The notes beneath the pieces were generated by a model that did no database searches, was not told where the DNA came from, and saw only the letters and a program-made list of their open reading frames with translations. The position numbers and the translations under genes were made by a program. A DNA stretch of 64,000 bases, from the NCBI GenBank assembly GCA_937925685.1, contig CALAMI010000010.1, positions 186,001 to 250,000 of the forward strand, in the 5' to 3' direction. Shown here in pieces: positions 1 to 64,000 of the stretch; position 1 is the first letter of the stretch, and each line of letters starts with the position of its first letter. This stretch comes from Candidatus Binatia bacterium. Its GTDB lineage: Bacteria; Desulfobacterota; Binatia; HRBIN30.

Positions 1-425
1 TGCACCGGGCGCTGTGCCCAGCCGACAAGCCCCAAACGGTTGGTTAATTCTTCCACGCGTTCTGCCGGTGCGGCAATTCTGTACAGGCGAGCGTAGAAGC
101 CAAGGTTTTCTTTCACGGTTAGCTGTGGGTACAGTAAGCTCGTATGGCCTGCGTAGCCGATACGCCGGCGAATAGAGTGGTTCTCCTCTTCGACAAGCTC
201 CCCGAAGAGTCTCAAGGCGCCTTCGGTGGGTCTGGAAATTGTTGCCAGCAATCTGAGCAGCGTCGTCTTCCCAGCTCCATTCGGTCCGACGAGGGCTATC
301 GTTTCTCCGACTGAAATGGAAACATTAATGGCTCGTAACGCCCATAAATGGCCAAATCGCTTACCCAGCCAGCGACCATCGACACACACTGTCGCTCCGG
401 AAGTAACACCCGCTTTTCGGGACAT
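1..425 (-). CDS. ccmA: CcmA-like ABC transporter ATP-binding protein (partial, C-terminus off the left edge)
   Basis: The minus-strand frame reads from ATG at 425 to the window edge without a stop, giving about 141 residues of an ABC ATPase N-terminal half. The Walker A motif GPNGAGKTT is followed by LLRLLATISRPTEG and then a Q-loop-region segment (HTSLLYPQLTVKENLGFYARLY). This short-loop style is typical of CcmA, the ATPase of the heme/cytochrome c maturation exporter, although other small ABC ATPases cannot be excluded. The Walker B and signature motifs lie outside the window. It is divergent from yceD. The several CxxCH proteins in the window fit a cytochrome c maturation role. Confidence 0.75.
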   Translation of the reverse strand, partial: MSRKAGVTSGATVCVDGRWLGKRFGHLWALRAINVSISVGETIALVGPNGAGKTTLLRLLATISRPTEGALRLFGELVEEENHSIRRRIGYAGHTSLLYPQLTVKENLGFYARLYRIAAPAERVEELTNRLGLVGWAQRPV

Positions 426-544
426 AGAAACTTTCTGCGCTCGTGGAGCTGTCTTGTAAAAAAGATCCGCCCGAAAAACAAAGCCGGAGTCAGCTCGGCT
501 GCCGAGCCCAAGCTTGCAGCATCATAGAGGCTCGGCTACCTAGA

Positions 545-1108
545 ATGAGCCGAAATTTACCTGTTAGAGCTAGCACCGTGAAGCTTGTCGTTCGAGACAT
601 TGAAGAACAAACTCGCCGAGTCCTCTACGAAGAACCCACTGCGTCGTTGAACGCCCGGTTGAGCAGTAGCACTGTGCGTGACTACGAGTTGCCGACGAAC
701 GCAAGTGTTCGCCTCGACTACTATCGAGTTGGCGTGGAAATCTTCGTGCAGGGCCACATCGAGGGGAAAGCCATCGGATACTGTGCGCGTTGCCTGGAAG
801 GCTACGTGTTCGACGTCGTGAACGACTTTTCCCTCGTCCTGCTGCCGCAGGAACAGTTGCCCCCAAACATGGAGCTTACCCAAGATGACTTGGACATTGT
901 GTACTACCAGGGTGATGAGATTGATCTGAGCCCGATTGTGGGCGAGCATATTTTGTTAGCCCTTCCAACGCGCCCGCTATGCAGCGAGTCCTGCCGGGGT
1001 TTGTGCCCGTACTGTGGAGTGAACAAAAATTTCGAGCAGTGCAGTTGCGAGACAAATCGAAGCGACCCCCGGTGGGCTGCCTTGCGTGAAATCAAACTGG
1101 ATCGCTAA
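545..1108 (+). CDS. yceD: YceD/DUF177 family protein
   Basis: This is a DUF177 (YceD) protein, the conserved gene upstream of rpmF in most bacteria. YceD is linked to 23S rRNA/ribosome maturation. Two cysteine pairs are visible: YCARC in the middle and a C-terminal cluster [14 protein letters not shown], which probably binds zinc. An ATG at 545 gives 187 residues. An in-frame GTG at 578 beginning [10 protein letters not shown] matches the usual family N-terminus better and may be the true start. An ATG at 443 is open but gives a low-complexity extension. The family is clear from the cysteine motifs and from rpmF immediately downstream. Confidence 0.87.
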
Positions 1109-1179
1109 ACAGCGCGGCGCTCGGTTCCACGGCCAGACACGTGGAGTCTCAGTGGAGTTGCGCAGACGAGGAGAGTAGA

Positions 1180-1362
1180 ATGGCCGTACCAAAACGCAAA
1201 ACATCGAAATCGAAGCGTAACAAACGGCGCTCCCATCATGCGTTGGTTCCCCCTACAGTTGGGTTGTGCCCGCAGTGCGGGGAGCCGAAGCTTCCCCATC
1301 GTGTTTGTGCCCACTGTGGTTCATACCGTGGGCGTAAAGTCCTCGATATCGGCGCAGATTGA
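1180..1362 (+). CDS. rpmF: 50S ribosomal protein L32
   Basis: The 60-residue protein begins [17 protein letters not shown], the standard L32 N-terminus. It has two zinc-ribbon pairs, CPQCG and CAHCG, so it is the zinc-binding (C+) form. ATG 1180 is preceded by GAGGAGAG at 1169-1176. Its stop overlaps the fabD start by one base (TGATG), which implies translational coupling. In most genomes plsX and fabH follow rpmF; here fabD follows directly. Confidence 0.97.
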
Positions 1363-2294
1363 TGCGGGCAATCCTGGTCTTTCCCGGCCAAGGCTCGCAA
1401 GCCGTTGGTATGGGAAAGGCGATTTACGACCGGTTTTTGTACGTTCGCGACCTGTTTGCACAAGCCGACGACTTGCTTGGCTGGCAACTGAGTCGACTCT
1501 GTTTCGAGGGCCCGGCGGACCAGCTCGTGCTAACCGCAAATGCCCAGCCGGCGATCCTCTTGGTTAGTGTTGCTTATCTTCGGGTGTTACAGCGCGAGTT
1601 CGGTGTGGTTCCCCTGGCTGCGGCGGGCCACAGCTTGGGTGAAGTGAGCGCTTTGGTTGCGGCTGGCTCACTGGCTTTCCCCGATGCCTTGCGGCTGGTC
1701 CGTGAAAGAGGTGTTGCCATGCAGGCAGCAGTGCCACCGGGACAAGGTGCGATGGCTGCCATCCTCGGTCTCGATGCGTCCCAAGTTATGATGCTTTGCA
1801 AAGAGCACGCAAATGGGGCCGTTGTGTCCCCGGCAAACTTCAATGGTGCGGGCCAGATCGTGATTGCGGGACAGAGGGAGGGAGTGGAAAGGGTAGGCAA
1901 AGCCGCCCGAGCCGCTGGCGCCAAACGTGTTGTGCCGTTGCAGGTGAGCGCGCCATTTCATTGTGCTTTGATGGCGCCGGCTGCCCGCCGGTTGCAGGAG
2001 GTGCTGATCGAAGTCCCAGTGCAGCCTCCCAACTTTCCCGTCATCTCCAATGTCACAGCTCTCCCGTACCCTGAAGACGTCGCTGAGGCGAAGCGGCTGC
2101 TCGTGGAGCAAGTCACCGCCCCCGTGCAATGGGAGCAATGCCTGAGACAGCTCCAGAAATACCCGTCGAACAGAATGATCGAGGTTGGTCCAGGGAGGGT
2201 GTTGACAAGCTTGGCAAAGCGTGGCGTTCCTACTTGGACCTGCACTCCCGCCGAGGACTTGGATGAACTGTGGCGCTTGAAGGAGGAGGCGTGA
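1362..2294 (+). CDS. fabD: Malonyl-CoA:ACP transacylase
   Basis: FabD transfers malonyl from CoA to acyl carrier protein, supplying elongation units for type II fatty-acid synthesis in the cytoplasm. The 310-residue product has FPGQGSQ at the N-terminus, the nucleophile motif GHSLGE (Ser91), a downstream PFHCALM histidine motif and a C-terminal EVGPGRVLTSL. The ATG at 1362 overlaps the rpmF stop; a TTG one codon earlier is less likely. It sits between rpmF and fabG, and the 3' end overlaps the fabG start (GTGA). Confidence 0.97.
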   Translation: MRAILVFPGQGSQAVGMGKAIYDRFLYVRDLFAQADDLLGWQLSRLCFEGPADQLVLTANAQPAILLVSVAYLRVLQREFGVVPLAAAGHSLGEVSALVAAGSLAFPDALRLVRERGVAMQAAVPPGQGAMAAILGLDASQVMMLCKEHANGAVVSPANFNGAGQIVIAGQREGVERVGKAARAAGAKRVVPLQVSAPFHCALMAPAARRLQEVLIEVPVQPPNFPVISNVTALPYPEDVAEAKRLLVEQVTAPVQWEQCLRQLQKYPSNRMIEVGPGRVLTSLAKRGVPTWTCTPAEDLDELWRLKEEA

Positions 2295-3040
2295 AGCAAA
2301 CACTCCTCGGACAGGTAGCTGTAGTAACGGGTAGCTCGCGCGGTATCGGTCGGGCCATCGCTCAGCGCCTGGCGCGCGAGGGTGCAGTCGTTGTGGTTAA
2401 TTACCGGCAAAGTCAGGAGGCCGCCAAAGTTGTCGTCGACACAATTCGGGGGCAAGGTGGTCAGGCCGAGGCAGTCAGTTTCGATGTAAGTGACGCCCAA
2501 GCCGTGAACCACGCTATTCGGGACATCTTCAACCGGCACGGGCGGCTGGACATTCTGGTCAACAACGCAGGGGGTACGTTGGATCAACTTCTTCTGCGGC
2601 TCAGAGAGGATGAGTGGGAGCGAGTTTTACGGGTGAACCTTACTGGTACTTTTTTGTGTACCAAAGCAGCCCTGCGTTGGATGCTCCGGGCCCATTACGG
2701 GCGTATCGTCAACATCAGCTCGGTTGCCAGCCACCTGGGGAATGTTGGACAAACCGCGTACGCGGCCGCCAAAGCAGGAATTGAAGGTCTTACGCGGTCA
2801 TTGGCACGCGAGGTTGCGACGCGGAATATTACGGTAAACGTCGTTGCTCCTGGATTCATTGCCACGGATATGCTCGAGCAGTTACCGGACGTGTTGAAGC
2901 AGGCTTACCTGCAACTGATCCCTATGGGGCGCTGGGGAAAACCGGAAGAGGTTGCAGAGGTGGTCGTGTTTCTAGTACAGCCAGCGGCGGCTTACGTCAC
3001 CGGACAAGTCATCGGCGTGAATGGCGGACTGTACATGTAA
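2291..3040 (+). CDS. fabG: 3-oxoacyl-ACP reductase FabG
   Basis: NADPH-dependent reduction of 3-ketoacyl-ACP in fatty-acid elongation. This is a classical SDR of 249 residues: cofactor loop [12 protein letters not shown] at 91-94, and catalytic Asn116, Ser144, Tyr157 and Lys161 (YAAAK). I chose GTG 2291 over GTG 2270 because AGGAGG at 2281-2286 is correctly spaced only for 2291, and the shorter form begins at the usual FabG N-terminus. The start overlaps the fabD stop. Operon context supports FabG over other SDRs. Confidence 0.95.
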
Positions 3041-3138
3041 GCACGGATCGAAAACATGAGCTCCGCAGTTTGGCTTGCTGCCTCCGGCAAACACAGCGGA
3101 CGTCAAGCGTTGCGGCGGAAAAGAGGAGGGTCTTCAGC

Positions 3139-3384
3139 ATGGCATCATCGGTCGAGGCGAAAGTTAAAGAAATTATTTGCGAGCAGCTTGGGGTAAGTGC
3201 GGAGGAGGTCACTCCCTCAGCCTCTTTTATCGAGGACCTTGGTGCTGACTCGCTCGATATCGTGGAACTGATCATGGCTCTCGAGGAAGAGTATAACCTG
3301 GAGATCAGTGACGAAGAGGCAGAAAAAATCCGTACGGTCCAAGATGTGATTGATTATATCGAATCCCATAAGCAAGGCGCCTGA
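3139..3384 (+). CDS. acpP: Acyl carrier protein
   Basis: An 81-residue acidic ACP whose phosphopantetheine attachment motif is [10 protein letters not shown] (Ser38). It carries growing acyl chains for the Fab enzymes. ATG 3139 is preceded by AGGAGGG at 3124-3130; an upstream in-frame extension from 3070 lacks family similarity and is rejected. The stop overlaps the glyA start (TGATG). In canonical clusters fabF follows acpP; here glyA does. Confidence 0.97.
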
Positions 3385-4634
3385 TGAGCGAGTTAGCACG
3401 CACCGATCCCGAGATTTACCGTATTCTCCGGCTCGAAGCCCAACGGCAAGAATACAATTTAGAGCTAATTGCTTCAGAAAATGTGGTGAGCCGGGCCGTT
3501 CTCGAAGCGCAGGGTTCCATTCTGACGAACAAATACGCAGAAGGGTACCCGGGCAGACGGTACTACGGGGGCTGCGAATACGTTGACGTCGTAGAGCAAC
3601 TGGCAATCGAACGCGCGAAAAAGCTTTTTGGAGCAGACTACGTCAATGTGCAGCCACACTCGGGCTCGCAAGCGAACATGGCCGTTTACTTCTCTCAGCT
3701 CGAGCCTGGCGACACTATTTTGGCCATGGACTTGTCACACGGCGGGCACTTGACCCATGGGAGCCCGGTAAACTTTTCGGGGCGGTTTTTTCGGGTAGTC
3801 CCTTACGGTGTGCGCCGGGAGGATGAGCGCGTCGATTACGAGCAAGTGGCCGAGCTGGCTCGTCGGCACCGACCGCGAATGATCGTGGTTGGATACAGTG
3901 CGTATCCGCGTGAAATTGACTTCGGTAGGTTTCGCGCCATTGCTGATGAGGTTGGTGCCACTGTCATGGCCGACATCGCGCACTTTGCAGGGCTGGTTGC
4001 TGCCGGACTTCACCCCTCTCCAGTTCCTTACTGTGAATTCGTGACCACAACGACCCATAAAACCTTACGCGGGCCGCGGGGGGGGATGATTATGTGCCGG
4101 GAGGAGTACGCGAAGAGCATTGCCTCGTCGGTTTTTCCCGGAAATCAGGGTGGCCCCCTGATGCACGTGATCGCCGCAAAAGCGGTGGCTTTCCAGGAAG
4201 CCTTGCGACCTGAATTTAAAGCGTACCAAGAACAGGTGGTACGCAATGCTCAGGCGTTGTGTGCTTCATTACAAGCCCGTGGTTTCCGTGCCGTCTCTGG
4301 GGGCACGGACAATCACCTCATGCTCATCGATCTCCGTCCGAGCGATCTGACCGGGAAGATGGCTCAGGAGACGTTGGACCGCGCACACATCACGGTCAAC
4401 AAGAACACGGTGCCCTTTGAGACTCGATCGCCTTTTGTAACGAGCGGGATTCGTATCGGTACGCCAGCGGTGACGACGCGTGGCATGAAGGAGAGGGAAA
4501 TGGAAGTCATTGCTGACTTCATTGCCCGAGCCTTGGAGAACGTCGGCAACGAGTCGCTTCTTGGTTCCATTGCCGACGATGTCATCTCCCTTTGTAAGAA
4601 GTTTCCTATCGGGTACGAGCGCTTGTTCGAATGA
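3384..4634 (+). CDS. glyA: Serine hydroxymethyltransferase
   Basis: PLP enzyme interconverting serine plus tetrahydrofolate with glycine plus 5,10-methylene-THF, the main source of one-carbon units. The 416-residue protein shows the family N-terminus [27 protein letters not shown], and the PLP lysine motif [14 protein letters not shown] (Lys226). The start overlaps the acpP stop and the end overlaps copC (ATGA), so it is embedded in a coupled operon. Length and motifs are standard. Confidence 0.97.
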
Positions 4635-5038
4635 TTTTCGGTGCATCGTCTGCGGTACGGCTCGTATGCATTTGGGTGGCTTGGGGAGTCACCTTGGTGT
4701 TGCCGGCATCGTCGTGGGCGCATGCTCGACTAGTTCGTTCCGAGCCAGCCAACCAAGCGGTGTTGGCCAGCCCGCCCAAGATGATCCGCCTATGGTTTAA
4801 TGAAATTCTCGATCGAGGGTTTCACTCGGTGGAGGTGTTCGAAGCGGCGCAGCTTGAGGAGAAGAAACGCAACAACTTGGTGGTAGGCCCCGTAGAGGTG
4901 AACCCTGCCGATCGAACCGAGCTTCGGGTCAAGCTCCCCGTTCTCGGTGTGGGGAAGTATGTGGTGGAATACCGTGTGCTGTCGCGCGATGGACACACGG
5001 CCCCGGGCCGCCTCACGTTCGAAATTCGCACGCCGTAG
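4631..5038 (+). CDS. copC: CopC-domain periplasmic copper-binding protein
   Basis: A 135-residue exported protein with a signal peptide of about 30 residues ending SSWA, so that mature protein would start [10 protein letters not shown]. An N-terminal histidine is the Cu(II)-brace ligand of CopC, and the other expected ligands are present as Asp120-Gly-His122 near the C-terminus. CopC binds periplasmic copper and hands it to CopD. The gene starts inside the last codons of glyA (ATGA overlap), and copD follows 36 bases downstream. The family assignment is strong; the direction of copper transport is inferred. Confidence 0.9.
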
Positions 5039-5074
5039 CCACCGCTTCCTGTTGCGGCTGTCACTTCGTGCGTC

Positions 5075-6691
5075 GTGGAACACTCTCTTCTTCACGGACT
5101 GCAACTCGTTGGGTTGATCGTTGTCGGTGGTAGCTTCTGGTTTTGTATCCTTGCTCGTCTCGTTCGCCTGGATCGTGAGAACGCAGAATCTCAAAGCGTA
5201 GCCCGCCGATGGGGGCGCCGTGCGAGTTGGGCGGCAAGTGCCGCTGGTGTGGCCGACTTATTCGTACAAGTAGCCGAAGCGGAGGGGCGCACCGTTTTCG
5301 GGGGCGTTTCGTTGGCGGTCGTGACCTCTTTTGTGAGCACGACCACGGTGGGTCAGCTCGGCCTTGCTCGTTGCGTCACACTTTTCTTCGTGGGTGTGGC
5401 TCTTTTGAGTTCCACGGTGTCTGGTCTGGTTATCGCTTTCATCCTGTATGTGCTTTCGGTCACCTGTGCAGCCTTGGTCAGTCACGCGGCAGCGCAGCCC
5501 ACGGGTACGATTGCGGCCGTGGCCTTGCATTTGACACACCTTGGTGCGTTGTCCGCCTGGATCGGGGGCGTTTTGCACCTGTGGTTACAGCGTCACCTTT
5601 GGGTGGAACTCAGGTCTCCCGACCGGAGTCTGGCGTGGGTTCGGCTACTACAGAGCTTTTCCCCTCTCGCCCTAACAGCTTCAGCCAGCGTGGTGGCAAC
5701 CGGGGTTGTCAGCGCGGTGCAGTACGTGCACTCCCCCTGGGATCTGCTGTTTTCCGCCTACGGGATCAGTCTGCTTCTGAAACTCATTCTGGTGGTTCCG
5801 ATTCTAATAGCGGGGGCGATCAACTTTTTGATTGCGGTCCCCGCACTGAAGCAAACCAGTCGACAATTTTCGGCTGTCCTTTGGCACTCTGCAGCGACAC
5901 GTTTTCGGCGTAGCTTGGAGCTCGAGGTTACTGCCGCGCTTCTCGCGATTGCTGTAGCGGGAATTGTCGGCTCGGTGTCGCCTCCAGGAAGGGATGGAGC
6001 CGTCAGTCTAACCCGCGAACAGGTTGCCACGTTATTGCGGCCCAAGTTTCCGCGGGCCTCCTTTGTGGATCCTCACTTATTTGTCGGCGATTCGGAGCGA
6101 AACCGTTTTGACCTGATGTACTCGGAGTTCATGCACAACTGGTCCGGTATTGGCGTCATCCTTATGGGAAGTCTTTGGCTTTGGCAAAGCACCCGTGGAA
6201 GAGGCGGCGAGCTAGCCACAAAGTTGTGGCCCGTTCTGTTGGTTCCATTCGCGCTGTTCATTTCGATTTTTGCCGATCCCGAGGTCTTTTTACTTCGACA
6301 AGTAACGTGGCGGGAAGCCCTGAGCGATCCCGTAGTTTTAGAGCATCAAGTTGGGGCGCTGATGGTGTTCGTGTTTGCTTGGCTGGGGTGGCGGGATCGC
6401 TACCGGGAACCCCTCCACCGACCGCTGGGCCCTGCCCTGCCTCTGCTCATGATGCTAGGTAGCTTGCTTCTTCTTGGGCACGCTCACGCCTCGGTGCGAT
6501 CAACGCAGGAGCTGACGAACCTGATTAATGTCCAGCACGCGGTTTTCGGTACACTCGGCCTCATCGCCGGGGCAACGCGTTGGCTGATGATTCGGGAGCT
6601 TTTGCCGGCCAGGGTGGGACGGCTCGTTTGGCCATTGATGATCATCCTCCTAGGAGTGCTGATGGCGTTTTTCTATCGCGAGTTGGTTTGA
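5075..6691 (+). CDS. copD: CopD-family copper resistance/uptake membrane protein
   Basis: A 538-residue polytopic inner-membrane protein starting at GTG 5075, the only start after an in-frame stop. It has about 12-14 hydrophobic segments. The central part (about 150-300) contains the CopD-type segments LTHLGALSAWIGG and LLLKLILVVPIL. A soluble loop around 310-360 precedes a second membrane block. CopD is thought to move copper received from CopC across the membrane. The order copC-copD and the family features support the call. Its 3' end overlaps the convergent transporter gene by 42 bases. Confidence 0.85.
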   Translation: MEHSLLHGLQLVGLIVVGGSFWFCILARLVRLDRENAESQSVARRWGRRASWAASAAGVADLFVQVAEAEGRTVFGGVSLAVVTSFVSTTTVGQLGLARCVTLFFVGVALLSSTVSGLVIAFILYVLSVTCAALVSHAAAQPTGTIAAVALHLTHLGALSAWIGGVLHLWLQRHLWVELRSPDRSLAWVRLLQSFSPLALTASASVVATGVVSAVQYVHSPWDLLFSAYGISLLLKLILVVPILIAGAINFLIAVPALKQTSRQFSAVLWHSAATRFRRSLELEVTAALLAIAVAGIVGSVSPPGRDGAVSLTREQVATLLRPKFPRASFVDPHLFVGDSERNRFDLMYSEFMHNWSGIGVILMGSLWLWQSTRGRGGELATKLWPVLLVPFALFISIFADPEVFLLRQVTWREALSDPVVLEHQVGALMVFVFAWLGWRDRYREPLHRPLGPALPLLMMLGSLLLLGHAHASVRSTQELTNLINVQHAVFGTLGLIAGATRWLMIRELLPARVGRLVWPLMIILLGVLMAFFYRELV

Positions 6692-8065
6692 GGGGGAAAA
6701 GTTCCCCCGCGATGACTGAGAGGCTGTTTTTTGCCGTCGGATGGCCAGTGCCCTTTGCAGATCGGCTATGTCTCGGGCGCTCCAACGAAGACGGCGCATT
6801 GTCATAAAGCCAAAGGCGTGTGAAGCAACCTGTAGGGGACCGACAATCCACAGGAGCCGCCACGCTTGTTCGGGTTGCAGCCCTTCCGCGCCGGCCGGCC
6901 CTCCGAGCAACGAGAGTATTCCCCCGCCTAGCAACGCGCCCAAAGCTCCCATGGTCTTTAATCCAAGGGTCCAAATGCCAAAATAGGCGCCTTCGCGCCT
7001 TTCTCCAGTCTGCCATTCGTCCATGTCGATAATGTCGATGGCACTTGACATCGCCAGTGTAATCGACCCCATGGCGATTCCCCCTGCAGCCGCAAATACG
7101 AGCATCGCCACTTTATTCCCTGGGGGCACCAGGAACCAACCCCAGGGGACGAGGCATCCGAATGCGAGGCCGTAAAGAAGCGCTTGATGCTTCCCTACCT
7201 TTTGCGAGAGGTGACGCCACAGCGGAAAGGAGGTCACAAAGGCAAGCCCGAAGGCCAAAGCAATGAAAGGAAAGAAGCTGTAGAGCCCCAGCCAGTATTT
7301 GATGACAAAAAGCTGTACAGCGTTGCCTAGCGATCCCGCCAAGGTCATAGCACAAAACACGGCAAAGACCCGCTGAAATGCGCGATTACTCAACGTGTGC
7401 CGTAAGCCGGTGAGAAAATGGTCCCAGCTAGGTGGGGGCGGAGCGACCGAGCGCTGCTCTCGAACGCCTAACCCAGTGGCAACGCCGCTTGCCAGCATGA
7501 GTAGCCCGAGCACGGCAGCGGCGACAGCAAAGCCGACGCGCTGGTCTTCGAAATGCGCTGCTATTGCTACTGGTGCTGCCGCGCCCGCCAGGGTGCCTAC
7601 GATTCCAAACGAGGCGCGGATTTGTACTACACTCGTACGCTCATGATAATCATCGGTCAGTTCCGCGCTCCATGCTAGGTAGGGCGTTGCGTACAGGGTA
7701 AAGACCGTCATCAGGCCGATGTATGAGAACACGAGGTACGCCAGGATGCCCGTCTCAGACCACGAAGGCGGCGCGAAGAGGAGATAAAAGCCTATCGCGA
7801 TGGGAACCGTGGCTCCGAGAACGAAGGGCTTGCGCCGCCCCCATCTAGAGCGCGTGGTGTCAGAAATGTAGCCGACAACGGGGTCAGTGACGGCATCCCA
7901 GAACCGGCCCAAAAACACTGCCGCACCTACGAGGTAGGGAGCCACCTGCACCACGTCGACGTAAAAGAACAACAAGAATTGGCTCAGGGCAGCATTCTTG
8001 ACGCTGACCGTGATCTCCCCTACCCCGTAAAGAAGCTTCACTGACCAAGCTAAGCGTGCACTCAT
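6650..8065 (-). CDS. GPH-family (MelB-like) sugar/cation symporter of the MFS
   Basis: A 471-residue membrane protein with about 12 predicted segments. Glycoside-pentoside-hexuronide family features include KLLYGVGE at the N-terminus, GRFWDAVTDPVVGYISD and RSRWGRRKPF in the first cytoplasmic loop, and a central hydrophilic loop. These proteins import sugars or related solutes with H+ or Na+; the substrate cannot be told. ATG 8065 matches the family start; an in-frame TTG at 8158 would add an untypical leader. No strong Shine-Dalgarno precedes 8065, but a strong one lies at the mini-ORF upstream. Confidence 0.85.
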   Translation of the reverse strand: MSARLAWSVKLLYGVGEITVSVKNAALSQFLLFFYVDVVQVAPYLVGAAVFLGRFWDAVTDPVVGYISDTTRSRWGRRKPFVLGATVPIAIGFYLLFAPPSWSETGILAYLVFSYIGLMTVFTLYATPYLAWSAELTDDYHERTSVVQIRASFGIVGTLAGAAAPVAIAAHFEDQRVGFAVAAAVLGLLMLASGVATGLGVREQRSVAPPPPSWDHFLTGLRHTLSNRAFQRVFAVFCAMTLAGSLGNAVQLFVIKYWLGLYSFFPFIALAFGLAFVTSFPLWRHLSQKVGKHQALLYGLAFGCLVPWGWFLVPPGNKVAMLVFAAAGGIAMGSITLAMSSAIDIIDMDEWQTGERREGAYFGIWTLGLKTMGALGALLGGGILSLLGGPAGAEGLQPEQAWRLLWIVGPLQVASHAFGFMTMRRLRWSARDIADLQRALAIRRQKTASQSSRGNFSPSNQLAIEKRHQHS

Positions 8066-8161
8066 TGAGCGGGTGCAATCGGTAGCTTTACTTAGTTCGC
8101 AAGCCAACTGGCTCGGCGATGCTTGAGCGAAGTGACAACCTGAGCGGCCGCGTAACAAGGT

Positions 8162-8173
8162 TCAACGGCTCAT
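8162..8173 (-). other. Mini-ORF (Met-Ser-Arg-stop) with strong Shine-Dalgarno upstream of the symporter
   Basis: On the minus strand AGGAGG followed by seven bases leads to ATG AGC CGT TGA. It is in frame with the downstream symporter reading frame, and TTG follows after one further codon. It could be a leader mini-cistron, an early nonsense mutation of an older start, or chance. This is seen directly; function is unknown. Confidence 0.35.
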
Positions 8174-8370
8174 GATTTTTCCTCCTCGGGAGGCTCAGGC
8201 TTACGGTCTAGCGGTCCGCGTAGGCAAGTCTGGCGTTACCCTCGTCGCCAAAGGCAAATCCCTTGTCTGGCAGCCTGGCAGTTCGGCGGTGGCGCGAGTC
8301 ACAACGGTTTTCACGCACACCCTCGCCGCCCCCGCTAGACGTTGAGTCGCCTTTTCGCGGCCCGCCGGAC

Positions 8371-8398
8371 TTGTTGGCGTGCGGCCTGCAGGTATAAA
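8371..8398 (+). promoter_or_regulatory. Candidate sigma-70 promoter for the PAS histidine kinase
   Basis: TTGTTG (8371-8376), 16-base spacer, TATAAA (8393-8398). It lies upstream of both possible kinase starts (8423 and 8486). Assigned by eye only. Confidence 0.4.
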
Positions 8399-8485
8399 AA
8401 ACCATAAAAGAGCTATGTGTGATTGTCGCAAGACGTTATTCATAAAAGTGGGTCAAAGCTGCTGCGAAGGGGGGCTGGCTCGGCG

Positions 8486-10330
8486 ATGCAGGACCAGACA
8501 ACAGGTGCAAGCGTAGCAGCAGCGGGGCAAACGTTGCCGTTGGGGCAAGGGCTCGTTTCGGGGCTGGAGCAGTCAGGTGGAGCCGAGCCTTATTCGAGAG
8601 CTCAAACTGAAGCCATGGAAGCGGCGCTGCCAGCGATCGCGCGAGCAGTTTTGGTGATCCTATTGGTGTATGTCGCCGCCCAGCTCTGGTTCCGGCCCGC
8701 GCAATTGTGGGCCGCTTGGCCAGCCTACCTGGCCGAAGTGTTTGCTGCCACCCTGGTCCTGTTAAGCGTTCGGGTTTCGAGTTTGCGTCACCGTGCAGAG
8801 ACGTTGTTTGGGATCGGTGATTTCGTCTTCACCAGCGGGCTCACTTTGCAGCTTCTCAGCCCGGAGACGGCCCCAGGTGGGGTCGCAGGTTTCACGGCAG
8901 TCAAGATGATGGCAACCGCGCTGTTCGTTCCCTGGCGTGCCCAGCGGCAGTATCTTTCCGTGGCGTACACACTATCGTTGTACGGGCTCGCCTTAATCTT
9001 GGCACCTCATGTGCACGAGGAACCAAGAAAGCTGTACTTGGTTGCTATACCTGCCGTTGCGGCGTTTTTGTCAGCACTGGGTACGCTTCAGGCCGCACGG
9101 CTTCGGCATACACTGCTGGAGCGAACATTCGAGCGGGAAGCGGCAGTAACCCGTTTGCAGCGCGTTGTCGATCGCATGCCCGTCGGCTGTATTATCAGCG
9201 ACGCCAACATGCGGTACGCATACTGGAACCGAGCCGCCGAGCAGATCTTCGGGTACAAACTACAAGAGGTGGTAGGAAAAAGCGCGGTGGAGGTTATCAC
9301 GCCAGCCTACTTGCGGGATGTTTCCGCGCGAGCTCTTGAGGAACTTGCGCGGAAGGAACAGGTTTTGGGCCCCATGCGTTCGGAAAACGTGACGAAGGAT
9401 GGTCGCACGATCATCTGCGAATGGAGTGCCGTTGGGTTGCGTAATCCAGATGGCTCTTTTGCTGGAGTGCTGTTCATGTGCCAGGACGTGACCGAAAAGC
9501 ATCGCGACGAGCAGGCGCACCGCGAACTTATCGCTCGACTGGAAGAGTCGGATCGGATGCGGGCGGCTTTTGTCGCTACCCTTTCCCATGAACTGCGTAG
9601 CCCGATTAACGTCATCCTCGGATACCATGACTTGCTCACCGAGGGCGTATTCGGCCCAGTGAGTCGAAACCAGCTGGACGTGATCGAAAGAATCGGGCAA
9701 GCGGCAAAGCAATTATTGGAGCTGGTCACGTCGACTTTGGAAGTGAGCCGCGTGCAGGCGGGCCGAACCCCTCTGAACCTGCAGTTGATCCACCCCTCAG
9801 CATTGCTCACGCAGATTCGGTCGGAAACGCTTGAAATCCAGGCAAAAGAGGGACTGCAGGTAGAGTGGGAGGTTCCGGATGGACTTCCCCCGGTTTACAC
9901 CGACGCGGCTAAAGTCAAGGTGATCGTGAAGAACCTGTTATCCAATGCCTTAAAGTACACGGAACGGGGCGTGGTGAAAATTGCGGCGGCGGAGGCTCGC
10001 CAAGGGGTGGAGATCAGGGTGTCCGATACCGGGTATGGCATTCCTCCTGAGGCGCTACCCCACGTGTTCGAGCCGTTCCGGCAATTTCACACCCAAAGTG
10101 GAAGTGGCGGTGCAGGGTTAGGGCTTTATTTGGTCCGGCTTTTTTCTGACCTAATTGGGGCCCAACTCAGCGTGGAAAGCGAGGTTGGAAAAGGTTCCAC
10201 CTTCACAGTGTGCATTCCTTTCCAGCCCCCGGGGACACTCGTGCAGCCCGAAATTAGCGCCTCCGTTTCCGGAGTTCCTCTTCGTAATACTGGCGGTAAA
10301 GAACGTCCCACTCGCGACTGCCCGGAATGA
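8486..10330 (+). CDS. Membrane PAS sensor histidine kinase
   Basis: A 614-residue sensor kinase. Several hydrophobic segments occupy roughly residues 45-205, followed by a PAS domain (about 220-335, RMPVGCIISDANMRYAYWN), a short PAC-like stretch, and the HisKA dimerisation domain with phospho-acceptor in FVATLSHELRSPINVILG (His368). The HATPase domain follows with an N box (KVIVKNLLSNALKYT), DTGYGIP and GAGLGLYLV. The start is uncertain: ATG 8486 is preferred, and TTG 8423 would add 21 residues. No response regulator is adjacent, so it is an orphan kinase here. The signal is unknown. The 3' end overlaps the convergent DUF507 gene. Confidence 0.88.
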   Translation: MQDQTTGASVAAAGQTLPLGQGLVSGLEQSGGAEPYSRAQTEAMEAALPAIARAVLVILLVYVAAQLWFRPAQLWAAWPAYLAEVFAATLVLLSVRVSSLRHRAETLFGIGDFVFTSGLTLQLLSPETAPGGVAGFTAVKMMATALFVPWRAQRQYLSVAYTLSLYGLALILAPHVHEEPRKLYLVAIPAVAAFLSALGTLQAARLRHTLLERTFEREAAVTRLQRVVDRMPVGCIISDANMRYAYWNRAAEQIFGYKLQEVVGKSAVEVITPAYLRDVSARALEELARKEQVLGPMRSENVTKDGRTIICEWSAVGLRNPDGSFAGVLFMCQDVTEKHRDEQAHRELIARLEESDRMRAAFVATLSHELRSPINVILGYHDLLTEGVFGPVSRNQLDVIERIGQAAKQLLELVTSTLEVSRVQAGRTPLNLQLIHPSALLTQIRSETLEIQAKEGLQVEWEVPDGLPPVYTDAAKVKVIVKNLLSNALKYTERGVVKIAAAEARQGVEIRVSDTGYGIPPEALPHVFEPFRQFHTQSGSGGAGLGLYLVRLFSDLIGAQLSVESEVGKGSTFTVCIPFQPPGTLVQPEISASVSGVPLRNTGGKERPTRDCPE

Positions 10331-10526
10331 CCCGACGGGACAAACTAGCGATCTTCCGCCGCACAGAGGCGTCAATTTGTTCATCGATTTTGTGGTCTTG
10401 CTCCAATACGCGTTTGATTTCCATTAAGGCAAGACGGTGGTTCGGTACTTCGGCTAAGCCCTCCTGTTCTAGGATTTCCAGAATGCGATGCGCCAAAAAT
10501 GACTTGCGACCCTCGGAAAACTCCAT
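10254..10526 (-). CDS. DUF507 family protein (second of a tandem pair)
   Basis: A 90-residue charged, helical cytoplasmic protein with the DUF507 pattern: helical N-terminal half, then IDASVRRKIASLSRRVIPGSREWDVLYRQYYEEELRKRR. ATG 10526 is preceded by GAAGGA. DUF507 proteins have no established function. It lies 11 bases downstream of another DUF507 gene, so the two probably act together. The 3' end overlaps the histidine kinase gene by 77 bases on the opposite strand. Confidence 0.75.
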   Translation of the reverse strand: MEFSEGRKSFLAHRILEILEQEGLAEVPNHRLALMEIKRVLEQDHKIDEQIDASVRRKIASLSRRVIPGSREWDVLYRQYYEEELRKRRR

Positions 10527-10537
10527 ACGTTCCTTCG

Positions 10538-10813
10538 TTACAAAACAAAGCCCCGTTCGCGGGCCAGTCGCTCCTTGATTCCCAGAACCACCTTGCGCCG
10601 GTCAAGATTCTCACGGCCCCGCAAGTGTTGTTCTGCCATTTCCTCCGCCTCACGCTCAAGAGCGGCTTCTTCCTCGAAGTTCCGATACAGTAACTCGGCG
10701 ATACGCTGCTGGATAGTGACTAGATCTACTTTCGGCTTGATGAGCTCGCGCTTGCTCAAACCGAGCACAATTGCATGTGCCAGCGCCTGTACCTGAGCTG
10801 CCTTTGGACGCAT
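10538..10813 (-). CDS. DUF507 family protein (first of a tandem pair)
   Basis: A 91-residue helical, charged protein: N-terminal helix (AQVQALAHAIVLGLSKREL), then a highly charged EEEAALEREAEEMAEQH stretch and C-terminal KVVLGIKERLARERGFVL. It resembles DUF507 in length and in the C-terminal basic/hydrophobic helix, and is followed directly by its paralogue. No catalytic motif or membrane segment is seen. Confidence 0.68.
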   Translation of the reverse strand: MRPKAAQVQALAHAIVLGLSKRELIKPKVDLVTIQQRIAELLYRNFEEEAALEREAEEMAEQHLRGRENLDRRKVVLGIKERLARERGFVL

Positions 10814-10861
10814 ACGCCCTGTTTATGGCAATGACTAAAGGGGCGCAAGCAAGCCGCCGAA

Positions 10862-11500
10862 TTAGCTGGGTTTGGGTGGAGCCTTGCGCTTGCGCACGGC
10901 CCGAGCCTGCCGTTTCTTCTCAGACGCGCGGAACACCGGGGGTTTAATGAGCTGAGCACGAAGCCGGGCGAGTTTTCTTTCCACAGCCCGAAGATTTGCT
11001 TCCACCCATCGAAGCTCTTGGCGTACGGCGGGGTAAGCGGCAAGCCTCTCGACCGAGGCGCGAACTTGCGCGTCGATTTTCTGTTGCAAAAGCTCCAGTC
11101 GCCGTTGCGGGGCTTCCAAGAGTTCCTCCAACAGTTTTTTCCCTGCCGCTGCACGAGCATCTGTAGCGGCGCTTAAATGCTCCATGCTGCGCTGAGCGAA
11201 CTCCTCCAGTGCCTCCCGGCCCCGCTCCATGCTCGACCGCAGCTCCTGTAAAGCTTCACCCCCTTGCTGAATGAGCCACCGTAACACAGGAATCGCCACC
11301 AAAGGGCGCGGCTTTTTTTGTTCTTCGAAGATAATCTGCGCAAACGTTACCGCGGTGAGGTCTTCTCCCGTTTCTTTGTCGACGATACGCACGTCTTCAC
11401 CCTGGCGAACAAGTTGCGCAATGCCCTCGAGCGTAACGTAACGACTCGTCATTGTGTCGTAGAGTTTGCGGTTCCCGTAACGTTTGATCAGGCGTGCCAT
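10862..11500 (-). CDS. phaR: Polyhydroxyalkanoate synthesis regulator (PhaR-like) DNA-binding protein
   Basis: A 212-residue protein whose N-terminus, MARLIKRYGNRKLYDT...YVTLEGIAQLVRQGEDVRIVDKETGEDLT, is the PHB/PHA accumulation regulator DNA-binding domain. Residues about 65-200 are helical and charged (coiled-coil-like), ending in a basic tail. In polymer-accumulating bacteria PhaR controls phasin and granule genes. No PHA synthase or phasin lies in the window, so the target here is unknown. ATG 11500 fits the domain start; open frame continues upstream to 11629 but adds nothing recognisable. Confidence 0.82.
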   Translation of the reverse strand: MARLIKRYGNRKLYDTMTSRYVTLEGIAQLVRQGEDVRIVDKETGEDLTAVTFAQIIFEEQKKPRPLVAIPVLRWLIQQGGEALQELRSSMERGREALEEFAQRSMEHLSAATDARAAAGKKLLEELLEAPQRRLELLQQKIDAQVRASVERLAAYPAVRQELRWVEANLRAVERKLARLRAQLIKPPVFRASEKKRQARAVRKRKAPPKPS

Positions 11501-11988
11501 GGTGATTGGTAGCGACGAAGCGTCAATAGCGGCTACCATAGGGAAACTTCGATATGCAACAGCGTAGCTTTCCTCGGCAAGAAGGAAAAATGGGGGGACT
11601 TGGTGTTCCACGCGAGGGACGGTGGGCAAGCAGACGGCCGGCGTGCCGTACGTTCACACCCCCACCCGCGCAGGGCCAACTCAGACCGACAAGCCACCTG
11701 CGATGACGTAGGACGGGATCGATCCGGAATGCGTGTCTTCCACCGAGGAAAGATGAGACCGGAGTCGTTCGGCTTGCTGAATACGTGAAGGTCACCGAGC
11801 CCACGGCGAAGAAGCTGACCGTGGCACAGAGATGTGCCGGCTCTTAAGCTTGAGTTGATGGAGCTTCGGCTTAGAGAGTCGCAATTCATCTGTGGCAAGT
11901 GAGTGCAGGAGAAATTCAGGTGAAGCGTGGCGCTGGAAATTCCTGCCACCGTTGCACACCGACAAGGCTGTGGGTACGCTGAGCCAAA
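11501..11988. other. Intergenic region between phaR-like gene and the amidase gene
   Basis: 488 bases without a supported gene. The one clear structure is a perfect hairpin, GGCACA-GAGA-TGTGCC at 11823-11838. No T-tract follows directly, so it could equally be an operator or weak terminator. Confidence 0.5.
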
Positions 11989-12819
11989 GTGAGCCAAGGA
12001 TGTCGATTTCTGGTTGCGGCGGTTCAACTGAACGCCTCGAGCAATAAACGCGAAAACCTCGACAAGGCCGAGGGGTTCGTCTGCGAAGCAGGCAGAGCCG
12101 GCGCTCGCCTGGTCGTACTGCCCGAGATATTCTGGTGGCGCGGGGATCCGGCCCAAGAATGGGATGCTGCGGAACCGATTCCGGGACCCACGATCACCCG
12201 GTTGGCCAAGCTGGCGCGGGCGCTGCGCATGTACATTTTAGCCGGATCGATCTTGGAGCGGGTGGAACCACCGCGTCCGCACAACACGAGTGTGTTGCTG
12301 GGCCCAGCGGGTGAAGAGATTGCTCGTTACCGGAAGATCCACCTCTTTGACGTGCAAGTTCCCGGCCATGTGGATATACGGGAGTCGGCTCGGAGAGCGC
12401 CCGGCAGTCAGGTGGTGGTGGCCCGGACTGAGCTGGCATGTTTTGGAATCGCCATTTGTTACGATTTACGCTTTCCTGAACTCTTTCGTATCCAAGCGTC
12501 GCGTGGAGCCGAGGTCATCTTGCTGCCTTCGGCCTTTACGTTCGTGACGGGCGCCGCTCATTGGGAACCTCTCCTACGGGCGCGAGCTATCGAAAACCAG
12601 GTATACATGGTGGCTCCTAACCAAATTGGACGTGGTGAAGGGGGCGTGGAAAACTATGGTCATTCTTGCATCGTCGATCCGTGGGGTGTGCTGCTGGCGC
12701 AGGCAAACAACCGCGAAGCGGTAGTGTATGCTGAAATCGACTTGCAGCACTTAGCAACGATCAGACGGCAACTGCCGGTGCTGGAACACCGGCGGCTGTT
12801 CGACGGCCAACAAAATTGA
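11989..12819 (+). CDS. Carbon-nitrogen hydrolase (nitrilase superfamily, Nit/omega-amidase type)
   Basis: A 276-residue cytoplasmic amidase. The catalytic Glu-Lys-Cys triad is visible: LPEIFWW (Glu46), YRKIHLFD (Lys116) and GIAICYDLRFPELFR (Cys157). The strings KIHLFD and CYDLRFPELFR are typical of the Nit1/Nit2 branch, which hydrolyses omega-amides or deaminated glutathione. Translation starts at GTG 11989, with AAAG-type pairing only. moeA follows 38 bases downstream in the same direction, so they may be cotranscribed, although no functional link is known. Confidence 0.87.
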   Translation: MSQGCRFLVAAVQLNASSNKRENLDKAEGFVCEAGRAGARLVVLPEIFWWRGDPAQEWDAAEPIPGPTITRLAKLARALRMYILAGSILERVEPPRPHNTSVLLGPAGEEIARYRKIHLFDVQVPGHVDIRESARRAPGSQVVVARTELACFGIAICYDLRFPELFRIQASRGAEVILLPSAFTFVTGAAHWEPLLRARAIENQVYMVAPNQIGRGEGGVENYGHSCIVDPWGVLLAQANNREAVVYAEIDLQHLATIRRQLPVLEHRRLFDGQQN

Positions 12820-12857
12820 GGGTGGAAAACTCCTCGCCCCATTGGCCGTGATCCACG

Positions 12858-14153
12858 ATGGTTGCTAACAAATTCCGCCCCGTGAAGCCGAACAGAGATA
12901 CTCCGACAACGCAGCAAAAAGGTTTCTTCCGGGTTGTATCTACTGAGCGGGCGCGGCAGCTTTTGGCGGCGGTCAAGGCAGTCGGCGATTCGGAGCTCAT
13001 TCCAGTGCAGGAGGCTGTTGGGCGCGTGTTGGCCGCCAGCGTAAGAGCTCGGGTGAACTTGCCCCACTTCGATCGTGCTGTCATGGACGGATACGCGGTT
13101 CGTGCGGCTGACACCTTCGGGGCGTCGGAAAGCCAGCCCATCTATCTCCGGATTCGAGGTACGATCGAAATGGGCAAGCCCGTACGCACTTCCGTGGAAC
13201 AAGGCACGGCGATGCGTATTAGCACGGGGGGCATGATGCCGCCGGGCGCTGACGCGGTGGTGATGGTGGAGTACACCGATGAACTTTCCGGCGGAATGGT
13301 CGAAGTTCGTCGCGCCGTGGCTCCTTGGGAGAACGTGCAACGGATCGGAGAGGACGTGGAGCGAGGAATGTTGCTCTTCGAAAAGGGATGGCGCTTACGA
13401 CCTTTTGACCTCGGTGGTCTGACGGGAATCGGTGTCACGCGTGTTCGAGTCATTCGCCGACCTCGCTTGGCTCTCATTGCCACCGGAGACGAGATCGTGC
13501 CGCCTACCGTTGCACCAAAGCCAGGCCAGGTGCGAAATGTGAACGAATTTGCCCTGGTCCCAATGCTGAAGGATGCAGGGGCAGAGGTCACGGACCTGGG
13601 AGTGATTCCAGACGACGCGCGAGTATTCTCCGACATGCTCGGGCAGGCCCTGGAGAAGCATGACGCGGTAGTGCTTTCGGGTGGAAGCTCCGTTGGAACG
13701 AAGGACATGGCCCTAGCAGTGATTAGTGCTTTTCCTCGGTCTTCTGTTGAGTTTCACGGGATTTCGATTGCACCAGGCAAGCCCACTATCCTAGCTTACG
13801 CACTCGGGAAACCGGTGCTTGGAATTCCCGGGCACCCAATGTCTGCCTTAGTTGTGGGGACGTTGTTCGCAGTGCCTTTCGTACGGGTGTTGGGCGGCGA
13901 AAAGCCCCTAACTGCGTTTACCCCGCGATCGAGAGTTACTGCCGCGCTCGCGCAACCTGTGGCATCGGCTCCCGGCCGCGAGGAATACGTGAGAGTCCGA
14001 ATCGAAGAAATCAATGGTGTTCGTCGCGCGGTGCCGATGCCAGGAAAATCAGCTTCTGTGTTTAACCTGATTCACGCCGATGGCTTAGTGCGGGTGCCAG
14101 CTCACGTAGAGGGATTGGAGGCTGGTGCACAGGTTGAGGTCATCTTGCTCTAG
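12858..14153 (+). CDS. moeA: Molybdopterin molybdenumtransferase MoeA
   Basis: MoeA inserts molybdate into adenylylated molybdopterin, the last general step of Mo-cofactor synthesis. In the 431-residue protein, residues about 25-425 show the standard features: HFDRAVMDGYAVRAADT, ATGDEIV, VLSGGSSVGTKD and PGKPTILA...LGIPGHPMSA. The first 30 residues are a polar extension absent from typical MoeA. A second, longer MoeA lies 3 kb downstream. The 3' end overlaps the convergent hydrolase gene by 14 bases. Confidence 0.95.
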   Translation: MVANKFRPVKPNRDTPTTQQKGFFRVVSTERARQLLAAVKAVGDSELIPVQEAVGRVLAASVRARVNLPHFDRAVMDGYAVRAADTFGASESQPIYLRIRGTIEMGKPVRTSVEQGTAMRISTGGMMPPGADAVVMVEYTDELSGGMVEVRRAVAPWENVQRIGEDVERGMLLFEKGWRLRPFDLGGLTGIGVTRVRVIRRPRLALIATGDEIVPPTVAPKPGQVRNVNEFALVPMLKDAGAEVTDLGVIPDDARVFSDMLGQALEKHDAVVLSGGSSVGTKDMALAVISAFPRSSVEFHGISIAPGKPTILAYALGKPVLGIPGHPMSALVVGTLFAVPFVRVLGGEKPLTAFTPRSRVTAALAQPVASAPGREEYVRVRIEEINGVRRAVPMPGKSASVFNLIHADGLVRVPAHVEGLEAGAQVEVILL

Positions 14154-15096
14154 TATCAAAGGGCACCTGACCCCTTCCCTTTTCCATACGGGGCAGACCC
14201 TTCTGACGGAGCCAGGACTCCAGAATGGCGTTGACCTCCTCAGGGTCCTCCTGCTGAACCCAATGAGACACGCCTGCAAGGTAGCGTAATTGTAGGTCCT
14301 GCACGAATCGTTCAGTACCATAGGTCGTTTCTTTCCCGAGCGCGTCATCCTCCTCGCCCCAGATCATCAACGTGGGCACGTCAATTGTAGGATAGCCCAG
14401 CGCCCGTTGCCGCTGTGCCCCTCCTCGCAGCAAGGCACGATAGTAATTCACCATCGCAGTCAACGCCCCGGGAATGGCAGCATAGTCTCGATACACATTG
14501 AGCACTTCTTCAGGGAAACGGGCTGGATTCCGACACGTTCTGAGAAAGCTCGCTTTAATCAGCCAGTAATCGGCAGATGCAAGTACCCATTCCGGAAGCC
14601 ATGGGAGCTGAAACAAAATTACGTACCAGGAACGCAAAAGCTGTTTGCCCCAGATCGCACGTTCCATGACAGCAGGATGGGGTACATTGAAAATCACCAG
14701 TGCGTCCAAGGGGCGCAGCCGCCGCATGGCAAAGTACCAGGCGACAAGCGCGCCCCAGTCGTGGCCAATCAACACCGTGTGCTTGCAACCACTCGCATCG
14801 ATCAACGCAGCTACGTCTCCGAGCAGCTGCTCGATGGAGTAAGCCTCTACTTCTGGTGGCCGTGAGCTTCCCCCATATCCCCGCATATCAGGTGCCCAAG
14901 TGCGGAATCCAAGGTTGGCTAGAAGTGGCAGCTGGTAACGCCAAGAATACCAACACTCAGGAAAGCCATGGAGACAAAGAGCGAGATGGTCGCCCGCTCC
15001 CATTTCAGCCACATGAAACTCAAGACCGTTTGCTCGCTCCGTCCGGTGCCGTGCACCAGCGATTTCGCCCGCATACCATGGCCCTTTTGACCTCAT
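14140..15096 (-). CDS. Alpha/beta hydrolase, epoxide-hydrolase-like
   Basis: A 318-residue alpha/beta-fold hydrolase. It contains the HGFPE oxyanion motif (LCLHGFPECWYSWRYQ), the DMRGYGGSSRP loop, nucleophile elbow IGHDWGALVAW (Asp nucleophile, as in epoxide hydrolases and haloalkane dehalogenases), lid segment with tyrosines, an acid in WGEEDDALG and the catalytic histidine in GVSHWVQQEDPEEVN. The Asp nucleophile and HGFPE favour epoxide hydrolase. I start at ATG 15096, just upstream of the conserved domain; ATG 15126 and open frame to 15366 would overlap the divergent gene. Confidence 0.83.
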   Translation of the reverse strand: MRSKGPWYAGEIAGARHRTERANGLEFHVAEMGAGDHLALCLHGFPECWYSWRYQLPLLANLGFRTWAPDMRGYGGSSRPPEVEAYSIEQLLGDVAALIDASGCKHTVLIGHDWGALVAWYFAMRRLRPLDALVIFNVPHPAVMERAIWGKQLLRSWYVILFQLPWLPEWVLASADYWLIKASFLRTCRNPARFPEEVLNVYRDYAAIPGALTAMVNYYRALLRGGAQRQRALGYPTIDVPTLMIWGEEDDALGKETTYGTERFVQDLQLRYLAGVSHWVQQEDPEEVNAILESWLRQKGLPRMEKGRGQVPFDTRAR

Positions 15097-17197
15097 GACT
15101 GCAACGTGTAATGGTAACGCCGTCATGATGCTACCACCCCACCGAGTTGCACGGCGGGGCTCGTCCCACTGCAGGACTAAGCACCGGCAATCATCTGCGG
15201 TCCGGGGGTCAAGGCGACATAATCGCATCGGTATCCCCTGGGTGGCTATTCTTGTGGGCCTCGTCTGGAGTGGGATAACTTTTCTGCTGCCCGCCGAGGG
15301 ACTTGCTCGGTCCGTCGTCCCTGTACCACTCGCATCGATGTGGCACGCTGCGGAGGCAGCCGTCATTGCCCGGGTCCAAGCAAAGACCAGCGGGAAGACA
15401 GATGCAGGTTCGATCTACACACGCCTGACGTTCGAGGTGCTCGAGGAACTTTTGCCAGTGCCGGTGCCGCAGCCGTTAATGATTGAGATGCCTGGCGGTG
15501 AGGCAGACGGGTGGGTCGAGGTGGTTTCGAATGTCCCAACTTTTGCCAAGGGGCAGCTTTACATACTGCTTCTCGCGCAGGTTGAAGGTCGTGGATGGCA
15601 GCCGTTGCAACTCGACTTAGGAGTTTTCTCGCTGGCGCCTAGTTCGGGGACTCGTCTGTTCGTCGGTCAGCCCCTTGTCATAAACGGTTCAGGAGGGGTG
15701 GCGGATGGCGGCACTTGGACGTGGGATGACTTTTGGCATCGGACCAGCGATGCGCGGCCCGCGGTGCGGGTGCCAAATTTGCGGCGCGAGTGGCTGGTGC
15801 TAAGTGAAGCCGCGCAGTTTCAATTCGGCCGCCCGGCCGCCCGGTTGTTTGAGTGCGACCAGGGCAATACGGTTCCCTTTGCGATCGACCCCAGAGGCGA
15901 CGGCGTGCTAGGTCCGGATGCCTCCCTTGCTGCGGTGGTTCAAGGCTTAGAGGCTTGGAATACAGTGGATGGCTCCTCCCTTCGGTTGGTGGACGGTGGG
16001 TATGCGGAAAGCCTCGAGACAGCCTGCCCCGATCCCACTGGCCAGTCGTTCAAGGTGAGGTTTCAAGACCCTGACAACATGATTCCTCCTCCAATTGATT
16101 GCAGGGGGATACTGGCTCTAACTAGCTACCGGGCCAATCTGAGCGAAACCAAACTGCTTGGCGGGCAGGAATTTGCCCGCATTCGGTGCGCGGTTGTCTC
16201 TTTTGCGGACGAGTGGGAACAGTGCCCGAACTGGAACTCCTGCAATCTTGCCGAGATCGCCACCCATGAGTTGGGTCATGCCATCGGACTAGGTCACTCA
16301 TCCGAGCGGGTGCCGGAGCCCAACAGTCGGTTGCGCGACGCAACTATGTACGTGCAAGCGCATTTTGATGGACGTTGTGCGGGTTTGCGCGAAGACGATA
16401 AGGACGCTGTTCGATTTCTTTATCCAGCGCTCGCCCCTCTTTCGGTTCTGGGCGATGTGACGCTTGTCCCTGCCTTAGCTGGTGCGCCGTACGCGCATCG
16501 ATTCGAGGTAGTCGCCGCAACCCCTCCAGTGGCGTGGCGTTTGGGTCGGTCAGATTATTGCGGACTCGAGCTTGACCAAACCGGACTGCTGCGCGGCCCG
16601 GTTGACGGTTGTCTTTGCTGGAGTCGCAGCATAGGGCCAGCCCCAACCCCGGCGCCAACACCCTACCTCTTCGTCACTGCCGAGGACGCAACTTGCCGGG
16701 CTCACACTCGCTTTTTTACCATTCCGATCGAGCTCCCCGAAGGGGGCAATGCCCCGTTGCCCAGTTGCACCCCAACGTCGGCGCCCCCATTGCAGCTTTC
16801 TCCGACTCCAACTCTGCCGATGCCGTGTACGTCCTCCTTGGCCCCGTCTCCCACCGCCTCGCCAACTGGAACCCCCACCAAGCCACCGGATTTGCTCTTT
16901 ACCCCCACGGCTACGCAGAGCATCGGCCCCTCCCCCGCGGTTCAAGCAACGTTGAGCGCAACGCCGTCGCTTACGCCGTCACCCCGCCCAACCGCCTCAG
17001 CCACGGTATCGTCAAGATGCACGGGCGATTGCGATCGGTCAGGGGTAGTGACGGTGGACGAGGTCGTGCGCATGGTCAACATTGCCCTCGGAACGTTGCC
17101 CCCAATGTACTGCCTTGCTGGCGACCGGGACGGCAACGGACAGATCACGGTTGACGAAATCGTCGAGGCAGTAAACTGGCTCCTTGTAGGTTGTTGA
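15095..17197 (+). CDS. Secreted matrixin-like metalloprotease with C-terminal EF-hand (dockerin-like) pair
   Basis: An exported protein of up to 700 residues. A basic N-region and one hydrophobic segment (about 49-70) form a signal peptide. The zinc-protease motif HELGHAIGLGH (His391, His395, His401) with a nearby RDATMYVQ Met-turn-like stretch marks a matrixin-like peptidase. A putative Ig-type domain (about 445-550) is followed by a Pro/Thr/Ser-rich linker (about 550-640) and a Cys-flanked EF-hand pair: GDCDRSGVVTVDEVV and DRDGNGQITVDEIVEAVN. The start is uncertain (ATG 15095 or 15125; neither has a good ribosome site). Starts of this gene and the divergent hydrolase abut. Confidence 0.8.
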   Translation: MTATCNGNAVMMLPPHRVARRGSSHCRTKHRQSSAVRGSRRHNRIGIPWVAILVGLVWSGITFLLPAEGLARSVVPVPLASMWHAAEAAVIARVQAKTSGKTDAGSIYTRLTFEVLEELLPVPVPQPLMIEMPGGEADGWVEVVSNVPTFAKGQLYILLLAQVEGRGWQPLQLDLGVFSLAPSSGTRLFVGQPLVINGSGGVADGGTWTWDDFWHRTSDARPAVRVPNLRREWLVLSEAAQFQFGRPAARLFECDQGNTVPFAIDPRGDGVLGPDASLAAVVQGLEAWNTVDGSSLRLVDGGYAESLETACPDPTGQSFKVRFQDPDNMIPPPIDCRGILALTSYRANLSETKLLGGQEFARIRCAVVSFADEWEQCPNWNSCNLAEIATHELGHAIGLGHSSERVPEPNSRLRDATMYVQAHFDGRCAGLREDDKDAVRFLYPALAPLSVLGDVTLVPALAGAPYAHRFEVVAATPPVAWRLGRSDYCGLELDQTGLLRGPVDGCLCWSRSIGPAPTPAPTPYLFVTAEDATCRAHTRFFTIPIELPEGGNAPLPSCTPTSAPPLQLSPTPTLPMPCTSSLAPSPTASPTGTPTKPPDLLFTPTATQSIGPSPAVQATLSATPSLTPSPRPTASATVSSRCTGDCDRSGVVTVDEVVRMVNIALGTLPPMYCLAGDRDGNGQITVDEIVEAVNWLLVGC

Positions 17198-17257
17198 GTT
17201 CAAGCCCCGCTCCCTTGGCAGAACCTTCGCGCTTTGCGATGAGCTGCAATCGTCTCT

Positions 17258-19174
17258 ATGTCGCGAGTACGCTTCTTGGAAAAGCGCAGTCTCCGTGAAA
17301 CTCTAGACGTTTTCGTCAACCAGGCTGCTATTGTGCCCCGAGTCGAATGCGTGGCGGTTGAGGCTAGTCTAGGCCGCGTCCTGGCCGAGCCAATCTTCGC
17401 GAAAATCTCTGTACCTCATTACCATGCCGCAGCCATGGATGGGATCGCTGTGAGGGCTGCGGACACGTTTGGGGCTGGCGAAACGTGCCCGCTTCGGTTC
17501 AAGCTTGAAGGAGACGAGCGACGCTTTTGTTTTGTGGACACCGGGCAGCCGTTGCCACCCTGGGCCGATGCTGTGATTATGATCGAGCAGGTGGTGTCAG
17601 TCGGAGCGGGGGAGGTCGAGATCCGCCAACCCGCGACCCCGTGGCAGCACGTGCGCCTTGTGGGAGAGGACATAGTTGCCAGTGAGCCGTTACTGCCTCG
17701 TGGGCATCGAATCCGCGCTGTTGACGTTGGTGCCTTGCTTGCCGCCGGACACCTTGAGGTTCCGGTTGCACGTAAACCTAGTGTGGCGATCATCCCTACG
17801 GGAACAGAGTTGATTGAGCCTGGACAACCGCTGACGCCGGGCACGATCATTGAGTTTAACTCTCGAATGGTTTCCGCCTTCCTTGTTCAGTGGGGCGCTG
17901 AGCCCCATCGCTATCCGCCTGTAGCCGACGACCGAAAAGCGCTGCGCGCGGTACTGGAAGAAAGTGTTCGTCATCATGACATCGTCACGTTGATCGCGGG
18001 TTCGTCCGCTGGCGAACGAGATCACACGGTCGAAACCCTTCGCGACGTTGGAGAGGTTTTGGTGCACGGAATCGACGTCATGCCCGGAAAACCTGCGATT
18101 TGCGCGCGCGTCGCGTCGAAACCTGTGCTCGGGTTGCCGGGGTATCCGGTGTCCGCTGCCATTGTAGCTATGCAAGTATTGAGACCTCTGGTTTTGCGGC
18201 ATCTCGGAGTGGCGGCCACTGATCTTCCCCGGGTTGCGGCCACCTCTCCGAGAAAAATCCCGTCGAAGCTAGGGATCGAAGAATTCGTACGGGTAACCTT
18301 AGGCGTCGTTGGGCGGAAGGTTATTGCACTGCCGTTGCCACGTGGGGCAGGTGCCATCAGCACGTTGGTGCGAGCGGATGGCTTTCTGAGGGTTCCCGTA
18401 GACAGCGAAGGGGTACAAGCTGGCGAGAAGGTGCGGGTAGAGCTCCTCAGGGATTGGTCAGAGATCGAAAATACAATTCTCGTTGTCGGCAGCCATGATC
18501 TGACCCTCGGTTTTCTGGAGGACGCACTGAGGCGCACCCACCCGGAGTTGCGCCTCGCATGTGCGAACGTGGGGAGCTTGGCCGGCCTTACAGCTTTAGC
18601 GCGGGGGGAGACTCACGTAGCAGGCACCCATTTGCTTGACCCGCACACCCGGACTTACAATTTGCTGGATGTCGAACGTGTAACTGGTCGGAAATCTGTG
18701 GTTGTCGTGCGGCTAGCCTGGCGGGAACAAGGCTTAATCGTTCCGCCCGGGAACCCGAAACGAATTCAAAGTGTACGCGATCTCGTTCGGTCTGACGTGA
18801 GGTTTGTAAACCGCCAGCCGGGTGCAGGTACACGGGTGTTGCTTGACGTGTTGTTACGTCATGAGGGTTTGGACCCGACGAAGATTCAAGGATACGAACG
18901 CGAGGAATTCTCGCACATGGCGGTGGCCGTGAGCGTAGCAAGTGGCTTGGCAGATTGCGGAATCGGCCTCCGCACTGCTGCTGCAGCCCTCGGTTTGGAT
19001 TTTGTGCCGTTGGAGCGCGAGGAGTACGATTTAGTTTTTCGCCGCGACTTTTACCGTAGCCGCCGTGGCCAATGGTTGATCCAGGCCCTGCGCTCGGACG
19101 AGTTTCGGCAGCTTGTTGGTCAGCTTCCTGGGTACGATGTCACAGACGCTGGTACTCTGAAACCGTGGAGCTAA
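17258..19174 (+). CDS. moeA: MoeA fused to a periplasmic-binding-protein-like domain
   Basis: A 638-residue two-domain protein. Residues about 1-405 are MoeA (HYHAAAMDGIAVRAADT, PTGTELIEPGQ, IAGSSAGERDHT, MPGKPAICA...LGLPGYPVSA). Residues about 410-638 are a PBP-like domain (VVGSHDLTLGFLEDAL, NRQPGAGTRVLLDVLL, GLADCGIGLRTAA) as found in MoeA-PBP fusions. That domain, in families such as ModE-linked regulators, is thought to bind molybdate/tungstate or a ligand; here this is inference. With the upstream moeA it forms the common two-MoeA arrangement, separated here by two unrelated genes. Confidence 0.93.
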   Translation: MSRVRFLEKRSLRETLDVFVNQAAIVPRVECVAVEASLGRVLAEPIFAKISVPHYHAAAMDGIAVRAADTFGAGETCPLRFKLEGDERRFCFVDTGQPLPPWADAVIMIEQVVSVGAGEVEIRQPATPWQHVRLVGEDIVASEPLLPRGHRIRAVDVGALLAAGHLEVPVARKPSVAIIPTGTELIEPGQPLTPGTIIEFNSRMVSAFLVQWGAEPHRYPPVADDRKALRAVLEESVRHHDIVTLIAGSSAGERDHTVETLRDVGEVLVHGIDVMPGKPAICARVASKPVLGLPGYPVSAAIVAMQVLRPLVLRHLGVAATDLPRVAATSPRKIPSKLGIEEFVRVTLGVVGRKVIALPLPRGAGAISTLVRADGFLRVPVDSEGVQAGEKVRVELLRDWSEIENTILVVGSHDLTLGFLEDALRRTHPELRLACANVGSLAGLTALARGETHVAGTHLLDPHTRTYNLLDVERVTGRKSVVVVRLAWREQGLIVPPGNPKRIQSVRDLVRSDVRFVNRQPGAGTRVLLDVLLRHEGLDPTKIQGYEREEFSHMAVAVSVASGLADCGIGLRTAAAALGLDFVPLEREEYDLVFRRDFYRSRRGQWLIQALRSDEFRQLVGQLPGYDVTDAGTLKPWS

Positions 19175-19204
19175 GCGCTCGAAATGCACTTCGTCTGCCC
19201 CAGC

Positions 19205-21073
19205 TTAAGGGTCTGAGTGTGCCCGCAACTCCGTGGAAGTATTTCGAGTTGCGGAGGAGAAATCTGTTTCCCAGCAAGCGAAATCATTCACAAGCTGCAC
19301 TTTTACGGGCAGGTTCATAGGTAGGGACGGTGGCAAAAAGTTCGATGTGGTGGCTTTCAGAACGATGCTCGCTCGACCGTCGGCGCCGCTGCGAAGTTGA
19401 AGACGTGTAACTCCTGTGGGCAGGCCACTAACATTTGCGTAGCGGAAACCTGCGCGCGTTCGCGCCCAACAGGCCCTCCCGGAACAGAACCCGCCGGCGG
19501 CGATGTTCCTTTGCCAGGACAGCGTCGGCTGGCCAAACTGAGTGTCGTAAATACAAAGGTCGTAGTCCGTTGCGCCGCGGGGGTCACCGAACAATGTAGG
19601 ATCCGTGTTTTGCCCTCGGGTCCAGTGCCACACCAAGCGAGGTGGGCGGTTCGAGGGGCGTCCGATGCGCAGCACGCTGGCACCTGGTGTTGTAGGGCGT
19701 TTGCAGCCTGCCCGGGGATTGGCCCCACCAACACAAGCCCCGCCGATGCACTGATCCGGATTGGTGCAACGGTTTCCGTCCGAACAAGCAGTTCCATCGG
19801 CTCGAGGCGACCCCACGCAAGCTCCCGACAGGCACTGGTCTGCTTCTGTGCAGTCGTTGCCATCGTCGCATGGTGTACCGTCTGCCACGCCATCACATGA
19901 GGTTCCAATGAGCGTGATCGTTACCTGATATGCACCAGCGCCGCCAAAGGCGTAGACCAGCGCGGACCACGGGCCACTGTGCGGAGCCGTAAAACGGCAG
20001 ACCGCCATCGGGCTCGAACCTTCGTCCTTGCAGTCGTAGCTCGAGCGGCTCACCCCCGCGCTACCAAGGACGTACAAGTCAAAGTCCCGTGTTGCGTTGG
20101 AGGTCACGCGTAACTCAGTGGTCCGTGGCGGAACCTGAAAATCATAAAGGACCGCATCTCCGCCGCTAAGGGTACCTGTATACTCGAGAACGGTCACCTC
20201 AGGATCGCCGATTTGGGGCCCAGTGCCACAAGTCGTAGCGTTCAAATCAGCGCCCCCATGGGTTCCGATCCAACTTCGGTAAGTATAAACATTGGCATCG
20301 TAACTATCGTCGGGCGGAGCGCATGTGTTACTACTGCCTCCGGAGGTAACCCCGGCCAGAAGCGGGCCAGTGCCGAAATCAATGAACAAGGGGCCTCCGG
20401 AGTCACCATTGCAGGTGTTCGAGTTGGTCGGTGGGGGGCCTAAAGGCGTGCGGAAGGCCCAACAGACTGAGGTGTCCGATGAAATACCGTTTGTACAGTT
20501 GGCGGTTACGACCGAACCATAGCGCTTCAAACCGTAGTCATTTTTACCGCCCCCAGTAAGCCCATACCCAACGATGATTCCGCTCGTTCCCACCGGTGGA
20601 CTGATTGCGTCGTTGATTCGTGACGGGCGCACATTCTCGGCCGGGGAGGCCAATTGCAGCAATGCGACGTCGCCGGTTGGGAAATCGAAGTCAGTGCGGA
20701 TGGCGATGCTTTGCACCCCCAACATACCGACGTGAGGAAGGAAGACGAAGTAGCGACTGGGGTTTGGAGCTCCTCCTTGACCTGGCTGGCAATTCGTCCC
20801 AACGGTGTCGCACACGCAATGCGCAGCGGTGAGGAAGCTTTTGCAACCGATGAGTGTTCCGCTACACTTGCCGATGGCGTTTTGTGTGGAAGCAGTGGGG
20901 CTGAAAAGAAGTGCCCCCACCGTTGGATAGCCCCCGGTGGCAAGACCGTTCACGATAGGATGGTCGCTGCTTGGGAGAGTTTCCCCCGAAGAAACGGAGC
21001 TAGAGAAAGCAGCCCAAAAGAGCGCTACAGCGACCGACGAATGTTTCGACCAAAACCATGCCTTCCCGTGCAC
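19205..21073 (-). CDS. Secreted trypsin-like serine protease with prepeptidase-type and Cys-rich C-terminal domains
   Basis: A 622-residue exported protein from GTG 21073, chosen because AGGAGGAAAATTT precedes it exactly. It has a signal peptide (about 1-30), then a trypsin domain with activation site IVNG (40-43) and catalytic His85 (TAAHC), Asp135 (GDVALLQL) and Ser225 (GDSGGP). A PPC-like domain (about 290-395, DFDLYVLG...) follows. Next comes a repeated Cys-rich stretch, two CxxGxxC-type units around DGTPCDDGNDCTEADQC and DGTACSDGNRCTNPDQC, and a beta-rich C-terminal region. The substrate is unknown. No EF-hand pair is present, unlike other exported proteins nearby. Confidence 0.87.
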   Translation of the reverse strand: MHGKAWFWSKHSSVAVALFWAAFSSSVSSGETLPSSDHPIVNGLATGGYPTVGALLFSPTASTQNAIGKCSGTLIGCKSFLTAAHCVCDTVGTNCQPGQGGAPNPSRYFVFLPHVGMLGVQSIAIRTDFDFPTGDVALLQLASPAENVRPSRINDAISPPVGTSGIIVGYGLTGGGKNDYGLKRYGSVVTANCTNGISSDTSVCWAFRTPLGPPPTNSNTCNGDSGGPLFIDFGTGPLLAGVTSGGSSNTCAPPDDSYDANVYTYRSWIGTHGGADLNATTCGTGPQIGDPEVTVLEYTGTLSGGDAVLYDFQVPPRTTELRVTSNATRDFDLYVLGSAGVSRSSYDCKDEGSSPMAVCRFTAPHSGPWSALVYAFGGAGAYQVTITLIGTSCDGVADGTPCDDGNDCTEADQCLSGACVGSPRADGTACSDGNRCTNPDQCIGGACVGGANPRAGCKRPTTPGASVLRIGRPSNRPPRLVWHWTRGQNTDPTLFGDPRGATDYDLCIYDTQFGQPTLSWQRNIAAGGFCSGRACWARTRAGFRYANVSGLPTGVTRLQLRSGADGRASIVLKATTSNFLPPSLPMNLPVKVQLVNDFACWETDFSSATRNTSTELRAHSDP

Positions 21074-21114
21074 AAATTTTCCTCCTGTTCTCGTGGGAAT
21101 GTACCCGTTGGTGG

Positions 21115-22527
21115 TCAGGCCGCGTCCGTAGCAAATTTGTGTTGCTCACTTGCACGATCCTCAGTGAGAGCTTCTTTCAAGGCTCGCGGTAGACGGACGA
21201 TGCTATCTACAATTCGAACCTCGGGAATGCGTTCTGCCAAAGCTTGTTCGAGTGAAGGCGGATGCCCCATGCCCTTGAGGCTTTGAAACGCTTTGAGGAC
21301 TGCAGGTGCCATTGGGGCAACTTTGGTGCCCCGGATTGCGAAGATTCGTCGGCTCGGTGCGGCAAGCGCCAAGTAGGCAGCCCCGTATGTTCCTCCGCCG
21401 AGGACGCTCATAATCGTGTGGCCGCACAAGCTCGCCGCCACGTAAGCCCGCAGGCACTCGCCGAGTACGCGTGGAAGGCCGATACGCTCTTGATCCAAAT
21501 CGACGATGTGACCTTGGCAAAAAACAAAGTTCAAAATCGTTGCCCTCGTACCCCGCGGCAGTGCAAAGCAGCGAAGAAGCTTCTGGACAATGGCGGAAGC
21601 CTCGACAATGCCAATGCCCTCTTGTTCACTCACGGCGGGTCCAACGATGATTCCCAATGCTGGGTTGCCTGCTAGCTCGCCCCAGGCTGCTTGTACGAGG
21701 CCCGCCTGAGAAACGGCTTCCCTAGGTTGCCACTGCTGCCGGAACGAATAGGAGAGCAAGTCGCGTCGACGGCGTTTAGGTTCCCCGGCTTTTCCGCCAC
21801 CAGCGCGCCAAGACTGAACTTGTTGCTCGAGCCACCGTGCCGCTTGCTCGACTCGTTCGTGCAACGTTGGGCGGATCAACGATCTGAGTTCAGAGTACGA
21901 GTGCCTGACGGCCTCTCGCACCGCGGCCGCATCGTCCGCAACCAACGCATCGACGGTACCCCGTCGGTAGCGCTCCACAGCTGAGGTGGCCGAGAGTCCC
22001 TCAACCTCGCTTACGCCTTGCTGCACCGCGGGGAACAACCTTGGTCCGGTCAACCCCCAATGGCTGCCTTCGACCATCAGTAGACGATCGGGGAGCGCAG
22101 CCATCACTGATGGAGCACCAAAACAGCCTCGTGGACCGGACACAATTGCTACGATGCCAGAGCCGCGTAAAGACCACTCTGCCAAAAGCACTCCGGCTGC
22201 GGAGGTGGCGGCGAGAGCTCGAGGTCCTTCCTCGACCCGAACCCCCCCTGTGTCCAGCCCTAGGAGAAGCGTCGGACCTCTTGTATCTGCGTTTGCCAAA
22301 AGGGCTTTTTGCAAAAAGTCCGTAGTGGCCGCTGCCTCTTCGACACCGAGGGTCCCACCACGAACCTGCCCGTCTAAAAGGACCAAAAGAACTTCCTGGC
22401 CATCGATGCGTCCTGTCCCCAAGAACAAGGGGCTTTGTTCTTTGGCCCACACTACTTCCACGGTATTGGGATCGCACAAGGCTTTAGCCCGCTGGGGGCC
22501 CCGAGCCAGGGAAAAAGGTGTGCTCAT
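21115..22527 (-). CDS. Biotin-independent malonate-decarboxylase-type carboxyltransferase, fused beta and gamma subunits
   Basis: A 470-residue carboxyltransferase. The N-terminal half resembles the malonate decarboxylase beta subunit (LLLGLDTGGVRVEEGPRA, SGPRGCFGAPSVMAALPDRLLM, GLTGPRLF). The C-terminal half resembles the gamma subunit (GIIVGPAVSEQEGIGIVE..., SVLGGGTYGAAYLAL). In characterised systems MdcD and MdcE are separate and act with MdcA and the ACP-like MdcC; none of these is in the window. The true substrate and carrier are therefore unknown. The serine protease gene lies 41 bases downstream. Confidence 0.8.
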   Translation of the reverse strand: MSTPFSLARGPQRAKALCDPNTVEVVWAKEQSPLFLGTGRIDGQEVLLVLLDGQVRGGTLGVEEAAATTDFLQKALLANADTRGPTLLLGLDTGGVRVEEGPRALAATSAAGVLLAEWSLRGSGIVAIVSGPRGCFGAPSVMAALPDRLLMVEGSHWGLTGPRLFPAVQQGVSEVEGLSATSAVERYRRGTVDALVADDAAAVREAVRHSYSELRSLIRPTLHERVEQAARWLEQQVQSWRAGGGKAGEPKRRRRDLLSYSFRQQWQPREAVSQAGLVQAAWGELAGNPALGIIVGPAVSEQEGIGIVEASAIVQKLLRCFALPRGTRATILNFVFCQGHIVDLDQERIGLPRVLGECLRAYVAASLCGHTIMSVLGGGTYGAAYLALAAPSRRIFAIRGTKVAPMAPAVLKAFQSLKGMGHPPSLEQALAERIPEVRIVDSIVRLPRALKEALTEDRASEQHKFATDAA

Positions 22528-22771
22528 GACTAGCGCCGTCCCTTAGATCGCATCGCCAGGGCTATCTCCCGCGTGTCCGCAGCGACATCGGCTCCGCAGA
22601 GCAACGGCTGAACCACATGACCACACTATGATACCCCAGTTTTTTGGTCGCAAGGCCAAATCAAATCGGGGAGAAAAAGATCGCGATACCAAACAGGGCT
22701 ACCCCGCTTACCCTGTACGCTGCCCGCTAGCCGGTTCACTGGCTTTTCGAGGCTGCGAGCGAAGCCGGCCT

Positions 22772-24058
<1,287 letters not shown>

Positions 24059-24109
24059 CTACTCCGGCCATTTTTCGTTCAAAACTGGAGAGGTCACACC
24101 ACCACCTAG

Positions 24110-24133
24110 GGGAGCACCCATTTTCCTGCTCCC
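24110..24133 (-). terminator. Hairpin between metK and ahcY
   Basis: A perfect 7-bp inverted repeat on the minus strand, GGGAGCA, 10-base loop, TGCTCCC. There is no T-tract after it, so it may be a partial attenuator or processing site instead of a full terminator. It does not match SAH or SAM riboswitch consensus as far as I can judge. Confidence 0.35.
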
Positions 24134-24169
24134 ATCGGCGATCGTATCGTCACCGTCGACCGTGGGTTT

Positions 24170-25381
24170 CTAAGCAACAGGCTGCGCAGTGAGCGGCTGA
24201 GCCGAACGACGAGCCGCACCTACCGCCCGGCGCAGTTCCTCTGCACGATCGTCGCGCTCCCACGTAAAGTAACCGTCCTCAGGCTTCCGCCCAAAGTGAC
24301 CGTAAGCAGCAGTGCGCTTGTAAATGGGTCGCCTTAATTGCAGCGCTTCAATGATCTGGCGGGGCTTAAGCTCAAAGTATTCACGAACGAGCGTTGCCAA
24401 GAGGTCGTCAGAGACCTCTCCCGTCCCAAACGTGTCGACGAGCACAGAGATCGGGTCGGCAATGCCGATGGCGTAAGCCAACTGTACCTCGCACTTGCGG
24501 GCGAGGCCGGCGGCAACGATATTCTTTGCGATATACCGCGCCATGTAGGCAGCACTCCGATCGACCTTTGTTGGATCTTTCCCTGAAAAGGCTCCACCCC
24601 CGTGCCGCCCGTAGCCGCCGTAAGTGTCAACGATGATTTTCCTTCCGGTGAGACCACAGTCGCCCATGGGCCCGCCAATGACGAAGCGACCCGTGGGGTT
24701 TACGTGAATTTTTGTTTTCCCATCCACCAGGTGCGGGGGTAGCACTTTCTTAATGACCTCTTCGGCTACGAATTCCCGTAAGGTGTCGTGGCTTACGTTC
24801 TCACTGTGCTGCGTCGAAACAACCACGGCATCCAAGCGCGCGGGACGGCCGTCCCGATATTCCACCGTCACCTGCGATTTAGCGTCGGGATAGAGAAATG
24901 GGTAACGACCCGTCTTCCGCAGCGTCGCGAGATATTCGACCAACTGGTGAGCAAGCATGATCGGTGTGGGCATGAGTTCAGGCGTTTCGTCACAAGCAAA
25001 ACCGAACATCAAACCTTGGTCGCCAGCGCCCTGCTCTTTGCCCTCTCGTTCGCTGACTCCGAGGTCGATGTCGGGAGATTGCCGGTCAATCGCAGTTAAA
25101 ATCGCGCAGGTACTGGCGTCGAAACCCATTTCCGACGAGGTATACCCGATTTCGCGAATTGTCTGGCGAACGATTTCCGCGTACGGAACTTGGGCGTTGG
25201 TAGTAATTTCGCCAGCGACCACCACCATTCCCGTCTTTGCCAAGGTTTCGCAAGCAACCCGGCTGTAAGGATCACGAGCCAACAACGCATCAAGAATGGC
25301 GTCGGAAATTTGATCGCACATCTTGTCGGGATGGCCCTCGGAAACGGACTCCGACGTGAAAAGGTAGTTTTTCAATGCCAT
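24170..25381 (-). CDS. metK: S-adenosylmethionine synthetase
   Basis: Makes SAM from methionine and ATP. The 403-residue cytoplasmic enzyme has the signature motifs [32 protein letters not shown] and the P-loop-like [19 protein letters not shown]. Length and motifs are normal; the last 15 residues are a non-conserved tail. ahcY follows 123 bases downstream. A candidate promoter lies at 25447-25473. Confidence 0.98.
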
Positions 25382-25446
25382 GGCTTAGTCCCTCTCATTA
25401 CTTTGGAAGACTTGGAATACTCGAAATGAACACGCACCCAACGCCC

Positions 25447-25473
25447 TTAATATAGAGAACGAGGGTTGGTCAA
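25447..25473 (-). promoter_or_regulatory. metK: Candidate promoter upstream of metK
   Basis: On the minus strand TTGACC (25468-25473) is followed by an A/T-rich TATATTAA stretch (25447-25454). The spacing to TATTAA is 15 and to TATATT is 13, both shorter than ideal. Assigned by eye. Confidence 0.3.
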
Positions 25474-25675
25474 GCGTAACGTCGTTCTGCGGCATCATAA
25501 GCCAGCTCATCCGAGCGCGGTCGCCTCTGGTTCAACAGGCGTCTGGGGTGTTGACCACCCGAATTTCGTCAGCGACTCGGTCGACCATTCCGGCGTTTGG
25601 TGCGGGATGCCCTGCCCTTGTCCGACTCCTTGAGGTGTACGGGCTGACGACATCTTTGTTTGCACAAGCCCCTTG

Positions 25676-25708
25676 CCCAAGGGATATTTGCCGCCCGAGA
25701 AGCTTGGG
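25676..25708. repeat. Hairpin element with shared 16-base motif (copy 1)
   Basis: CCCAAG at 25676-25681 pairs with CTTGGG at 25703-25708. Inside lies GGGATATTTGCCGCCC (25681-25696), which recurs exactly at 30824-30839. The motif can itself fold as GGG, 10-base loop, CCC. It follows the ptsH stop, so it could end the upstream operon. Confidence 0.45.
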
Positions 25709-25723
25709 ACAAAAGCCCCCCGC

Positions 25724-26005
25724 TCATTCTTCTTCGTCGAAGCGCCGAGTGATCAGTTCTTCGATCGCCGCCAAGGCCTGTTCTGCCTCGGGACCCTGGG
25801 CGATCACTTCGATGACACTACCCTGAGCTGCAGCGAGCATGAGCAACCCAAGGATGCTGCGACCATCGACCACTTGGCCATCTTTACTGATCTTGATGTC
25901 TGCTTGAAATTTAGAAACGGTCTGCACGAGCATGGCTGCCGCTCGGGCATGCAACCCCAGCCGATTGGTGATGGCCAACAGTTTGCTCAGGGTGGGATGT
26001 TCCAT
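25724..26005 (-). CDS. ptsH: HPr-like phosphocarrier (NPr type)
   Basis: A 93-residue PTS phosphocarrier. The phospho-histidine site is GLHARAAAML (His19), and a serine follows in GRSILGLLMLAA (Ser50), the region phosphorylated by HPr kinase in some phyla. The protein ends in an acidic tail. Located after ptsN in an rpoN operon, it is likely the NPr partner of EIIA-Ntr in regulatory phospho-relay and not in sugar uptake. No EI is in the window. Confidence 0.93.
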   Translation of the reverse strand: MEHPTLSKLLAITNRLGLHARAAAMLVQTVSKFQADIKISKDGQVVDGRSILGLLMLAAAQGSVIEVIAQGPEAEQALAAIEELITRRFDEEE

Positions 26006-26061
26006 CGATTCGTGGGTTTGCCGTGTACGTTCTCCTACGGTTAATTCTTGCGCCTACCACT

Positions 26062-26523
26062 TTAAAGCTGTTCATCTTGTTGGCGAATAATTTCGTAAAG
26101 TTCCAGAGCGTCACGGGCAGACAGTAATCGTTGCCGGACGTTTGGATCCTTCAGCAGCCTCGAGACCCGGGCAAGGGCCTTGAGGTGCAACCCTACGAAT
26201 TCCTCCGGAAGCACAAGGAGGAAAATGAGATATGTGGGTTTTCCGTCGATCGACTGGAAATCTACTCCCTCACGGTGTCGACCAAAAGCAGCGATGATTC
26301 GTTGGATACCTTGCAACCGCCCATGCGGAATAGCGATGCCATCACCGATGGCGGTGGTTCCTCCTTGTTCTCGCTCCCATAGGACCTCGACCAAATGTTC
26401 CACCGGAATCTCCGGGTGAACCTGTGCGATTTTTTCCGCCAGTTCGCGGAGAACCTCATCTTTGGTTGCGCCGCGAAGTTCCGGCACTACCAAAGCAGGG
26501 TTCAGGATGTCGGTCAGGCGCAT
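26062..26523 (-). CDS. ptsN: PTS EIIA-Ntr family protein
   Basis: A 153-residue EIIA of the nitrogen-regulatory PTS. The phosphorylated histidine is in GIAIPHGRL (His67); family strings EREQGGTTAIGDGIAIPH and FLLVLPEEFVGLHLKALARVSRLLKD are present. EIIA-Ntr proteins link phosphoenolpyruvate flux to potassium, nitrogen and envelope regulation. It sits between hpf and ptsH in the conserved rpoN operon. rapZ, often next to it, is absent. Confidence 0.95.
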   Translation of the reverse strand: MRLTDILNPALVVPELRGATKDEVLRELAEKIAQVHPEIPVEHLVEVLWEREQGGTTAIGDGIAIPHGRLQGIQRIIAAFGRHREGVDFQSIDGKPTYLIFLLVLPEEFVGLHLKALARVSRLLKDPNVRQRLLSARDALELYEIIRQQDEQL

Positions 26524-26545
26524 GGGCAGTCGCTTACAGGGATGC

Positions 26546-27073
26546 TTAGGCGCGCTCGGGCTGGATTAAGGCAAATTCTCCGTCTTTGCGCCGATGCAAA
26601 ACCGCCACAGAATCCGTTGCCGCATTGTGGAAGAGAACCAAGTCTTCATTCAACTGCTCGAGCTGGAGCAGCGCTTCTTCCAGCGACATGGGTTTCAGTT
26701 CTACTCTTCGCATCGTGATGCGAAACCCCGAAGACTCCGCAGAATCGGTGACTTTCGGGACGGAAAATTCAGTTGCCCGCTGTCCTTTGTGCCTTTTACG
26801 CTTGTCGTCCGACTTCTTCAGTTGGCGCTCGATTTTATCGAGTGCCAAATCAAGTGCAGAGTAGAGGTCGTTGGTTTCCTCTGTGGCGCTGAAAGTTCCA
26901 TCTCGCCCTGAAACGATAATTTCCGCCCGGTGGCGTTGTTTCTCGACGGCGAGAATGACGTGTGCATCGAGAAGATGCCGGACAAACTTCCTTAGGCGCT
27001 CGACTTTGTGGGTTGCATAATTCCGCAAACCATCCGACGCGGCCACATGTCGGAATGTTACCGTGATATTCAC
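26546..27073 (-). CDS. hpf: Ribosome hibernation promoting factor (long form)
   Basis: A 175-residue ribosome-associated protein. Residues 1-100 are the S30AE/RaiA domain (MNITVTFRHV..., VILAVEKQRHRAEIIV, DLYSALDLALDKIERQLKK). Residues about 118-175 are the C-terminal dimerisation domain of long HPF (VELKPMSLEEALLQLEQLNEDLVLFHNAATDSVAVLHRRKDG, split here by eye). It starts at GTG 27073 after GGGAGG. Long HPF alone forms 100S ribosome dimers in stationary phase. Confidence 0.95.
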   Translation of the reverse strand: MNITVTFRHVAASDGLRNYATHKVERLRKFVRHLLDAHVILAVEKQRHRAEIIVSGRDGTFSATEETNDLYSALDLALDKIERQLKKSDDKRKRHKGQRATEFSVPKVTDSAESSGFRITMRRVELKPMSLEEALLQLEQLNEDLVLFHNAATDSVAVLHRRKDGEFALIQPERA

Positions 27074-27093
27074 AGCTTACCTCCCTCCCGGTC

Positions 27094-28587
27094 CTACGGC
27101 GAGCGCCGCCGTTTCGACGACGGCAGGATGCCCATCATTTCTCGGTATTTTGCCACCGTGCGGCGGGCGATGCCGACGTTCTCTCGTGCAAGCATCTTGG
27201 CAATCTGCTGGTCGCTAAGTGGATTACAGGGATCTTCCTCGGCGATGATTGCGCGGATGCGCTCCTTGACGCTTTCTGCGGAAACTTCATCGCCATCTGC
27301 TGTTTGTAGGCTTGAGGTGAAGAAAAACTTCAGTTCAAACGTTCCCTGAGGCGTGTGCACGTACTTGTTTGCGGTGGCTCGGCTAACGGTAGATTCGTGC
27401 ATACCTACGTCCATGGCAACATCTTTAAGAACGAGCGGCTTTAGGTGCGAAATTCCGTGCTCAAAAAACGCGCGTTGAAATTTCACGATGCTCTGAGTGA
27501 CCAGGTAAACGGTACGTTGGCGCTGCTGAATGCTTTTAATGAGCCAAGCAGCCGAACGCAGTTTGTCTTGCACGTACCTTTTCGCCTCTCCGTTCCCTGC
27601 CGTGCTCAGAACCTGGCGGTAGTAGTTACTCACGCGCAGGCGTGGCAAGCCATCGTCATTTAAAGTCACAACGAAGTCATCTCCGATCTTATGAACGAAC
27701 ACGTCCGGCGTAACATAACGTACCTCCCCTTCGTCAAAGTCGCGGCCTGGTTTGGGCTCGAGCGTCGCAATATGCTTGGCAGCCGCAGCCACCTCGCTTG
27801 GCGAGACGCCGAGCTCCTTGGCAATTCGGTCATAGCGACGACCTTCTAAGAGACCGAGGCAGTCGCGAACGATACGGTAGGCTAAGGAGTTCTCCTCTCC
27901 CGCAGCACGCAACTGGATAAGCAAGCACTCGCGGAGATCTCTTGCCCCTACACCCGGAGGGTCTAGCTCTTGGATGCGGTGCAAAACGCGTAAAACAGAG
28001 TCGAAGTCCTGACGCAATTGAAAGGCAACGTCCTCTAACGCAATCGTGAGGTATCCATCTTTATCGAGGTGTCCAAGTAGTACGGCAGCGATTGGCTCCT
28101 CCTCGGCTGGGATTCCGTTCATGCGCAACTGCCAAATCAAATGTTCCATCAGCGACATGCGCTTCAGGGGCATGTTCTCTAAAGGTCGGCGCTCCTCGTC
28201 CTCCTCATCCCGATCGGATGGCTCCTCAGCAGCGGCGGCTTGCCAGTCGTTGCTATAGTTTTGTAGGTATTCTCTCCAGTCAATGTCGGTGAGCCGATCC
28301 GAAGCGCCCACCTCCTCTGTTGTTTCCCGCACCACCGCTGGCTCAGACCACTGCGTATCCGTAGCCGACGTTCCTAAGCCCCCTTCGTCAGTTAGTTTTT
28401 GCCGCTCGATTTGTGGAGAGGTTTCTTCAACGTCTTCTTCCAGGGTCGGATTCTCTTCGAGTTCCTGGCTGATGATTTCCTCGAGTTCCTGCCGAGATAC
28501 CTGCAAAATCTTAATGGCCTGACGCAGCTGCGGCGTCATGACCAACTGCTGACTGAGCTTCTGGTACAGCTTTGTTTCCAGTGCCAT
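27094..28587 (-). CDS. rpoN: RNA polymerase sigma-54 factor
   Basis: A 497-residue sigma-54. The N-terminal Gln/Leu-rich region I (QKLSQQLVMTPQLRQAIKILQ) binds enhancer-dependent activators. An acidic region II is followed by the core-binding and helix-turn-helix regions (SHLKPLVLKDVAMDVGMHESTVSRATANKYVHTPQG), and the RpoN box ARRTVAKYREMMGI lies at the C-terminus. It is the third-to-last stage of the lpt operon. No sigma-54 activator is in the window. Confidence 0.98.
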   Translation of the reverse strand: MALETKLYQKLSQQLVMTPQLRQAIKILQVSRQELEEIISQELEENPTLEEDVEETSPQIERQKLTDEGGLGTSATDTQWSEPAVVRETTEEVGASDRLTDIDWREYLQNYSNDWQAAAAEEPSDRDEEDEERRPLENMPLKRMSLMEHLIWQLRMNGIPAEEEPIAAVLLGHLDKDGYLTIALEDVAFQLRQDFDSVLRVLHRIQELDPPGVGARDLRECLLIQLRAAGEENSLAYRIVRDCLGLLEGRRYDRIAKELGVSPSEVAAAAKHIATLEPKPGRDFDEGEVRYVTPDVFVHKIGDDFVVTLNDDGLPRLRVSNYYRQVLSTAGNGEAKRYVQDKLRSAAWLIKSIQQRQRTVYLVTQSIVKFQRAFFEHGISHLKPLVLKDVAMDVGMHESTVSRATANKYVHTPQGTFELKFFFTSSLQTADGDEVSAESVKERIRAIIAEEDPCNPLSDQQIAKMLARENVGIARRTVAKYREMMGILPSSKRRRSP

Positions 28588-28592
28588 GGCAA

Positions 28593-29348
28593 TTAAAGCT
28601 GAAACTGGTTGCCAAGATACGCACTGCGTACGCGTTCACTCACTGCGATCGCAGCTGGCGGACCCTCCTCAATGACGACTCCGTCAGCGAGGATGTAGGC
28701 GCGATCACAGATGCCCAAAGTTTCCCGCACGTTATGATCCGTAATCAACACTCCAATACCTCGCTGCTTCAGTTGCCCGATCATTTGCTGCACATCCAAA
28801 ATAGCAAGAGGGTCTATGCCTGCAAAAGGCTCATCGAGCAACATGAAATGTGGCTGTGTCACCAAGGCCCGTGCGATTTCCACTCGTCGGCGTTCACCGC
28901 CAGAAAGTTCGAACCCTTTGTTCTTGGCCACGTGATGGACGCCCAGCTCTACCATAAGCGCCTGTGCGCGGGCTTCACGCTCGGCGCGGCTCAATGGCAG
29001 CGTTTCTAAGACTGCCAGGAGATTCTCCTCTACGGTGAGCTTACGAAAGATCGACGCTTCTTGCGGTAAGTAACTGATCCCCAAGCGTGCCCGTGCATAG
29101 AGAGGCAGCTGACCAATGTCGTTGCCGTTGAACAGAACGCGCCCGGAATCCGGGCGCACGAGTCCAACTAATATGTGAAACGTTGTTGTCTTTCCCGCCC
29201 CGTTCGGGCCCAGAAGACCAACAATCTCGCCTCCCCGAACTTCTAAGGAGACGTCGCGAACTACCGTGCGCCTGCGGTAGCTTTTACAAAGTTCCACTCC
29301 ACACAAGGTGCGATTGGATCTCAACGGTCCGCGGTTGTGGTCGTTCAT
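28593..29348 (-). CDS. lptB: LPS export ABC transporter ATP-binding protein LptB
   Basis: ATPase that powers extraction of lipopolysaccharide from the inner membrane through LptFG. The 251-residue protein has Walker [11 protein letters not shown]-loop [15 protein letters not shown], signature [15 protein letters not shown], Walker [14 protein letters not shown] and H-loop TDHNV. The [17 protein letters not shown] string is specific to LptB. The start overlaps the lptA stop (ATGA), and rpoN follows 5 bases later. About 15 extra residues precede the usual start. Confidence 0.97.
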
Positions 29349-29953
29349 CGGCTTCCTTTCCCAAGGCTTTCGCGTGTTCCGGCGGTCCCTGGATAGAGGA
29401 CGGCTTGCACGCGTCCCTTTCCGCCGTCAATGACACTGCGTCGTTCGTCGAGGTATACAGTAACAGTCTCCCCCCGCACCTCGTTACGCCCATCGTGCAA
29501 TACGGCCGTGCCACGCAAAATGGCGACCCGTTTGGATTGATCGAACGTCGCTTCCTTCGCGGTTGCCCAACGTGTTCCTTGAGTCAGACGCACGTTACCC
29601 TGGGCACGGACCTCTTGAATCTCCATCTGATCCCCGGGGGAGAGAACGACGCGCACTTCATCCGCACCTAGGGTGAATTCCCCCTGTCGCACTTCGACAT
29701 TTCCCTGGTAAATCAACAGCCGCGATTCGTACTGGAATTCGAGCCGGTTTGCCTTGAGAAAAACCGGCTCACCTGTGCTGGAGAAGGAAAGGGTGCTCAG
29801 CCACTCGGCATGAGCCGCCTGGGGCTCTTGAGGAGGAGCGGAACCGTCGGGCCGCACCGTAGCGGGTATCCACGAGAGCAACGAGCATGCAGCGAGCACA
29901 AGGTAACTCGTGAAATTACAGCGGGGCGGAAAACCTCTTTGTTTTCGCTTCAT
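29345..29953 (-). CDS. lptA: LPS transport periplasmic protein LptA (OstA-like)
   Basis: A 202-residue exported beta-jellyroll protein that bridges LPS across the periplasm. A signal peptide covers about 1-35. The OstA/LptA pattern is seen: [38 protein letters not shown], then [52 protein letters not shown] (given here in part only as key region 130-175). The start overlaps lptC by 38 bases and the stop overlaps lptB. Confidence 0.92.
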
Positions 29954-30512
29954 CTGGTCGCAACACCATGCGCACGTCGCCGGTTAACAATAGGCGACTC
30001 GAAGGCAAATCTACCTCCAGCGTGGTCCCCGTCAGTTCGAGCCCTGCTCCCTTTAGGTTCACAGGCCCAGGCGAGGAAATTTTCTCCGTCTGGCGCTCGT
30101 AAGCTGCCGAAGGCAATGACAGTTCGTAAGGCCCGAGAACGAATTCTACCCCTCCACTGACTTCTACAGCTTGGAGCTCGGCACCATCGAGGCGGATCCG
30201 ACCCAAATTGCTGTGGATCCCGATGGATCGCCCGTCCTTCAGATACCAGGTGAGGGTTACGTTACGGATAGAGGCTTCGTTGTGTTTCTGATTGTACTCG
30301 ACTTCAGCCGCGGACACTTCCCAAACCTTCATTCCATTCTTGATCTGCACGCGATGAAAGTCGCGGGCACGCTGGGTGATGCCCGGAGCCAGATCTGCAA
30401 TCTCCGGCAGTACGAACTCTCGCCGTCCTAGCGTCTTCCACAACTGAACCGCCAAGAGCACGAGCAGGACCGCGGAGAGCAGGAACAAAACGTGAAACGC
30501 TCTAAGCTTCAT
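29916..30512 (-). CDS. lptC: LPS export protein LptC
   Basis: A 198-residue protein with one N-terminal transmembrane helix (about 7-24) and a periplasmic OstA-like domain: KVWEVSAAEVEYN, VTLTWYLKDGRS, IRLDGAELQAVEVSGGVEF. LptC receives LPS from LptB2FG and passes it to LptA. It is the first gene of the lptC-lptA-lptB-rpoN-hpf-ptsN-ptsH operon. KdsC/KdsD, often upstream, are not here. Confidence 0.88.
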   Translation of the reverse strand: MKLRAFHVLFLLSAVLLVLLAVQLWKTLGRREFVLPEIADLAPGITQRARDFHRVQIKNGMKVWEVSAAEVEYNQKHNEASIRNVTLTWYLKDGRSIGIHSNLGRIRLDGAELQAVEVSGGVEFVLGPYELSLPSAAYERQTEKISSPGPVNLKGAGLELTGTTLEVDLPSSRLLLTGDVRMVLRPDEAKTKRFSAPL

Positions 30513-31042
30513 GGTTCGACCACATGCTTTTGCTTGTTACCATCGCACCCGCAGGGCGTAAAGCGTACGCTTTTTCTCCTGCCCCTCCCAGACGCAACCG
30601 CGGGTGCCTGCCCGGAGGTTCCATCGTATCGTACCCCGCGCAGTTGCCGCCCGAGCGCCATGCGGAGGCGCGTCACCCTCGACAAGGTCTGTGGGACAGA
30701 GCGAGAAAAATCCAAGCCTGCCCCTGGCAATTGTATTGAGTAGAAGGTCGGGCACTTGATTTGGCCGCGGGGCTAGTTCCAGGAGTGAAAACCCCTGTGC
30801 CCGGCGGAGGCTGTCGACGCTCGGGGATATTTGCCGCCCCTAAATGTTGGTTGCCACGGCACCCGTTAGGGGGAACTGTGTGTTGCGTTTCAATGGCGAA
30901 GCGTGCTACAGCTCGCCGCGTGGTTCGCGGTGAAGGCAACTTGCAGTCCGGGAACCCGCGAAGAAGCGAGCAGCCCAGGGCCACGCTTGGTGCCGTTCCC
31001 CGCAACACGGGTTAATTTTCAATCTTGCAAGGGGAAGGTACC
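30513..31042. other. Long intergenic region with structured sequence upstream of the cold-shock gene
   Basis: 530 bases between divergent lptC and the cold-shock gene, with no convincing ORF. It should hold the promoters of both. It contains the second copy of a 16-base motif at 30824-30839 and a CCCCTAA/TTAGGGG stem (30837-30843 with 30866-30872). A long structured 5' leader is common for cold-shock mRNAs, so part of this may be one. No tmRNA, SRP, RNase P or 6S consensus was recognised. Confidence 0.5.
30823..30873. repeat. Hairpin element with shared 16-base motif (copy 2)
   Basis: GGGATATTTGCCGCCC at 30824-30839 is identical to 25681-25696 in the same orientation. Here it can fold as GGGG, 10-base loop, CCCC, or its 3' end can pair CCCCTAA with TTAGGGG at 30866-30872; the two folds are mutually exclusive. 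Confidence 0.45.
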
Positions 31043-31246
31043 ATGGTTCAAGGCACCGTAAAGTGGTTCAATGGGCAAAAGGGCTATGGGTTTATCACCA
31101 AGGACGATGGCCAAGACGTCTTCGTGCATTACACGGCCATCAACGGCCAAGGCTTTCGCTCATTACAAGAGGGGCAGCGCGTTGAGTTTGAAATCACCCA
31201 AGGCCCGAAGGGTTTGCAAGCCGCGAACGTTACAAAAATTTCGTGA
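31043..31246 (+). CDS. csp: Cold-shock domain protein
   Basis: A 67-residue single-strand nucleic-acid binding protein of the CspA family. RNP1 is [11 protein letters not shown] and RNP2 is DVFVHYTAI; the N-terminus [15 protein letters not shown] is canonical. It acts as an RNA chaperone or antiterminator. ATG 31043 is preceded by AAGGGGAAGG at 31029-31038. A 31256-31297 stem-loop follows as a likely terminator. Confidence 0.97.
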
Positions 31247-31255
31247 TCGCTTGAC

Positions 31256-31297
31256 CTCCGCCTGCCTCGGCCGCTTACCGCGCGCAGGTGGAGTTTC
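31256..31297 (+). terminator. Likely intrinsic terminator after the cold-shock gene
   Basis: CTCCGCCTGC (31256-31265) pairs with GCAGGTGGAG (31284-31293) with one mismatch, followed by a short TTTCT. It lies 10 bases after the csp stop. Confidence 0.5.
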
Positions 31298-31389
31298 TCG
31301 CCCCTTAAGGAGCCCGGCCTCGGGAATTGGGCTTGGTGGCGGGGCCAGGAGGCTTGCCTCCGTTCGCTTTTAGCCTTTGGCGTCTCAAC

Positions 31390-32115
31390 ATGAATTCGGC
31401 CCGCCTCGCTGCTTGGTCAGTTCATCTCTACACCGGCCTTGGCGCCGTTCTCGGGTTTCTGGGGCTCGAGGCAATTGCGCGCGACCAGTATGCCCTGGCC
31501 TTCCTTTGGATGGCTGTAGCCACGTTGATCGACAGCACCGATGGCAGTTTAGCGCGGCGCTTTCACGTCAAGCAGGTGCTACCCACGTTTGACGGCTCTC
31601 GGTTGGACGACATTGTGGATTACTTGAATTACGTCGTCGTGCCGGTTGTTTTAGCTTACGACGCGGAACTGGTGCCTCCTACCCTGTGGGGTCGCCTGGT
31701 TTGCGCGGCGCCGCTGCTTGCCAGTGGTTACGGCTTCTGTCAGATCGACGCGAAAACGGAAGATCACTTTTTCAAGGGCTTCCCCTCTTATTGGAACGTG
31801 GTCGTCTTTTACCTGTACGTTTTAGGACTACCGACATGGCTCAATGTATGCACCCTTCTGGTATTTTCGGTGCTCGTCTTCGTGCCGATTCGTTATTTGT
31901 ATCCCAGCCGCAATCCGGTGGCGCGACGGACAACGATCCTCTTGGGGATGATTTGGGGAGTCCTCCTCTTCGTGCTGCTCGCCCAGTTTCCTCAGCCGTC
32001 CAAGGCTCTGGGATGGTCCTCGCTGTTCTTCCCGATCTACTATATCGCTTTGTCGGTTCATCTCGACTGGAAGACACGGACGAAAACTCAACCTGTGGAG
32101 CCAATAAGGAACTGA
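31390..32115 (+). CDS. pcs: Phosphatidylcholine synthase
   Basis: A 241-residue membrane CDP-alcohol phosphatidyltransferase that joins choline to CDP-diacylglycerol. The catalytic motif is visible as D48-x2-DG-x2-AR-x12-G-x3-D-x3-D77 (IDSTDGSLARRF...GSRLDDIVDYLNY). The 12-residue gap and NY ending are typical of Pcs as against other family members. About eight hydrophobic segments are present. ATG 31390 is chosen over an upstream extension from 31327. It implies phosphatidylcholine in the membranes if choline is available. Confidence 0.9.
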   Translation: MNSARLAAWSVHLYTGLGAVLGFLGLEAIARDQYALAFLWMAVATLIDSTDGSLARRFHVKQVLPTFDGSRLDDIVDYLNYVVVPVVLAYDAELVPPTLWGRLVCAAPLLASGYGFCQIDAKTEDHFFKGFPSYWNVVVFYLYVLGLPTWLNVCTLLVFSVLVFVPIRYLYPSRNPVARRTTILLGMIWGVLLFVLLAQFPQPSKALGWSSLFFPIYYIALSVHLDWKTRTKTQPVEPIRN

Positions 32116-32506
32116 GCAACGTGAATCTTGCCGCCGCGATGACTGTTACCCATGTGCAACGCCGTGGCGGAAGCTCATCGACCGGTCCCAAGATAAAACC
32201 TCTCAGCGACCGTTCTGCCGGCACTTAAGCTGCGTGCGCCGTGTTTTGCAGTGGATTGCGTTGTGCCCGAGGCGTCCCCACGAAATTGCCGGTTGAGCCC
32301 AACCGGCTGTGAGCGTCATGACGAACTGTGCGATGCTTCTGCGGATACGCTAAATGGCGGTTTTGAAGCCTTTTCCCATCGCTTGCCGCAAGGTGGCAGT
32401 CCGTTGCAAAGCTAAGTGACTGCCGACAATGCCGGGGCTTCATCGCATCTTGCCTTGTGTTCTCTGCTGGGCTGAAATACGAGCACCAAGAGGGAGAAAA
32501 GAACTC
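32116..32506. other. Intergenic region between pcs and the propeller/di-heme gene
   Basis: 391 bases with no gene supported. A perfect inverted repeat GCCGGTT, 6-base loop, AACCGGC at 32288-32307 could be an operator or a terminator for pcs without a T-tract. Confidence 0.5.
32288..32307. repeat. Inverted repeat (7-bp arms)
   Basis: GCCGGTT-GAGCCC-AACCGGC. Seen directly; it may be a transcription terminator or operator. Confidence 0.45.
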
Positions 32507-35500
32507 GTGAGACTCGCAGCACAGCGTCGCCGGCGTGACACCCAACAACGGTTTACGGGTATCGCGAAATTGGCGATTTGTTTGTCGACGCTCTTAGCGT
32601 CGCTCCCGACTTCGGGTTTTGTGGCCTTCGAAAGCGGGCCTGTACGGCCCCTCGCTGTGGCTCCTGATGGAAGCCGCCTTTTTGCAGTCAACACCCCGGA
32701 CAACCGATTAGAAGTATTTTCCATCCTCGGAGATGGGTCTCTCCAGCACCTGACTTCCGTTGCGGTCGGGCTCGAACCTGTGGCAGTAGCGGCTCGCTCG
32801 GCCGAGGAGGTCTGGGTTGTGAACCACCTGTCAGATAGCGTGAGCGTGGTCAACCTCTCGCCGTTGCCGGGTCGCGTCGTCCGCACTTTGCTCGTTGGTG
32901 ACGAACCGCGAGACATTGTGTTTGCAGGGCCGAATCGGTCGCGTGCCTTTATCACCACTGCCCACCGCGGACAGAACGTGCCATATGATCCGCAGTTTAC
33001 GACACCAGGGATCGGCCGCGCGGACGTCTGGGTGTTCGACGCTGAAAATTTGGGGGGCAACTTGGGTGGAACCCCGCTCACGATCGTGCAACTTTTTGGG
33101 GATACGCCACGAGCTCTGGCTGCCACCGCAGATGGTAGCCGGGTCTACGCTGCCGTGTTTCACTCCGGGAACCAAACCACGGCGATTGGCGAGCGCCTAG
33201 TGTGTGACGGCGGAGCGACTGCAGGGCCGTGTACGGTCTCAGGAGTCGTGATGCCCGGAGGGCTTCCGCCGCCGAACGAGAACTTTGAACACAAGAAAGG
33301 GCCCGAAGTCGGTCTCATTTTGAAATTCGACCGCACAACCGGCCGTTGGCGCGACACCCTCGGGCGCGATTGGACAGGCGCAGTTCGGTTCAACTTGCCC
33401 GATTACGACGTTTTCACCATCGATGCCTTTGCCAATCCTCCGCAGGAGTTGTCGCAGGGCCGTTATGCCGGGGTGGGGACGATTTTATTCAATATGGTGG
33501 TGAATCCAGCTAGCGGGCGCGTCTATGTCAGCAACACCGAAGCCCGAAATGAAACCCGATTCGAGGGCCCAGGAATTTTCGGCGGCTCCAGCGTACGTGG
33601 TCATCTCCACGAAGCGCGGATCACCGTGCTCGATGGCAGTAACGTGTTGCCGCGCCATCTGAACAAACACATTAACTACAACGCGGTGCCGTCCACCGCG
33701 GGGGTAGCGCGAGCAAGCCTGGCCACCCCCTTGGACATGGCAATCACACAGGACGGTTCGACCCTTTATCTCGCCGCTTTTGGGTCAAGTAAGGTCGGCA
33801 TTTTTTCCACTGCGGAGCTAGAGGCAGACACTTTCGTCCCCTCTCCCCGAAACCACATTGAGGTTTTTGGGGGTGGGCCTAGCGGGCTGGCTCTCAACGA
33901 AGCAGCAAACCGCCTCTACGTGCTGACTCGTTTTGACAACGCAATCGCAGAGATCGATCTTGCGAAACGGCGGGAGGTTCGCCGGTTGTGGCTTCACAAC
34001 CCCGAGCCGTTTTCCGTGATTAGTGGACGCAAGTTTCTGTACGATGCGAGATTGACGTCGAGTAATGGCGAAGCGTCGTGTGCGAGCTGTCACGTTTTTG
34101 CGGATGTCGATTCGTTGGCGTGGGACCTGGGGAATCCCGACGACGTCGTTCAGCCGAATCCCAACCCTTTTCGCATAGGACCCGTTGGTGACGCCAGTTT
34201 TCACCCCCTGAAAGGCCCAATGACCACACAGACCCTGCGGGGGCTAGCAAACCATGGTCCGATGCATTGGCGGGGCGACAGAACTGGGGCACATGTCTCT
34301 GGCGGGGCCGCACTAGACGAAGCGGCCGCCTTTAAAGCATTCAACGTAGCCTTCGAGGGGTTGCTTGGACGAAAGCAGCGGTTGACCGAAGAGCAGATGC
34401 AGCGTTTTACCGACTTCATCTTGCAAGTGATCCCTCCGCCGAACCCAGTGCGCCGGCTGGACAATTCGCTTACTCCGGAGCAAGAAGCTGGCCGCAACTT
34501 TTATTTCAGCGCGCCTGTCGATGCTGGTTCATTGACATGTAACTTTTGCCATACGCTCAACCCGACCGCGGGATTCTTCGGCACCGAAGGGCTATCCAGT
34601 TTCGAGGGCGAAACTCAGCATTTCAAAATACCCCATTTGCGCAACGCTTACGCAAAAATCGGTATGTTCGGGATGTTGCCGCATCCACAAGTCCCTGGAG
34701 GACCCAGTGGACACCAGGGAGATCAGATTCGTGGCTTTGGGTTTTTGCACGATGGGACGGTGGATACCTTGTTCCGCTTCTTCACAGCTACCGTCTTTAC
34801 TTTTCCGAGCGACTTAGAGCGTCGACAAGTGGAGCACTTCATTCTCGCTTTTGATTCCAACTTGGCGCCGGTCGTGGGGCAGCAAATCACGTTGAACGCA
34901 ACCAACGGTGCTACTGTTGCACCGCGCATCGAGCTTTTGCTCAACCGCGCTGCTGCGGGAGAATGTGATCTCGTTGTGAAAGCCACCGTAGGTTCTGAGC
35001 CCCGCGGCTGGTATCGCACTGCATCAGGATATTTCCAGCCCGAACGTAAGCAGGAGCCGCCTTGGAGCGATAACGACGTGCGCTCGCTGGCGATGACGTC
35101 AGGTCAGGAAGTTACGTATACTTGTGTGCCCCCGGGAGAGGGTGTCCGCATCGCTTTGGATCGAGATCAGGATGGCGTGTTCGATGGAGATGAGCGGGAT
35201 GCTGGGACCGATCCCGGGGACCCCTTGAGCTTGCCAAACAGCGCGATCGTGTGTACGAGCCTCTACAATCTGCTCTCCCCGAAACTTACGATAACCAAAA
35301 ACCAACCTCCGATTGGTGACGAAACACTTCGCCTGCGGGTCGACGTTCTACTCAGCGGCTCGTCATCGGCCATCGACCCTATGGCGACTGGGTTGCAGGT
35401 GCGGATTGACGATGCTCTGGGGAACTCGCTCTACAATCGCGTCGTTCCTCGTGGAGAGGGAGCCACCGGTGGTTATCCCGGGTGGTTCGTCAACGCGCAG

Positions 35501-35794
35501 CGGACCCGCTGGACTTATCGAGACCCAAAGGGCGCACGCTCTCACGGCATCCATCGGGTTTCTGTGGAAGATCGCTCTAGGCAAACTCCGGGTCTTTACC
35601 GGGTTTCCTTGAAGGGGTCCAAGAGTGCGTTTGCGATAGATCCAGCTAGACTACCTGTAAAACTCACTGTTGTGCTGGGTGGGCCAAAGGAAGGAGCGAT
35701 CGGTTTGTGCGGCCAGATCGCGTTTGGTTCTGTCGGGGGATCCACGCCTTCCTGCACCGTAAGCGGGAACGGGAGTACCATCAGCTGCCGCTAG
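32507..35794 (+). CDS. Secreted beta-propeller/di-heme cytochrome (cytochrome-c-peroxidase-like) fusion
   Basis: A 1,095-residue exported protein from GTG 32507 (AGGGAGA upstream). After a signal peptide it has a YVTN-type propeller (about 30-490, repeats like GSRLFAVNTPDNRLEVF and GSTLYLAAFGSSKVGIF). A di-heme region follows: CASCH (Cys525-His529) and CNFCH (Cys678-His682). Conserved patterns such as MTTQTLRGLANHGPMHWRGD and FKIPHLRNAYAKIGMFG resemble the MauG/CCP superfamily. Near the C-terminus are an EF/thrombospondin-3-like DRDQDGVFDGDERDAGTDP and a beta-rich end. The electron partner and substrate are unknown. Confidence 0.8.
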   Translation: MRLAAQRRRRDTQQRFTGIAKLAICLSTLLASLPTSGFVAFESGPVRPLAVAPDGSRLFAVNTPDNRLEVFSILGDGSLQHLTSVAVGLEPVAVAARSAEEVWVVNHLSDSVSVVNLSPLPGRVVRTLLVGDEPRDIVFAGPNRSRAFITTAHRGQNVPYDPQFTTPGIGRADVWVFDAENLGGNLGGTPLTIVQLFGDTPRALAATADGSRVYAAVFHSGNQTTAIGERLVCDGGATAGPCTVSGVVMPGGLPPPNENFEHKKGPEVGLILKFDRTTGRWRDTLGRDWTGAVRFNLPDYDVFTIDAFANPPQELSQGRYAGVGTILFNMVVNPASGRVYVSNTEARNETRFEGPGIFGGSSVRGHLHEARITVLDGSNVLPRHLNKHINYNAVPSTAGVARASLATPLDMAITQDGSTLYLAAFGSSKVGIFSTAELEADTFVPSPRNHIEVFGGGPSGLALNEAANRLYVLTRFDNAIAEIDLAKRREVRRLWLHNPEPFSVISGRKFLYDARLTSSNGEASCASCHVFADVDSLAWDLGNPDDVVQPNPNPFRIGPVGDASFHPLKGPMTTQTLRGLANHGPMHWRGDRTGAHVSGGAALDEAAAFKAFNVAFEGLLGRKQRLTEEQMQRFTDFILQVIPPPNPVRRLDNSLTPEQEAGRNFYFSAPVDAGSLTCNFCHTLNPTAGFFGTEGLSSFEGETQHFKIPHLRNAYAKIGMFGMLPHPQVPGGPSGHQGDQIRGFGFLHDGTVDTLFRFFTATVFTFPSDLERRQVEHFILAFDSNLAPVVGQQITLNATNGATVAPRIELLLNRAAAGECDLVVKATVGSEPRGWYRTASGYFQPERKQEPPWSDNDVRSLAMTSGQEVTYTCVPPGEGVRIALDRDQDGVFDGDERDAGTDPGDPLSLPNSAIVCTSLYNLLSPKLTITKNQPPIGDETLRLRVDVLLSGSSSAIDPMATGLQVRIDDALGNSLYNRVVPRGEGATGGYPGWFVNAQRTRWTYRDPKGARSHGIHRVSVEDRSRQTPGLYRVSLKGSKSAFAIDPARLPVKLTVVLGGPKEGAIGLCGQIAFGSVGGSTPSCTVSGNGSTISCR

Positions 35795-35889
35795 TTAGCT
35801 CTCGGTCTGAGCGAAATCGAAGCCACCGTGCGCGGCCGGAAACCCGCGTCAACCCCATTGCGCCCGAGCTGCACTAGGGTGACGTCCTA

Positions 35890-36660
35890 TTACTTCGGCG
35901 GCATACGTAGCGCCCCGTCCAAGCGGATAGTCTCCCCATTGATGTAGGGGTTTTCAACAATGTGTAAGGCCAACGCGGCAAACTCTGTGGGTTTTCCCAA
36001 GCGCGAAGGAAAAGGGATGTTGGCCGCCAGCGCCTGGCGTTGTGGCTCGGGTAACAGCGCCAGCATGGGTGTATCGAACGTTCCCGGAGCGATCGTGACA
36101 CAACGGATTCCATCGCGGGCTAGGTCACGGGCAATCGGCAGAGTCATGCCCACCACGCCGCCTTTCGACGCAGAGTATGCCGCTTGACCGATCTGACCGT
36201 CGAATGCAGCGACCGACGCGGTGTTAATAATCACTCCACGCTCGCCTTCATCGTTGGGAGCATTTTTCAACATCTCCGTGGCTGCCAACCGAATGACGTT
36301 AAAAGTTCCAATGAGATTGACGCGCACACAAAGTTCGAACATCTCGAGGGGCATCGGCCCGGACTTGCCAGTGGTTTTCATTGCGGTGCCGACGCCGGCA
36401 CAGTTCACATTGACATGAATGGCCCCGAATTTGTCCAACGTTTGTTGAATTGCACTGGCTACATCCTTCTCACTGGTTACGTCCGCGGGGACGAAAATAG
36501 CCCGTTCGTTACCGAGTTCGTTTGCTAATTCTGCCCCTTTTGAGTTCGGCCGATCTAGAATCGCCGCTCGTGCTCCCCTGGCAACGAAAGCCCGAACCGT
36601 CGCTTCGCCGAGTCCAGAAGCTCCTCCGGTAACTAGCGCCACAGTTTTTTCTAACTTCAT
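35890..36660 (-). CDS. SDR family 3-hydroxyacyl-CoA dehydrogenase (type 2-like)
   Basis: A 256-residue [18 protein letters not shown] cofactor loop, D at the end of beta2 (ILDRPNS, so NAD preference), NCAG motif, and YSASK active site. [26 protein letters not shown] and [29 protein letters not shown] are typical of type-2 3-hydroxyacyl-CoA dehydrogenases/HSD17B10-like enzymes of fatty-acid or steroid side-chain oxidation. GGAAGGAG precedes ATG 36660. The exact substrate is not proven. Confidence 0.82.
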
Positions 36661-37206
36661 GCCTTGCTCCTTCCTCGAGCTTTACGCGTACATTTGCCGG
36701 TTCCATTCACGCCGGCAGAAAGACCCGAGTCTGTGTACCACTACGCGGAAAAGCGTCAACGTTACTGCCCCGTTCGCGCGCTATTTGATGGCTTTTACGG
36801 GCAATCGTTTGGCTGTAGTGCACCAACTCTCATTCTCGAAAGCTCGGAGTTTCCATCCTGCCTTTGGTGAGGGTTGATTGACAGTTCGTTGTTCCGGTGG
36901 CCGGCGTGTTTCCCAACGGGTATTATCAATTACTACTGGGTGAGCATTGCAGCAGGACAATCGTGTCCCACCAAGGGAAGGCACGCCAACCGAACCCCTA
37001 TGTTGGGCGTCGCGATGTGTTCGAAGGAAAAGCCTTTGAGTTCCCATGGGAGCTGCGCGTGGGTCTGTCGTCCGCACGCCCGTCGTTCTGTTTGTCCACT
37101 TGGCTTTCGGAGTGACGCAAGAGATGCCGCAGGCTGTCGGATCAAGACGGGCGGCGGCAGTTATATCTGGTTGATGTTTGGCAAATTCCCGTTACGGTAA
37201 GGTCCA
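36661..37206. other. Intergenic region between divergent SDR and M48 protease genes
   Basis: 546 bases with no supported gene; the short ORFs here lack family features. An inverted repeat TGCCGG, 11-base spacer, CCGGCA lies at 36695-36717, 35 bases upstream of the SDR start, and could be a repressor operator. A TTGACA hexamer near 36879 has no convincing -10 partner. Confidence 0.45.
36695..36717. promoter_or_regulatory. Candidate operator upstream of the SDR gene
   Basis: Perfect 6-bp arms, TGCCGG/CCGGCA, with an 11-base spacer, placed where a TetR- or GntR-type repressor might bind. No such regulator is in the window. Confidence 0.3.
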
Positions 37207-38049
37207 ATGTCTGGGTCAAATGGTGCGTATTGGCGGCTGCGTTTGCGACCGATCTGGTCAATTGCTGCACCGTGCATTGGCGCTTTGGTCGCGTGTACGG
37301 TTGCCCCGTACACAAAAAGATCGCAACTTATTTTGATCCCTGAAGCAACCGAAATTGCATTGGGGGCCGATGCGTATCGACAAGTGTTGGCTAAGCTTCC
37401 GGTCTCCCATGATCCAGAACTAGTGACGCCAGTTCGATCAGTGGGCGAGCGCATTGCCAGAGTAGCGAACCACCCGGGCTACAAGTGGGAGTTTAACGTC
37501 ATCGTTAAGGAAGAGGCGAACGCGTTCGCTCTACCAGGTGGCAAAGTGGCAGTTTACACGGGCATATTCCCGCTCGCACGAGATACTGCTGGGCTCGCAG
37601 CGGTTGTTGGGCATGAGGTGGGTCATGCTTTGGCGCGGCATGCGGGAGAGCGGATGAGCCAGGGCTTGTTGTTGGACGCGGTCTTAACCTTAGGTGCGGC
37701 AGCTCTTGGGGGAAGCTCGCCGGCGACTCGCAACCTCATTTATCAAGCTCTCGGGCTCGGTGCGCAGATCGGCTACGTGCTTCCGTTTAGCCGCAGCCAA
37801 GAAGCGGAAGCGGATTACATTGGTTTGATTCTTATGGCCAAAGCGGGCTACGACCCCGAGGCAGCATTGGGTCTATGGCAAAGGTTTGCCGAGCAGGACA
37901 AAGACCGACCACCGGAGTTATTGGCCACGCACCCCGATCCGGCCAGTCGCGCCCGTAACATGCGCCGTTGGCTGCCAGAAGCCAAGCGTTACTTTGCTGC
38001 TGCAACACCGGCATCGGTGGAGCCTCTTCCGACACCCAAAAAGCCTTAA
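37207..38049 (+). CDS. M48-family metalloprotease lipoprotein
   Basis: A 280-residue peptidase with a lipobox (ALVAC, lipidated Cys30), so it is periplasmic and membrane-anchored. The zinc site is VVGHEVGHALARH (His136, Glu137, His140) with third ligand in SRSQEAEADYIG (Glu199/Glu201). The domain matches LoiP/BepA-type outer-membrane-quality-control proteases: ...VKEEANAFALPGGKVAVYTGI... and LATHPDPASRARNM. Likely role is degradation of misassembled envelope proteins. The following propeller gene starts 251 bases on. Confidence 0.9.
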   Translation: MSGSNGAYWRLRLRPIWSIAAPCIGALVACTVAPYTKRSQLILIPEATEIALGADAYRQVLAKLPVSHDPELVTPVRSVGERIARVANHPGYKWEFNVIVKEEANAFALPGGKVAVYTGIFPLARDTAGLAAVVGHEVGHALARHAGERMSQGLLLDAVLTLGAAALGGSSPATRNLIYQALGLGAQIGYVLPFSRSQEAEADYIGLILMAKAGYDPEAALGLWQRFAEQDKDRPPELLATHPDPASRARNMRRWLPEAKRYFAAATPASVEPLPTPKKP

Positions 38050-38300
38050 CGCCCTGCGAACTCGCCCCGGTACGCAGCCTGCTGCTAACAGCGGCTTCGG
38101 TTGGTGCCGTGAGAAAAACGAGCACTAAAAAGCCGCCAGCAGCTACTCGGCAAGGCTGCGTGTTAGAAAGCACGTTGCTTAAGCTCAGTTTTATGCGCAC
38201 TATGATTTATGTGGTGTTGGTAAAACCGCGAAATCTATTGAGTGGGAAACAGAGCTACTTTCGAAGAGCTAGGGGCGGTTCTTTCAGGTTTGCAGGAAGA

Positions 38301-40277
38301 ATGGTGACTGTCCTCGTTTGGGCGAGTAGCCTTTTGTTGCTCGCATTTTCCACCCCGAGGACGATCTTTGCCGACGGCTGGCACCAACATGCTCGCGACG
38401 CTCAACGGACCAGCTACGCTCCCACCTACCCTTCCATGCCTTGGCGTTGGAAGTGGTCGTTCCAGGGGCCAACCGCAACGGGTGCCGTCTCGCGCGGGAA
38501 GCGGGTCGTGCCGCGGAACACACAGCCGGTGGTTGGAGGGGGGAAAGTATTCGTTGCTTTAGGGCAAAGAGGCATTTGGGCGTTGGATCAGGCCACGGGC
38601 CAAAAGGTGTGGCGTCGACGGTTACCTGGAGGTGCCTTTTCCACTCCAGCTTTTGACGAATGGAGCGGCGTTCTTTACGCCCTCAGCGGTGCGGGACGGG
38701 TTTACCGCCTTGCTGCTAACAGTGGCAGGCCATTGACCCGCGTGTCGCTAGGGGGCACGCGAACCACTGTGCCGTTACCACCGGCACTTTTGGAAGACCG
38801 CATCATCCTTTCTTGGGGCAGCCGCGTGATTGCGCTGCGCAAAGACGACTTGAGCGTTCTTTGGTCTTACGACGCGGGAAGCACAGTGGAAACACCTCCA
38901 GCTTATTCCGTTGTTAGGAACGTTGCCGTAGTGGTGACCCAGGATTTGTTCGTCCATGCAATCGATAATGCCTCGGGCACTGCGCGGTGGCGGGTTAAAC
39001 CAATTCCGCGGGAAGGCGGTGACCCAGGCGGTAGCGACGATACCCTGGCTGAGGCGAGATTCGGTTGGCCTGTAATCGCGGAACAGCACGGGTATGTGTT
39101 GGTAAAGTACCGCTTGGATTGGCAAGCACTGTGGGTGTGGAGTCCTTGGCCACCGGACAATGAGACGATGCGTAACAATCTCTCGGCCAGGCCCGAATAT
39201 CGTGCCTTGTTCGCTTTGGATCTTGACGACGGTAGTGTCCCCTTTAGCCCTAACGTGGGCCATGGTGGATTTGGGGACGGTGATTATCTGCCCATGGGAC
39301 CTCAGCCTGTCATTCGACCATTGCCGGGAGGTGGCGAGGTGGCGTATGTGGTGATGCGGGGCTCGCCTTGCGCAACCGGCGTGTTCTGTGACGGGCGAGC
39401 GGACTCCCACCTGGGCGAGATGGTGCTCGACGATGATACCGTTCCTGGTTATCAAGCGGGAGACGTGCGCTTTGTCCAAGGAACTTTTCTCCCTACGGAT
39501 GAGCAACCAAACCTTTCGGCGGCTGGCGATGCGTTATTTGGAGCCCACTGGGCAGTCGGTATCGCGCACCGGATTCTTGATCGTACTCCCTCAAGAGGGA
39601 GCGGGGAAAACCCCATCACTACCGAGAACCTGCCTCACATCGCCGTGGCAGATGCCCATGCGAGCTTCACCCCAGATCATTGGTATTCAGACTACACGTG
39701 TAGCGAGGCATGTGGTCGAACGTTCCCTCCTGGGTTTTTTATCTATCATGTAGAAGCTCCCGTCTGGGATCGGTATTGGTCGGAATGGGCTACGTGGGTC
39801 ATCAGCGATCCGTTAATTCTCTTCCTGAGCACGGATGGGGCTTTGGTAGCTTTGGAGTCTGCCCCCGGGGGCCGGACCATGCAGCCGAAGAGGCATTTGC
39901 CAACTGTCGCTGCTACGGCTGAAGGGAGGCGCAATTTAGCTACTGAGAACCCCTCTTGTCCCCCGCTGTACGCTTCGGTTGACCCGATGAAGGCACGATC
40001 TCTAAGCGGCTGCGCGGTCTCCATGGAAGGGTGCATCCAAAGCCGAGCGAATAACGGTAAAGCTATCTATTTTTCTTTTGCGCCGTCGCGGCGGGGCCAC
40101 CTCAACGTCATTGTTCCCGCAAACACTTGGGCCCTGTTCCCGGTCGAACCGCAGCGATTGTTCCCCACTGGTCTTCGGGTGCGGGTGCGCGGGAAGATCG
40201 AGTGGTACCAGGGCGCGCCGGCGCTGTTCGTGACTTCTTCAGATCAAGTCTCCACTGGCGCGCACCATTGCCCCTAA
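38301..40277 (+). CDS. Secreted PQQ-type beta-propeller protein
   Basis: A 658-residue exported protein. A signal peptide (about 1-25, ending IFADG) is followed by PQQ-like propeller repeats: GGGKVFVALGQRGIWALDQATGQKVWRRRLPGG, then GVLYALSGAGRVYRLAANSG and further blades with ALRKDDLSVLWSYDAG. The second half (about 400-658) does not resemble a known domain to me and has several Trp-rich stretches. No PQQ-binding Asp/Glu-Cys-Cys dehydrogenase signature is evident, so an enzymatic role is not claimed. ATG 38301 (or GTG 38304) is chosen; an open frame extends upstream to 37968 but lacks features. Confidence 0.75.
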   Translation: MVTVLVWASSLLLLAFSTPRTIFADGWHQHARDAQRTSYAPTYPSMPWRWKWSFQGPTATGAVSRGKRVVPRNTQPVVGGGKVFVALGQRGIWALDQATGQKVWRRRLPGGAFSTPAFDEWSGVLYALSGAGRVYRLAANSGRPLTRVSLGGTRTTVPLPPALLEDRIILSWGSRVIALRKDDLSVLWSYDAGSTVETPPAYSVVRNVAVVVTQDLFVHAIDNASGTARWRVKPIPREGGDPGGSDDTLAEARFGWPVIAEQHGYVLVKYRLDWQALWVWSPWPPDNETMRNNLSARPEYRALFALDLDDGSVPFSPNVGHGGFGDGDYLPMGPQPVIRPLPGGGEVAYVVMRGSPCATGVFCDGRADSHLGEMVLDDDTVPGYQAGDVRFVQGTFLPTDEQPNLSAAGDALFGAHWAVGIAHRILDRTPSRGSGENPITTENLPHIAVADAHASFTPDHWYSDYTCSEACGRTFPPGFFIYHVEAPVWDRYWSEWATWVISDPLILFLSTDGALVALESAPGGRTMQPKRHLPTVAATAEGRRNLATENPSCPPLYASVDPMKARSLSGCAVSMEGCIQSRANNGKAIYFSFAPSRRGHLNVIVPANTWALFPVEPQRLFPTGLRVRVRGKIEWYQGAPALFVTSSDQVSTGAHHCP

Positions 40278-40543
40278 AGCTGAATCATCAGCACGAAAAC
40301 CGCAAGCAATCGGGAAGGGTTCAGGCCCGTTCATAGAGGGCTGGTGCTGTTAGGGCGTGCTAGGGAGCGCTGCCTCCGTCACTCCAACGTCCGTTGTGCG
40401 ACGGGTCACCAATGAACTGAGTCAACCGACTTGGGAACGCTTTGCTGGTGCTTGTTTCCGGTTCGGAGTTCTCCGGTTCGGAGTTCTCTGGTAAGCCTGT
40501 GCAGGGCGAGGCTAAAAGCAGCCGAACCGGAGGACAAACGGGA
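40278..40543. other. Intergenic region upstream of the methyltransferase gene
   Basis: 266 bases. It holds an exact 15-base tandem duplication, CCGGTTCGGAGTTCT, at 40458-40472 and 40473-40487. Nothing else is supported. Confidence 0.5.
40458..40487. repeat. 15-base tandem repeat, two copies
   Basis: CCGGTTCGGAGTTCT repeated twice without spacer, 56 bases upstream of the methyltransferase start. It may be a slipped-strand duplication or tandem binding sites. Confidence 0.9.
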
Positions 40544-41608
40544 ATGGATTCTGACCGAGTGAGGCAAATGCTCTACATTGTTTTTGGCCATCTCACCGGC
40601 GCTGTAACCAGTGCCATGATCCACCTTGGTGATCGATTAGGACTGTATCGCGCCATGCACGCGGCTGGCCGCCCTTTGTCGCCGACAGAGCTCGCTGCCT
40701 GCACTGGACTCCACGAGCGCTGGGTGAGAGAGTGGCTCTACGGGCAAGCAGCAGCACGCCTGGTGGATTATGTGGGAGACGATCAGTTCGTACTCGCTGC
40801 CGAGGCGGCATGGATTTTGGCGGACGAGGCATCTCCCCTTTTCGCGGCTGGCGCGTTCCACTCACTGCCGGAACAATTTGCTGTGGTTCGTCAACTACCC
40901 GACTGCTTTCGTAAGGGGCTTGGGCTTCCCTATGATGTTTTGGGTCCTGAAGGCGCCGCAGGCATCGAGCGGTTTCTGGGGCCTTGGTTTCGCCACTTTC
41001 TGGTCCCGGTGGTGCTTCCCTCACTAGAGGGTGTGGTCAACAAACTCCAAAAGGGGGCCAAGGTGGCTGATCTTGGTTGCGGGGCGGGCGTTGCTCTGCT
41101 CGAGATGGCTCGCGCTTTCCCCTGTTCTGAGTTTCACGGCTACGAAATTTCCATGCATGCGCTTGACCGAGCCCAAAGGAACTTGGCGGCGTCTGGACTT
41201 AGGAACGTCCGTTTGCACCATGCGAACGCCGAATCACTCCCAGCGGATCACAGCTTCGACCTGATTACCGCGTTCGATTGCATTCACGACATGACGCGGC
41301 CGCGAGCTGTGCTCCGGGCTGCATACTGTGCGCTAAAAGCCGATGGCACGCTTTTCATTGTCGACATCAACACGCGGCCGACATTCGAGGAGAATTTGCA
41401 CCACAATCCGTTAGCCGCCATGATGTACGGCATTTCTGTACTTGCATGCCTCTCCTCGAGCTTGTCCGAACCCGATGGCGAGGGGCTCGGCACATTGGGT
41501 CTCACCGAGCCCCTGCTGCGGGAGATGGCAGCGGAGGCAGGATTCACCCAACTATTGCGGCACGACTTCCAGAACCCGGTAAACGCTTACTACGAGTTAC
41601 GCCCGTAG
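40544..41608 (+). CDS. Class I SAM-dependent methyltransferase with winged-helix N-terminus
   Basis: A 354-residue protein. Residues about 1-110 look like the dimerisation/winged-helix domain of Rv2258c-type methyltransferases (SAMIHLGDRLGLYRAM, PTELAACTGLHERWVREWL). The SAM-binding motif VADLGCGAGVALLEMA is at about 174-190, followed by acidic FHGYEIS and DLITAFDCIHDM. The acceptor is unknown; these enzymes often methylate small molecules. ATG 40544 is chosen because GGAGG lies at 40529-40533. Confidence 0.8.
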   Translation: MDSDRVRQMLYIVFGHLTGAVTSAMIHLGDRLGLYRAMHAAGRPLSPTELAACTGLHERWVREWLYGQAAARLVDYVGDDQFVLAAEAAWILADEASPLFAAGAFHSLPEQFAVVRQLPDCFRKGLGLPYDVLGPEGAAGIERFLGPWFRHFLVPVVLPSLEGVVNKLQKGAKVADLGCGAGVALLEMARAFPCSEFHGYEISMHALDRAQRNLAASGLRNVRLHHANAESLPADHSFDLITAFDCIHDMTRPRAVLRAAYCALKADGTLFIVDINTRPTFEENLHHNPLAAMMYGISVLACLSSSLSEPDGEGLGTLGLTEPLLREMAAEAGFTQLLRHDFQNPVNAYYELRP

Positions 41609-41618
41609 TTGTACGAGT

Positions 41619-42635
41619 CTACCCATGCTGCCAGAAACGCAAGAAAAAAGTGTACCGGCCCGGCTTGGCCAAGCGATCAAGATGTCTGACCTCCTCGTTG
41701 GAGAGCCGCCAACCGAGGGCCCCGGCATTTTGCTCTGCCTGGGCTCCATTTTTGGCGCCCGGGATCGGAATGGTGCCTTTACACATGAGCCAGTTCAGCG
41801 CCACTTGAGCGGGAGTTTTCCCGCCATGGCGCTCTCCGATGGAACGGAGTTCTGCGACCAAAGGTTCGATCTCCTCCATGGGATAAGCGGAAAAGTTACG
41901 TTTGCCTGGCGGGGGATGTTTGGCGCTATACTTGCCGGTCAATCGGCCCTGGCCGAGTGGCGAGTAAGCTAAGACCACAACCCCCAACTCTTCGCAGGCG
42001 CGCAATAGCCCTTTACGTTCGGGATCATTTCGCAGGAGAGAATACTCGATCTGGTTTGTTGCCAACTGAATCCCTCGCCGGGATAGTGCCGTATGAATCG
42101 CCCTGGTTTCCCTCTCCGAATAGTTGGACACCCCCACAGCCTTGCATAAACCAGAGTTCACGGCTTCCGCTAACGCGTCAGCCATGCTTTCGTGGGAACA
42201 GAGACTGATAGGTCCGTGAATTTGGTACAAATGGACAAAAGAAAGTCGAAGTCGATCGAGCGAGGCACGCAAGGCGTCCAGAAGCTTCGTCCGCAACGGT
42301 AGTCGCCACGGAAATGGAATAAACTTCGTAGCAATGAGTACCCGATCGCGATTGCTCGTGTCTTCCTCTAGTAGGCGCCCGATTATTCGTTCGCTCTCAC
42401 CGTTTCCGTACATTTCAGCGGTGTCGAGCAAGATGATTCCAGCAGCCACCGACTTCGCATAAGCTTCTCGGATCGTTTCGAAGTTGTACGAGCGATCATA
42501 ACTGCCCATCCCCCACGTGGATGAGTCGCCCCATGCCCAAGTACCGAGCCCCATGGGTGGGAGCAGCCAGTTCGTACCGGCCAACGGAAGCCCGGCAAAC
42601 GGGCTCTCGCGATTCGCTGTTTCCATGCTTTTCAC
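41619..42635 (-). CDS. Aldo/keto reductase
   Basis: A 338-residue (beta/alpha)8 NAD(P)H-dependent oxidoreductase. The catalytic tetrad can be seen: Asp-Tyr in LLDTAEMYGNGESE, Lys in LIATKF, His in LYQIHGP. C-terminal NADP-binding pattern TIPIPGAKNGAQAEQNAGALGW is present. Start is GTG 42635 or ATG 42626. Physiological substrate unknown; AKRs usually reduce aldehydes or ketones. Confidence 0.88.
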   Translation of the reverse strand: MKSMETANRESPFAGLPLAGTNWLLPPMGLGTWAWGDSSTWGMGSYDRSYNFETIREAYAKSVAAGIILLDTAEMYGNGESERIIGRLLEEDTSNRDRVLIATKFIPFPWRLPLRTKLLDALRASLDRLRLSFVHLYQIHGPISLCSHESMADALAEAVNSGLCKAVGVSNYSERETRAIHTALSRRGIQLATNQIEYSLLRNDPERKGLLRACEELGVVVLAYSPLGQGRLTGKYSAKHPPPGKRNFSAYPMEEIEPLVAELRSIGERHGGKTPAQVALNWLMCKGTIPIPGAKNGAQAEQNAGALGWRLSNEEVRHLDRLAKPGRYTFFLRFWQHG

Positions 42636-42684
42636 ACCCTCGCTCTTCCCTTCGACGAGCTACCAGAATTCGTGCAACCGCTGT

Positions 42685-42987
42685 TTAACGCTTGCCGACT
42701 ACTTCGTGGTAAGTTTCAATCTCCGGCGCGCTGCTCAGCAAAGCCCGCACTTTACCGAAGAATTTCTGTATTGCTTCGCTCGCCCCGTGGCGTGCCAAGG
42801 CCGTTTCGTCCGCATAGACTTCGTAAAACAGGAACTTACCCGGCATACTGGTCGAGCGATGCAGCACGTACACCAAGGTCTCCGGCTCGTGATCGGTGAC
42901 GAACTCTACGAGCTCCTCAGCAGCTTTTTGAAAGGCTTCCTCCTGGCCGGGTTGCACTCGGACCTGTGCGACGACGGTAATGGGCAT
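42685..42987 (-). CDS. ABM-domain (quinol monooxygenase YgiN-type) protein
   Basis: A 100-residue antibiotic biosynthesis monooxygenase-fold protein: VVAQVRVQPGQEEAFQKAAEELVEFV, EPETLVYVLHRS, PGKFLFYEVYADETALARHGASEAIQKF. This ferredoxin-like dimer fold covers monooxygenases and stress proteins; the substrate is unknown. It lies 50 bases upstream of the aldo/keto reductase on the same strand and is likely cotranscribed with it. Confidence 0.85.
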   Translation of the reverse strand: MPITVVAQVRVQPGQEEAFQKAAEELVEFVTDHEPETLVYVLHRSTSMPGKFLFYEVYADETALARHGASEAIQKFFGKVRALLSSAPEIETYHEVVGKR

Positions 42988-43072
42988 ACACTTTCCCCTC
43001 CTCTATACCCGCTTACCCACTCTTGCACATAAGGGCAACGGCGTGACTCATGCACCCGTTGCTAAGATGGTT

Positions 43073-44221
43073 TTAACTCATCGGCAGCTCGACAATGAAT
43101 TTCGCTCCTCGTCCAGCGGACCCACGGTAGGAAAGCTTCCCCCCGTGGAGTCCCTCTACGATGAGGCGCGCCGAGCTGAGCCCAAGCCCAGTACCCTGGG
43201 GCTTGGTGCTAAACCGTGGCTCAAAGATGTACGGCAGTAAGGGAACGGGCACACCCGGACCAGTGTCGGCCACTTCAATGTAAGCGCGGCCGTTCTCCTG
43301 CCAGAGACGAATCCTAACCAATCCATCAGCCCCGGCAGCCTGTGCCGCGTTAATCACAAGATTGGCGATAACCCGACGTAGGTCCCTGGCATTGCACGGA
43401 CAAGCCGCCAGGGAACCAGTGCGCTCTACGACCACCTGAACTTTTCGTACGTCCGGATGCAGAGCGAGGTCGTTTCGTAAGGTGTCTTCCACGAGGGCAA
43501 CGAGGTCTTCTGGGACGCGACTGTATCCTAACGGCTGGCTTCGAACTCTGCGAAGGGAACTTCGCATCATCTCTTCCAAACGATCCCGCGCCTGAAGGAT
43601 CATGCTTAAATAACGTTGGCTTGGATCCGATTGGGGCAAAGCATCGGCGACAAGACTGGCGCCATTGAGAACGTTGAGCAGATTGAGCATGTCGTGAACC
43701 TGCATGTGCAACTGCTCGTAAGCTCGCTGCGTATCGTCAAGCATCGAGCGCAGGCGACGCGCAACCGTGCGCATCATGGCGGCCAAAGATTCGGGCTCGC
43801 GCCGCAAGTACTGCTCGAAGACGCTTTGCGGGACTTCGATCAACCGCGTCGACTGAATCGCCCTTACCGAAGCACTGCGTACGCCAGGATCAACGAGGGA
43901 CAGTTCGCCGACGTACTCACTTGGACCGACGATCGCAATGGCACGATCCCCCCGGGCGACTTCGAGCTGGCCCTCTAAGACCACGTACAAGGATCCACCC
44001 GGACTACCATACTCGAACAAGGTCTCTCCTGGCTGAAGCTCAACGACTTTGCAATTTTGCGCCACGAGCCTCAAGGTAAAGGGAGTAAACGGTTCGAACA
44101 GGTCAGTCCGGCTTAAAAGATATGCAACCTGCTCGACCGAGTGCTTCAGCTTGCTGCAAAGGTTTGCCGCTCCCACTTCCCTCTTCCACACCGACTTTTC
44201 GCCTTCCCATGTGGCAGTCAT
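43073..44221 (-). CDS. Soluble histidine kinase with N-terminal cyclic-nucleotide-binding domain
   Basis: A 382-residue cytoplasmic protein with a CNB/Crp-like domain at about 40-150 (FEYGSPGGSLYVVLEGQLEVARGD, YVGELSLVDPGVRSASVRA). A short coiled linker carries the HDMLN motif (His176, a divergent H box). The ATPase domain shows an N box (VIANLVINAAQAA), DTGPG (319-323) and GTGLGL (343-348). It may sense cAMP or a related nucleotide. No response regulator is adjacent. I start at ATG 44221 because it has AAGAG upstream. Confidence 0.82.
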   Translation of the reverse strand: MTATWEGEKSVWKREVGAANLCSKLKHSVEQVAYLLSRTDLFEPFTPFTLRLVAQNCKVVELQPGETLFEYGSPGGSLYVVLEGQLEVARGDRAIAIVGPSEYVGELSLVDPGVRSASVRAIQSTRLIEVPQSVFEQYLRREPESLAAMMRTVARRLRSMLDDTQRAYEQLHMQVHDMLNLLNVLNGASLVADALPQSDPSQRYLSMILQARDRLEEMMRSSLRRVRSQPLGYSRVPEDLVALVEDTLRNDLALHPDVRKVQVVVERTGSLAACPCNARDLRRVIANLVINAAQAAGADGLVRIRLWQENGRAYIEVADTGPGVPVPLLPYIFEPRFSTKPQGTGLGLSSARLIVEGLHGGKLSYRGSAGRGAKFIVELPMS

Positions 44222-45333
44222 ACTCTTGCTAGAAACGACCAAGCGAAAACGGTTCCACGGTCGGGGCCAATGGTGGTAGGTAGGGCAAGCTGTTGCCGAT
44301 GTTACTTTTGTCACGCCCCAGGCTGCTGGCTACGCCGCAGCTCGCACAGCGAATGCACCCTATGCCACGCCACTAACGAATCGAGACGTTTGCTGAGCTG
44401 TCGAAACCCGACAACGACGCCGATTTGCGATCGACGTGCTGGATGCTTACGGGTACCCTGGTTTGGCGCTTCAAGCCAGGGACTCTCAAGATGGAAGGAT
44501 CAAGGAGTTCAGTGGCCAGAGGGGTGGAAGGATGACCGGTGGACTATGGGCGAGATCCGCTCCGGATAAGATTCCCTGAGCGCGATAGCGTCATTCCCGG
44601 CCCTCGCTTGTCGGGAACACGGGCCTTGACCACTGAGTGAACCTGCCTCGGCTTATCCCCTGTGGAAGGTCGTGGCCTCGGCCGCTCCACTCCATGGTTC
44701 TGTGAGCCAGTTGGGGTGAAGCGCTCGTGTGGCCTCGCTGCAGGTCCCCCCTTTCCCCACTGGCAGCTTCCCGTTGCAGGCCTAACTTTCGGCTCCATGT
44801 GAGCTCGTTCCTCTTGAGGCATTTGGTGAAATTCGCGCGGCTCCCAGTAAGTAATTCGCGCTGAGCAGCTGGGGGTGCGCTTCCGGTCCCGCCCGCTCGT
44901 AGCGTGGTAATAGAGCCCACAGGGCCAAAGCAAGCAGCACTGGTTGCACCGAGCACGCGTGAGGTCGAGATGTTGCGACGAGATTGCAACAATTCCTGGG
45001 AACACGAAGGACTTGCGGTGGAGCTGCCAAAGGACGCAAGACAATGGAACTCGGCTCATATGGAAACGCGGAAAGAACATTTGTCCAAGCCAAGTTTTCC
45101 GAGCGGCCACTGCCTTCGAGGGGACTCGAGAGACGCTTGATTCAGGCTCAGTTGTGGCCGGCTCGCATTCGCTGCCCACGCGTGGGGCTTGGCCAACGGG
45201 GACAGGTTTAGCGACAGAGCGTGACAGTCTAGGTCGTGTTCGTGCCCGGCTATTTCCAATTCCCCGCAGAGCTTAAAAGGGGTGAGTCTCTGCTAAGCTT
45301 CGCTGCCAACAGGCTCCATGCGCGGTTTTCCGT

Positions 45334-45353
45334 GAGTAATGCATCCGTTACTC
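45334..45353. promoter_or_regulatory. Inverted repeat upstream of the acyl-CoA ligase gene
   Basis: GAGTAA, 8-base spacer, TTACTC. Symmetric, so a repressor operator is plausible for the fadD-type gene 80 bases downstream. Confidence 0.35.
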
Positions 45354-45365
45354 CCGAAGGGCGAT

Positions 45366-45381
45366 CCCCGCTACGCAGGGG
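45366..45381. repeat. Short hairpin upstream of the acyl-CoA ligase gene
   Basis: CCCCGC-TAC-GC(A)GGGG with one bulged base, about 50 bases before the start codon; possible leader structure. Confidence 0.4.
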
Positions 45382-45433
45382 AACATCAGCCCCCCGTGCC
45401 GGCGAGCGTGGAAGATGCTAGGCAAGCGAGACC

Positions 45434-47110
45434 ATGGGACAACATACCGAGCTGGAATTCAACTTAGCGACGATCAACGAAGCATTGGCTGAAGCTTACC
45501 CCGACCGCGAGTGCTTGGTGTTTCGGGACTGCCGTTTTCGCTGGAAAGATTTCACTGACCGAACACGTCGGCTAGCGAACATTTTGCAAAGTCACGGCCT
45601 CGGCTGTCACCGCGAGCGGCACGAGCTGAAGAATTATGAATCAGGGCAGGATCACCTAGGCTTGTACCTATACAATGGCAACGAATATCTCGAAGGAATG
45701 CTCGGAGCATACAAGGCGAGGGTTGCTCCTTTTAACGTCAACTACCGCTACGTAGAGGATGAGCTCATCTATCTTTTGAATGATGCCGATTGCCATGCGC
45801 TTATCTACCATGCCCGCTTCGCCCCTCGAGTACAAAAAATTCGTTCCGAGGTACGCCACCTGCGCTTGTTGCTGCAAGTTGCGGATGAGTCCGGCAATCC
45901 ATTGTTGCCTGGAGCGATCGACTATGAAGAAGCGCTGCGTCAAGCTTCGCCACGAAAGCCCGATCTGCACTGGTGCGCTGACGACCTGTACATTCTGTAC
46001 ACCGGCGGCACTACGGGCATGCCCAAGGGGGTGCTATGGCGACAGGAAGACATCTTTTTCGCTGCGTTAGGGGGACACCCTCCTGGGGCGGAAAAGGTGC
46101 CGTCCATTGCGGCCTTAGTCCAAAATGCCCAAACCAGCTCAGCACGAGCTCTTCCGGCCCCGCCTTTCATGCACGGCGCAGCGCATTGGATGGCCCTGAC
46201 CTGCTGGCATCAAGGTGGCGCGGTGGTGATTCAGGATCAACCAGAACGCCTCGATCCACATGATATTTGGTCTACAGTGGAGCGCGAACGTGTAACGTTC
46301 CTGACCATTGTGGGAGATGCTTTTGCACGGCCGCTCGTGGACCAGCTACAAAAGCGGCGTTACGATCTGAGCAGTCTAAACGTGATTCTCTCGGGGGGGG
46401 CCATCCTCACTCCGGCCCTGAAAGAGGCTTTGCTCGAACATATTCCCCACCTGATGATCATCGATGGGTTTGGTGCCTCGGAAACTGGTGGGCAGGGCTC
46501 GCAAATCGTGACAAGAGGGATGAGCATTACATCGGGGTCGTTCAGGATGAACGAAGAGACCCTTGTCTTAAAGTACGACCTCACCGGGCCTGTTGCCCCT
46601 GGGAGCGAAGAAATTGGTTGGCTTGCGCGAACTGGCCACGTCCCCCTGGGCTACTTCAAGGACGCCGAAAAGACGGCACGAACTTTCCCGGTGATCAACG
46701 GCAAGCGTTATGCCATTCCGGGCGATCACGCGAAGGTTGCTGCTGACGGGACCATCATCGTTCTGGGCAGAGGGTCGGTTAGTATCAACTCGGGCGGAGA
46801 AAAAATTTACCCGGAGGAAGTCGAGAAGGCTTTGAAACATCATCCGGCCGTGTACGATGCTGTCGTCGTCGGTACGCCGCACGAACGTTTTGGCGAGCAG
46901 GTGACCGCGATTGTTCAGGCTCGCAAAGGTGAAGAGCCCAGCAAGGAAGAGCTCCTAGAGTTTTGTGCTCGGCACCTTGCGCGTTACAAGCTTCCCCGTG
47001 AGATCCTGTTTGTAGAAGAGATGGTACGCAGTCCATCCGGCAAAGCTGACTACCGTTGGGCAAAACGGTTCGCACTCGAAAAACTCGGCCTCGCTGGCGC
47101 GGCGCCGTAG
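45434..47110 (+). CDS. Fatty-acyl-CoA ligase (FadD19/AMP-binding family)
   Basis: Activates a carboxylic acid to its CoA thioester via an acyl-adenylate. The 558-residue protein has the AMP-binding motif YTGGTTGMPKGV, GFGASETGGQG, and C-terminal GRGSVSINSGGEKIYPEEVE, with a late catalytic lysine region (SPSGKADYRWAK). The patterns resemble the FadD19/FadD3-type acyl-CoA synthetases of long-chain or steroid-side-chain acids. The weak ribosome site is AGGCAAG. Promoter and operator candidates lie just upstream. Confidence 0.87.
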   Translation: MGQHTELEFNLATINEALAEAYPDRECLVFRDCRFRWKDFTDRTRRLANILQSHGLGCHRERHELKNYESGQDHLGLYLYNGNEYLEGMLGAYKARVAPFNVNYRYVEDELIYLLNDADCHALIYHARFAPRVQKIRSEVRHLRLLLQVADESGNPLLPGAIDYEEALRQASPRKPDLHWCADDLYILYTGGTTGMPKGVLWRQEDIFFAALGGHPPGAEKVPSIAALVQNAQTSSARALPAPPFMHGAAHWMALTCWHQGGAVVIQDQPERLDPHDIWSTVERERVTFLTIVGDAFARPLVDQLQKRRYDLSSLNVILSGGAILTPALKEALLEHIPHLMIIDGFGASETGGQGSQIVTRGMSITSGSFRMNEETLVLKYDLTGPVAPGSEEIGWLARTGHVPLGYFKDAEKTARTFPVINGKRYAIPGDHAKVAADGTIIVLGRGSVSINSGGEKIYPEEVEKALKHHPAVYDAVVVGTPHERFGEQVTAIVQARKGEEPSKEELLEFCARHLARYKLPREILFVEEMVRSPSGKADYRWAKRFALEKLGLAGAAP

Positions 47111-47266
47111 GCGACAGGCGAGAGCACACCCCGGTTGTTTCCGAGTTCTGAAGCAATTTCTCTTGGTTCTTCTGCAGAACCGATAGGCGAACCAGCCCGC
47201 ACAAGCGCCAAGTGGCTGACCCATGGTCTGGTACTGATCTTGCGGGTAGCCACCTGTCGAAAGCTC

Positions 47267-47560
47267 ATGAAACGGCGATCTTGGCGTTCAGAAACGAGAC
47301 GGCAGTCGGTGAGGCCGGTGCCTCGGGTTCCGCTGGAGGCGACGGTTTTTCAAGCGGTTCGCAAAATGTATGAATGCGGCACCGAGGCTGTGGCTGTGAC
47401 GGACGAGGGAGAGCGCATTGTGGGCATCTTCACGGCCCACGACCTGATCACCATCATCGGTTTGGGCTATGAGCCAAAGGCGGTCACTGTCGCGGAGTGG
47501 TTGTGCTCACCTCAGCAATGCAACAACGACACGCCACGCGGCGAAGCCTGGATGGGCTGA
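47267..47560 (+). CDS. Single CBS-domain protein (short)
   Basis: A 97-residue protein: a basic 25-residue leader, then one CBS motif (VPLEATVFQAVRKMYECGTEAVAVTDEGERIVGIFTAHDLITII, key residues only). CBS domains usually occur as pairs and bind adenine nucleotides. Only one copy is present here, and a second half-copy begins (YEPKAVTVAEWL) but is broken off. It may be a truncated pair or a genuine homodimeric single CBS. It follows the ligase gene, 156 bases downstream. Confidence 0.6.
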   Translation: MKRRSWRSETRRQSVRPVPRVPLEATVFQAVRKMYECGTEAVAVTDEGERIVGIFTAHDLITIIGLGYEPKAVTVAEWLCSPQQCNNDTPRGEAWMG

Positions 47561-47652
47561 TTTACTTGCGGCGTAGCTTCCTTTTCGCCTGAGGTGTATC
47601 GGGATGGGGCGCGTCGCCAGCGTGGACGGCTGTGAATCTCTCCTGCCCCGCG

Positions 47653-48723
47653 TCAGTACCAAGGTTTTCGCCCCAGCGGAGTAGTTCGGGCGAGTTCTGC
47701 GGCCTTCCTGGCCATTGTCAGCACGATATCGCCGAATAAGGCCATCTTGGGATTGTCCGCCGTCCCGCGGGACCAGGCAGCGTATCCTTGCTCCAAGACG
47801 ATCGCCATTTTAAACCGGCCGAGAATAATGTAGTAATCGATCTCTTCGACGGGTCGGCCGCTCAACGATGCATAGCGCGCGGCGAGTTCCGACCGTGTTG
47901 GCATCCCTGTGTAATCAACGTAGCCCGAGTGAGCACGATCTTCGTCTGGGTCGGGCCATGTCATTAGCACCCAGCCGAGGTCTAAAAGGGGGTCTCCCAC
48001 GGTTGCCATTTCCCAGTCGACGATGGCCACGAGTCGCGCTGGGGCCCCGTGTGCGAACATCACATTAGCAAACTGGTAGTCGCCATGAAGAATTCCCGGA
48101 ACATAGTGGCGTGGCCGATAACCCCGTAACCAACTGGCGGCTTCTTCCAAACCGGGAATTGGTCGAAATTGAACTTGTGAGAGAAGGTGGAGCCAGCGGT
48201 CCACTTGACGCTCGTGGAAGCCATCCGGTCGTCCGAAGTCCGCAAGCCCCGCAGCCTTCCAGTCTACCCTCGCTAGGCGCGCTATTCCGTCTACGAGTTC
48301 CCAAGCAAGTCCGCGGCGAGCTTCCAAGTCCGAGTCGAAAGGTGGAGGCCAACCGGTCCGATTCATGCACGACCATCCATCCACGTACTCCATAACGTAA
48401 AAGTTTGCTCCGAGAACTTCAGGGTCCGTGCACAGGCCGAAAACTCGCGGATGCGGTACGTCCGTTCCCTGCAATGCGGAAAGGACACGAAACTCCCGAA
48501 TCATGGATTCATTCCGGCCAGGCGGAATCCGCCGCGGCGGTTTGCGCATTACCAGAAGCGCGTCCCCGCGGCGCAATAGCCACGCTTCGTTAGAAGCACC
48601 TCCGGAAATGAACTCCACCTCTAGTGAGAGCCCGGACCCGGGCAGTCCCTGATGGTCCAGCCACTGCTGCAATCGCCTTTGCTCCTCTGCGGATAAGCTT
48701 GGAGTTGCGCTGCTACAGTCCAT
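47653..48723 (-). CDS. Aminoglycoside-phosphotransferase-fold protein (ACAD10/acyl-CoA-linked kinase type)
   Basis: A 356-residue small-molecule kinase fold. Motifs: VEFISGGASNEAWLLRRGDALLVMRKPPR (ATP loop and lysine), ILHGDYQFANVMF (catalytic Asp), VDWEMATVGDPLLDLGW (metal site). This arrangement is typical of the phosphotransferases found beside acyl-CoA dehydrogenases and ligases, which phosphorylate hydroxy-acyl groups. It lies convergent to the ligase/CBS genes, so a related role is plausible. Confidence 0.83.
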   Translation of the reverse strand: MDCSSATPSLSAEEQRRLQQWLDHQGLPGSGLSLEVEFISGGASNEAWLLRRGDALLVMRKPPRRIPPGRNESMIREFRVLSALQGTDVPHPRVFGLCTDPEVLGANFYVMEYVDGWSCMNRTGWPPPFDSDLEARRGLAWELVDGIARLARVDWKAAGLADFGRPDGFHERQVDRWLHLLSQVQFRPIPGLEEAASWLRGYRPRHYVPGILHGDYQFANVMFAHGAPARLVAIVDWEMATVGDPLLDLGWVLMTWPDPDEDRAHSGYVDYTGMPTRSELAARYASLSGRPVEEIDYYIILGRFKMAIVLEQGYAAWSRGTADNPKMALFGDIVLTMARKAAELARTTPLGRKPWY

Positions 48724-48931
48724 AACCAGCTTTAGTCACGTTAGCGATGTATCATCCCTTAACTTGCAAAGTTTAGCCACCCTGCGGATTTTCTGATTGT
48801 TTAAAGTCCCTCGCTTACGTCAGAAGTGCCATCTCACCTCGCGTTGACGGTGCCGGAGTCTAACCAGGATACCCTCGTCTAAGTGGTTTTCCTATGGGCA
48901 ATGCTGTCTCTGCGCAACATAGCGCCAAATC

Positions 48932-50197
48932 CTAGACCTTGGTTGCGGTGTCCCCCTGCCTCTGCAGGTAGCGCGAATAAATGAAGCTGAGGAAACGCTC
49001 GATCCCGTCAATCACGTGCAAGCAACGTAAGGATGGAAACAGATCGAAAGCATGTTGAGCTCCTGGAATTTCGGCATAAATGACGGGCTGTCTGGAAACT
49101 GCGCGTAAAGCGGCGACAAAGTGGCGGGCATGTTCAACTGGAACCAACGTATCCAACTCCCCGTGAACGACCATAAATGGTGGGGCATCTGGTCGCACCC
49201 GCGCAATCGGCGAGGCTTTTTCGTAGTCGCTCGGGGCCTCGTCAAGCGAAGCTTTCATGACCTTGCTTTCTAACAGATCATGAATGTCCCGGTTTCGGAA
49301 GGTGCGGAAACGGTCGACGAAGTCGTATACGCCGTACATTGGCACGGCACCCTGTACGGTCGTGTCAATGTGTTCGAAGCCGGGCTGATAGGCGGCATCG
49401 TTGGCCGTGAGGGCGAGTAAGGCCGCCAAATGACCCCCGGCCGATCCACCCGTTACAACGACGAAATTTGGATCTCCGCCATAGTCATGAACGTGCTCCC
49501 GAATCCATGCCAGCGCTGCCTTTAGATCGACGAGGTGGTCGGGAAACGTCGCGTGTGGCGAGAGACGATAGTCGGCACTCACACACACCCAGCCCCGTTG
49601 CGCCATATGGATCATCAACGGCAAACCCTGCTCGTTCTTGCTGCCCACGACCCAGCCTCCACCATGAACTTGAAGCAGCACAGGACAATTTTGGGGGCGC
49701 GACCGGTGCCGGTAAATATCGAGGCGCAGGTTCACGCCAGCAACGCGACGGAATCGGATGTCTCGATCTCTTTGTACCTCGGGGTGGCGGATCGGGAATG
49801 GGAGCAAAATTGCCTTCCAGTCAAGGGACGCCCGCCACTTTTCCTTAAGATTGGGGTGGACCTGCGAGCGATATTCGCTGCCCAGCGCTTCGCGAAGCGC
49901 ATGCTCGATCACGTCTTTGGCGCGATCCCCCCGCCAGTAAGCCATCCACAAGGCCCACCACGAGCACAAGAGGGTCAGCAAGGCGAGCTTTCCCAACCCG
50001 CCATGTGCGGCACCGCTGGCAGCTAGGGCTGAGGCTAACAGGACCTGTATCGCGATGTGGTGCAGTGCCAGTTCGCCGGTGAGCCACCCGGCGAAAAAAC
50101 TGATCAACGCCCGCCGTCCGGGACGATAGCTGGGGTACCAAACGTTATACGTCAGCCAGACACTGGCGAGGGCAAGAAGCCACAACACCACAATCAT
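48932..50197 (-). CDS. Membrane-anchored HSL-type alpha/beta hydrolase
   Basis: A 421-residue protein. Two to three N-terminal hydrophobic segments (about 1-25, 30-60 and 66-90) anchor it. The esterase core has HGGGW oxyanion hole, nucleophile GGSAGGH, acid in HGELDTLVPVEHARHF and histidine in GAQHAFDLFPS. This is the hormone-sensitive-lipase branch, acting on short-chain or lipid esters. TAAGGAG precedes ATG 50197. The substrate is not known. Confidence 0.85.
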   Translation of the reverse strand: MIVVLWLLALASVWLTYNVWYPSYRPGRRALISFFAGWLTGELALHHIAIQVLLASALAASGAAHGGLGKLALLTLLCSWWALWMAYWRGDRAKDVIEHALREALGSEYRSQVHPNLKEKWRASLDWKAILLPFPIRHPEVQRDRDIRFRRVAGVNLRLDIYRHRSRPQNCPVLLQVHGGGWVVGSKNEQGLPLMIHMAQRGWVCVSADYRLSPHATFPDHLVDLKAALAWIREHVHDYGGDPNFVVVTGGSAGGHLAALLALTANDAAYQPGFEHIDTTVQGAVPMYGVYDFVDRFRTFRNRDIHDLLESKVMKASLDEAPSDYEKASPIARVRPDAPPFMVVHGELDTLVPVEHARHFVAALRAVSRQPVIYAEIPGAQHAFDLFPSLRCLHVIDGIERFLSFIYSRYLQRQGDTATKV

Positions 50198-50345
50198 GGT
50201 GTCTCCTTACGAATTACGGATGAGCGCGCTCTGGCGCAGGAATCACGACCATGAACAAAGCGCTGCTCGTTAGTCATCGTTCTGGGTTGCTCATGAAACA
50301 TCTAGCAGCAATGCGACGATCACTACCGACGTCTTCCAACACGAG

Positions 50346-51719
50346 CTACACCGAGGCTACGGGACATTGGCCTAGGGCCTCACGAACCGACCGGACAATC
50401 TCATCGACCGTAACCCGCCCGTCTCCATCGTAATCCACTTGCCAACACGAAATTGGCGGCTGTTCCTCCAATAGGGCACGAACAGCACCAACAAGTTCGT
50501 CTACGCTTACTGCCCCATCTTCGTTACAATCGCCCACACACCGCGGCCATCGGCGAAAGATGGAAACCGCATCGTCGTACTGGGCTGCCACGTAAATCCA
50601 CCGTCCTGTGGGATCCAGGCTCAGCGCCGCGGCCCCGGCTAGCCCGTCTACGCTACCCTCGTCGTCGCGTAAAGCGTCGATCACTGTGAGCGAGCCCGTC
50701 TGACGGTCACGCTCGAGAAGCACGAGCACGTCATCACCGCCCCGGGTTAGCAAAACTGCCGATCCTTGAGGCGAGATGGCGATTTCCGTCGGCGCTGAGG
50801 ACTCGCCGTAACCAACCACTTCCGGACCAGCCAGTGCATCGATGAAGCCGAAACGCCCTTGGCCACGGTCACGGAAATGGGCTACCCCGTTCATCCCTAG
50901 GGCGTACACGTCAAGTCCATCCGGCGAAACAGCCACGGAAATCGCACCGTCAAGACCGGATACATTGCCGACCCCTTCAAGGAAAATCTCTTCTGCAAAA
51001 AACATTGTGGAACTCCTATCGCGCCGAAAGTGAACCAGGGAGCTTGATCCACTACTGGTGACAAACAAATGGGAGCCGTCGGGGGAGACGGCCACTGCAG
51101 TGGGGCGGATCAGTCCGCTCACCTCACCGCCCTCGCTGCTGTCTCGCACGACTTGTGAAACGTTTAGCTTTCCGGAAAGCCTATCCCGCTGTAGAACAGT
51201 TACGGCATTGTCGCCGTAGCTTGCGACCACGAGCTCTTGGCCGTCGGGCGATAAGGTCAAACCATGGACCTGGGTAAGACCAAATTGACCACGGGGACCT
51301 CCAAATAGGGCTTCCACGAATTCTAATTGGCCGCTGACTGGGTCGCGCGCAAACACAGCAACGGCGTCACCGAAAAACGCGCCAACGTAAACGTGTGTGC
51401 CGTCTGGAGAAACGACGACGCGTACGGGCCGGAACAGCCCCCGCACTACGCCACTCTGATCCAAATGTGCTTCCGCGAAGGTTACCCAGCCGGTCACGAG
51501 GTCGCGGCCGAGGACGACGATTGCATTGTCATCGAAACTAACCACGTACACGTTGCGTCCGTCTGGGCTGACGGCAACACCATGCGCGCCCCGGAGGTGA
51601 TAGTTGTTCTCCGGATCGGCCAGCTTGCCTACGAAACCTAAGCGCCCGGCTGCCAGCCCGCTGGGAAATGCAGCCAGGAACAAAGCGCCCACGATGAGGA
51701 TTCGGGTAACGGATTTCAT
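50346..51719 (-). CDS. Secreted 7-bladed propeller (lactonase-like) protein with C-terminal EF-hand pair
   Basis: A 457-residue exported protein with signal peptide (about 1-23) and a YVTN/6-phosphogluconolactonase-like propeller of repeated GxAVSPDGxxVYV-type blades (AHGVAVSPDGRNVYVVSF, RVVVSPDGTHVYVGAF and others). The C-terminal 60 residues are a Cys-flanked EF-hand pair (GDCNEDGAVSVDELV, DYDGDGRVTVDEIV). This tag matches those on the matrixin-like protease and on MbnH/MbnP nearby. The start overlaps the flavin reductase stop (ATGA), although AGGAGG is also present upstream. Confidence 0.85.
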   Translation of the reverse strand: MKSVTRILIVGALFLAAFPSGLAAGRLGFVGKLADPENNYHLRGAHGVAVSPDGRNVYVVSFDDNAIVVLGRDLVTGWVTFAEAHLDQSGVVRGLFRPVRVVVSPDGTHVYVGAFFGDAVAVFARDPVSGQLEFVEALFGGPRGQFGLTQVHGLTLSPDGQELVVASYGDNAVTVLQRDRLSGKLNVSQVVRDSSEGGEVSGLIRPTAVAVSPDGSHLFVTSSGSSSLVHFRRDRSSTMFFAEEIFLEGVGNVSGLDGAISVAVSPDGLDVYALGMNGVAHFRDRGQGRFGFIDALAGPEVVGYGESSAPTEIAISPQGSAVLLTRGGDDVLVLLERDRQTGSLTVIDALRDDEGSVDGLAGAAALSLDPTGRWIYVAAQYDDAVSIFRRWPRCVGDCNEDGAVSVDELVGAVRALLEEQPPISCWQVDYDGDGRVTVDEIVRSVREALGQCPVASV

Positions 51720-52249
51720 TCCTGTAGTCCTCCTGCCGTACGGAGGGCCCAGCGCCTCGCGGGGCGAACTTCACCAACGAATACGTAGGGAAGCTCCTGA
51801 GTGGTCAGCGCAAGGTCAGGCGTCCCCCAACGCCAGGCCGATACAGATGCTAAAAATAAGCTTCGGTCACCCACGATAATTTGCTGGCGGACACGACACT
51901 CCAAACACAGTAGAGCTGAAGAGAGCCACGGTACGCCACTTGGCGACCAAAACCAGTCCACTCGGTCGAGGTTGCCAGGTCGCCGGGCAGCGGCTGAGTG
52001 AAAATAATCTTGCAATCTCCGGGAACTTTGGCCGACAACATTCAAGCCAAACATACCATGTCCAACGATTCGGCCGTGAGAGTAGCAGTTGCGACCAACG
52101 GCAGCTGCGAGCAAGGGGGGCTCGCCGGACACCTGTGTGACCCATGATGCGGACATCCCATGCCCGATGCCACCGTCTCGCGTCGTCAAGATGTAAACAC
52201 CAGTAGTCAGGGTGGACCAGACTTGCGCCGCTGCTTCGTCCATCGACAC
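51716..52249 (-). CDS. Flavin reductase-like (FMN-binding) domain protein
   Basis: A 177-residue protein with the flavin reductase-like split-barrel pattern: STLTTGVYILTTRDGGIGHGMSASWVTQVSGEPPLLAAAVGRNCYSHGRI, then a LLCLECRV beta segment. Such proteins supply reduced flavin to two-component monooxygenases or act alone. No monooxygenase is adjacent. It ends in the propeller gene start and begins 24 bases after the SDR stop, so the three share a transcript. Confidence 0.85.
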   Translation of the reverse strand: MSMDEAAAQVWSTLTTGVYILTTRDGGIGHGMSASWVTQVSGEPPLLAAAVGRNCYSHGRIVGHGMFGLNVVGQSSRRLQDYFHSAAARRPGNLDRVDWFWSPSGVPWLSSALLCLECRVRQQIIVGDRSLFLASVSAWRWGTPDLALTTQELPYVFVGEVRPARRWALRTAGGLQE

Positions 52250-52273
52250 TCCAACGCCTGACCTGGGACTTAG

Positions 52274-53158
52274 TTACCCGCTACTCGCTCCTGAGCGGAC
52301 GACCGCTAACTCGCCTGTCGTTCCACGGTCCACCCCGGCAAGTCCTTGCATCGGCAAAGGGGATACCGAGTGCAATCGACCAGCGGCAAACGCACCACAC
52401 GCGGTAGCGCCACCATCGACAACAATGGTAGCTCCGGTAATAAAACGAGATTCATCCGAGGCAAGGAACAAGGCCACAGTGGCAATGTGTTCTGGTTGCC
52501 CCGCTTCTGGCCAGGGCTGAAACTTCTCCAAAAAGTTGCGCACTGCCTCGGGGTTACCGCGATGAAGCAAAGGGGTGAGAATGCCTCCCGGGCAAATTGC
52601 GTTGACACGAATGCGGGACGGTGCCAGTTCAATTGCCGTACTTTTCGTCAGATTGACAACCGCTGCCTTAGCGGCCGAATACGCTTGGGGTCCGTCGCCG
52701 CCACTCAAACCGGCAATGGACGCCGTATTGATAATGGTGCCCCCTTGACCCTGGGCTTTCATGATGCGGGCTCCATGCTTAATGCCAAGGAACACGCCGC
52801 GGACCAGAACGGCAAAGGTATAATCCCAGTCTTCTACCGCGATCTCCGTGATTGGCCCAAAGGCTCCGCCCACGCCTGCATTATTGAAAACGCAGTCAAG
52901 GCGGCCCCAACGATGAAGAGCCGTTTGAAACGTCGCTTCCACCTGTTGCTCGTCGGCCACGTCCATACGACGGAACACCACGCGGTCGACGTGACCTTGT
53001 TGGCCCGCTCGGGAGATCGTCTCCTCTCCAGACGCAGCGTTGTAGTCTGCAACGACGACTCGCGCGCCCTCCGACAAGAAGAGCATGGTCGTGGCACGAC
53101 CAATCCCGCTCGCGCCTCCAGTGATGACCGCCACCTTTCCTTCTAGGCGTCCCGCCAT
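52274..53158 (-). CDS. Short-chain dehydrogenase/reductase
   Basis: A 294-residue SDR: TGGASGIGRATTMLF, ADYN at beta2 end, NNAG, active site with YSAAK, and a C-terminal ITGATIVVDGG. C-terminal extension of about 30 residues. ATG 53158 is chosen because GGAAGGAG precedes it; an upstream frame to 53263 is dropped. It is the first gene of the SDR-flavin reductase-propeller transcript. Substrate unknown. Confidence 0.87.
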   Translation of the reverse strand: MAGRLEGKVAVITGGASGIGRATTMLFLSEGARVVVADYNAASGEETISRAGQQGHVDRVVFRRMDVADEQQVEATFQTALHRWGRLDCVFNNAGVGGAFGPITEIAVEDWDYTFAVLVRGVFLGIKHGARIMKAQGQGGTIINTASIAGLSGGDGPQAYSAAKAAVVNLTKSTAIELAPSRIRVNAICPGGILTPLLHRGNPEAVRNFLEKFQPWPEAGQPEHIATVALFLASDESRFITGATIVVDGGATACGAFAAGRLHSVSPLPMQGLAGVDRGTTGELAVVRSGASSG

Positions 53159-53310
53159 AAATTCGCGTCTCCTTCCACTCGTAGTGCAGGGGGATTTGGA
53201 TTCAGCCGTCCCGAACTGGCTTTGCCACCGAATCAGGGGTTCCCGCAAGGCTACCGAGGGCACAAGGGAATCATTTCTCCGCTACGTTTTTTCTCGCCGT
53301 CCCCGCTGCG

Positions 53311-54234
53311 CTACGGAATGCTCATTTGCGTTGCCCGATACACTGGAGGGCCCTCGAGGAGGAAGCGCTCGACAGGACGGACGAAGGATCCCAGGGGAAA
53401 CAGATTTTTGTTCTTCCGAAAGGCCTCGAGTGCGCCGTCGTTCTCGAACCCGAACAGCACGACTACTCGCTGCCGTCCTTCGTGTCGCTCGCGACTCGCA
53501 TAAGTGTCAATTCGCGCCAAACCAGGGATCTGCTCGAATCCCCTCGCGTCGAACCAGCGGTAGAAGGCGTCGATTTGTTCCTCTTCCACTTCGAAAACCT
53601 GTGCAAAATAGCTGAGCCGATCCGGCTCGAAAGAGCCACCAACCCCATGTTCGTGGTGATGCTGGTGACGAGTCGTTTCCTTCGCCCCACCACTTTGCGC
53701 GCTGGCGGTTGGCGCGCCCTCTTTCAGGCTTGTCAAGTACGCCACCAAGTCAGTCAATTGCTCCAATGTCATGTCAGGGTACATGGGCATGCGCGAGCCA
53801 CCGTGATCGTCAAGGTACCCAGGGCCATCAACCAAGACGGCGTTTGGATTGACGATGGCCTCGGCGAAATATCCCGGAGGGTGATGATCCCCCATTCCCG
53901 TGAGATCAGGGCCTACAAGTTCAAGGCTTTGCTCCACCGCCGGAAAGTTTTCCCCTGCGACCCTGTGGCACTTGAAACAACCAAGTTCGACAAAGGCCTT
54001 GCGCCCGGCCTCCGGGTCTCCTCGGGGCGGAGTAAACTTCCACCCCGGAGGTATACCTCCCCACGCATGCAGTCGCTCCATGCTGACTCGAACTCCCAGC
54101 ACCGGTGGATCTTCTTTCTCTGGCGCCGCCGACGCCGGGTGCTCTCCACGCTGGCACGAGCAAAGACAGGCAATAACTCCTAAGGCAGCAGCAACCAACC
54201 GAGACGCACAAAAGAATTTGCCGGTGCAGTCCAT
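53311..54234 (-). CDS. Cytochrome c lipoprotein with His-rich linker and C-terminal alpha/beta domain
   Basis: A 307-residue exported protein. N-terminal hydrophobic segment ends in a probable lipobox (Cys23 or Cys27). A class-I-like mono-heme domain has CFKCH (Cys86-His90) and a Met ligand in SRMPMYP (Met149 or 151). A short His-rich stretch (His190, 192-194, 196) precedes a C-terminal about 100-residue domain of alpha/beta type (YFAQVFEVEEEQIDAFYRWFDARGFEQI...RVVVLFGFENDGALEAF). AGGAGGGG precedes ATG 54234. It lies 108 bases downstream of mbnH and is likely its redox partner. Confidence 0.82.
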   Translation of the reverse strand: MDCTGKFFCASRLVAAALGVIACLCSCQRGEHPASAAPEKEDPPVLGVRVSMERLHAWGGIPPGWKFTPPRGDPEAGRKAFVELGCFKCHRVAGENFPAVEQSLELVGPDLTGMGDHHPPGYFAEAIVNPNAVLVDGPGYLDDHGGSRMPMYPDMTLEQLTDLVAYLTSLKEGAPTASAQSGGAKETTRHQHHHEHGVGGSFEPDRLSYFAQVFEVEEEQIDAFYRWFDARGFEQIPGLARIDTYASRERHEGRQRVVVLFGFENDGALEAFRKNKNLFPLGSFVRPVERFLLEGPPVYRATQMSIP

Positions 54235-54342
54235 CCGCTACCCCTCCTGTGTTTTTCTTCCCAGCTTCGGTGAGCTCGTAAAGTCAGATCTCTATTTCGT
54301 TTGCCTTCCGGGATCGCCTGGCAAGCGGGTCAAGGGTGCCGC

Positions 54343-55680
54343 CTAGCAACCAGCAAGCAACGCATGGATACCTTGTAGAATCTCCTCGATGGTGGGATCA
54401 CCGTCCCCGCTGGGGTCGGCTGACAAACAGACAGCCAGAGAACTTTCCCCTAAGGCAATATTCACTGCACGGACCAACTCATCGACCGTTACCACGAAAT
54501 CGTAGTTGCAATCACTGACACAGCCCCACAGTTGGAAGGGATCACTCAAACGCGGGTTCGTAACGAACTCCGGATCGTCCAGCGACTGCAAAAACGCTAG
54601 CACTTGCTGCTTCTCTTCCTCGGTGATGACAAACCCTCTAATAAAGTTACTCTTGTAGGGGTTTTTCGAACCATCGCCAGCGTAAGGCCCGCTATGAATC
54701 CTACGACCACCGGCAGCGTAGTGGTCAATCACTTCTTCTAGCGTCGCAATGCTTCCGTCGTGCATGTAAGGTGCGGTGTAGCTGAGGTTTCGCAGAGTTG
54801 GGGCCTTGAAACGTCCCATGTCAGAAGGGATGCGGGTGATTTCGAACAACCCGGTGTTGTCTGGAGGATAAGCGCCGCGCCCATCGATGTTGTACAGGCC
54901 GTTGTTTTGGAAGGAAGTTTCGTCGAACGGATTGCCCTCGTGCGTCACCGATGCGGTGAAGTTAAAACCACCGTGGCAATGGAAGCACTCCAGCCTTTCG
55001 GAGAAAAACAACCTGCCCCCGAAAAATGCTTCCTCCGAAAGCGCGTTGTCATCGAGCCCTTGGACGTACCGGTCATAAGCACTGTTCCCAGAAATCAGGG
55101 TTCGCTCGAAGCTAGCAATAGCTTTCACGATATTACCCAGCGTAAATGGGTCACTCTGACCGCGAAACGCCTCCGCAAACATCCTCTGGTACCGCAGGTC
55201 CGCCCGCAACCGGTCTACGAGTTCCTCTTCTTTGCCACTGAGGCCCAACTCAACCGGGCGCTCGTTAAACATCGGTACCAAAGCCTGCCGTTCCAAAGAG
55301 TCTAATAAAGGATTGGCCCAACCAAGGGCAGTTGCGTAGGCTACGTTCGTTAGGCTCATCGCGCTGCGTGGATGAATTTCTCCTGTGGAGCCAACCGCGC
55401 GGGGACGACCGTCGGTAAAGGCGCGGGCCTGCTGGTGACAAGACGCACACGACTGCGAGAGATTTCCTGATAGCCGGACGTCGTAAAAGAGAAAACGCCC
55501 CAAAGCAATTTTCTCGATGCTTAAGGGGTTATCTGCGGGAATCCGTGGTTTGGGAAAACCTACCGGCAGCTCAACCGCGTAAGAACGTTGAGCTTGCAAG
55601 TCTTCCGCGGCCCAGGCTAAGCAATGCAAAAGGCTCAACGCCGCAATGTAGATTGCCGAACCTCGGATGCGTCCGAGCAA
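54343..55680 (-). CDS. mbnH: MbnH-like di-heme enzyme (MXAN_0977 type) with C-terminal EF-hand pair
   Basis: A 445-residue exported MauG/cytochrome-c-peroxidase relative. It starts at TTG 55680 after AGGAGGT. CASCH at 78-82 and CFHCH at 232-236 are the two hemes. Family-specific strings include LGRFLFYDVRLSGN, SGEIHPRSAMSLTN, and RFKAPTLRNLSYTAPYMHDGS. MbnH oxidises a tryptophan in MbnP to kynurenine, letting MbnP bind copper. The C-terminal about 65 residues hold a degenerate Cys-flanked EF-hand pair (DCNYDFVVTVDELV, DPSGDGDPTIEEIL), an unusual addition. mbnP is 20 bases upstream, so they are coupled. Confidence 0.9.
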   Translation of the reverse strand: MLGRIRGSAIYIAALSLLHCLAWAAEDLQAQRSYAVELPVGFPKPRIPADNPLSIEKIALGRFLFYDVRLSGNLSQSCASCHQQARAFTDGRPRAVGSTGEIHPRSAMSLTNVAYATALGWANPLLDSLERQALVPMFNERPVELGLSGKEEELVDRLRADLRYQRMFAEAFRGQSDPFTLGNIVKAIASFERTLISGNSAYDRYVQGLDDNALSEEAFFGGRLFFSERLECFHCHGGFNFTASVTHEGNPFDETSFQNNGLYNIDGRGAYPPDNTGLFEITRIPSDMGRFKAPTLRNLSYTAPYMHDGSIATLEEVIDHYAAGGRRIHSGPYAGDGSKNPYKSNFIRGFVITEEEKQQVLAFLQSLDDPEFVTNPRLSDPFQLWGCVSDCNYDFVVTVDELVRAVNIALGESSLAVCLSADPSGDGDPTIEEILQGIHALLAGC

Positions 55681-55700
55681 ATAGACCTCCTCGCCCCGTT

Positions 55701-56666
55701 TTAATGGTGAGGCTCCACACGGAAAAACTTTTGCAGACCAGCAACTGGTTGGCCAGAAGCAAAGTCTACGCCCAAGTTTCGCAGTAAAACATTGCAGTCG
55801 TCATCCCCAGGGTCAGACATACACCCAGGAGGCGTGCCTTCCTTATTTTCGTTCAGATCGGAGTCCGCCAGCAGTGCGGCTAGGTCCGCAACGATGACGT
55901 CATCCTCCACGGAAAATGGCCTCAAGATGACCTCAGCCCGATTGGGTCGCGCACAGCCTCCCACCACCCCAGGCTGGGCGAAGTAACAACCAGTGGAGCC
56001 AAGGTGGATGTGGTAGGCGTCTAGCGCAGTGTCGACGCGGAGAAACTTGTAACCAGCCTGCCAGCTCCAGAACATGCTGGTTAGGCTCAACGGAGGAGGC
56101 GCGACCGACGCGTCGCCATGGTTGCGACGAAATGGCACCCCTAGGACAAAGCGGATCCCGTTGTACGCACCCGGAGCTACGCGTCCACGGACGGTTTCAT
56201 TTGTCTGCACCGTTCCGTTCACGCACGGCGAGGTTTTGTTTTCGAAGTCGAGCAACGCGACGTCTTCGAGTTGCCACACACCATCTTGGTCGAGCAGGAC
56301 GGCGACCTCGCGGTCGTCGCTCGTTAAGAGACGAACGTTCGACACGTAGAAGCGAAAGTCGGAGGGGACAAACTCTCCCCCATTCCTGCCCACGCCGGAA
56401 TACGTGGTGCCACACTGGAACGGTTCCTGACCCACCCGACCAGCAAAGCGGATTGCTACCGGCACATGGCCACAACCCTCCAGGATGTTGTTGACGCCGG
56501 CGACGAGTTCATCGACGGTCACCTGTCCGTCACCGTTGCGGTCCCCAGCACACTGGCCGTACCGGTCAAAGCGCCCGCTCGTATCCGTGGCCTGAGCGAC
56601 ATACGCGCCTGGGCCCGATACGGCCACAGCAAGAAATAGTACCAACGTTCTCATCCACGGTTCCAT
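55701..56666 (-). CDS. mbnP: MbnP-like copper-binding protein with N-terminal EF-hand
   Basis: A 321-residue exported protein of the four-cysteine MbnP family. Signal peptide about 1-27; then a single EF-hand (Asp42, Asn44, Asp46, Glu53) between Cys39 and Cys65, which ordinary MbnP lacks. The body has FRFYVSNVRLL, SPCVNG, SMFWSWQAGYKFLRVD (candidate Trp200/202 for kynurenine formation), DAYHIHLGSTGC (His219, His221, Cys227), GGCARPN and a C-terminal GC...DDDC pair. ATG 56666 is chosen over 56672 and 56654 because GGAGG sits 6 bases before it. It precedes mbnH in one transcript. Confidence 0.88.
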   Translation of the reverse strand: MEPWMRTLVLFLAVAVSGPGAYVAQATDTSGRFDRYGQCAGDRNGDGQVTVDELVAGVNNILEGCGHVPVAIRFAGRVGQEPFQCGTTYSGVGRNGGEFVPSDFRFYVSNVRLLTSDDREVAVLLDQDGVWQLEDVALLDFENKTSPCVNGTVQTNETVRGRVAPGAYNGIRFVLGVPFRRNHGDASVAPPPLSLTSMFWSWQAGYKFLRVDTALDAYHIHLGSTGCYFAQPGVVGGCARPNRAEVILRPFSVEDDVIVADLAALLADSDLNENKEGTPPGCMSDPGDDDCNVLLRNLGVDFASGQPVAGLQKFFRVEPHH

Positions 56667-57003
56667 GTACACCTCCGTTGCACGCGAATTCTTTTCTACC
56701 TCGCTATCCGTATCGTGCCGGCTCGTCCGCTATGGTTAGTACCTCGCCCTCTGCTGGGCACGCGAACCATTTGCCAGTATTCTGGTCCTTGTGTTTCCCG
56801 GCTACTGGTTTCTGGCACGGAAAGATAGGTCATAAAGCCAAAAGCGGCTCCACGGTAGAGACTTACGCTGCAGGTACCATTGCATTTGTTCTCCTTGCTG
56901 ACCGGCAAAGCTCGAGACCTTCCCCGCAAGCGCAATCCGCAGTCAAAGCGACGGCGCAGCACTTTTAGCACTTCGTTCCAGATTTACCTCCACCTTCGCG
57001 CGT
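56667..57003. other. Intergenic region between mbnP and the small lipoprotein gene
   Basis: 337 bases. A 91-codon minus-strand frame (56696-56971) has an arginine-rich beginning and no family match; a short stretch (RGAAFGFMTYLS) looks faintly like a membrane protein but ends quickly. I see no clear gene. Promoter of the mbnP transcript is expected here. Confidence 0.4.
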
Positions 57004-57672
57004 CTAGCTTGCAGCTTCGTGGTGACCGTTGTGCATGGTTCCAACTTGAAGCAGGAGCGTGTAGGGTGCAGAAGGCTCGTAACCAGAGCCAGGGACCAGA
57101 AACCGCAAGGTCACAACGTATTGCCCATGCTCAGGGTCGACATCGTGGGCGAGGACGAGCTGCCACTGCACATGGGCGTGGAAGGGCACCACTCCTAATA
57201 AGGCGCGCGCGCCAGCCTGGCTGAGAATTTTGTCCTCGATCTGTAGGCGAACGCCGGGGCTGAGCGATACGATCTCGATCTCCACGGAAGTGCCTGGGGG
57301 AAGGGGTTGAAGGTGCTCGTCTGCGTGCTCCTCGTTTACACTTTCAAACGCGGGAAAGGAGCCAGTGTATAAAATCACTCCGCCGACACAGGCCTCCGCT
57401 GCCCCGCCAATGCACTGCCGCTCAGTGAGCAGAGCGACGTTTGTGTTCGATTCTTGATGAACGGTGATCTCGCCCCCTCCTGCATGATGAGAGCCGATCA
57501 GCAAATGCCAATGGGTCTCTGCAGCAGGCGTGGGCGTCGGGGAGGGTGTTGGCACGGGGGTTCGGGCGATGGTGGGCGTCTGCTGTGGCTGATGCACCCG
57601 CTCCTCGTCGTCGCTGCCACATGCCAACGCGAAGACCATAAGGACCCCGAACACTAGAAGGGTTCGCGACAC
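57004..57672 (-). CDS. Small secreted lipoprotein with Pro/Thr linker and His motifs, function unknown
   Basis: A 222-residue protein from GTG 57672 (GGAGAGG upstream). The signal sequence ends in ALAC (Cys18), a plausible though imperfect lipobox. A Pro/Thr-rich linker covers about 30-52. The remainder is one beta-rich domain beginning ETHWHLLIGSHHAGGGEITVH and ending MHNGHHEAAS, so histidine clusters flank it. A disulfide is possible (CIGG...ACVGG). It lies upstream of mbnP on the same strand; a metal-binding role is only inferred. Confidence 0.65.
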   Translation of the reverse strand: MSRTLLVFGVLMVFALACGSDDEERVHQPQQTPTIARTPVPTPSPTPTPAAETHWHLLIGSHHAGGGEITVHQESNTNVALLTERQCIGGAAEACVGGVILYTGSFPAFESVNEEHADEHLQPLPPGTSVEIEIVSLSPGVRLQIEDKILSQAGARALLGVVPFHAHVQWQLVLAHDVDPEHGQYVVTLRFLVPGSGYEPSAPYTLLLQVGTMHNGHHEAAS

Positions 57673-57822
57673 GGTGCCTCTCCTTCCTTCGGCTCGTGGT
57701 TGGCGTAAACGCCGGGGTGGGACAACTAGGCAAGTTGTCGCAGGGCAAAGGGCTATCGGAATCCGCTGACGCAATTCGGCCGCCCTTGCTCCGAAGTGGT
57801 CTAACGTGTTTTAGGAGTCGAC

Positions 57823-59583
57823 ATGGCGAGGGAAGTGCTCCGGATTGCGAATTGCAGCGGCTTTTACGGTGATCGACTGAGTGCTGCTCGGGAGATGGTC
57901 AACGGCGGGCCAATCGATGTTCTGACGGGAGACTATCTTGCTGAACTTACGATGATGATTTTGTACAAAGATCTGCAGAAAGACCCGCACGCTGGCTACG
58001 CGCGCACCTTCTTACGGCAAATGGAGGAGGTACTTGCCACTTGCGTAGAAAGGGGGATCAAGGTCGTCGCTAATGCTGGCGGCCTCAATCCGGGTGGTTT
58101 AGCAGCAGCAGTTCGGGCGCTCGCAGCCCGCTTGGGTCTGAAGGTGCGCGTGGCTCACATCGAGGGTGACGACTTGTTGCCCCGGCTCGCCGAGTTGCAA
58201 GCACAGGGACACGAGCTCCGCCACTTGGACAAGGACATCCCGTTGCGCGATTTAAGGGCACAGGTGGTCACAGCCAACGCCTATCTCGGGGGATGGGGTA
58301 TTACCGAAGCGTTACGACGCGGGGCCGATGTAGTCATTTGCCCTCGAGTTACGGACGCTGCCTTGGTGGTGGGGCCCGCGGCCTGGTATTTCGACTGGGC
58401 GCGCGACGATTGGGATCGCCTAGCCGCTGCAGTCGTGGCGGGGCATATCATCGAGTGTGGTGCTCAATGCACCGGGGGAAACTATTCGTTCTTTCGTGAG
58501 GTGCCTAACATCGAGCAGATTGGCTTCCCCATCGTCGAGATGCATGGAGACGGATCGTTTGTCGTTACGAAGCATCCTGGAACCGGTGGTATGGTTTCTG
58601 TTGGAACGGTGACGGCGCAACTTTTGTACGAAATTCAGGGTCCACGTTACCTCAATCCGGATGCCACCGCGCGCTTTGACACGATCCAACTGCATCAGCA
58701 GGCCGTCGATCGCGTGCTCGTGTGCGGCGTGCGTGGCGAACCCCCGCCGCCGACAACCAAAGTGTGCATTAACTACTTGGGCGGATTTCGCAACTCGGTA
58801 ACGTTTGTGCTCACCGGCCTCGACATCGAGGAAAAGGCCGCGCTGGTAGAAAAAACCTTGTGGTACCTCGTTGGGGGCAAGGAACGCTTTGCAGAAGTCC
58901 ATGTAGACTTGCTACGCTGGGATCGCCCCAATCCCTACCGCAATGAGGAGGCGTTTGCCCACCTAACGGTAGCAGTAAAAGACCCTGATCCCCTTAAGGT
59001 GGGCCGTGCATTCACCAACAAGGCAATTGAAATGGCTCTGGCGAACTACCCCGGATTTTTCGTGACGCACCCACCGACGGACGCAAGTCCTTATGGCGTT
59101 TTCTGGCCCACCCTGGTTCCTTCTGAGCTCGTCCCGCATCGTGTGGTTCTGGACGACGAGGTCGTGGACATCGAGGTGGTCCTTTGTAAGAGCCCTTTCA
59201 CAGTGGAGGTACCGTCACCAAGTTTGCCTCCTCCACCAGCTGGGGAGGTCGTGCGTGCGCCCCTCGGTTTGGTTGCGGGGGCACGTTCCGGTGACAAAGG
59301 AGGAAACGCCAATGTGGGGCTGTGGACGAAGCGGGTCGACGCTTACGCTTGGTTGCGCCAGTACTTGACCATAGACCGCTTCCGAGATCTGGTTCCAGAA
59401 GCGCGCACACTTGACGTCGAGCGTTACGAATTGCCGAATCTGTTAGCACTGAACTTTGTGGTGCGCGGAATTCTCGGCGATGGAGTTGCTGCCTCGACCC
59501 GAATGGATCCGCAAGCGAAAAGTTTCGGTGAGTACGTGCGCGCCAAGGTGGTAGATATTCCTCGGGCTTTGCTAGTGGACTGA
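57823..59583 (+). CDS. Acyclic terpene utilisation AtuA-like (DUF1446) protein
   Basis: A 586-residue protein of the AtuA/DUF1446 family. The N-terminal domain (about 5-455) has RIANCSGFYGDRLSAAREMV, DVLTGDYLAELTMMIL, VVANAGGLNPGGLAAAV, VICPRVTDAALVVGPAAWYF and ECGAQCTGGNYSFF. The C-terminal about 100 residues (LGLVAGARSGDKGGNANVGLW) form the AtuA-like ferredoxin-fold. The family is found in terpenoid (citronellol/geraniol) degradation operons and in other acyl-CoA pathways; its reaction is not firmly established. TAGGAG precedes ATG 57823. Confidence 0.9.
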   Translation: MAREVLRIANCSGFYGDRLSAAREMVNGGPIDVLTGDYLAELTMMILYKDLQKDPHAGYARTFLRQMEEVLATCVERGIKVVANAGGLNPGGLAAAVRALAARLGLKVRVAHIEGDDLLPRLAELQAQGHELRHLDKDIPLRDLRAQVVTANAYLGGWGITEALRRGADVVICPRVTDAALVVGPAAWYFDWARDDWDRLAAAVVAGHIIECGAQCTGGNYSFFREVPNIEQIGFPIVEMHGDGSFVVTKHPGTGGMVSVGTVTAQLLYEIQGPRYLNPDATARFDTIQLHQQAVDRVLVCGVRGEPPPPTTKVCINYLGGFRNSVTFVLTGLDIEEKAALVEKTLWYLVGGKERFAEVHVDLLRWDRPNPYRNEEAFAHLTVAVKDPDPLKVGRAFTNKAIEMALANYPGFFVTHPPTDASPYGVFWPTLVPSELVPHRVVLDDEVVDIEVVLCKSPFTVEVPSPSLPPPPAGEVVRAPLGLVAGARSGDKGGNANVGLWTKRVDAYAWLRQYLTIDRFRDLVPEARTLDVERYELPNLLALNFVVRGILGDGVAASTRMDPQAKSFGEYVRAKVVDIPRALLVD

Positions 59584-59636
59584 CGTGCTGCGAGACAGTG
59601 GCGCAAGGGGTGCAAGCTCCCCCAAAGGAGGAGGTG

Positions 59637-59840
59637 ATGATCCGATATTTCTGTGACCGTTGTGAGGTGGAGGTCGAGCACCATGCCGATCTGACGGTGT
59701 TTTCGGTCGAAATCGGTGAAAGTGGCTCTGCCTCAAACTGGCGCCTGCGGCGCGAGCTGTGCGCCAAGTGCTTGGAGGAAACCAAAGACTTCCTGAACAA
59801 GTTTTTCGCCAAGCCAGTAGCGAAAAAACGGACTGCTTAA
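59637..59840 (+). CDS. Small zinc-ribbon-like protein
   Basis: A 67-residue protein with two Cys pairs, FCDRC and CAKC, and a basic tail, suggesting one zinc-ribbon site. ATG 59637 is preceded by a near-perfect AAAGGAGGAGGTG. It follows AtuA by 53 bases and is probably cotranscribed. Function unknown. Confidence 0.68.
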   Translation: MIRYFCDRCEVEVEHHADLTVFSVEIGESGSASNWRLRRELCAKCLEETKDFLNKFFAKPVAKKRTA

Positions 59841-59900
59841 AGACATCTCTACTGCAACCGCCCCAGTGCTTGCCGCGCGCAAAGGAAAGGAAACCTTACA

Positions 59901-62207
59901 GTGTTCCATTCATTCAGGAAGTTCAGCGTGGTGGTGTTCGGATCATGGCTTCTTGTCATTGCTGCCTGCAGCAGTAACGAACAAACCCTCACTCCCTCGA
60001 CTCCCACTGCTACCGTTAGCCCAACTCACTCACCGCCGCCTCCGAGCCCTTCGCCGCGTGCGACGAGCACCTCTACCCTGGTGCCTGCCTCCCTCACTCC
60101 GACCCAGAGTGTAACGCAACCGACGAGGGCGCCGTCGCATACCGCGATGGCAAGCGTGACCCCAACGATACCACCGTTCACGCCAACGTTGTCGCCCACT
60201 CCCGTCGCTTCGTCCACGCCAAGCGTGAGTGCCACGGCCACTGCGTCGGTCACACCCTCTCCCACTTTCGAGCCCGGGACGTGTTCGGATCCCGAGGTCC
60301 AAGCACGCGAGCCTCTCTGCGAGCTCGATCGCAGCGAGCCAATTTGCGACTTCTTGGTTCCAGAGGTTTGTCTCTACCCTTTTCCCTCGTCGTTTTTCTT
60401 ACGAGCAGACCCTAGCACGTCGACTGGTTTGCGTCTCCACTATGCTCGTGCCGCGATGCCAGCCAATGCACGGGGTGTGCACATCGATCCAAAGGAATGG
60501 AACACGCTGGATGGTTTTAGCCCAGGAGCCATGATGCTGGTGTTGTTCCCCGAAGGTGTCGATTTAGCCGCTTCCCGGGCTCCCACGATTACCAATTATC
60601 CTCGCTCGTTGGAACCAGATTCCCCCACCGTCATCATCGATGCGGACAGTGGCGAGCGGATCATTCATTTCGCCGAACTCGATGCCGACGGCACCACTGA
60701 TGCCAATCGTTCCCTCATCTTGCGGCCTGGCATTCGGCTCAGGGAAAAGCATCGCTACATCGTCGCTCTCCGGCGCTTAGTGGATTCGAGGGGGCACGAA
60801 ATCCAACCACGCCGAGCCTTTAGGGTGCTGCGTGACCGTGAAGAGACGCCAGTGCAAACGGTGGAGTTACGGCGGCAACATTTCGAGGATATTTTTGCTC
60901 GCCTTGAACGAGCGGGCGTAGAGCGCAGCGAGCTGCAATTGGCCTGGGACTTTGTCGTTGCGAGTACCGAGTCGATCACCGGTCGTGCACTGGCAGCCCG
61001 GGACCAAGCGCTTGCCGCGAACGGCCCTGGAGCCCCGGAGTTTGAAGTCAACTCTGTCGAAGATAACTTTAGCGAGCGGATTTGCCGGCGGGTGCGGGGC
61101 ACGTACCGGGTACCTCTTTTTCTTACCAGCGACCGACCACCCGCAGTGTTCAATCTGGACGAACACGGCGTCCCTAGACAAAACGGTTGGGCACGAGCCC
61201 CATTTACCGTGATCATCCCTTGTTCAGCTATTTCCGGGTCGCAGCCTATCCCGGGACGACCGATGATTTACGGTCACGGCTTGTTCGGGACCGGAGAGGG
61301 TGAAATCACTGCCGGCCCGCAGCAAACGCTGGCCAGCCGCTTTGGGTTCGTCATAGCCGCGACGGATTGGATTGGCATGTCGAACGCCGATCTCGATAAC
61401 ACATTTCGTATCATTGGAGATCTTAGCCGGTTCAACCAGCTTGTGGATCGCCTCCAGCAAAGCCTGGTAAATCAAATTCTGCTGGGGCAATTGTTGCTGG
61501 CCGAGGATGGCTTGAGTTCGCATCCTGCGTTTCAGTTCAACAACGTGCCCGTTATTGATCGGCGTGAGCTTTTCTATCACGGGAACAGCCAGGGCGCGAT
61601 CGAGGGAGCCGCATTCATGGCACTGGCGCCGAACCTAACCCGAGGCGTTTTAGGGGTGGGCGCCGCGAACTACAGCTTCTTGCTGCAGCGCAGCATAGAC
61701 TTCAACCCGTTCTTCTTCGTTTTGGCACAAACCTACCCGAACGTTATCGATCGGGCGGTTCTCTATGGTTTAATTCAACAGCTTTGGGACCGGGCGGAAC
61801 CGAACGGTTACACCTCTCACCTCGTCGAAGATCCCTTGCCGAATACCCCGGCAAAAAAAGTTTTGATTCACACTGGCATCAACGACTCGCAAGTCTCTCA
61901 CTATGCCACCGAAATCCAGGTGCGAAGTTTGGGCATCCCTGCAGTGGCCCCCTCGGCATACCCGGCTTTTGGTATTCCTGAGAGAGCGGCACCGTTTGAT
62001 GGTTCGGCGTGGGTACCTTACGATGTTGGAGGCACCCCTCCGCCGTTGGACAACCGGCCGCCGGAGTTCGAAAACGGAGTTCACGAAGCAGTACGAAGGC
62101 TGGACGCGGCTCAGCGTCAACTCGACGCCTTTTTGCGTACCGACGGCCGCGTGGAAAACTTCTGCGACGGACCTTGCGTATTTCGCGATGTCCCCGGCGT
62201 TCGTTAA
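59901..62207 (+). CDS. Lipoprotein alpha/beta hydrolase with mucin-like Thr/Pro/Ser linker
   Basis: A 768-residue exported protein from GTG 59901. Signal sequence ends IAACSS (lipidated Cys about 23). Residues about 27-125 are a low-complexity Thr/Pro/Ser stretch. The remainder is a large alpha/beta-hydrolase-like domain: GHGLFGTGEG oxyanion region, nucleophile HGNSQGAIEG, and probable acid and histidine in HTGINDSQVSHYATE. It resembles secreted bacterial lipases/esterases. Convergent DUF309 gene overlaps its last 4 bases. Confidence 0.75.
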   Translation: MFHSFRKFSVVVFGSWLLVIAACSSNEQTLTPSTPTATVSPTHSPPPPSPSPRATSTSTLVPASLTPTQSVTQPTRAPSHTAMASVTPTIPPFTPTLSPTPVASSTPSVSATATASVTPSPTFEPGTCSDPEVQAREPLCELDRSEPICDFLVPEVCLYPFPSSFFLRADPSTSTGLRLHYARAAMPANARGVHIDPKEWNTLDGFSPGAMMLVLFPEGVDLAASRAPTITNYPRSLEPDSPTVIIDADSGERIIHFAELDADGTTDANRSLILRPGIRLREKHRYIVALRRLVDSRGHEIQPRRAFRVLRDREETPVQTVELRRQHFEDIFARLERAGVERSELQLAWDFVVASTESITGRALAARDQALAANGPGAPEFEVNSVEDNFSERICRRVRGTYRVPLFLTSDRPPAVFNLDEHGVPRQNGWARAPFTVIIPCSAISGSQPIPGRPMIYGHGLFGTGEGEITAGPQQTLASRFGFVIAATDWIGMSNADLDNTFRIIGDLSRFNQLVDRLQQSLVNQILLGQLLLAEDGLSSHPAFQFNNVPVIDRRELFYHGNSQGAIEGAAFMALAPNLTRGVLGVGAANYSFLLQRSIDFNPFFFVLAQTYPNVIDRAVLYGLIQQLWDRAEPNGYTSHLVEDPLPNTPAKKVLIHTGINDSQVSHYATEIQVRSLGIPAVAPSAYPAFGIPERAAPFDGSAWVPYDVGGTPPPLDNRPPEFENGVHEAVRRLDAAQRQLDAFLRTDGRVENFCDGPCVFRDVPGVR

Positions 62208-62806
62208 GATGACCGCCTTGCCCGAACTAGGGGTAGGCGCGGCGTATTCACCGGGGCGATGCTGGCGCAGCGAGCTAAGTCCTGAATGTACTTTTCAAGA
62301 GCCCGTGCCAACTTGGCGGTGTCAATTCCCATGACGTTGCGATTACCCGCAGTCTTCCTCAAGGCCTCGAGGCGCTCCGCAGCACGGTGCGCCACTCGTT
62401 GCGCTGCAGGGAATCGGCCGCAGCGGCAGTGCAGAGCGCTCGCTGAATACTGTAGGAGCACGCGCAAAAATTCGTACTCTTTCGCGCCAGCAGGGCACTG
62501 ACGCCAAAGCCGCTCCCAAGTTTCGTGCGCCTCCCAGAAAAACCCATACCGGAACAGGTGCACACCCAAGCGCCAAGCTGGGTGTGGCAGCCGCCGCTTT
62601 CGAGGCGCGGTCTGTCTAGGGGTGTTCTGCGCCAGGTAGGTGTCGATAAACGCCAGCGCACGGAGGCGATGCTCCCGAGTAGAGTACCCTGGTAAGTAAG
62701 GACTATCGGGCAACGGAAGCCGCACTTGCCGCCCTTGGGGAGCAGGGGAGAAGCCACTGGGGCTTTGCCAAGGCACCATGCCGTTGAATTTAGAGAGGTT
62801 CTTCAT
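62204..62806 (-). CDS. DUF309 family protein
   Basis: A 200-residue cytoplasmic protein with the DUF309 signature: GVHLFRYGFFWEAHETWERLWRQCP and LRVLLQYSASALH, plus a polar 60-residue N-terminus. The family has no established role. ATG 62806 overlaps the stop of the upstream gene (ATGA), indicating coupling to the YetA-like gene. Confidence 0.85.
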   Translation of the reverse strand: MKNLSKFNGMVPWQSPSGFSPAPQGRQVRLPLPDSPYLPGYSTREHRLRALAFIDTYLAQNTPRQTAPRKRRLPHPAWRLGVHLFRYGFFWEAHETWERLWRQCPAGAKEYEFLRVLLQYSASALHCRCGRFPAAQRVAHRAAERLEALRKTAGNRNVMGIDTAKLARALEKYIQDLARCASIAPVNTPRLPLVRARRSS

Positions 62807-64000
62807 GGGGGAGACTCAGTGTCTGGAGGCAGTTGGTTACCAGAGCCAGACGGCAACTTTTGGTTCGCTGCTGACGGACCGTCCGCAAGCGGACCGAGGT
62901 TCGACAGGATCGCAAAACCAACGCGGCCAGCAATCGTAAAAGGCTTAGCCCAGCCCCCAAAATCCAGGCGCTCGGATACAGCCTTCGCACGCTGAGCGAG
63001 CTCGCGATCGCCTTCGAGCGATGCCATGTACGCCACTGCAGGCCACAAACGCGCATCTGTATTTGCGGAAACAGCCGCCACCGCAACTGCGTATTCTTTT
63101 AGCCACTTTCGAATGGTTGGTTCCTCTGTGTGTCGGTGCGTATAGCTAAGCCCCTCCGCCAAAATGCCCAGTTTCCAATCGTGAACTTTGTCGGGGCGAT
63201 GGCGCTCCATGCCCCACCGGGCGTACTCTCTTGCTCCGTCGAGGTAGCGGTGGTCGTTCGTAACCTCGTAGAGTGCCACCAAGGCAATTTGTGGCCAGCC
63301 AAATTGTCGCGGATTACCGTTGAGGGGGGACCGCGCGCGGCGTAGCAAATACTCACCGATTCCGCGTGCGGCCGCGAGCGCGACGTCATCGCCCGAAAGC
63401 AAGTAAAGCGATAGGAGACCCTCCGTCCAGGTGTGTCCCAGATCGACCCCCCCTAATTCAAAGCTCCAGTGCAAGGGGTTTTTCGGGTGATTCATTCCAA
63501 TCCACTGTGGATAAGCGGATTGGTAGTGGATGATGTCTACGTCCATGAAATGTCGGCCCGCTGCGAGCATCGGCTCATGGAAGCGTGCATTTCCCGTAAG
63601 CCAGTACGCCAGAGCCAAAACTTGAGTTAAGTCGTACTCCAAATTCCCCCACGCATCGCACCCTTTCGTGGTGTCATGATACCCCGGGTAGTTCCAGTCG
63701 CCCCAGTTCCACATTCCATAGAATCCGCGGCGCCGTAGCTCGGCCGGATCAGGCTGACCAGGCTCGCGACAATGCGCTTCCTGACGATCGTCCCATTCCT
63801 CCCGGTCGTACGTCTTCTGAACGCGCTCCCAAGCATCTGCCACACGGCGAAGAAACGCAGCCCCCGCATTCGTGCCAATGACGTTTGCCGCTGGCAGCGC
63901 TCCGGTCGCTACCAGCCATTGTGGATCGACGCGCCCTTCAAGAGGCACCTGACTCAACTCCTCGACCTCCGGGGGGGCCCCTGCGTGGCGCAAGGCTAGA
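62803..64000 (-). CDS. YetA/PcRGLX-like protein, partial (N-terminus beyond the right edge)
   Basis: The frame continues without a stop to the window edge; about 399 residues are visible. Patterns GFYGMWNWGDWNYPGYH, AWGNLEYDLTQVLALAYWLTGNARFHEPMLAAGRHFMDVDIIHY (key regions) and ELGGVDLGHTWTEGLLSLYLLSGDD match the C-terminal alpha/alpha toroid of PcRGLX/YetA-like exo-rhamnogalacturonan lyase relatives. Whether it acts on pectin is unproven. The gene is usually 700-900 residues, so roughly half is missing. Confidence 0.7.
   Translation of the reverse strand, partial: LALRHAGAPPEVEELSQVPLEGRVDPQWLVATGALPAANVIGTNAGAAFLRRVADAWERVQKTYDREEWDDRQEAHCREPGQPDPAELRRRGFYGMWNWGDWNYPGYHDTTKGCDAWGNLEYDLTQVLALAYWLTGNARFHEPMLAAGRHFMDVDIIHYQSAYPQWIGMNHPKNPLHWSFELGGVDLGHTWTEGLLSLYLLSGDDVALAAARGIGEYLLRRARSPLNGNPRQFGWPQIALVALYEVTNDHRYLDGAREYARWGMERHRPDKVHDWKLGILAEGLSYTHRHTEEPTIRKWLKEYAVAVAAVSANTDARLWPAVAYMASLEGDRELAQRAKAVSERLDFGGWAKPFTIAGRVGFAILSNLGPLADGPSAANQKLPSGSGNQLPPDTESPP

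Follow-up and report, generated by a model that had tools for sequence, protein, structure and literature searches.

Why should unrelated secreted proteins share one small, cysteine-flanked pair of calcium loops? The question is raised by the 64,000-nucleotide stretch of a Candidatus Binatia bacterium analysed here, which is called the window. An earlier note had described such a module on three of its proteins, and it is present on all of them as described, with 59 residues in each. The secreted matrixin-like metalloprotease (15095..17197, + strand; 700 residues; Peptidase_M10 27.7 bits, cut-off 24) has a Pro/Thr/Ser-rich linker followed by module 1 (17018..17194, + strand; C-T-G-D-C...GC), which reaches the final codon before the stop. 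The secreted lactonase-type beta-propeller (50346..51719, - strand; 457 residues; Lactonase 80 bits, cut-off 21.7) carries module 2 (50364..50540, - strand), located 5 residues short of the C-terminus and with the pattern C-V-G-D-C...V-S-V-D-E...C...D-Y-D-G-D-G...V-T-V-D-E...A-L-G-Q-C. In the MbnH-family di-haem enzyme (54343..55680, - strand; 445 residues; TIGR04039 502.5 bits, cut-off 362.85), module 3 (54346..54522, - strand; C-V-S-D-C...GC) is appended C-terminal of the enzyme domain and also extends to the final codon. The three 59-mers align without gaps, and the matrixin and MbnH copies share 49% and 47% identity with that of the propeller. The MbnP-family copper-binding protein (55701..56672, - strand; 323 residues; TIGR04052 263.2 bits, cut-off 140) has a half module (56472..56552, - strand). 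The single loop ascribed to it is confirmed as one Ca loop and helix flanked by C...GC; its position is immediately after the signal sequence and not at the C-terminus. Pfam and NCBIfam assign distinct host domains to the four proteins (Lactonase, Peptidase_M10, MbnH and MbnP), and the carriers are indeed unrelated.

Two genes at 12858-14153 and 17258-19174, which are presumably MoeA-like molybdopterin genes (named from the sequence, with no profile scan), flank the matrixin gene and an alpha/beta-hydrolase ORF. The start of the matrixin ORF overlaps this hydrolase ORF (14140-15366) on the opposite strand. A secreted trypsin-type protein of the window with a PPC domain (19205-21073) has no module; another trypsin-type protein, encoded outside the window (L054), has one at its C-terminus.

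The module is an internal repeat. In an alignment of 47 copies, from which modules below 55 bits were excluded, both halves consist of a Ca loop, with mostly Asp or Asn at positions 1, 3 and 5 and a hydrophobic residue at position 8, and a helix after it. Residues 4-25 and 36-57 have a mean identity of 48%, against 9% for shuffled sequences, and loop position 12 is Glu in 45/47 copies of one half and 44/47 of the other. The cysteines were tabulated for 49 copies of this genome and 120 of its relatives, with partial modules excluded and a Cys a few positions off accepted. Cys5 and Cys32 are present in all 49 own copies, and Cys5 is missing from a single relative copy. Cys1 and Cys59 are paired in their occurrence: in this genome 43 copies have both, 2 have Cys59 alone and 4 have neither (Fisher P 7e-5), and in the relatives the numbers are 116 with both, 1 and 1 with a single one, and 2 with neither. 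One of the single cases (L244) is truncated by the end of its stretch, and related copies are not independent of each other. Disulfides Cys1-Cys59 and Cys5-Cys32 are inferred, and the halves of relative copy L223 and of MbnP look individually clasped.

The fold was predicted with AlphaFold2 for module 2. The model (mean pLDDT 90.8) contains only two helices, 13-23 and 45-57, each following a loop. The model lacks entering helices and shows two loop-helix (F-hand) motifs as in dockerins, not a calmodulin-like EF-hand pair. In a Foldseek comparison with the PDB, dockerins alone fill ranks 1-21 (prob 0.95-1.0, E 0.02-0.29), whereas the listed EF-hand proteins have prob <=0.20; no match of the module reached E<=0.001. 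E-values of this size are usual for so short a chain. VIA-align likewise places only dockerins at ranks 1-23, with Z of 2.5-7.3 against 2.1 for EF-hand chains. Since Z below 8 is modest, the weight rests on the clean separation of dockerins from EF-hand chains and on full-length coverage. When the module profile is searched against the PDB by sequence only, EF-hand proteins come first (best 1.2e-5) and the dockerin 6kgc_B follows at 0.031, and for this reason the family is easily misread. The earlier note had called the module an EF-hand pair, and this identity is not upheld: besides the missing helices, dockerins outrank all listed EF-hand structures, and the Pfam EF-hand matches of the window proteins are all below cut-off. 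The EF-hand_1 cut-off is exceeded by one carrier, L062:5726-7162 (26.9 vs 25.4).

The resemblance to type I dockerins, also proposed earlier, stands in predicted fold and fails in family membership. Like the type I dockerins (PF00404; 1ohz_B, 6kgc_B, 2vn5_B), the module comprises two 22-residue repeats of Ca loop and helix in a similar predicted fold, and it is placed terminally on secreted proteins bearing linkers. Dockerins have Asp at loop position 12, as is also seen in the ordinary dockerins of this genome. In contrast, the module has Glu at this position and four conserved cysteines, and none of the four window proteins matches Pfam Dockerin_1 (PF00404) at E<=1. PF00404 has 8 over-cut-off matches in the genome, and only 2/50 module copies (C5:123333 and C28:60542) are among them. 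The module therefore lies outside Pfam Dockerin_1 as that model draws its boundary.

Searched with a 3-row profile of the window copies, the 3.70-Mb genome yields 50 module copies (E<=1e-3) on 49 ORFs, a recurrence beyond chance. According to a simple script, 30/50 copies are no more than 20 residues away from the C-terminus, and 15/50 are near the N-terminus, at most 40 residues after a hydrophobic segment. The script judges hydrophobicity crudely; it missed one further N-terminal copy that was recognised by eye (L060:5088-7550), and four basic tails that it flagged are, by eye, the module helix itself. The remaining four copies are internal or in fragments. A strict C-terminal sorting signal is ruled out by the N-terminal copies. 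Pro/Thr-rich linkers are common beside the module. The carriers scanned with Pfam (43/49; 6 were left out) contain FG-GAP, NHL and other propellers, trypsin- and subtilase-type proteases, matrixin, LCAT-type lipases, an MtrC/MtrF-type cytochrome, cytochrome P460, MbnH, MbnP, DUF3604, and a lectin-like domain. Glycoside hydrolase families were not found at E<=1e-4 in 37 carriers, nor over cut-off in L050, L051 and the four window carriers. The MtrC/MtrF-type outer-membrane cytochrome (L075:6130-8763) has an N-terminal module and would add extracellular electron transfer to the client functions.

A dockerin-like module calls attention to cohesins. The earlier note had seen none in the window, and no window ORF matches the clade cohesin profile; cohesins are encoded elsewhere in the genome. 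The genome-wide collection that it had recommended delivers the module copies, and a profile built from the cohesins of the clade adds 15 cohesin domains (E<=1e-3), of which two lie in genes containing an internal stop. The clade profile contains 40 rows: stretches with unread letters or below 60 bits were dropped, and of the 42 left, L131 (another order) and L132 were removed by hand. It matches crystallised cohesins of the PDB with a best E of 3e-15 (6kgc_A). PF00963 also detects cohesins of this genome, with 93.9 bits for the three-cohesin lipoprotein L049. One cohesin unrecognised by Pfam, in a MYXO-CTERM protein (L052:5748-6176), was predicted by AlphaFold2 with pLDDT 95.4, and all 50 rows listed by Foldseek for it are cohesins or cohesin-containing chains. 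In sequence homology and predicted fold, the clade cohesins therefore resemble cellulosomal and non-cellulosomal cohesins (6kgc_A; 2xdh of Archaeoglobus). Unlike these, they have two cysteines that are invariant across the 40 rows (eight from this genome), and Pfam scores several of them below its cut-off or fails to detect them.

The module-free cohesin ORFs of this genome have diverse ends. The L049 scaffoldin of 801 residues combines a lipobox-like signal (LTGC) with three cohesins and a long linker of Pro and Thr, and a 166-residue protein has an N-terminal membrane segment. Two ORFs have MYXO-CTERM or MYXO-CTERM-like tails, one above the model cut-off; a further ORF ends in a hydrophobic and basic segment, another in a Lys-rich tail, and the reading frames of the last two are broken by stops in the assembly. 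The tail of L052:5469-6410 reaches 22.6 bits with TIGR03901 (cut-off 20), while L051 (17.1), L133 (15.3) and L134 (15.2) are below it; the cohesin proteins L053, L139, L049 (two proteins) and L127 gave no TIGR03901 match. On the module ORFs, neither the script nor inspection by eye found MYXO-CTERM-type or other anchor tails. Large multi-cohesin proteins are present in the relatives G002, which is of the window's genus (L174, seven cohesins), G007 (L179, five) and G013 (L181, five), among others.

The comparison with MYXO-CTERM/myxosortase sorting (PMC11980579, as far as the source was available) shows both a likeness and a difference. Some cohesin proteins have the Cys motif, hydrophobic helix and C-terminal Arg cluster, and a related CPBP protease is in the genome; however, the tail would anchor the socket rather than the client, and the protease is under the model cut-offs. 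The Mrt-like protease of this genome scores best with MrtP (109.7, cut-off 250), has 96.7 vs 100 with Mrt_core, and is under every myxosortase cut-off. MrtX-like proteases occur in 14/15 genomes of the order vs 1/24 in the rest of the class, all sub-cut-off, and such matches are also found in 4/14 control genomes.

Two cohesin genes, L064:5927-7798 (C7:335743-336180) and L167 (C23:30691-31128), are broken by in-frame stops or frame breaks in the assembly. The cohesin protein of L064 has a MYXO-CTERM-like tail, and its gene neighbours a subtilase-type module gene. Three cohesin proteins (L164:4330-5358, L127:4806-5762 and L173:4679-5689) have C-terminal tails rich in Lys, Pro and Thr but lack an obvious membrane anchor at that end; these tails are perhaps an alternative envelope attachment.

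Modules and cohesins are encoded close to each other. Nine of the 11 cohesin loci of this genome have a module nearby: five encode it in the cohesin ORF itself and four at a distance of up to 2.5 kb. The expectation from module density on the contigs concerned is 0.066 per cohesin locus (binomial P 1.2e-9). The 11 loci include C8:187594, which was found by PF00963 only, just below cut-off. Among the relatives, a module is present at equally short range (same ORF or up to 2.5 kb) for 18 of the 30 loci in which a cohesin was detected; 34 loci had been fetched, 4 of them without a detected cohesin, and one of the 30 is from outside the order. These loci were hand-picked from cohesin match lists and are not exhaustive. 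No module is found within 2.5 kb of the other 2/11 own and 12/30 relative loci.

Several layouts recur. A lipoprotein scaffoldin is encoded with a single cohesin and a module protein in G000 and G002, with variants in G003, G004, G007 and G010, the modules of G003 and G004 being weak. The order module, module, cohesin, module is found in G010 and, minus the last gene, in G000. A protein with a cohesin between two modules lies beside a two-cohesin protein in G000, G001, G002 and G013. In proteins of the module-cohesin-module type, loop positions 11-12 of the first half are Asn-Glu in 8/8 distinct copies; of the client copies (n=59), 29 have Asp-Glu and 8 have Asn-Glu. Only copies of 59 residues entered these counts, and the number of client copies is by coincidence the same. 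An orthogonal adaptor class is only a lead, because the eight copies come from five genomes, three of which belong to one genus. In a separate protein, L050:3442-5946, a cohesin near the N-terminus is joined by a Pro/Thr/Ser linker of more than 550 residues to a C-terminal module.

MbnH modifies MbnP, and this pair allows the module to be compared with its absence. Among the over-cut-off MbnH proteins fetched, 8/9 of the order end in the module vs 0/4 outside it, the latter all from one family (f9). Three further over-cut-off genes are not in these counts: G011 C4, with a partial module match, G039 C88 and G004 C119. Sub-cut-off MbnH relatives are without the module, two of them inside the order (G006, G008). 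The half module of MbnP lies beside MbnH in four genomes of the window's family (this one, G001, G002 and G004), and alone it is unable to form a full dockerin. In family f9, the MbnP genes of G025 and G045 begin with a lipobox-like signal, while that of G039 is neither lipobox-like nor fused. In G045, outside the order, MbnP and MbnH are fused in one ORF of 693 residues with a lipobox-like start (L301:4205-6283). The lipid anchoring or fusion of these relatives may therefore be substituted by the module in this genome. This suggests alternative ways of keeping MbnH near MbnP, namely docking here and a lipid anchor or gene fusion in the outside family.

The same comparison bears on the possibility that the module has no partner and is a calcium- and disulfide-stabilised protective cap for the ends of secreted proteins. 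Small, Cys-rich domains with Ca loops can be mere stabilisers, the terminal placement suits a cap, and the sequence-only search favours EF-hand proteins. On the other hand, the four outside MbnH proteins, albeit of one family, manage without the module, the predicted fold is that of a dockerin rather than an EF-hand pair, the internal repeat is the dockerin pattern, and cohesins adjoin and fuse with modules. A mere cap is thus unlikely. It overlaps with the ordinary-dockerin alternative considered below, and the odds assigned to the readings therefore do not sum to one.

Each of the 14 further genomes sampled from the order has the module, with 12-149 copies apiece; some of these counts are lower bounds. 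The module is thus present in 15/15 genomes of the order vs 2/24 in the rest of the class, where there are only 2-3 weak matches. An even sample of the phylum has it in 3/297 genomes: this one, one of the order, and one with a weak match. Two peptide patterns were searched in named genomes, and from the best 80 of 99 matches 78 loci were retained; among these the labels are mostly bacterium HR30 and MAGs labelled Deltaproteobacteria, with some only bacterium or Candidatus Binatia. The patterns are tight, and absence from other named genomes is therefore not shown. A contig labelled Terriglobia bacterium SRVP_19 (L230) has a module at 53% identity, by transfer or in a mislabelled MAG. The window is inferred to belong to the HRBin30 order of Binatota or close to it, and this order is reported from thermal springs in the available parts of PMC8262859.

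The clade cohesin follows the same distribution, with 15/15 genomes of the order vs 2/43 others (one weak match each). Co-occurrence in one clade may reflect a single shared ancestry. In another reading, the cohesins could serve the few ordinary Dockerin_1 proteins while the Cys module only shares their secretome. Dockerin_1 matches at E<=1e-5 are found in 15/15 genomes of the order, although this count pools ordinary dockerins and Cys modules, and a G007 protein (L180) has an ordinary dockerin beside a cohesin. The Pfam cohesin model, moreover, matches 15/15 genomes of the order and 6/43 outside, and five of the six have Dockerin_1 matches. However, of the 12/43 outside genomes with Dockerin_1 matches, only G030 (E 6.8e-4) has a clade-cohesin match, and hence the clade cohesins track the Cys module and not Dockerin_1. 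The nine own cohesin loci beside or within Cys-module genes, and the cysteine-stabilised design common to module and cohesin, also speak against this partnership, which is quite unlikely. Finally, a sorting signal for secretion or for a sortase-like machine, with the cohesins unrelated, is very improbable: C-terminal placement in 30/50 copies, lineage restriction and many unrelated hosts are how sorting tags behave, but the 15/50 copies (and one by eye) behind an N-terminal hydrophobic segment are unlike a C-terminal tag, the model is a folded dockerin-like domain, and the classical MYXO-CTERM sorting tail is found on the cohesin proteins instead.

The best reading is a non-cellulosomal, cohesin-dockerin-like system of surface docking that uses a disulfide-clasped variant of the dockerin for non-carbohydrate clients. 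It is judged likely, though well short of certain, with binding and localisation inferred. Its computed basis is formed by the module copies, the dockerin-like fold prediction, the homology and fold prediction of the cohesins, the adjacencies and fusions, and the co-occurrence in the lineage. The earlier suggestion of a docking or attachment tag gains support from the dockerin-like fold prediction and from cohesins, several of them apparently anchored, that adjoin or fuse with module genes. What is inferred is the binding itself, its dependence on calcium, the disulfides, the location at the surface and the advantage of keeping MbnH close to MbnP.

In the proposed mechanism, clients would be exported via their own signal sequences and would fold with Ca2+ and disulfides. 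The plug would be made of two Ca2+-loading loop-helix halves, with Cys1-Cys59 clasping its ends and Cys5-Cys32 joining the halves. The putative sockets are the cohesin domains with their conserved Cys pair, in tandem on a lipoprotein or placed on proteins with MYXO-CTERM or other membrane-anchor tails. Propellers, proteases, cytochromes, MbnH and MbnP would plug into these envelope-fixed cohesins without individual anchors. If the cohesins are anchored in the envelope, the secreted clients would consequently be retained at the cell surface or within the outer envelope, and proteins bearing both domains may act as adaptors that could branch the assembly. The step from fold to binding is inferred by analogy with known cohesin-dockerin pairs, and the step from tail to surface by analogy with MYXO-CTERM proteins (PMC11980579, seen in part).

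Non-cellulosomal cohesin-dockerin docking is already known, and the disulfide-clasped system is judged a variant of it. A multi-cohesin scaffoldin, as in L049 and the large proteins of G002, G007 and G013, is a feature of the cellulosome, but a cellulosome was ruled out here because no dockerin-bearing glycoside hydrolases are among the 43/49 carriers scanned. Systems of the non-cellulosomal kind are described, in the parts of the papers available, for ANME archaea (PMC9012536), Cloacimonadota (PMC8542988) and Planctomycetes, the last with the Planctosome of Nemodlikiaceae (PMC6461901). They are likewise predicted assemblies beyond cellulose degradation in uncultured microbes, with protease and binding-protein clients. 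In contrast, those parts describe no Cys-clasped dockerin, no 50-150 copies per genome, no MYXO-CTERM anchoring and no MbnH/MbnP clients. The words dockerin, cohesin and cellulosome do not occur in the main text of the Binatota genome paper PMC8262859. A literature search pairing the stem Binat with dockerin or cohesin domain gave, among the matches listed, by title only cellulosomes and gut bacteria. For this lineage, the matches listed contained no report of Cys-clasped dockerins at comparable copy numbers together with conserved-Cys cohesins and MYXO-CTERM anchors.

A wider proposal remains tentative and falls somewhat short of an even chance: an order-wide, probably Binatota, plug-in display of the secretome, with disulfide-locked pairs, myxosortase-type and lipid anchors, and tens to more than 100 interchangeable non-carbohydrate clients for metal handling, electron transfer, proteolysis and propeller functions, together with a second tier of orthogonal module-cohesin-module adaptors. 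An anonymous Cys-rich repeat of an uncultured lineage becomes a testable protein-protein docking code, mostly missed by the Pfam models used. If the docking reading is true, it would offer disulfide-stabilised and perhaps heat-stable pairs for protein engineering. Cohesin-dockerin docking would here serve copper proteins and cytochromes, not plant fibre, and the client list would chart the proteins on the surface of these bacteria.
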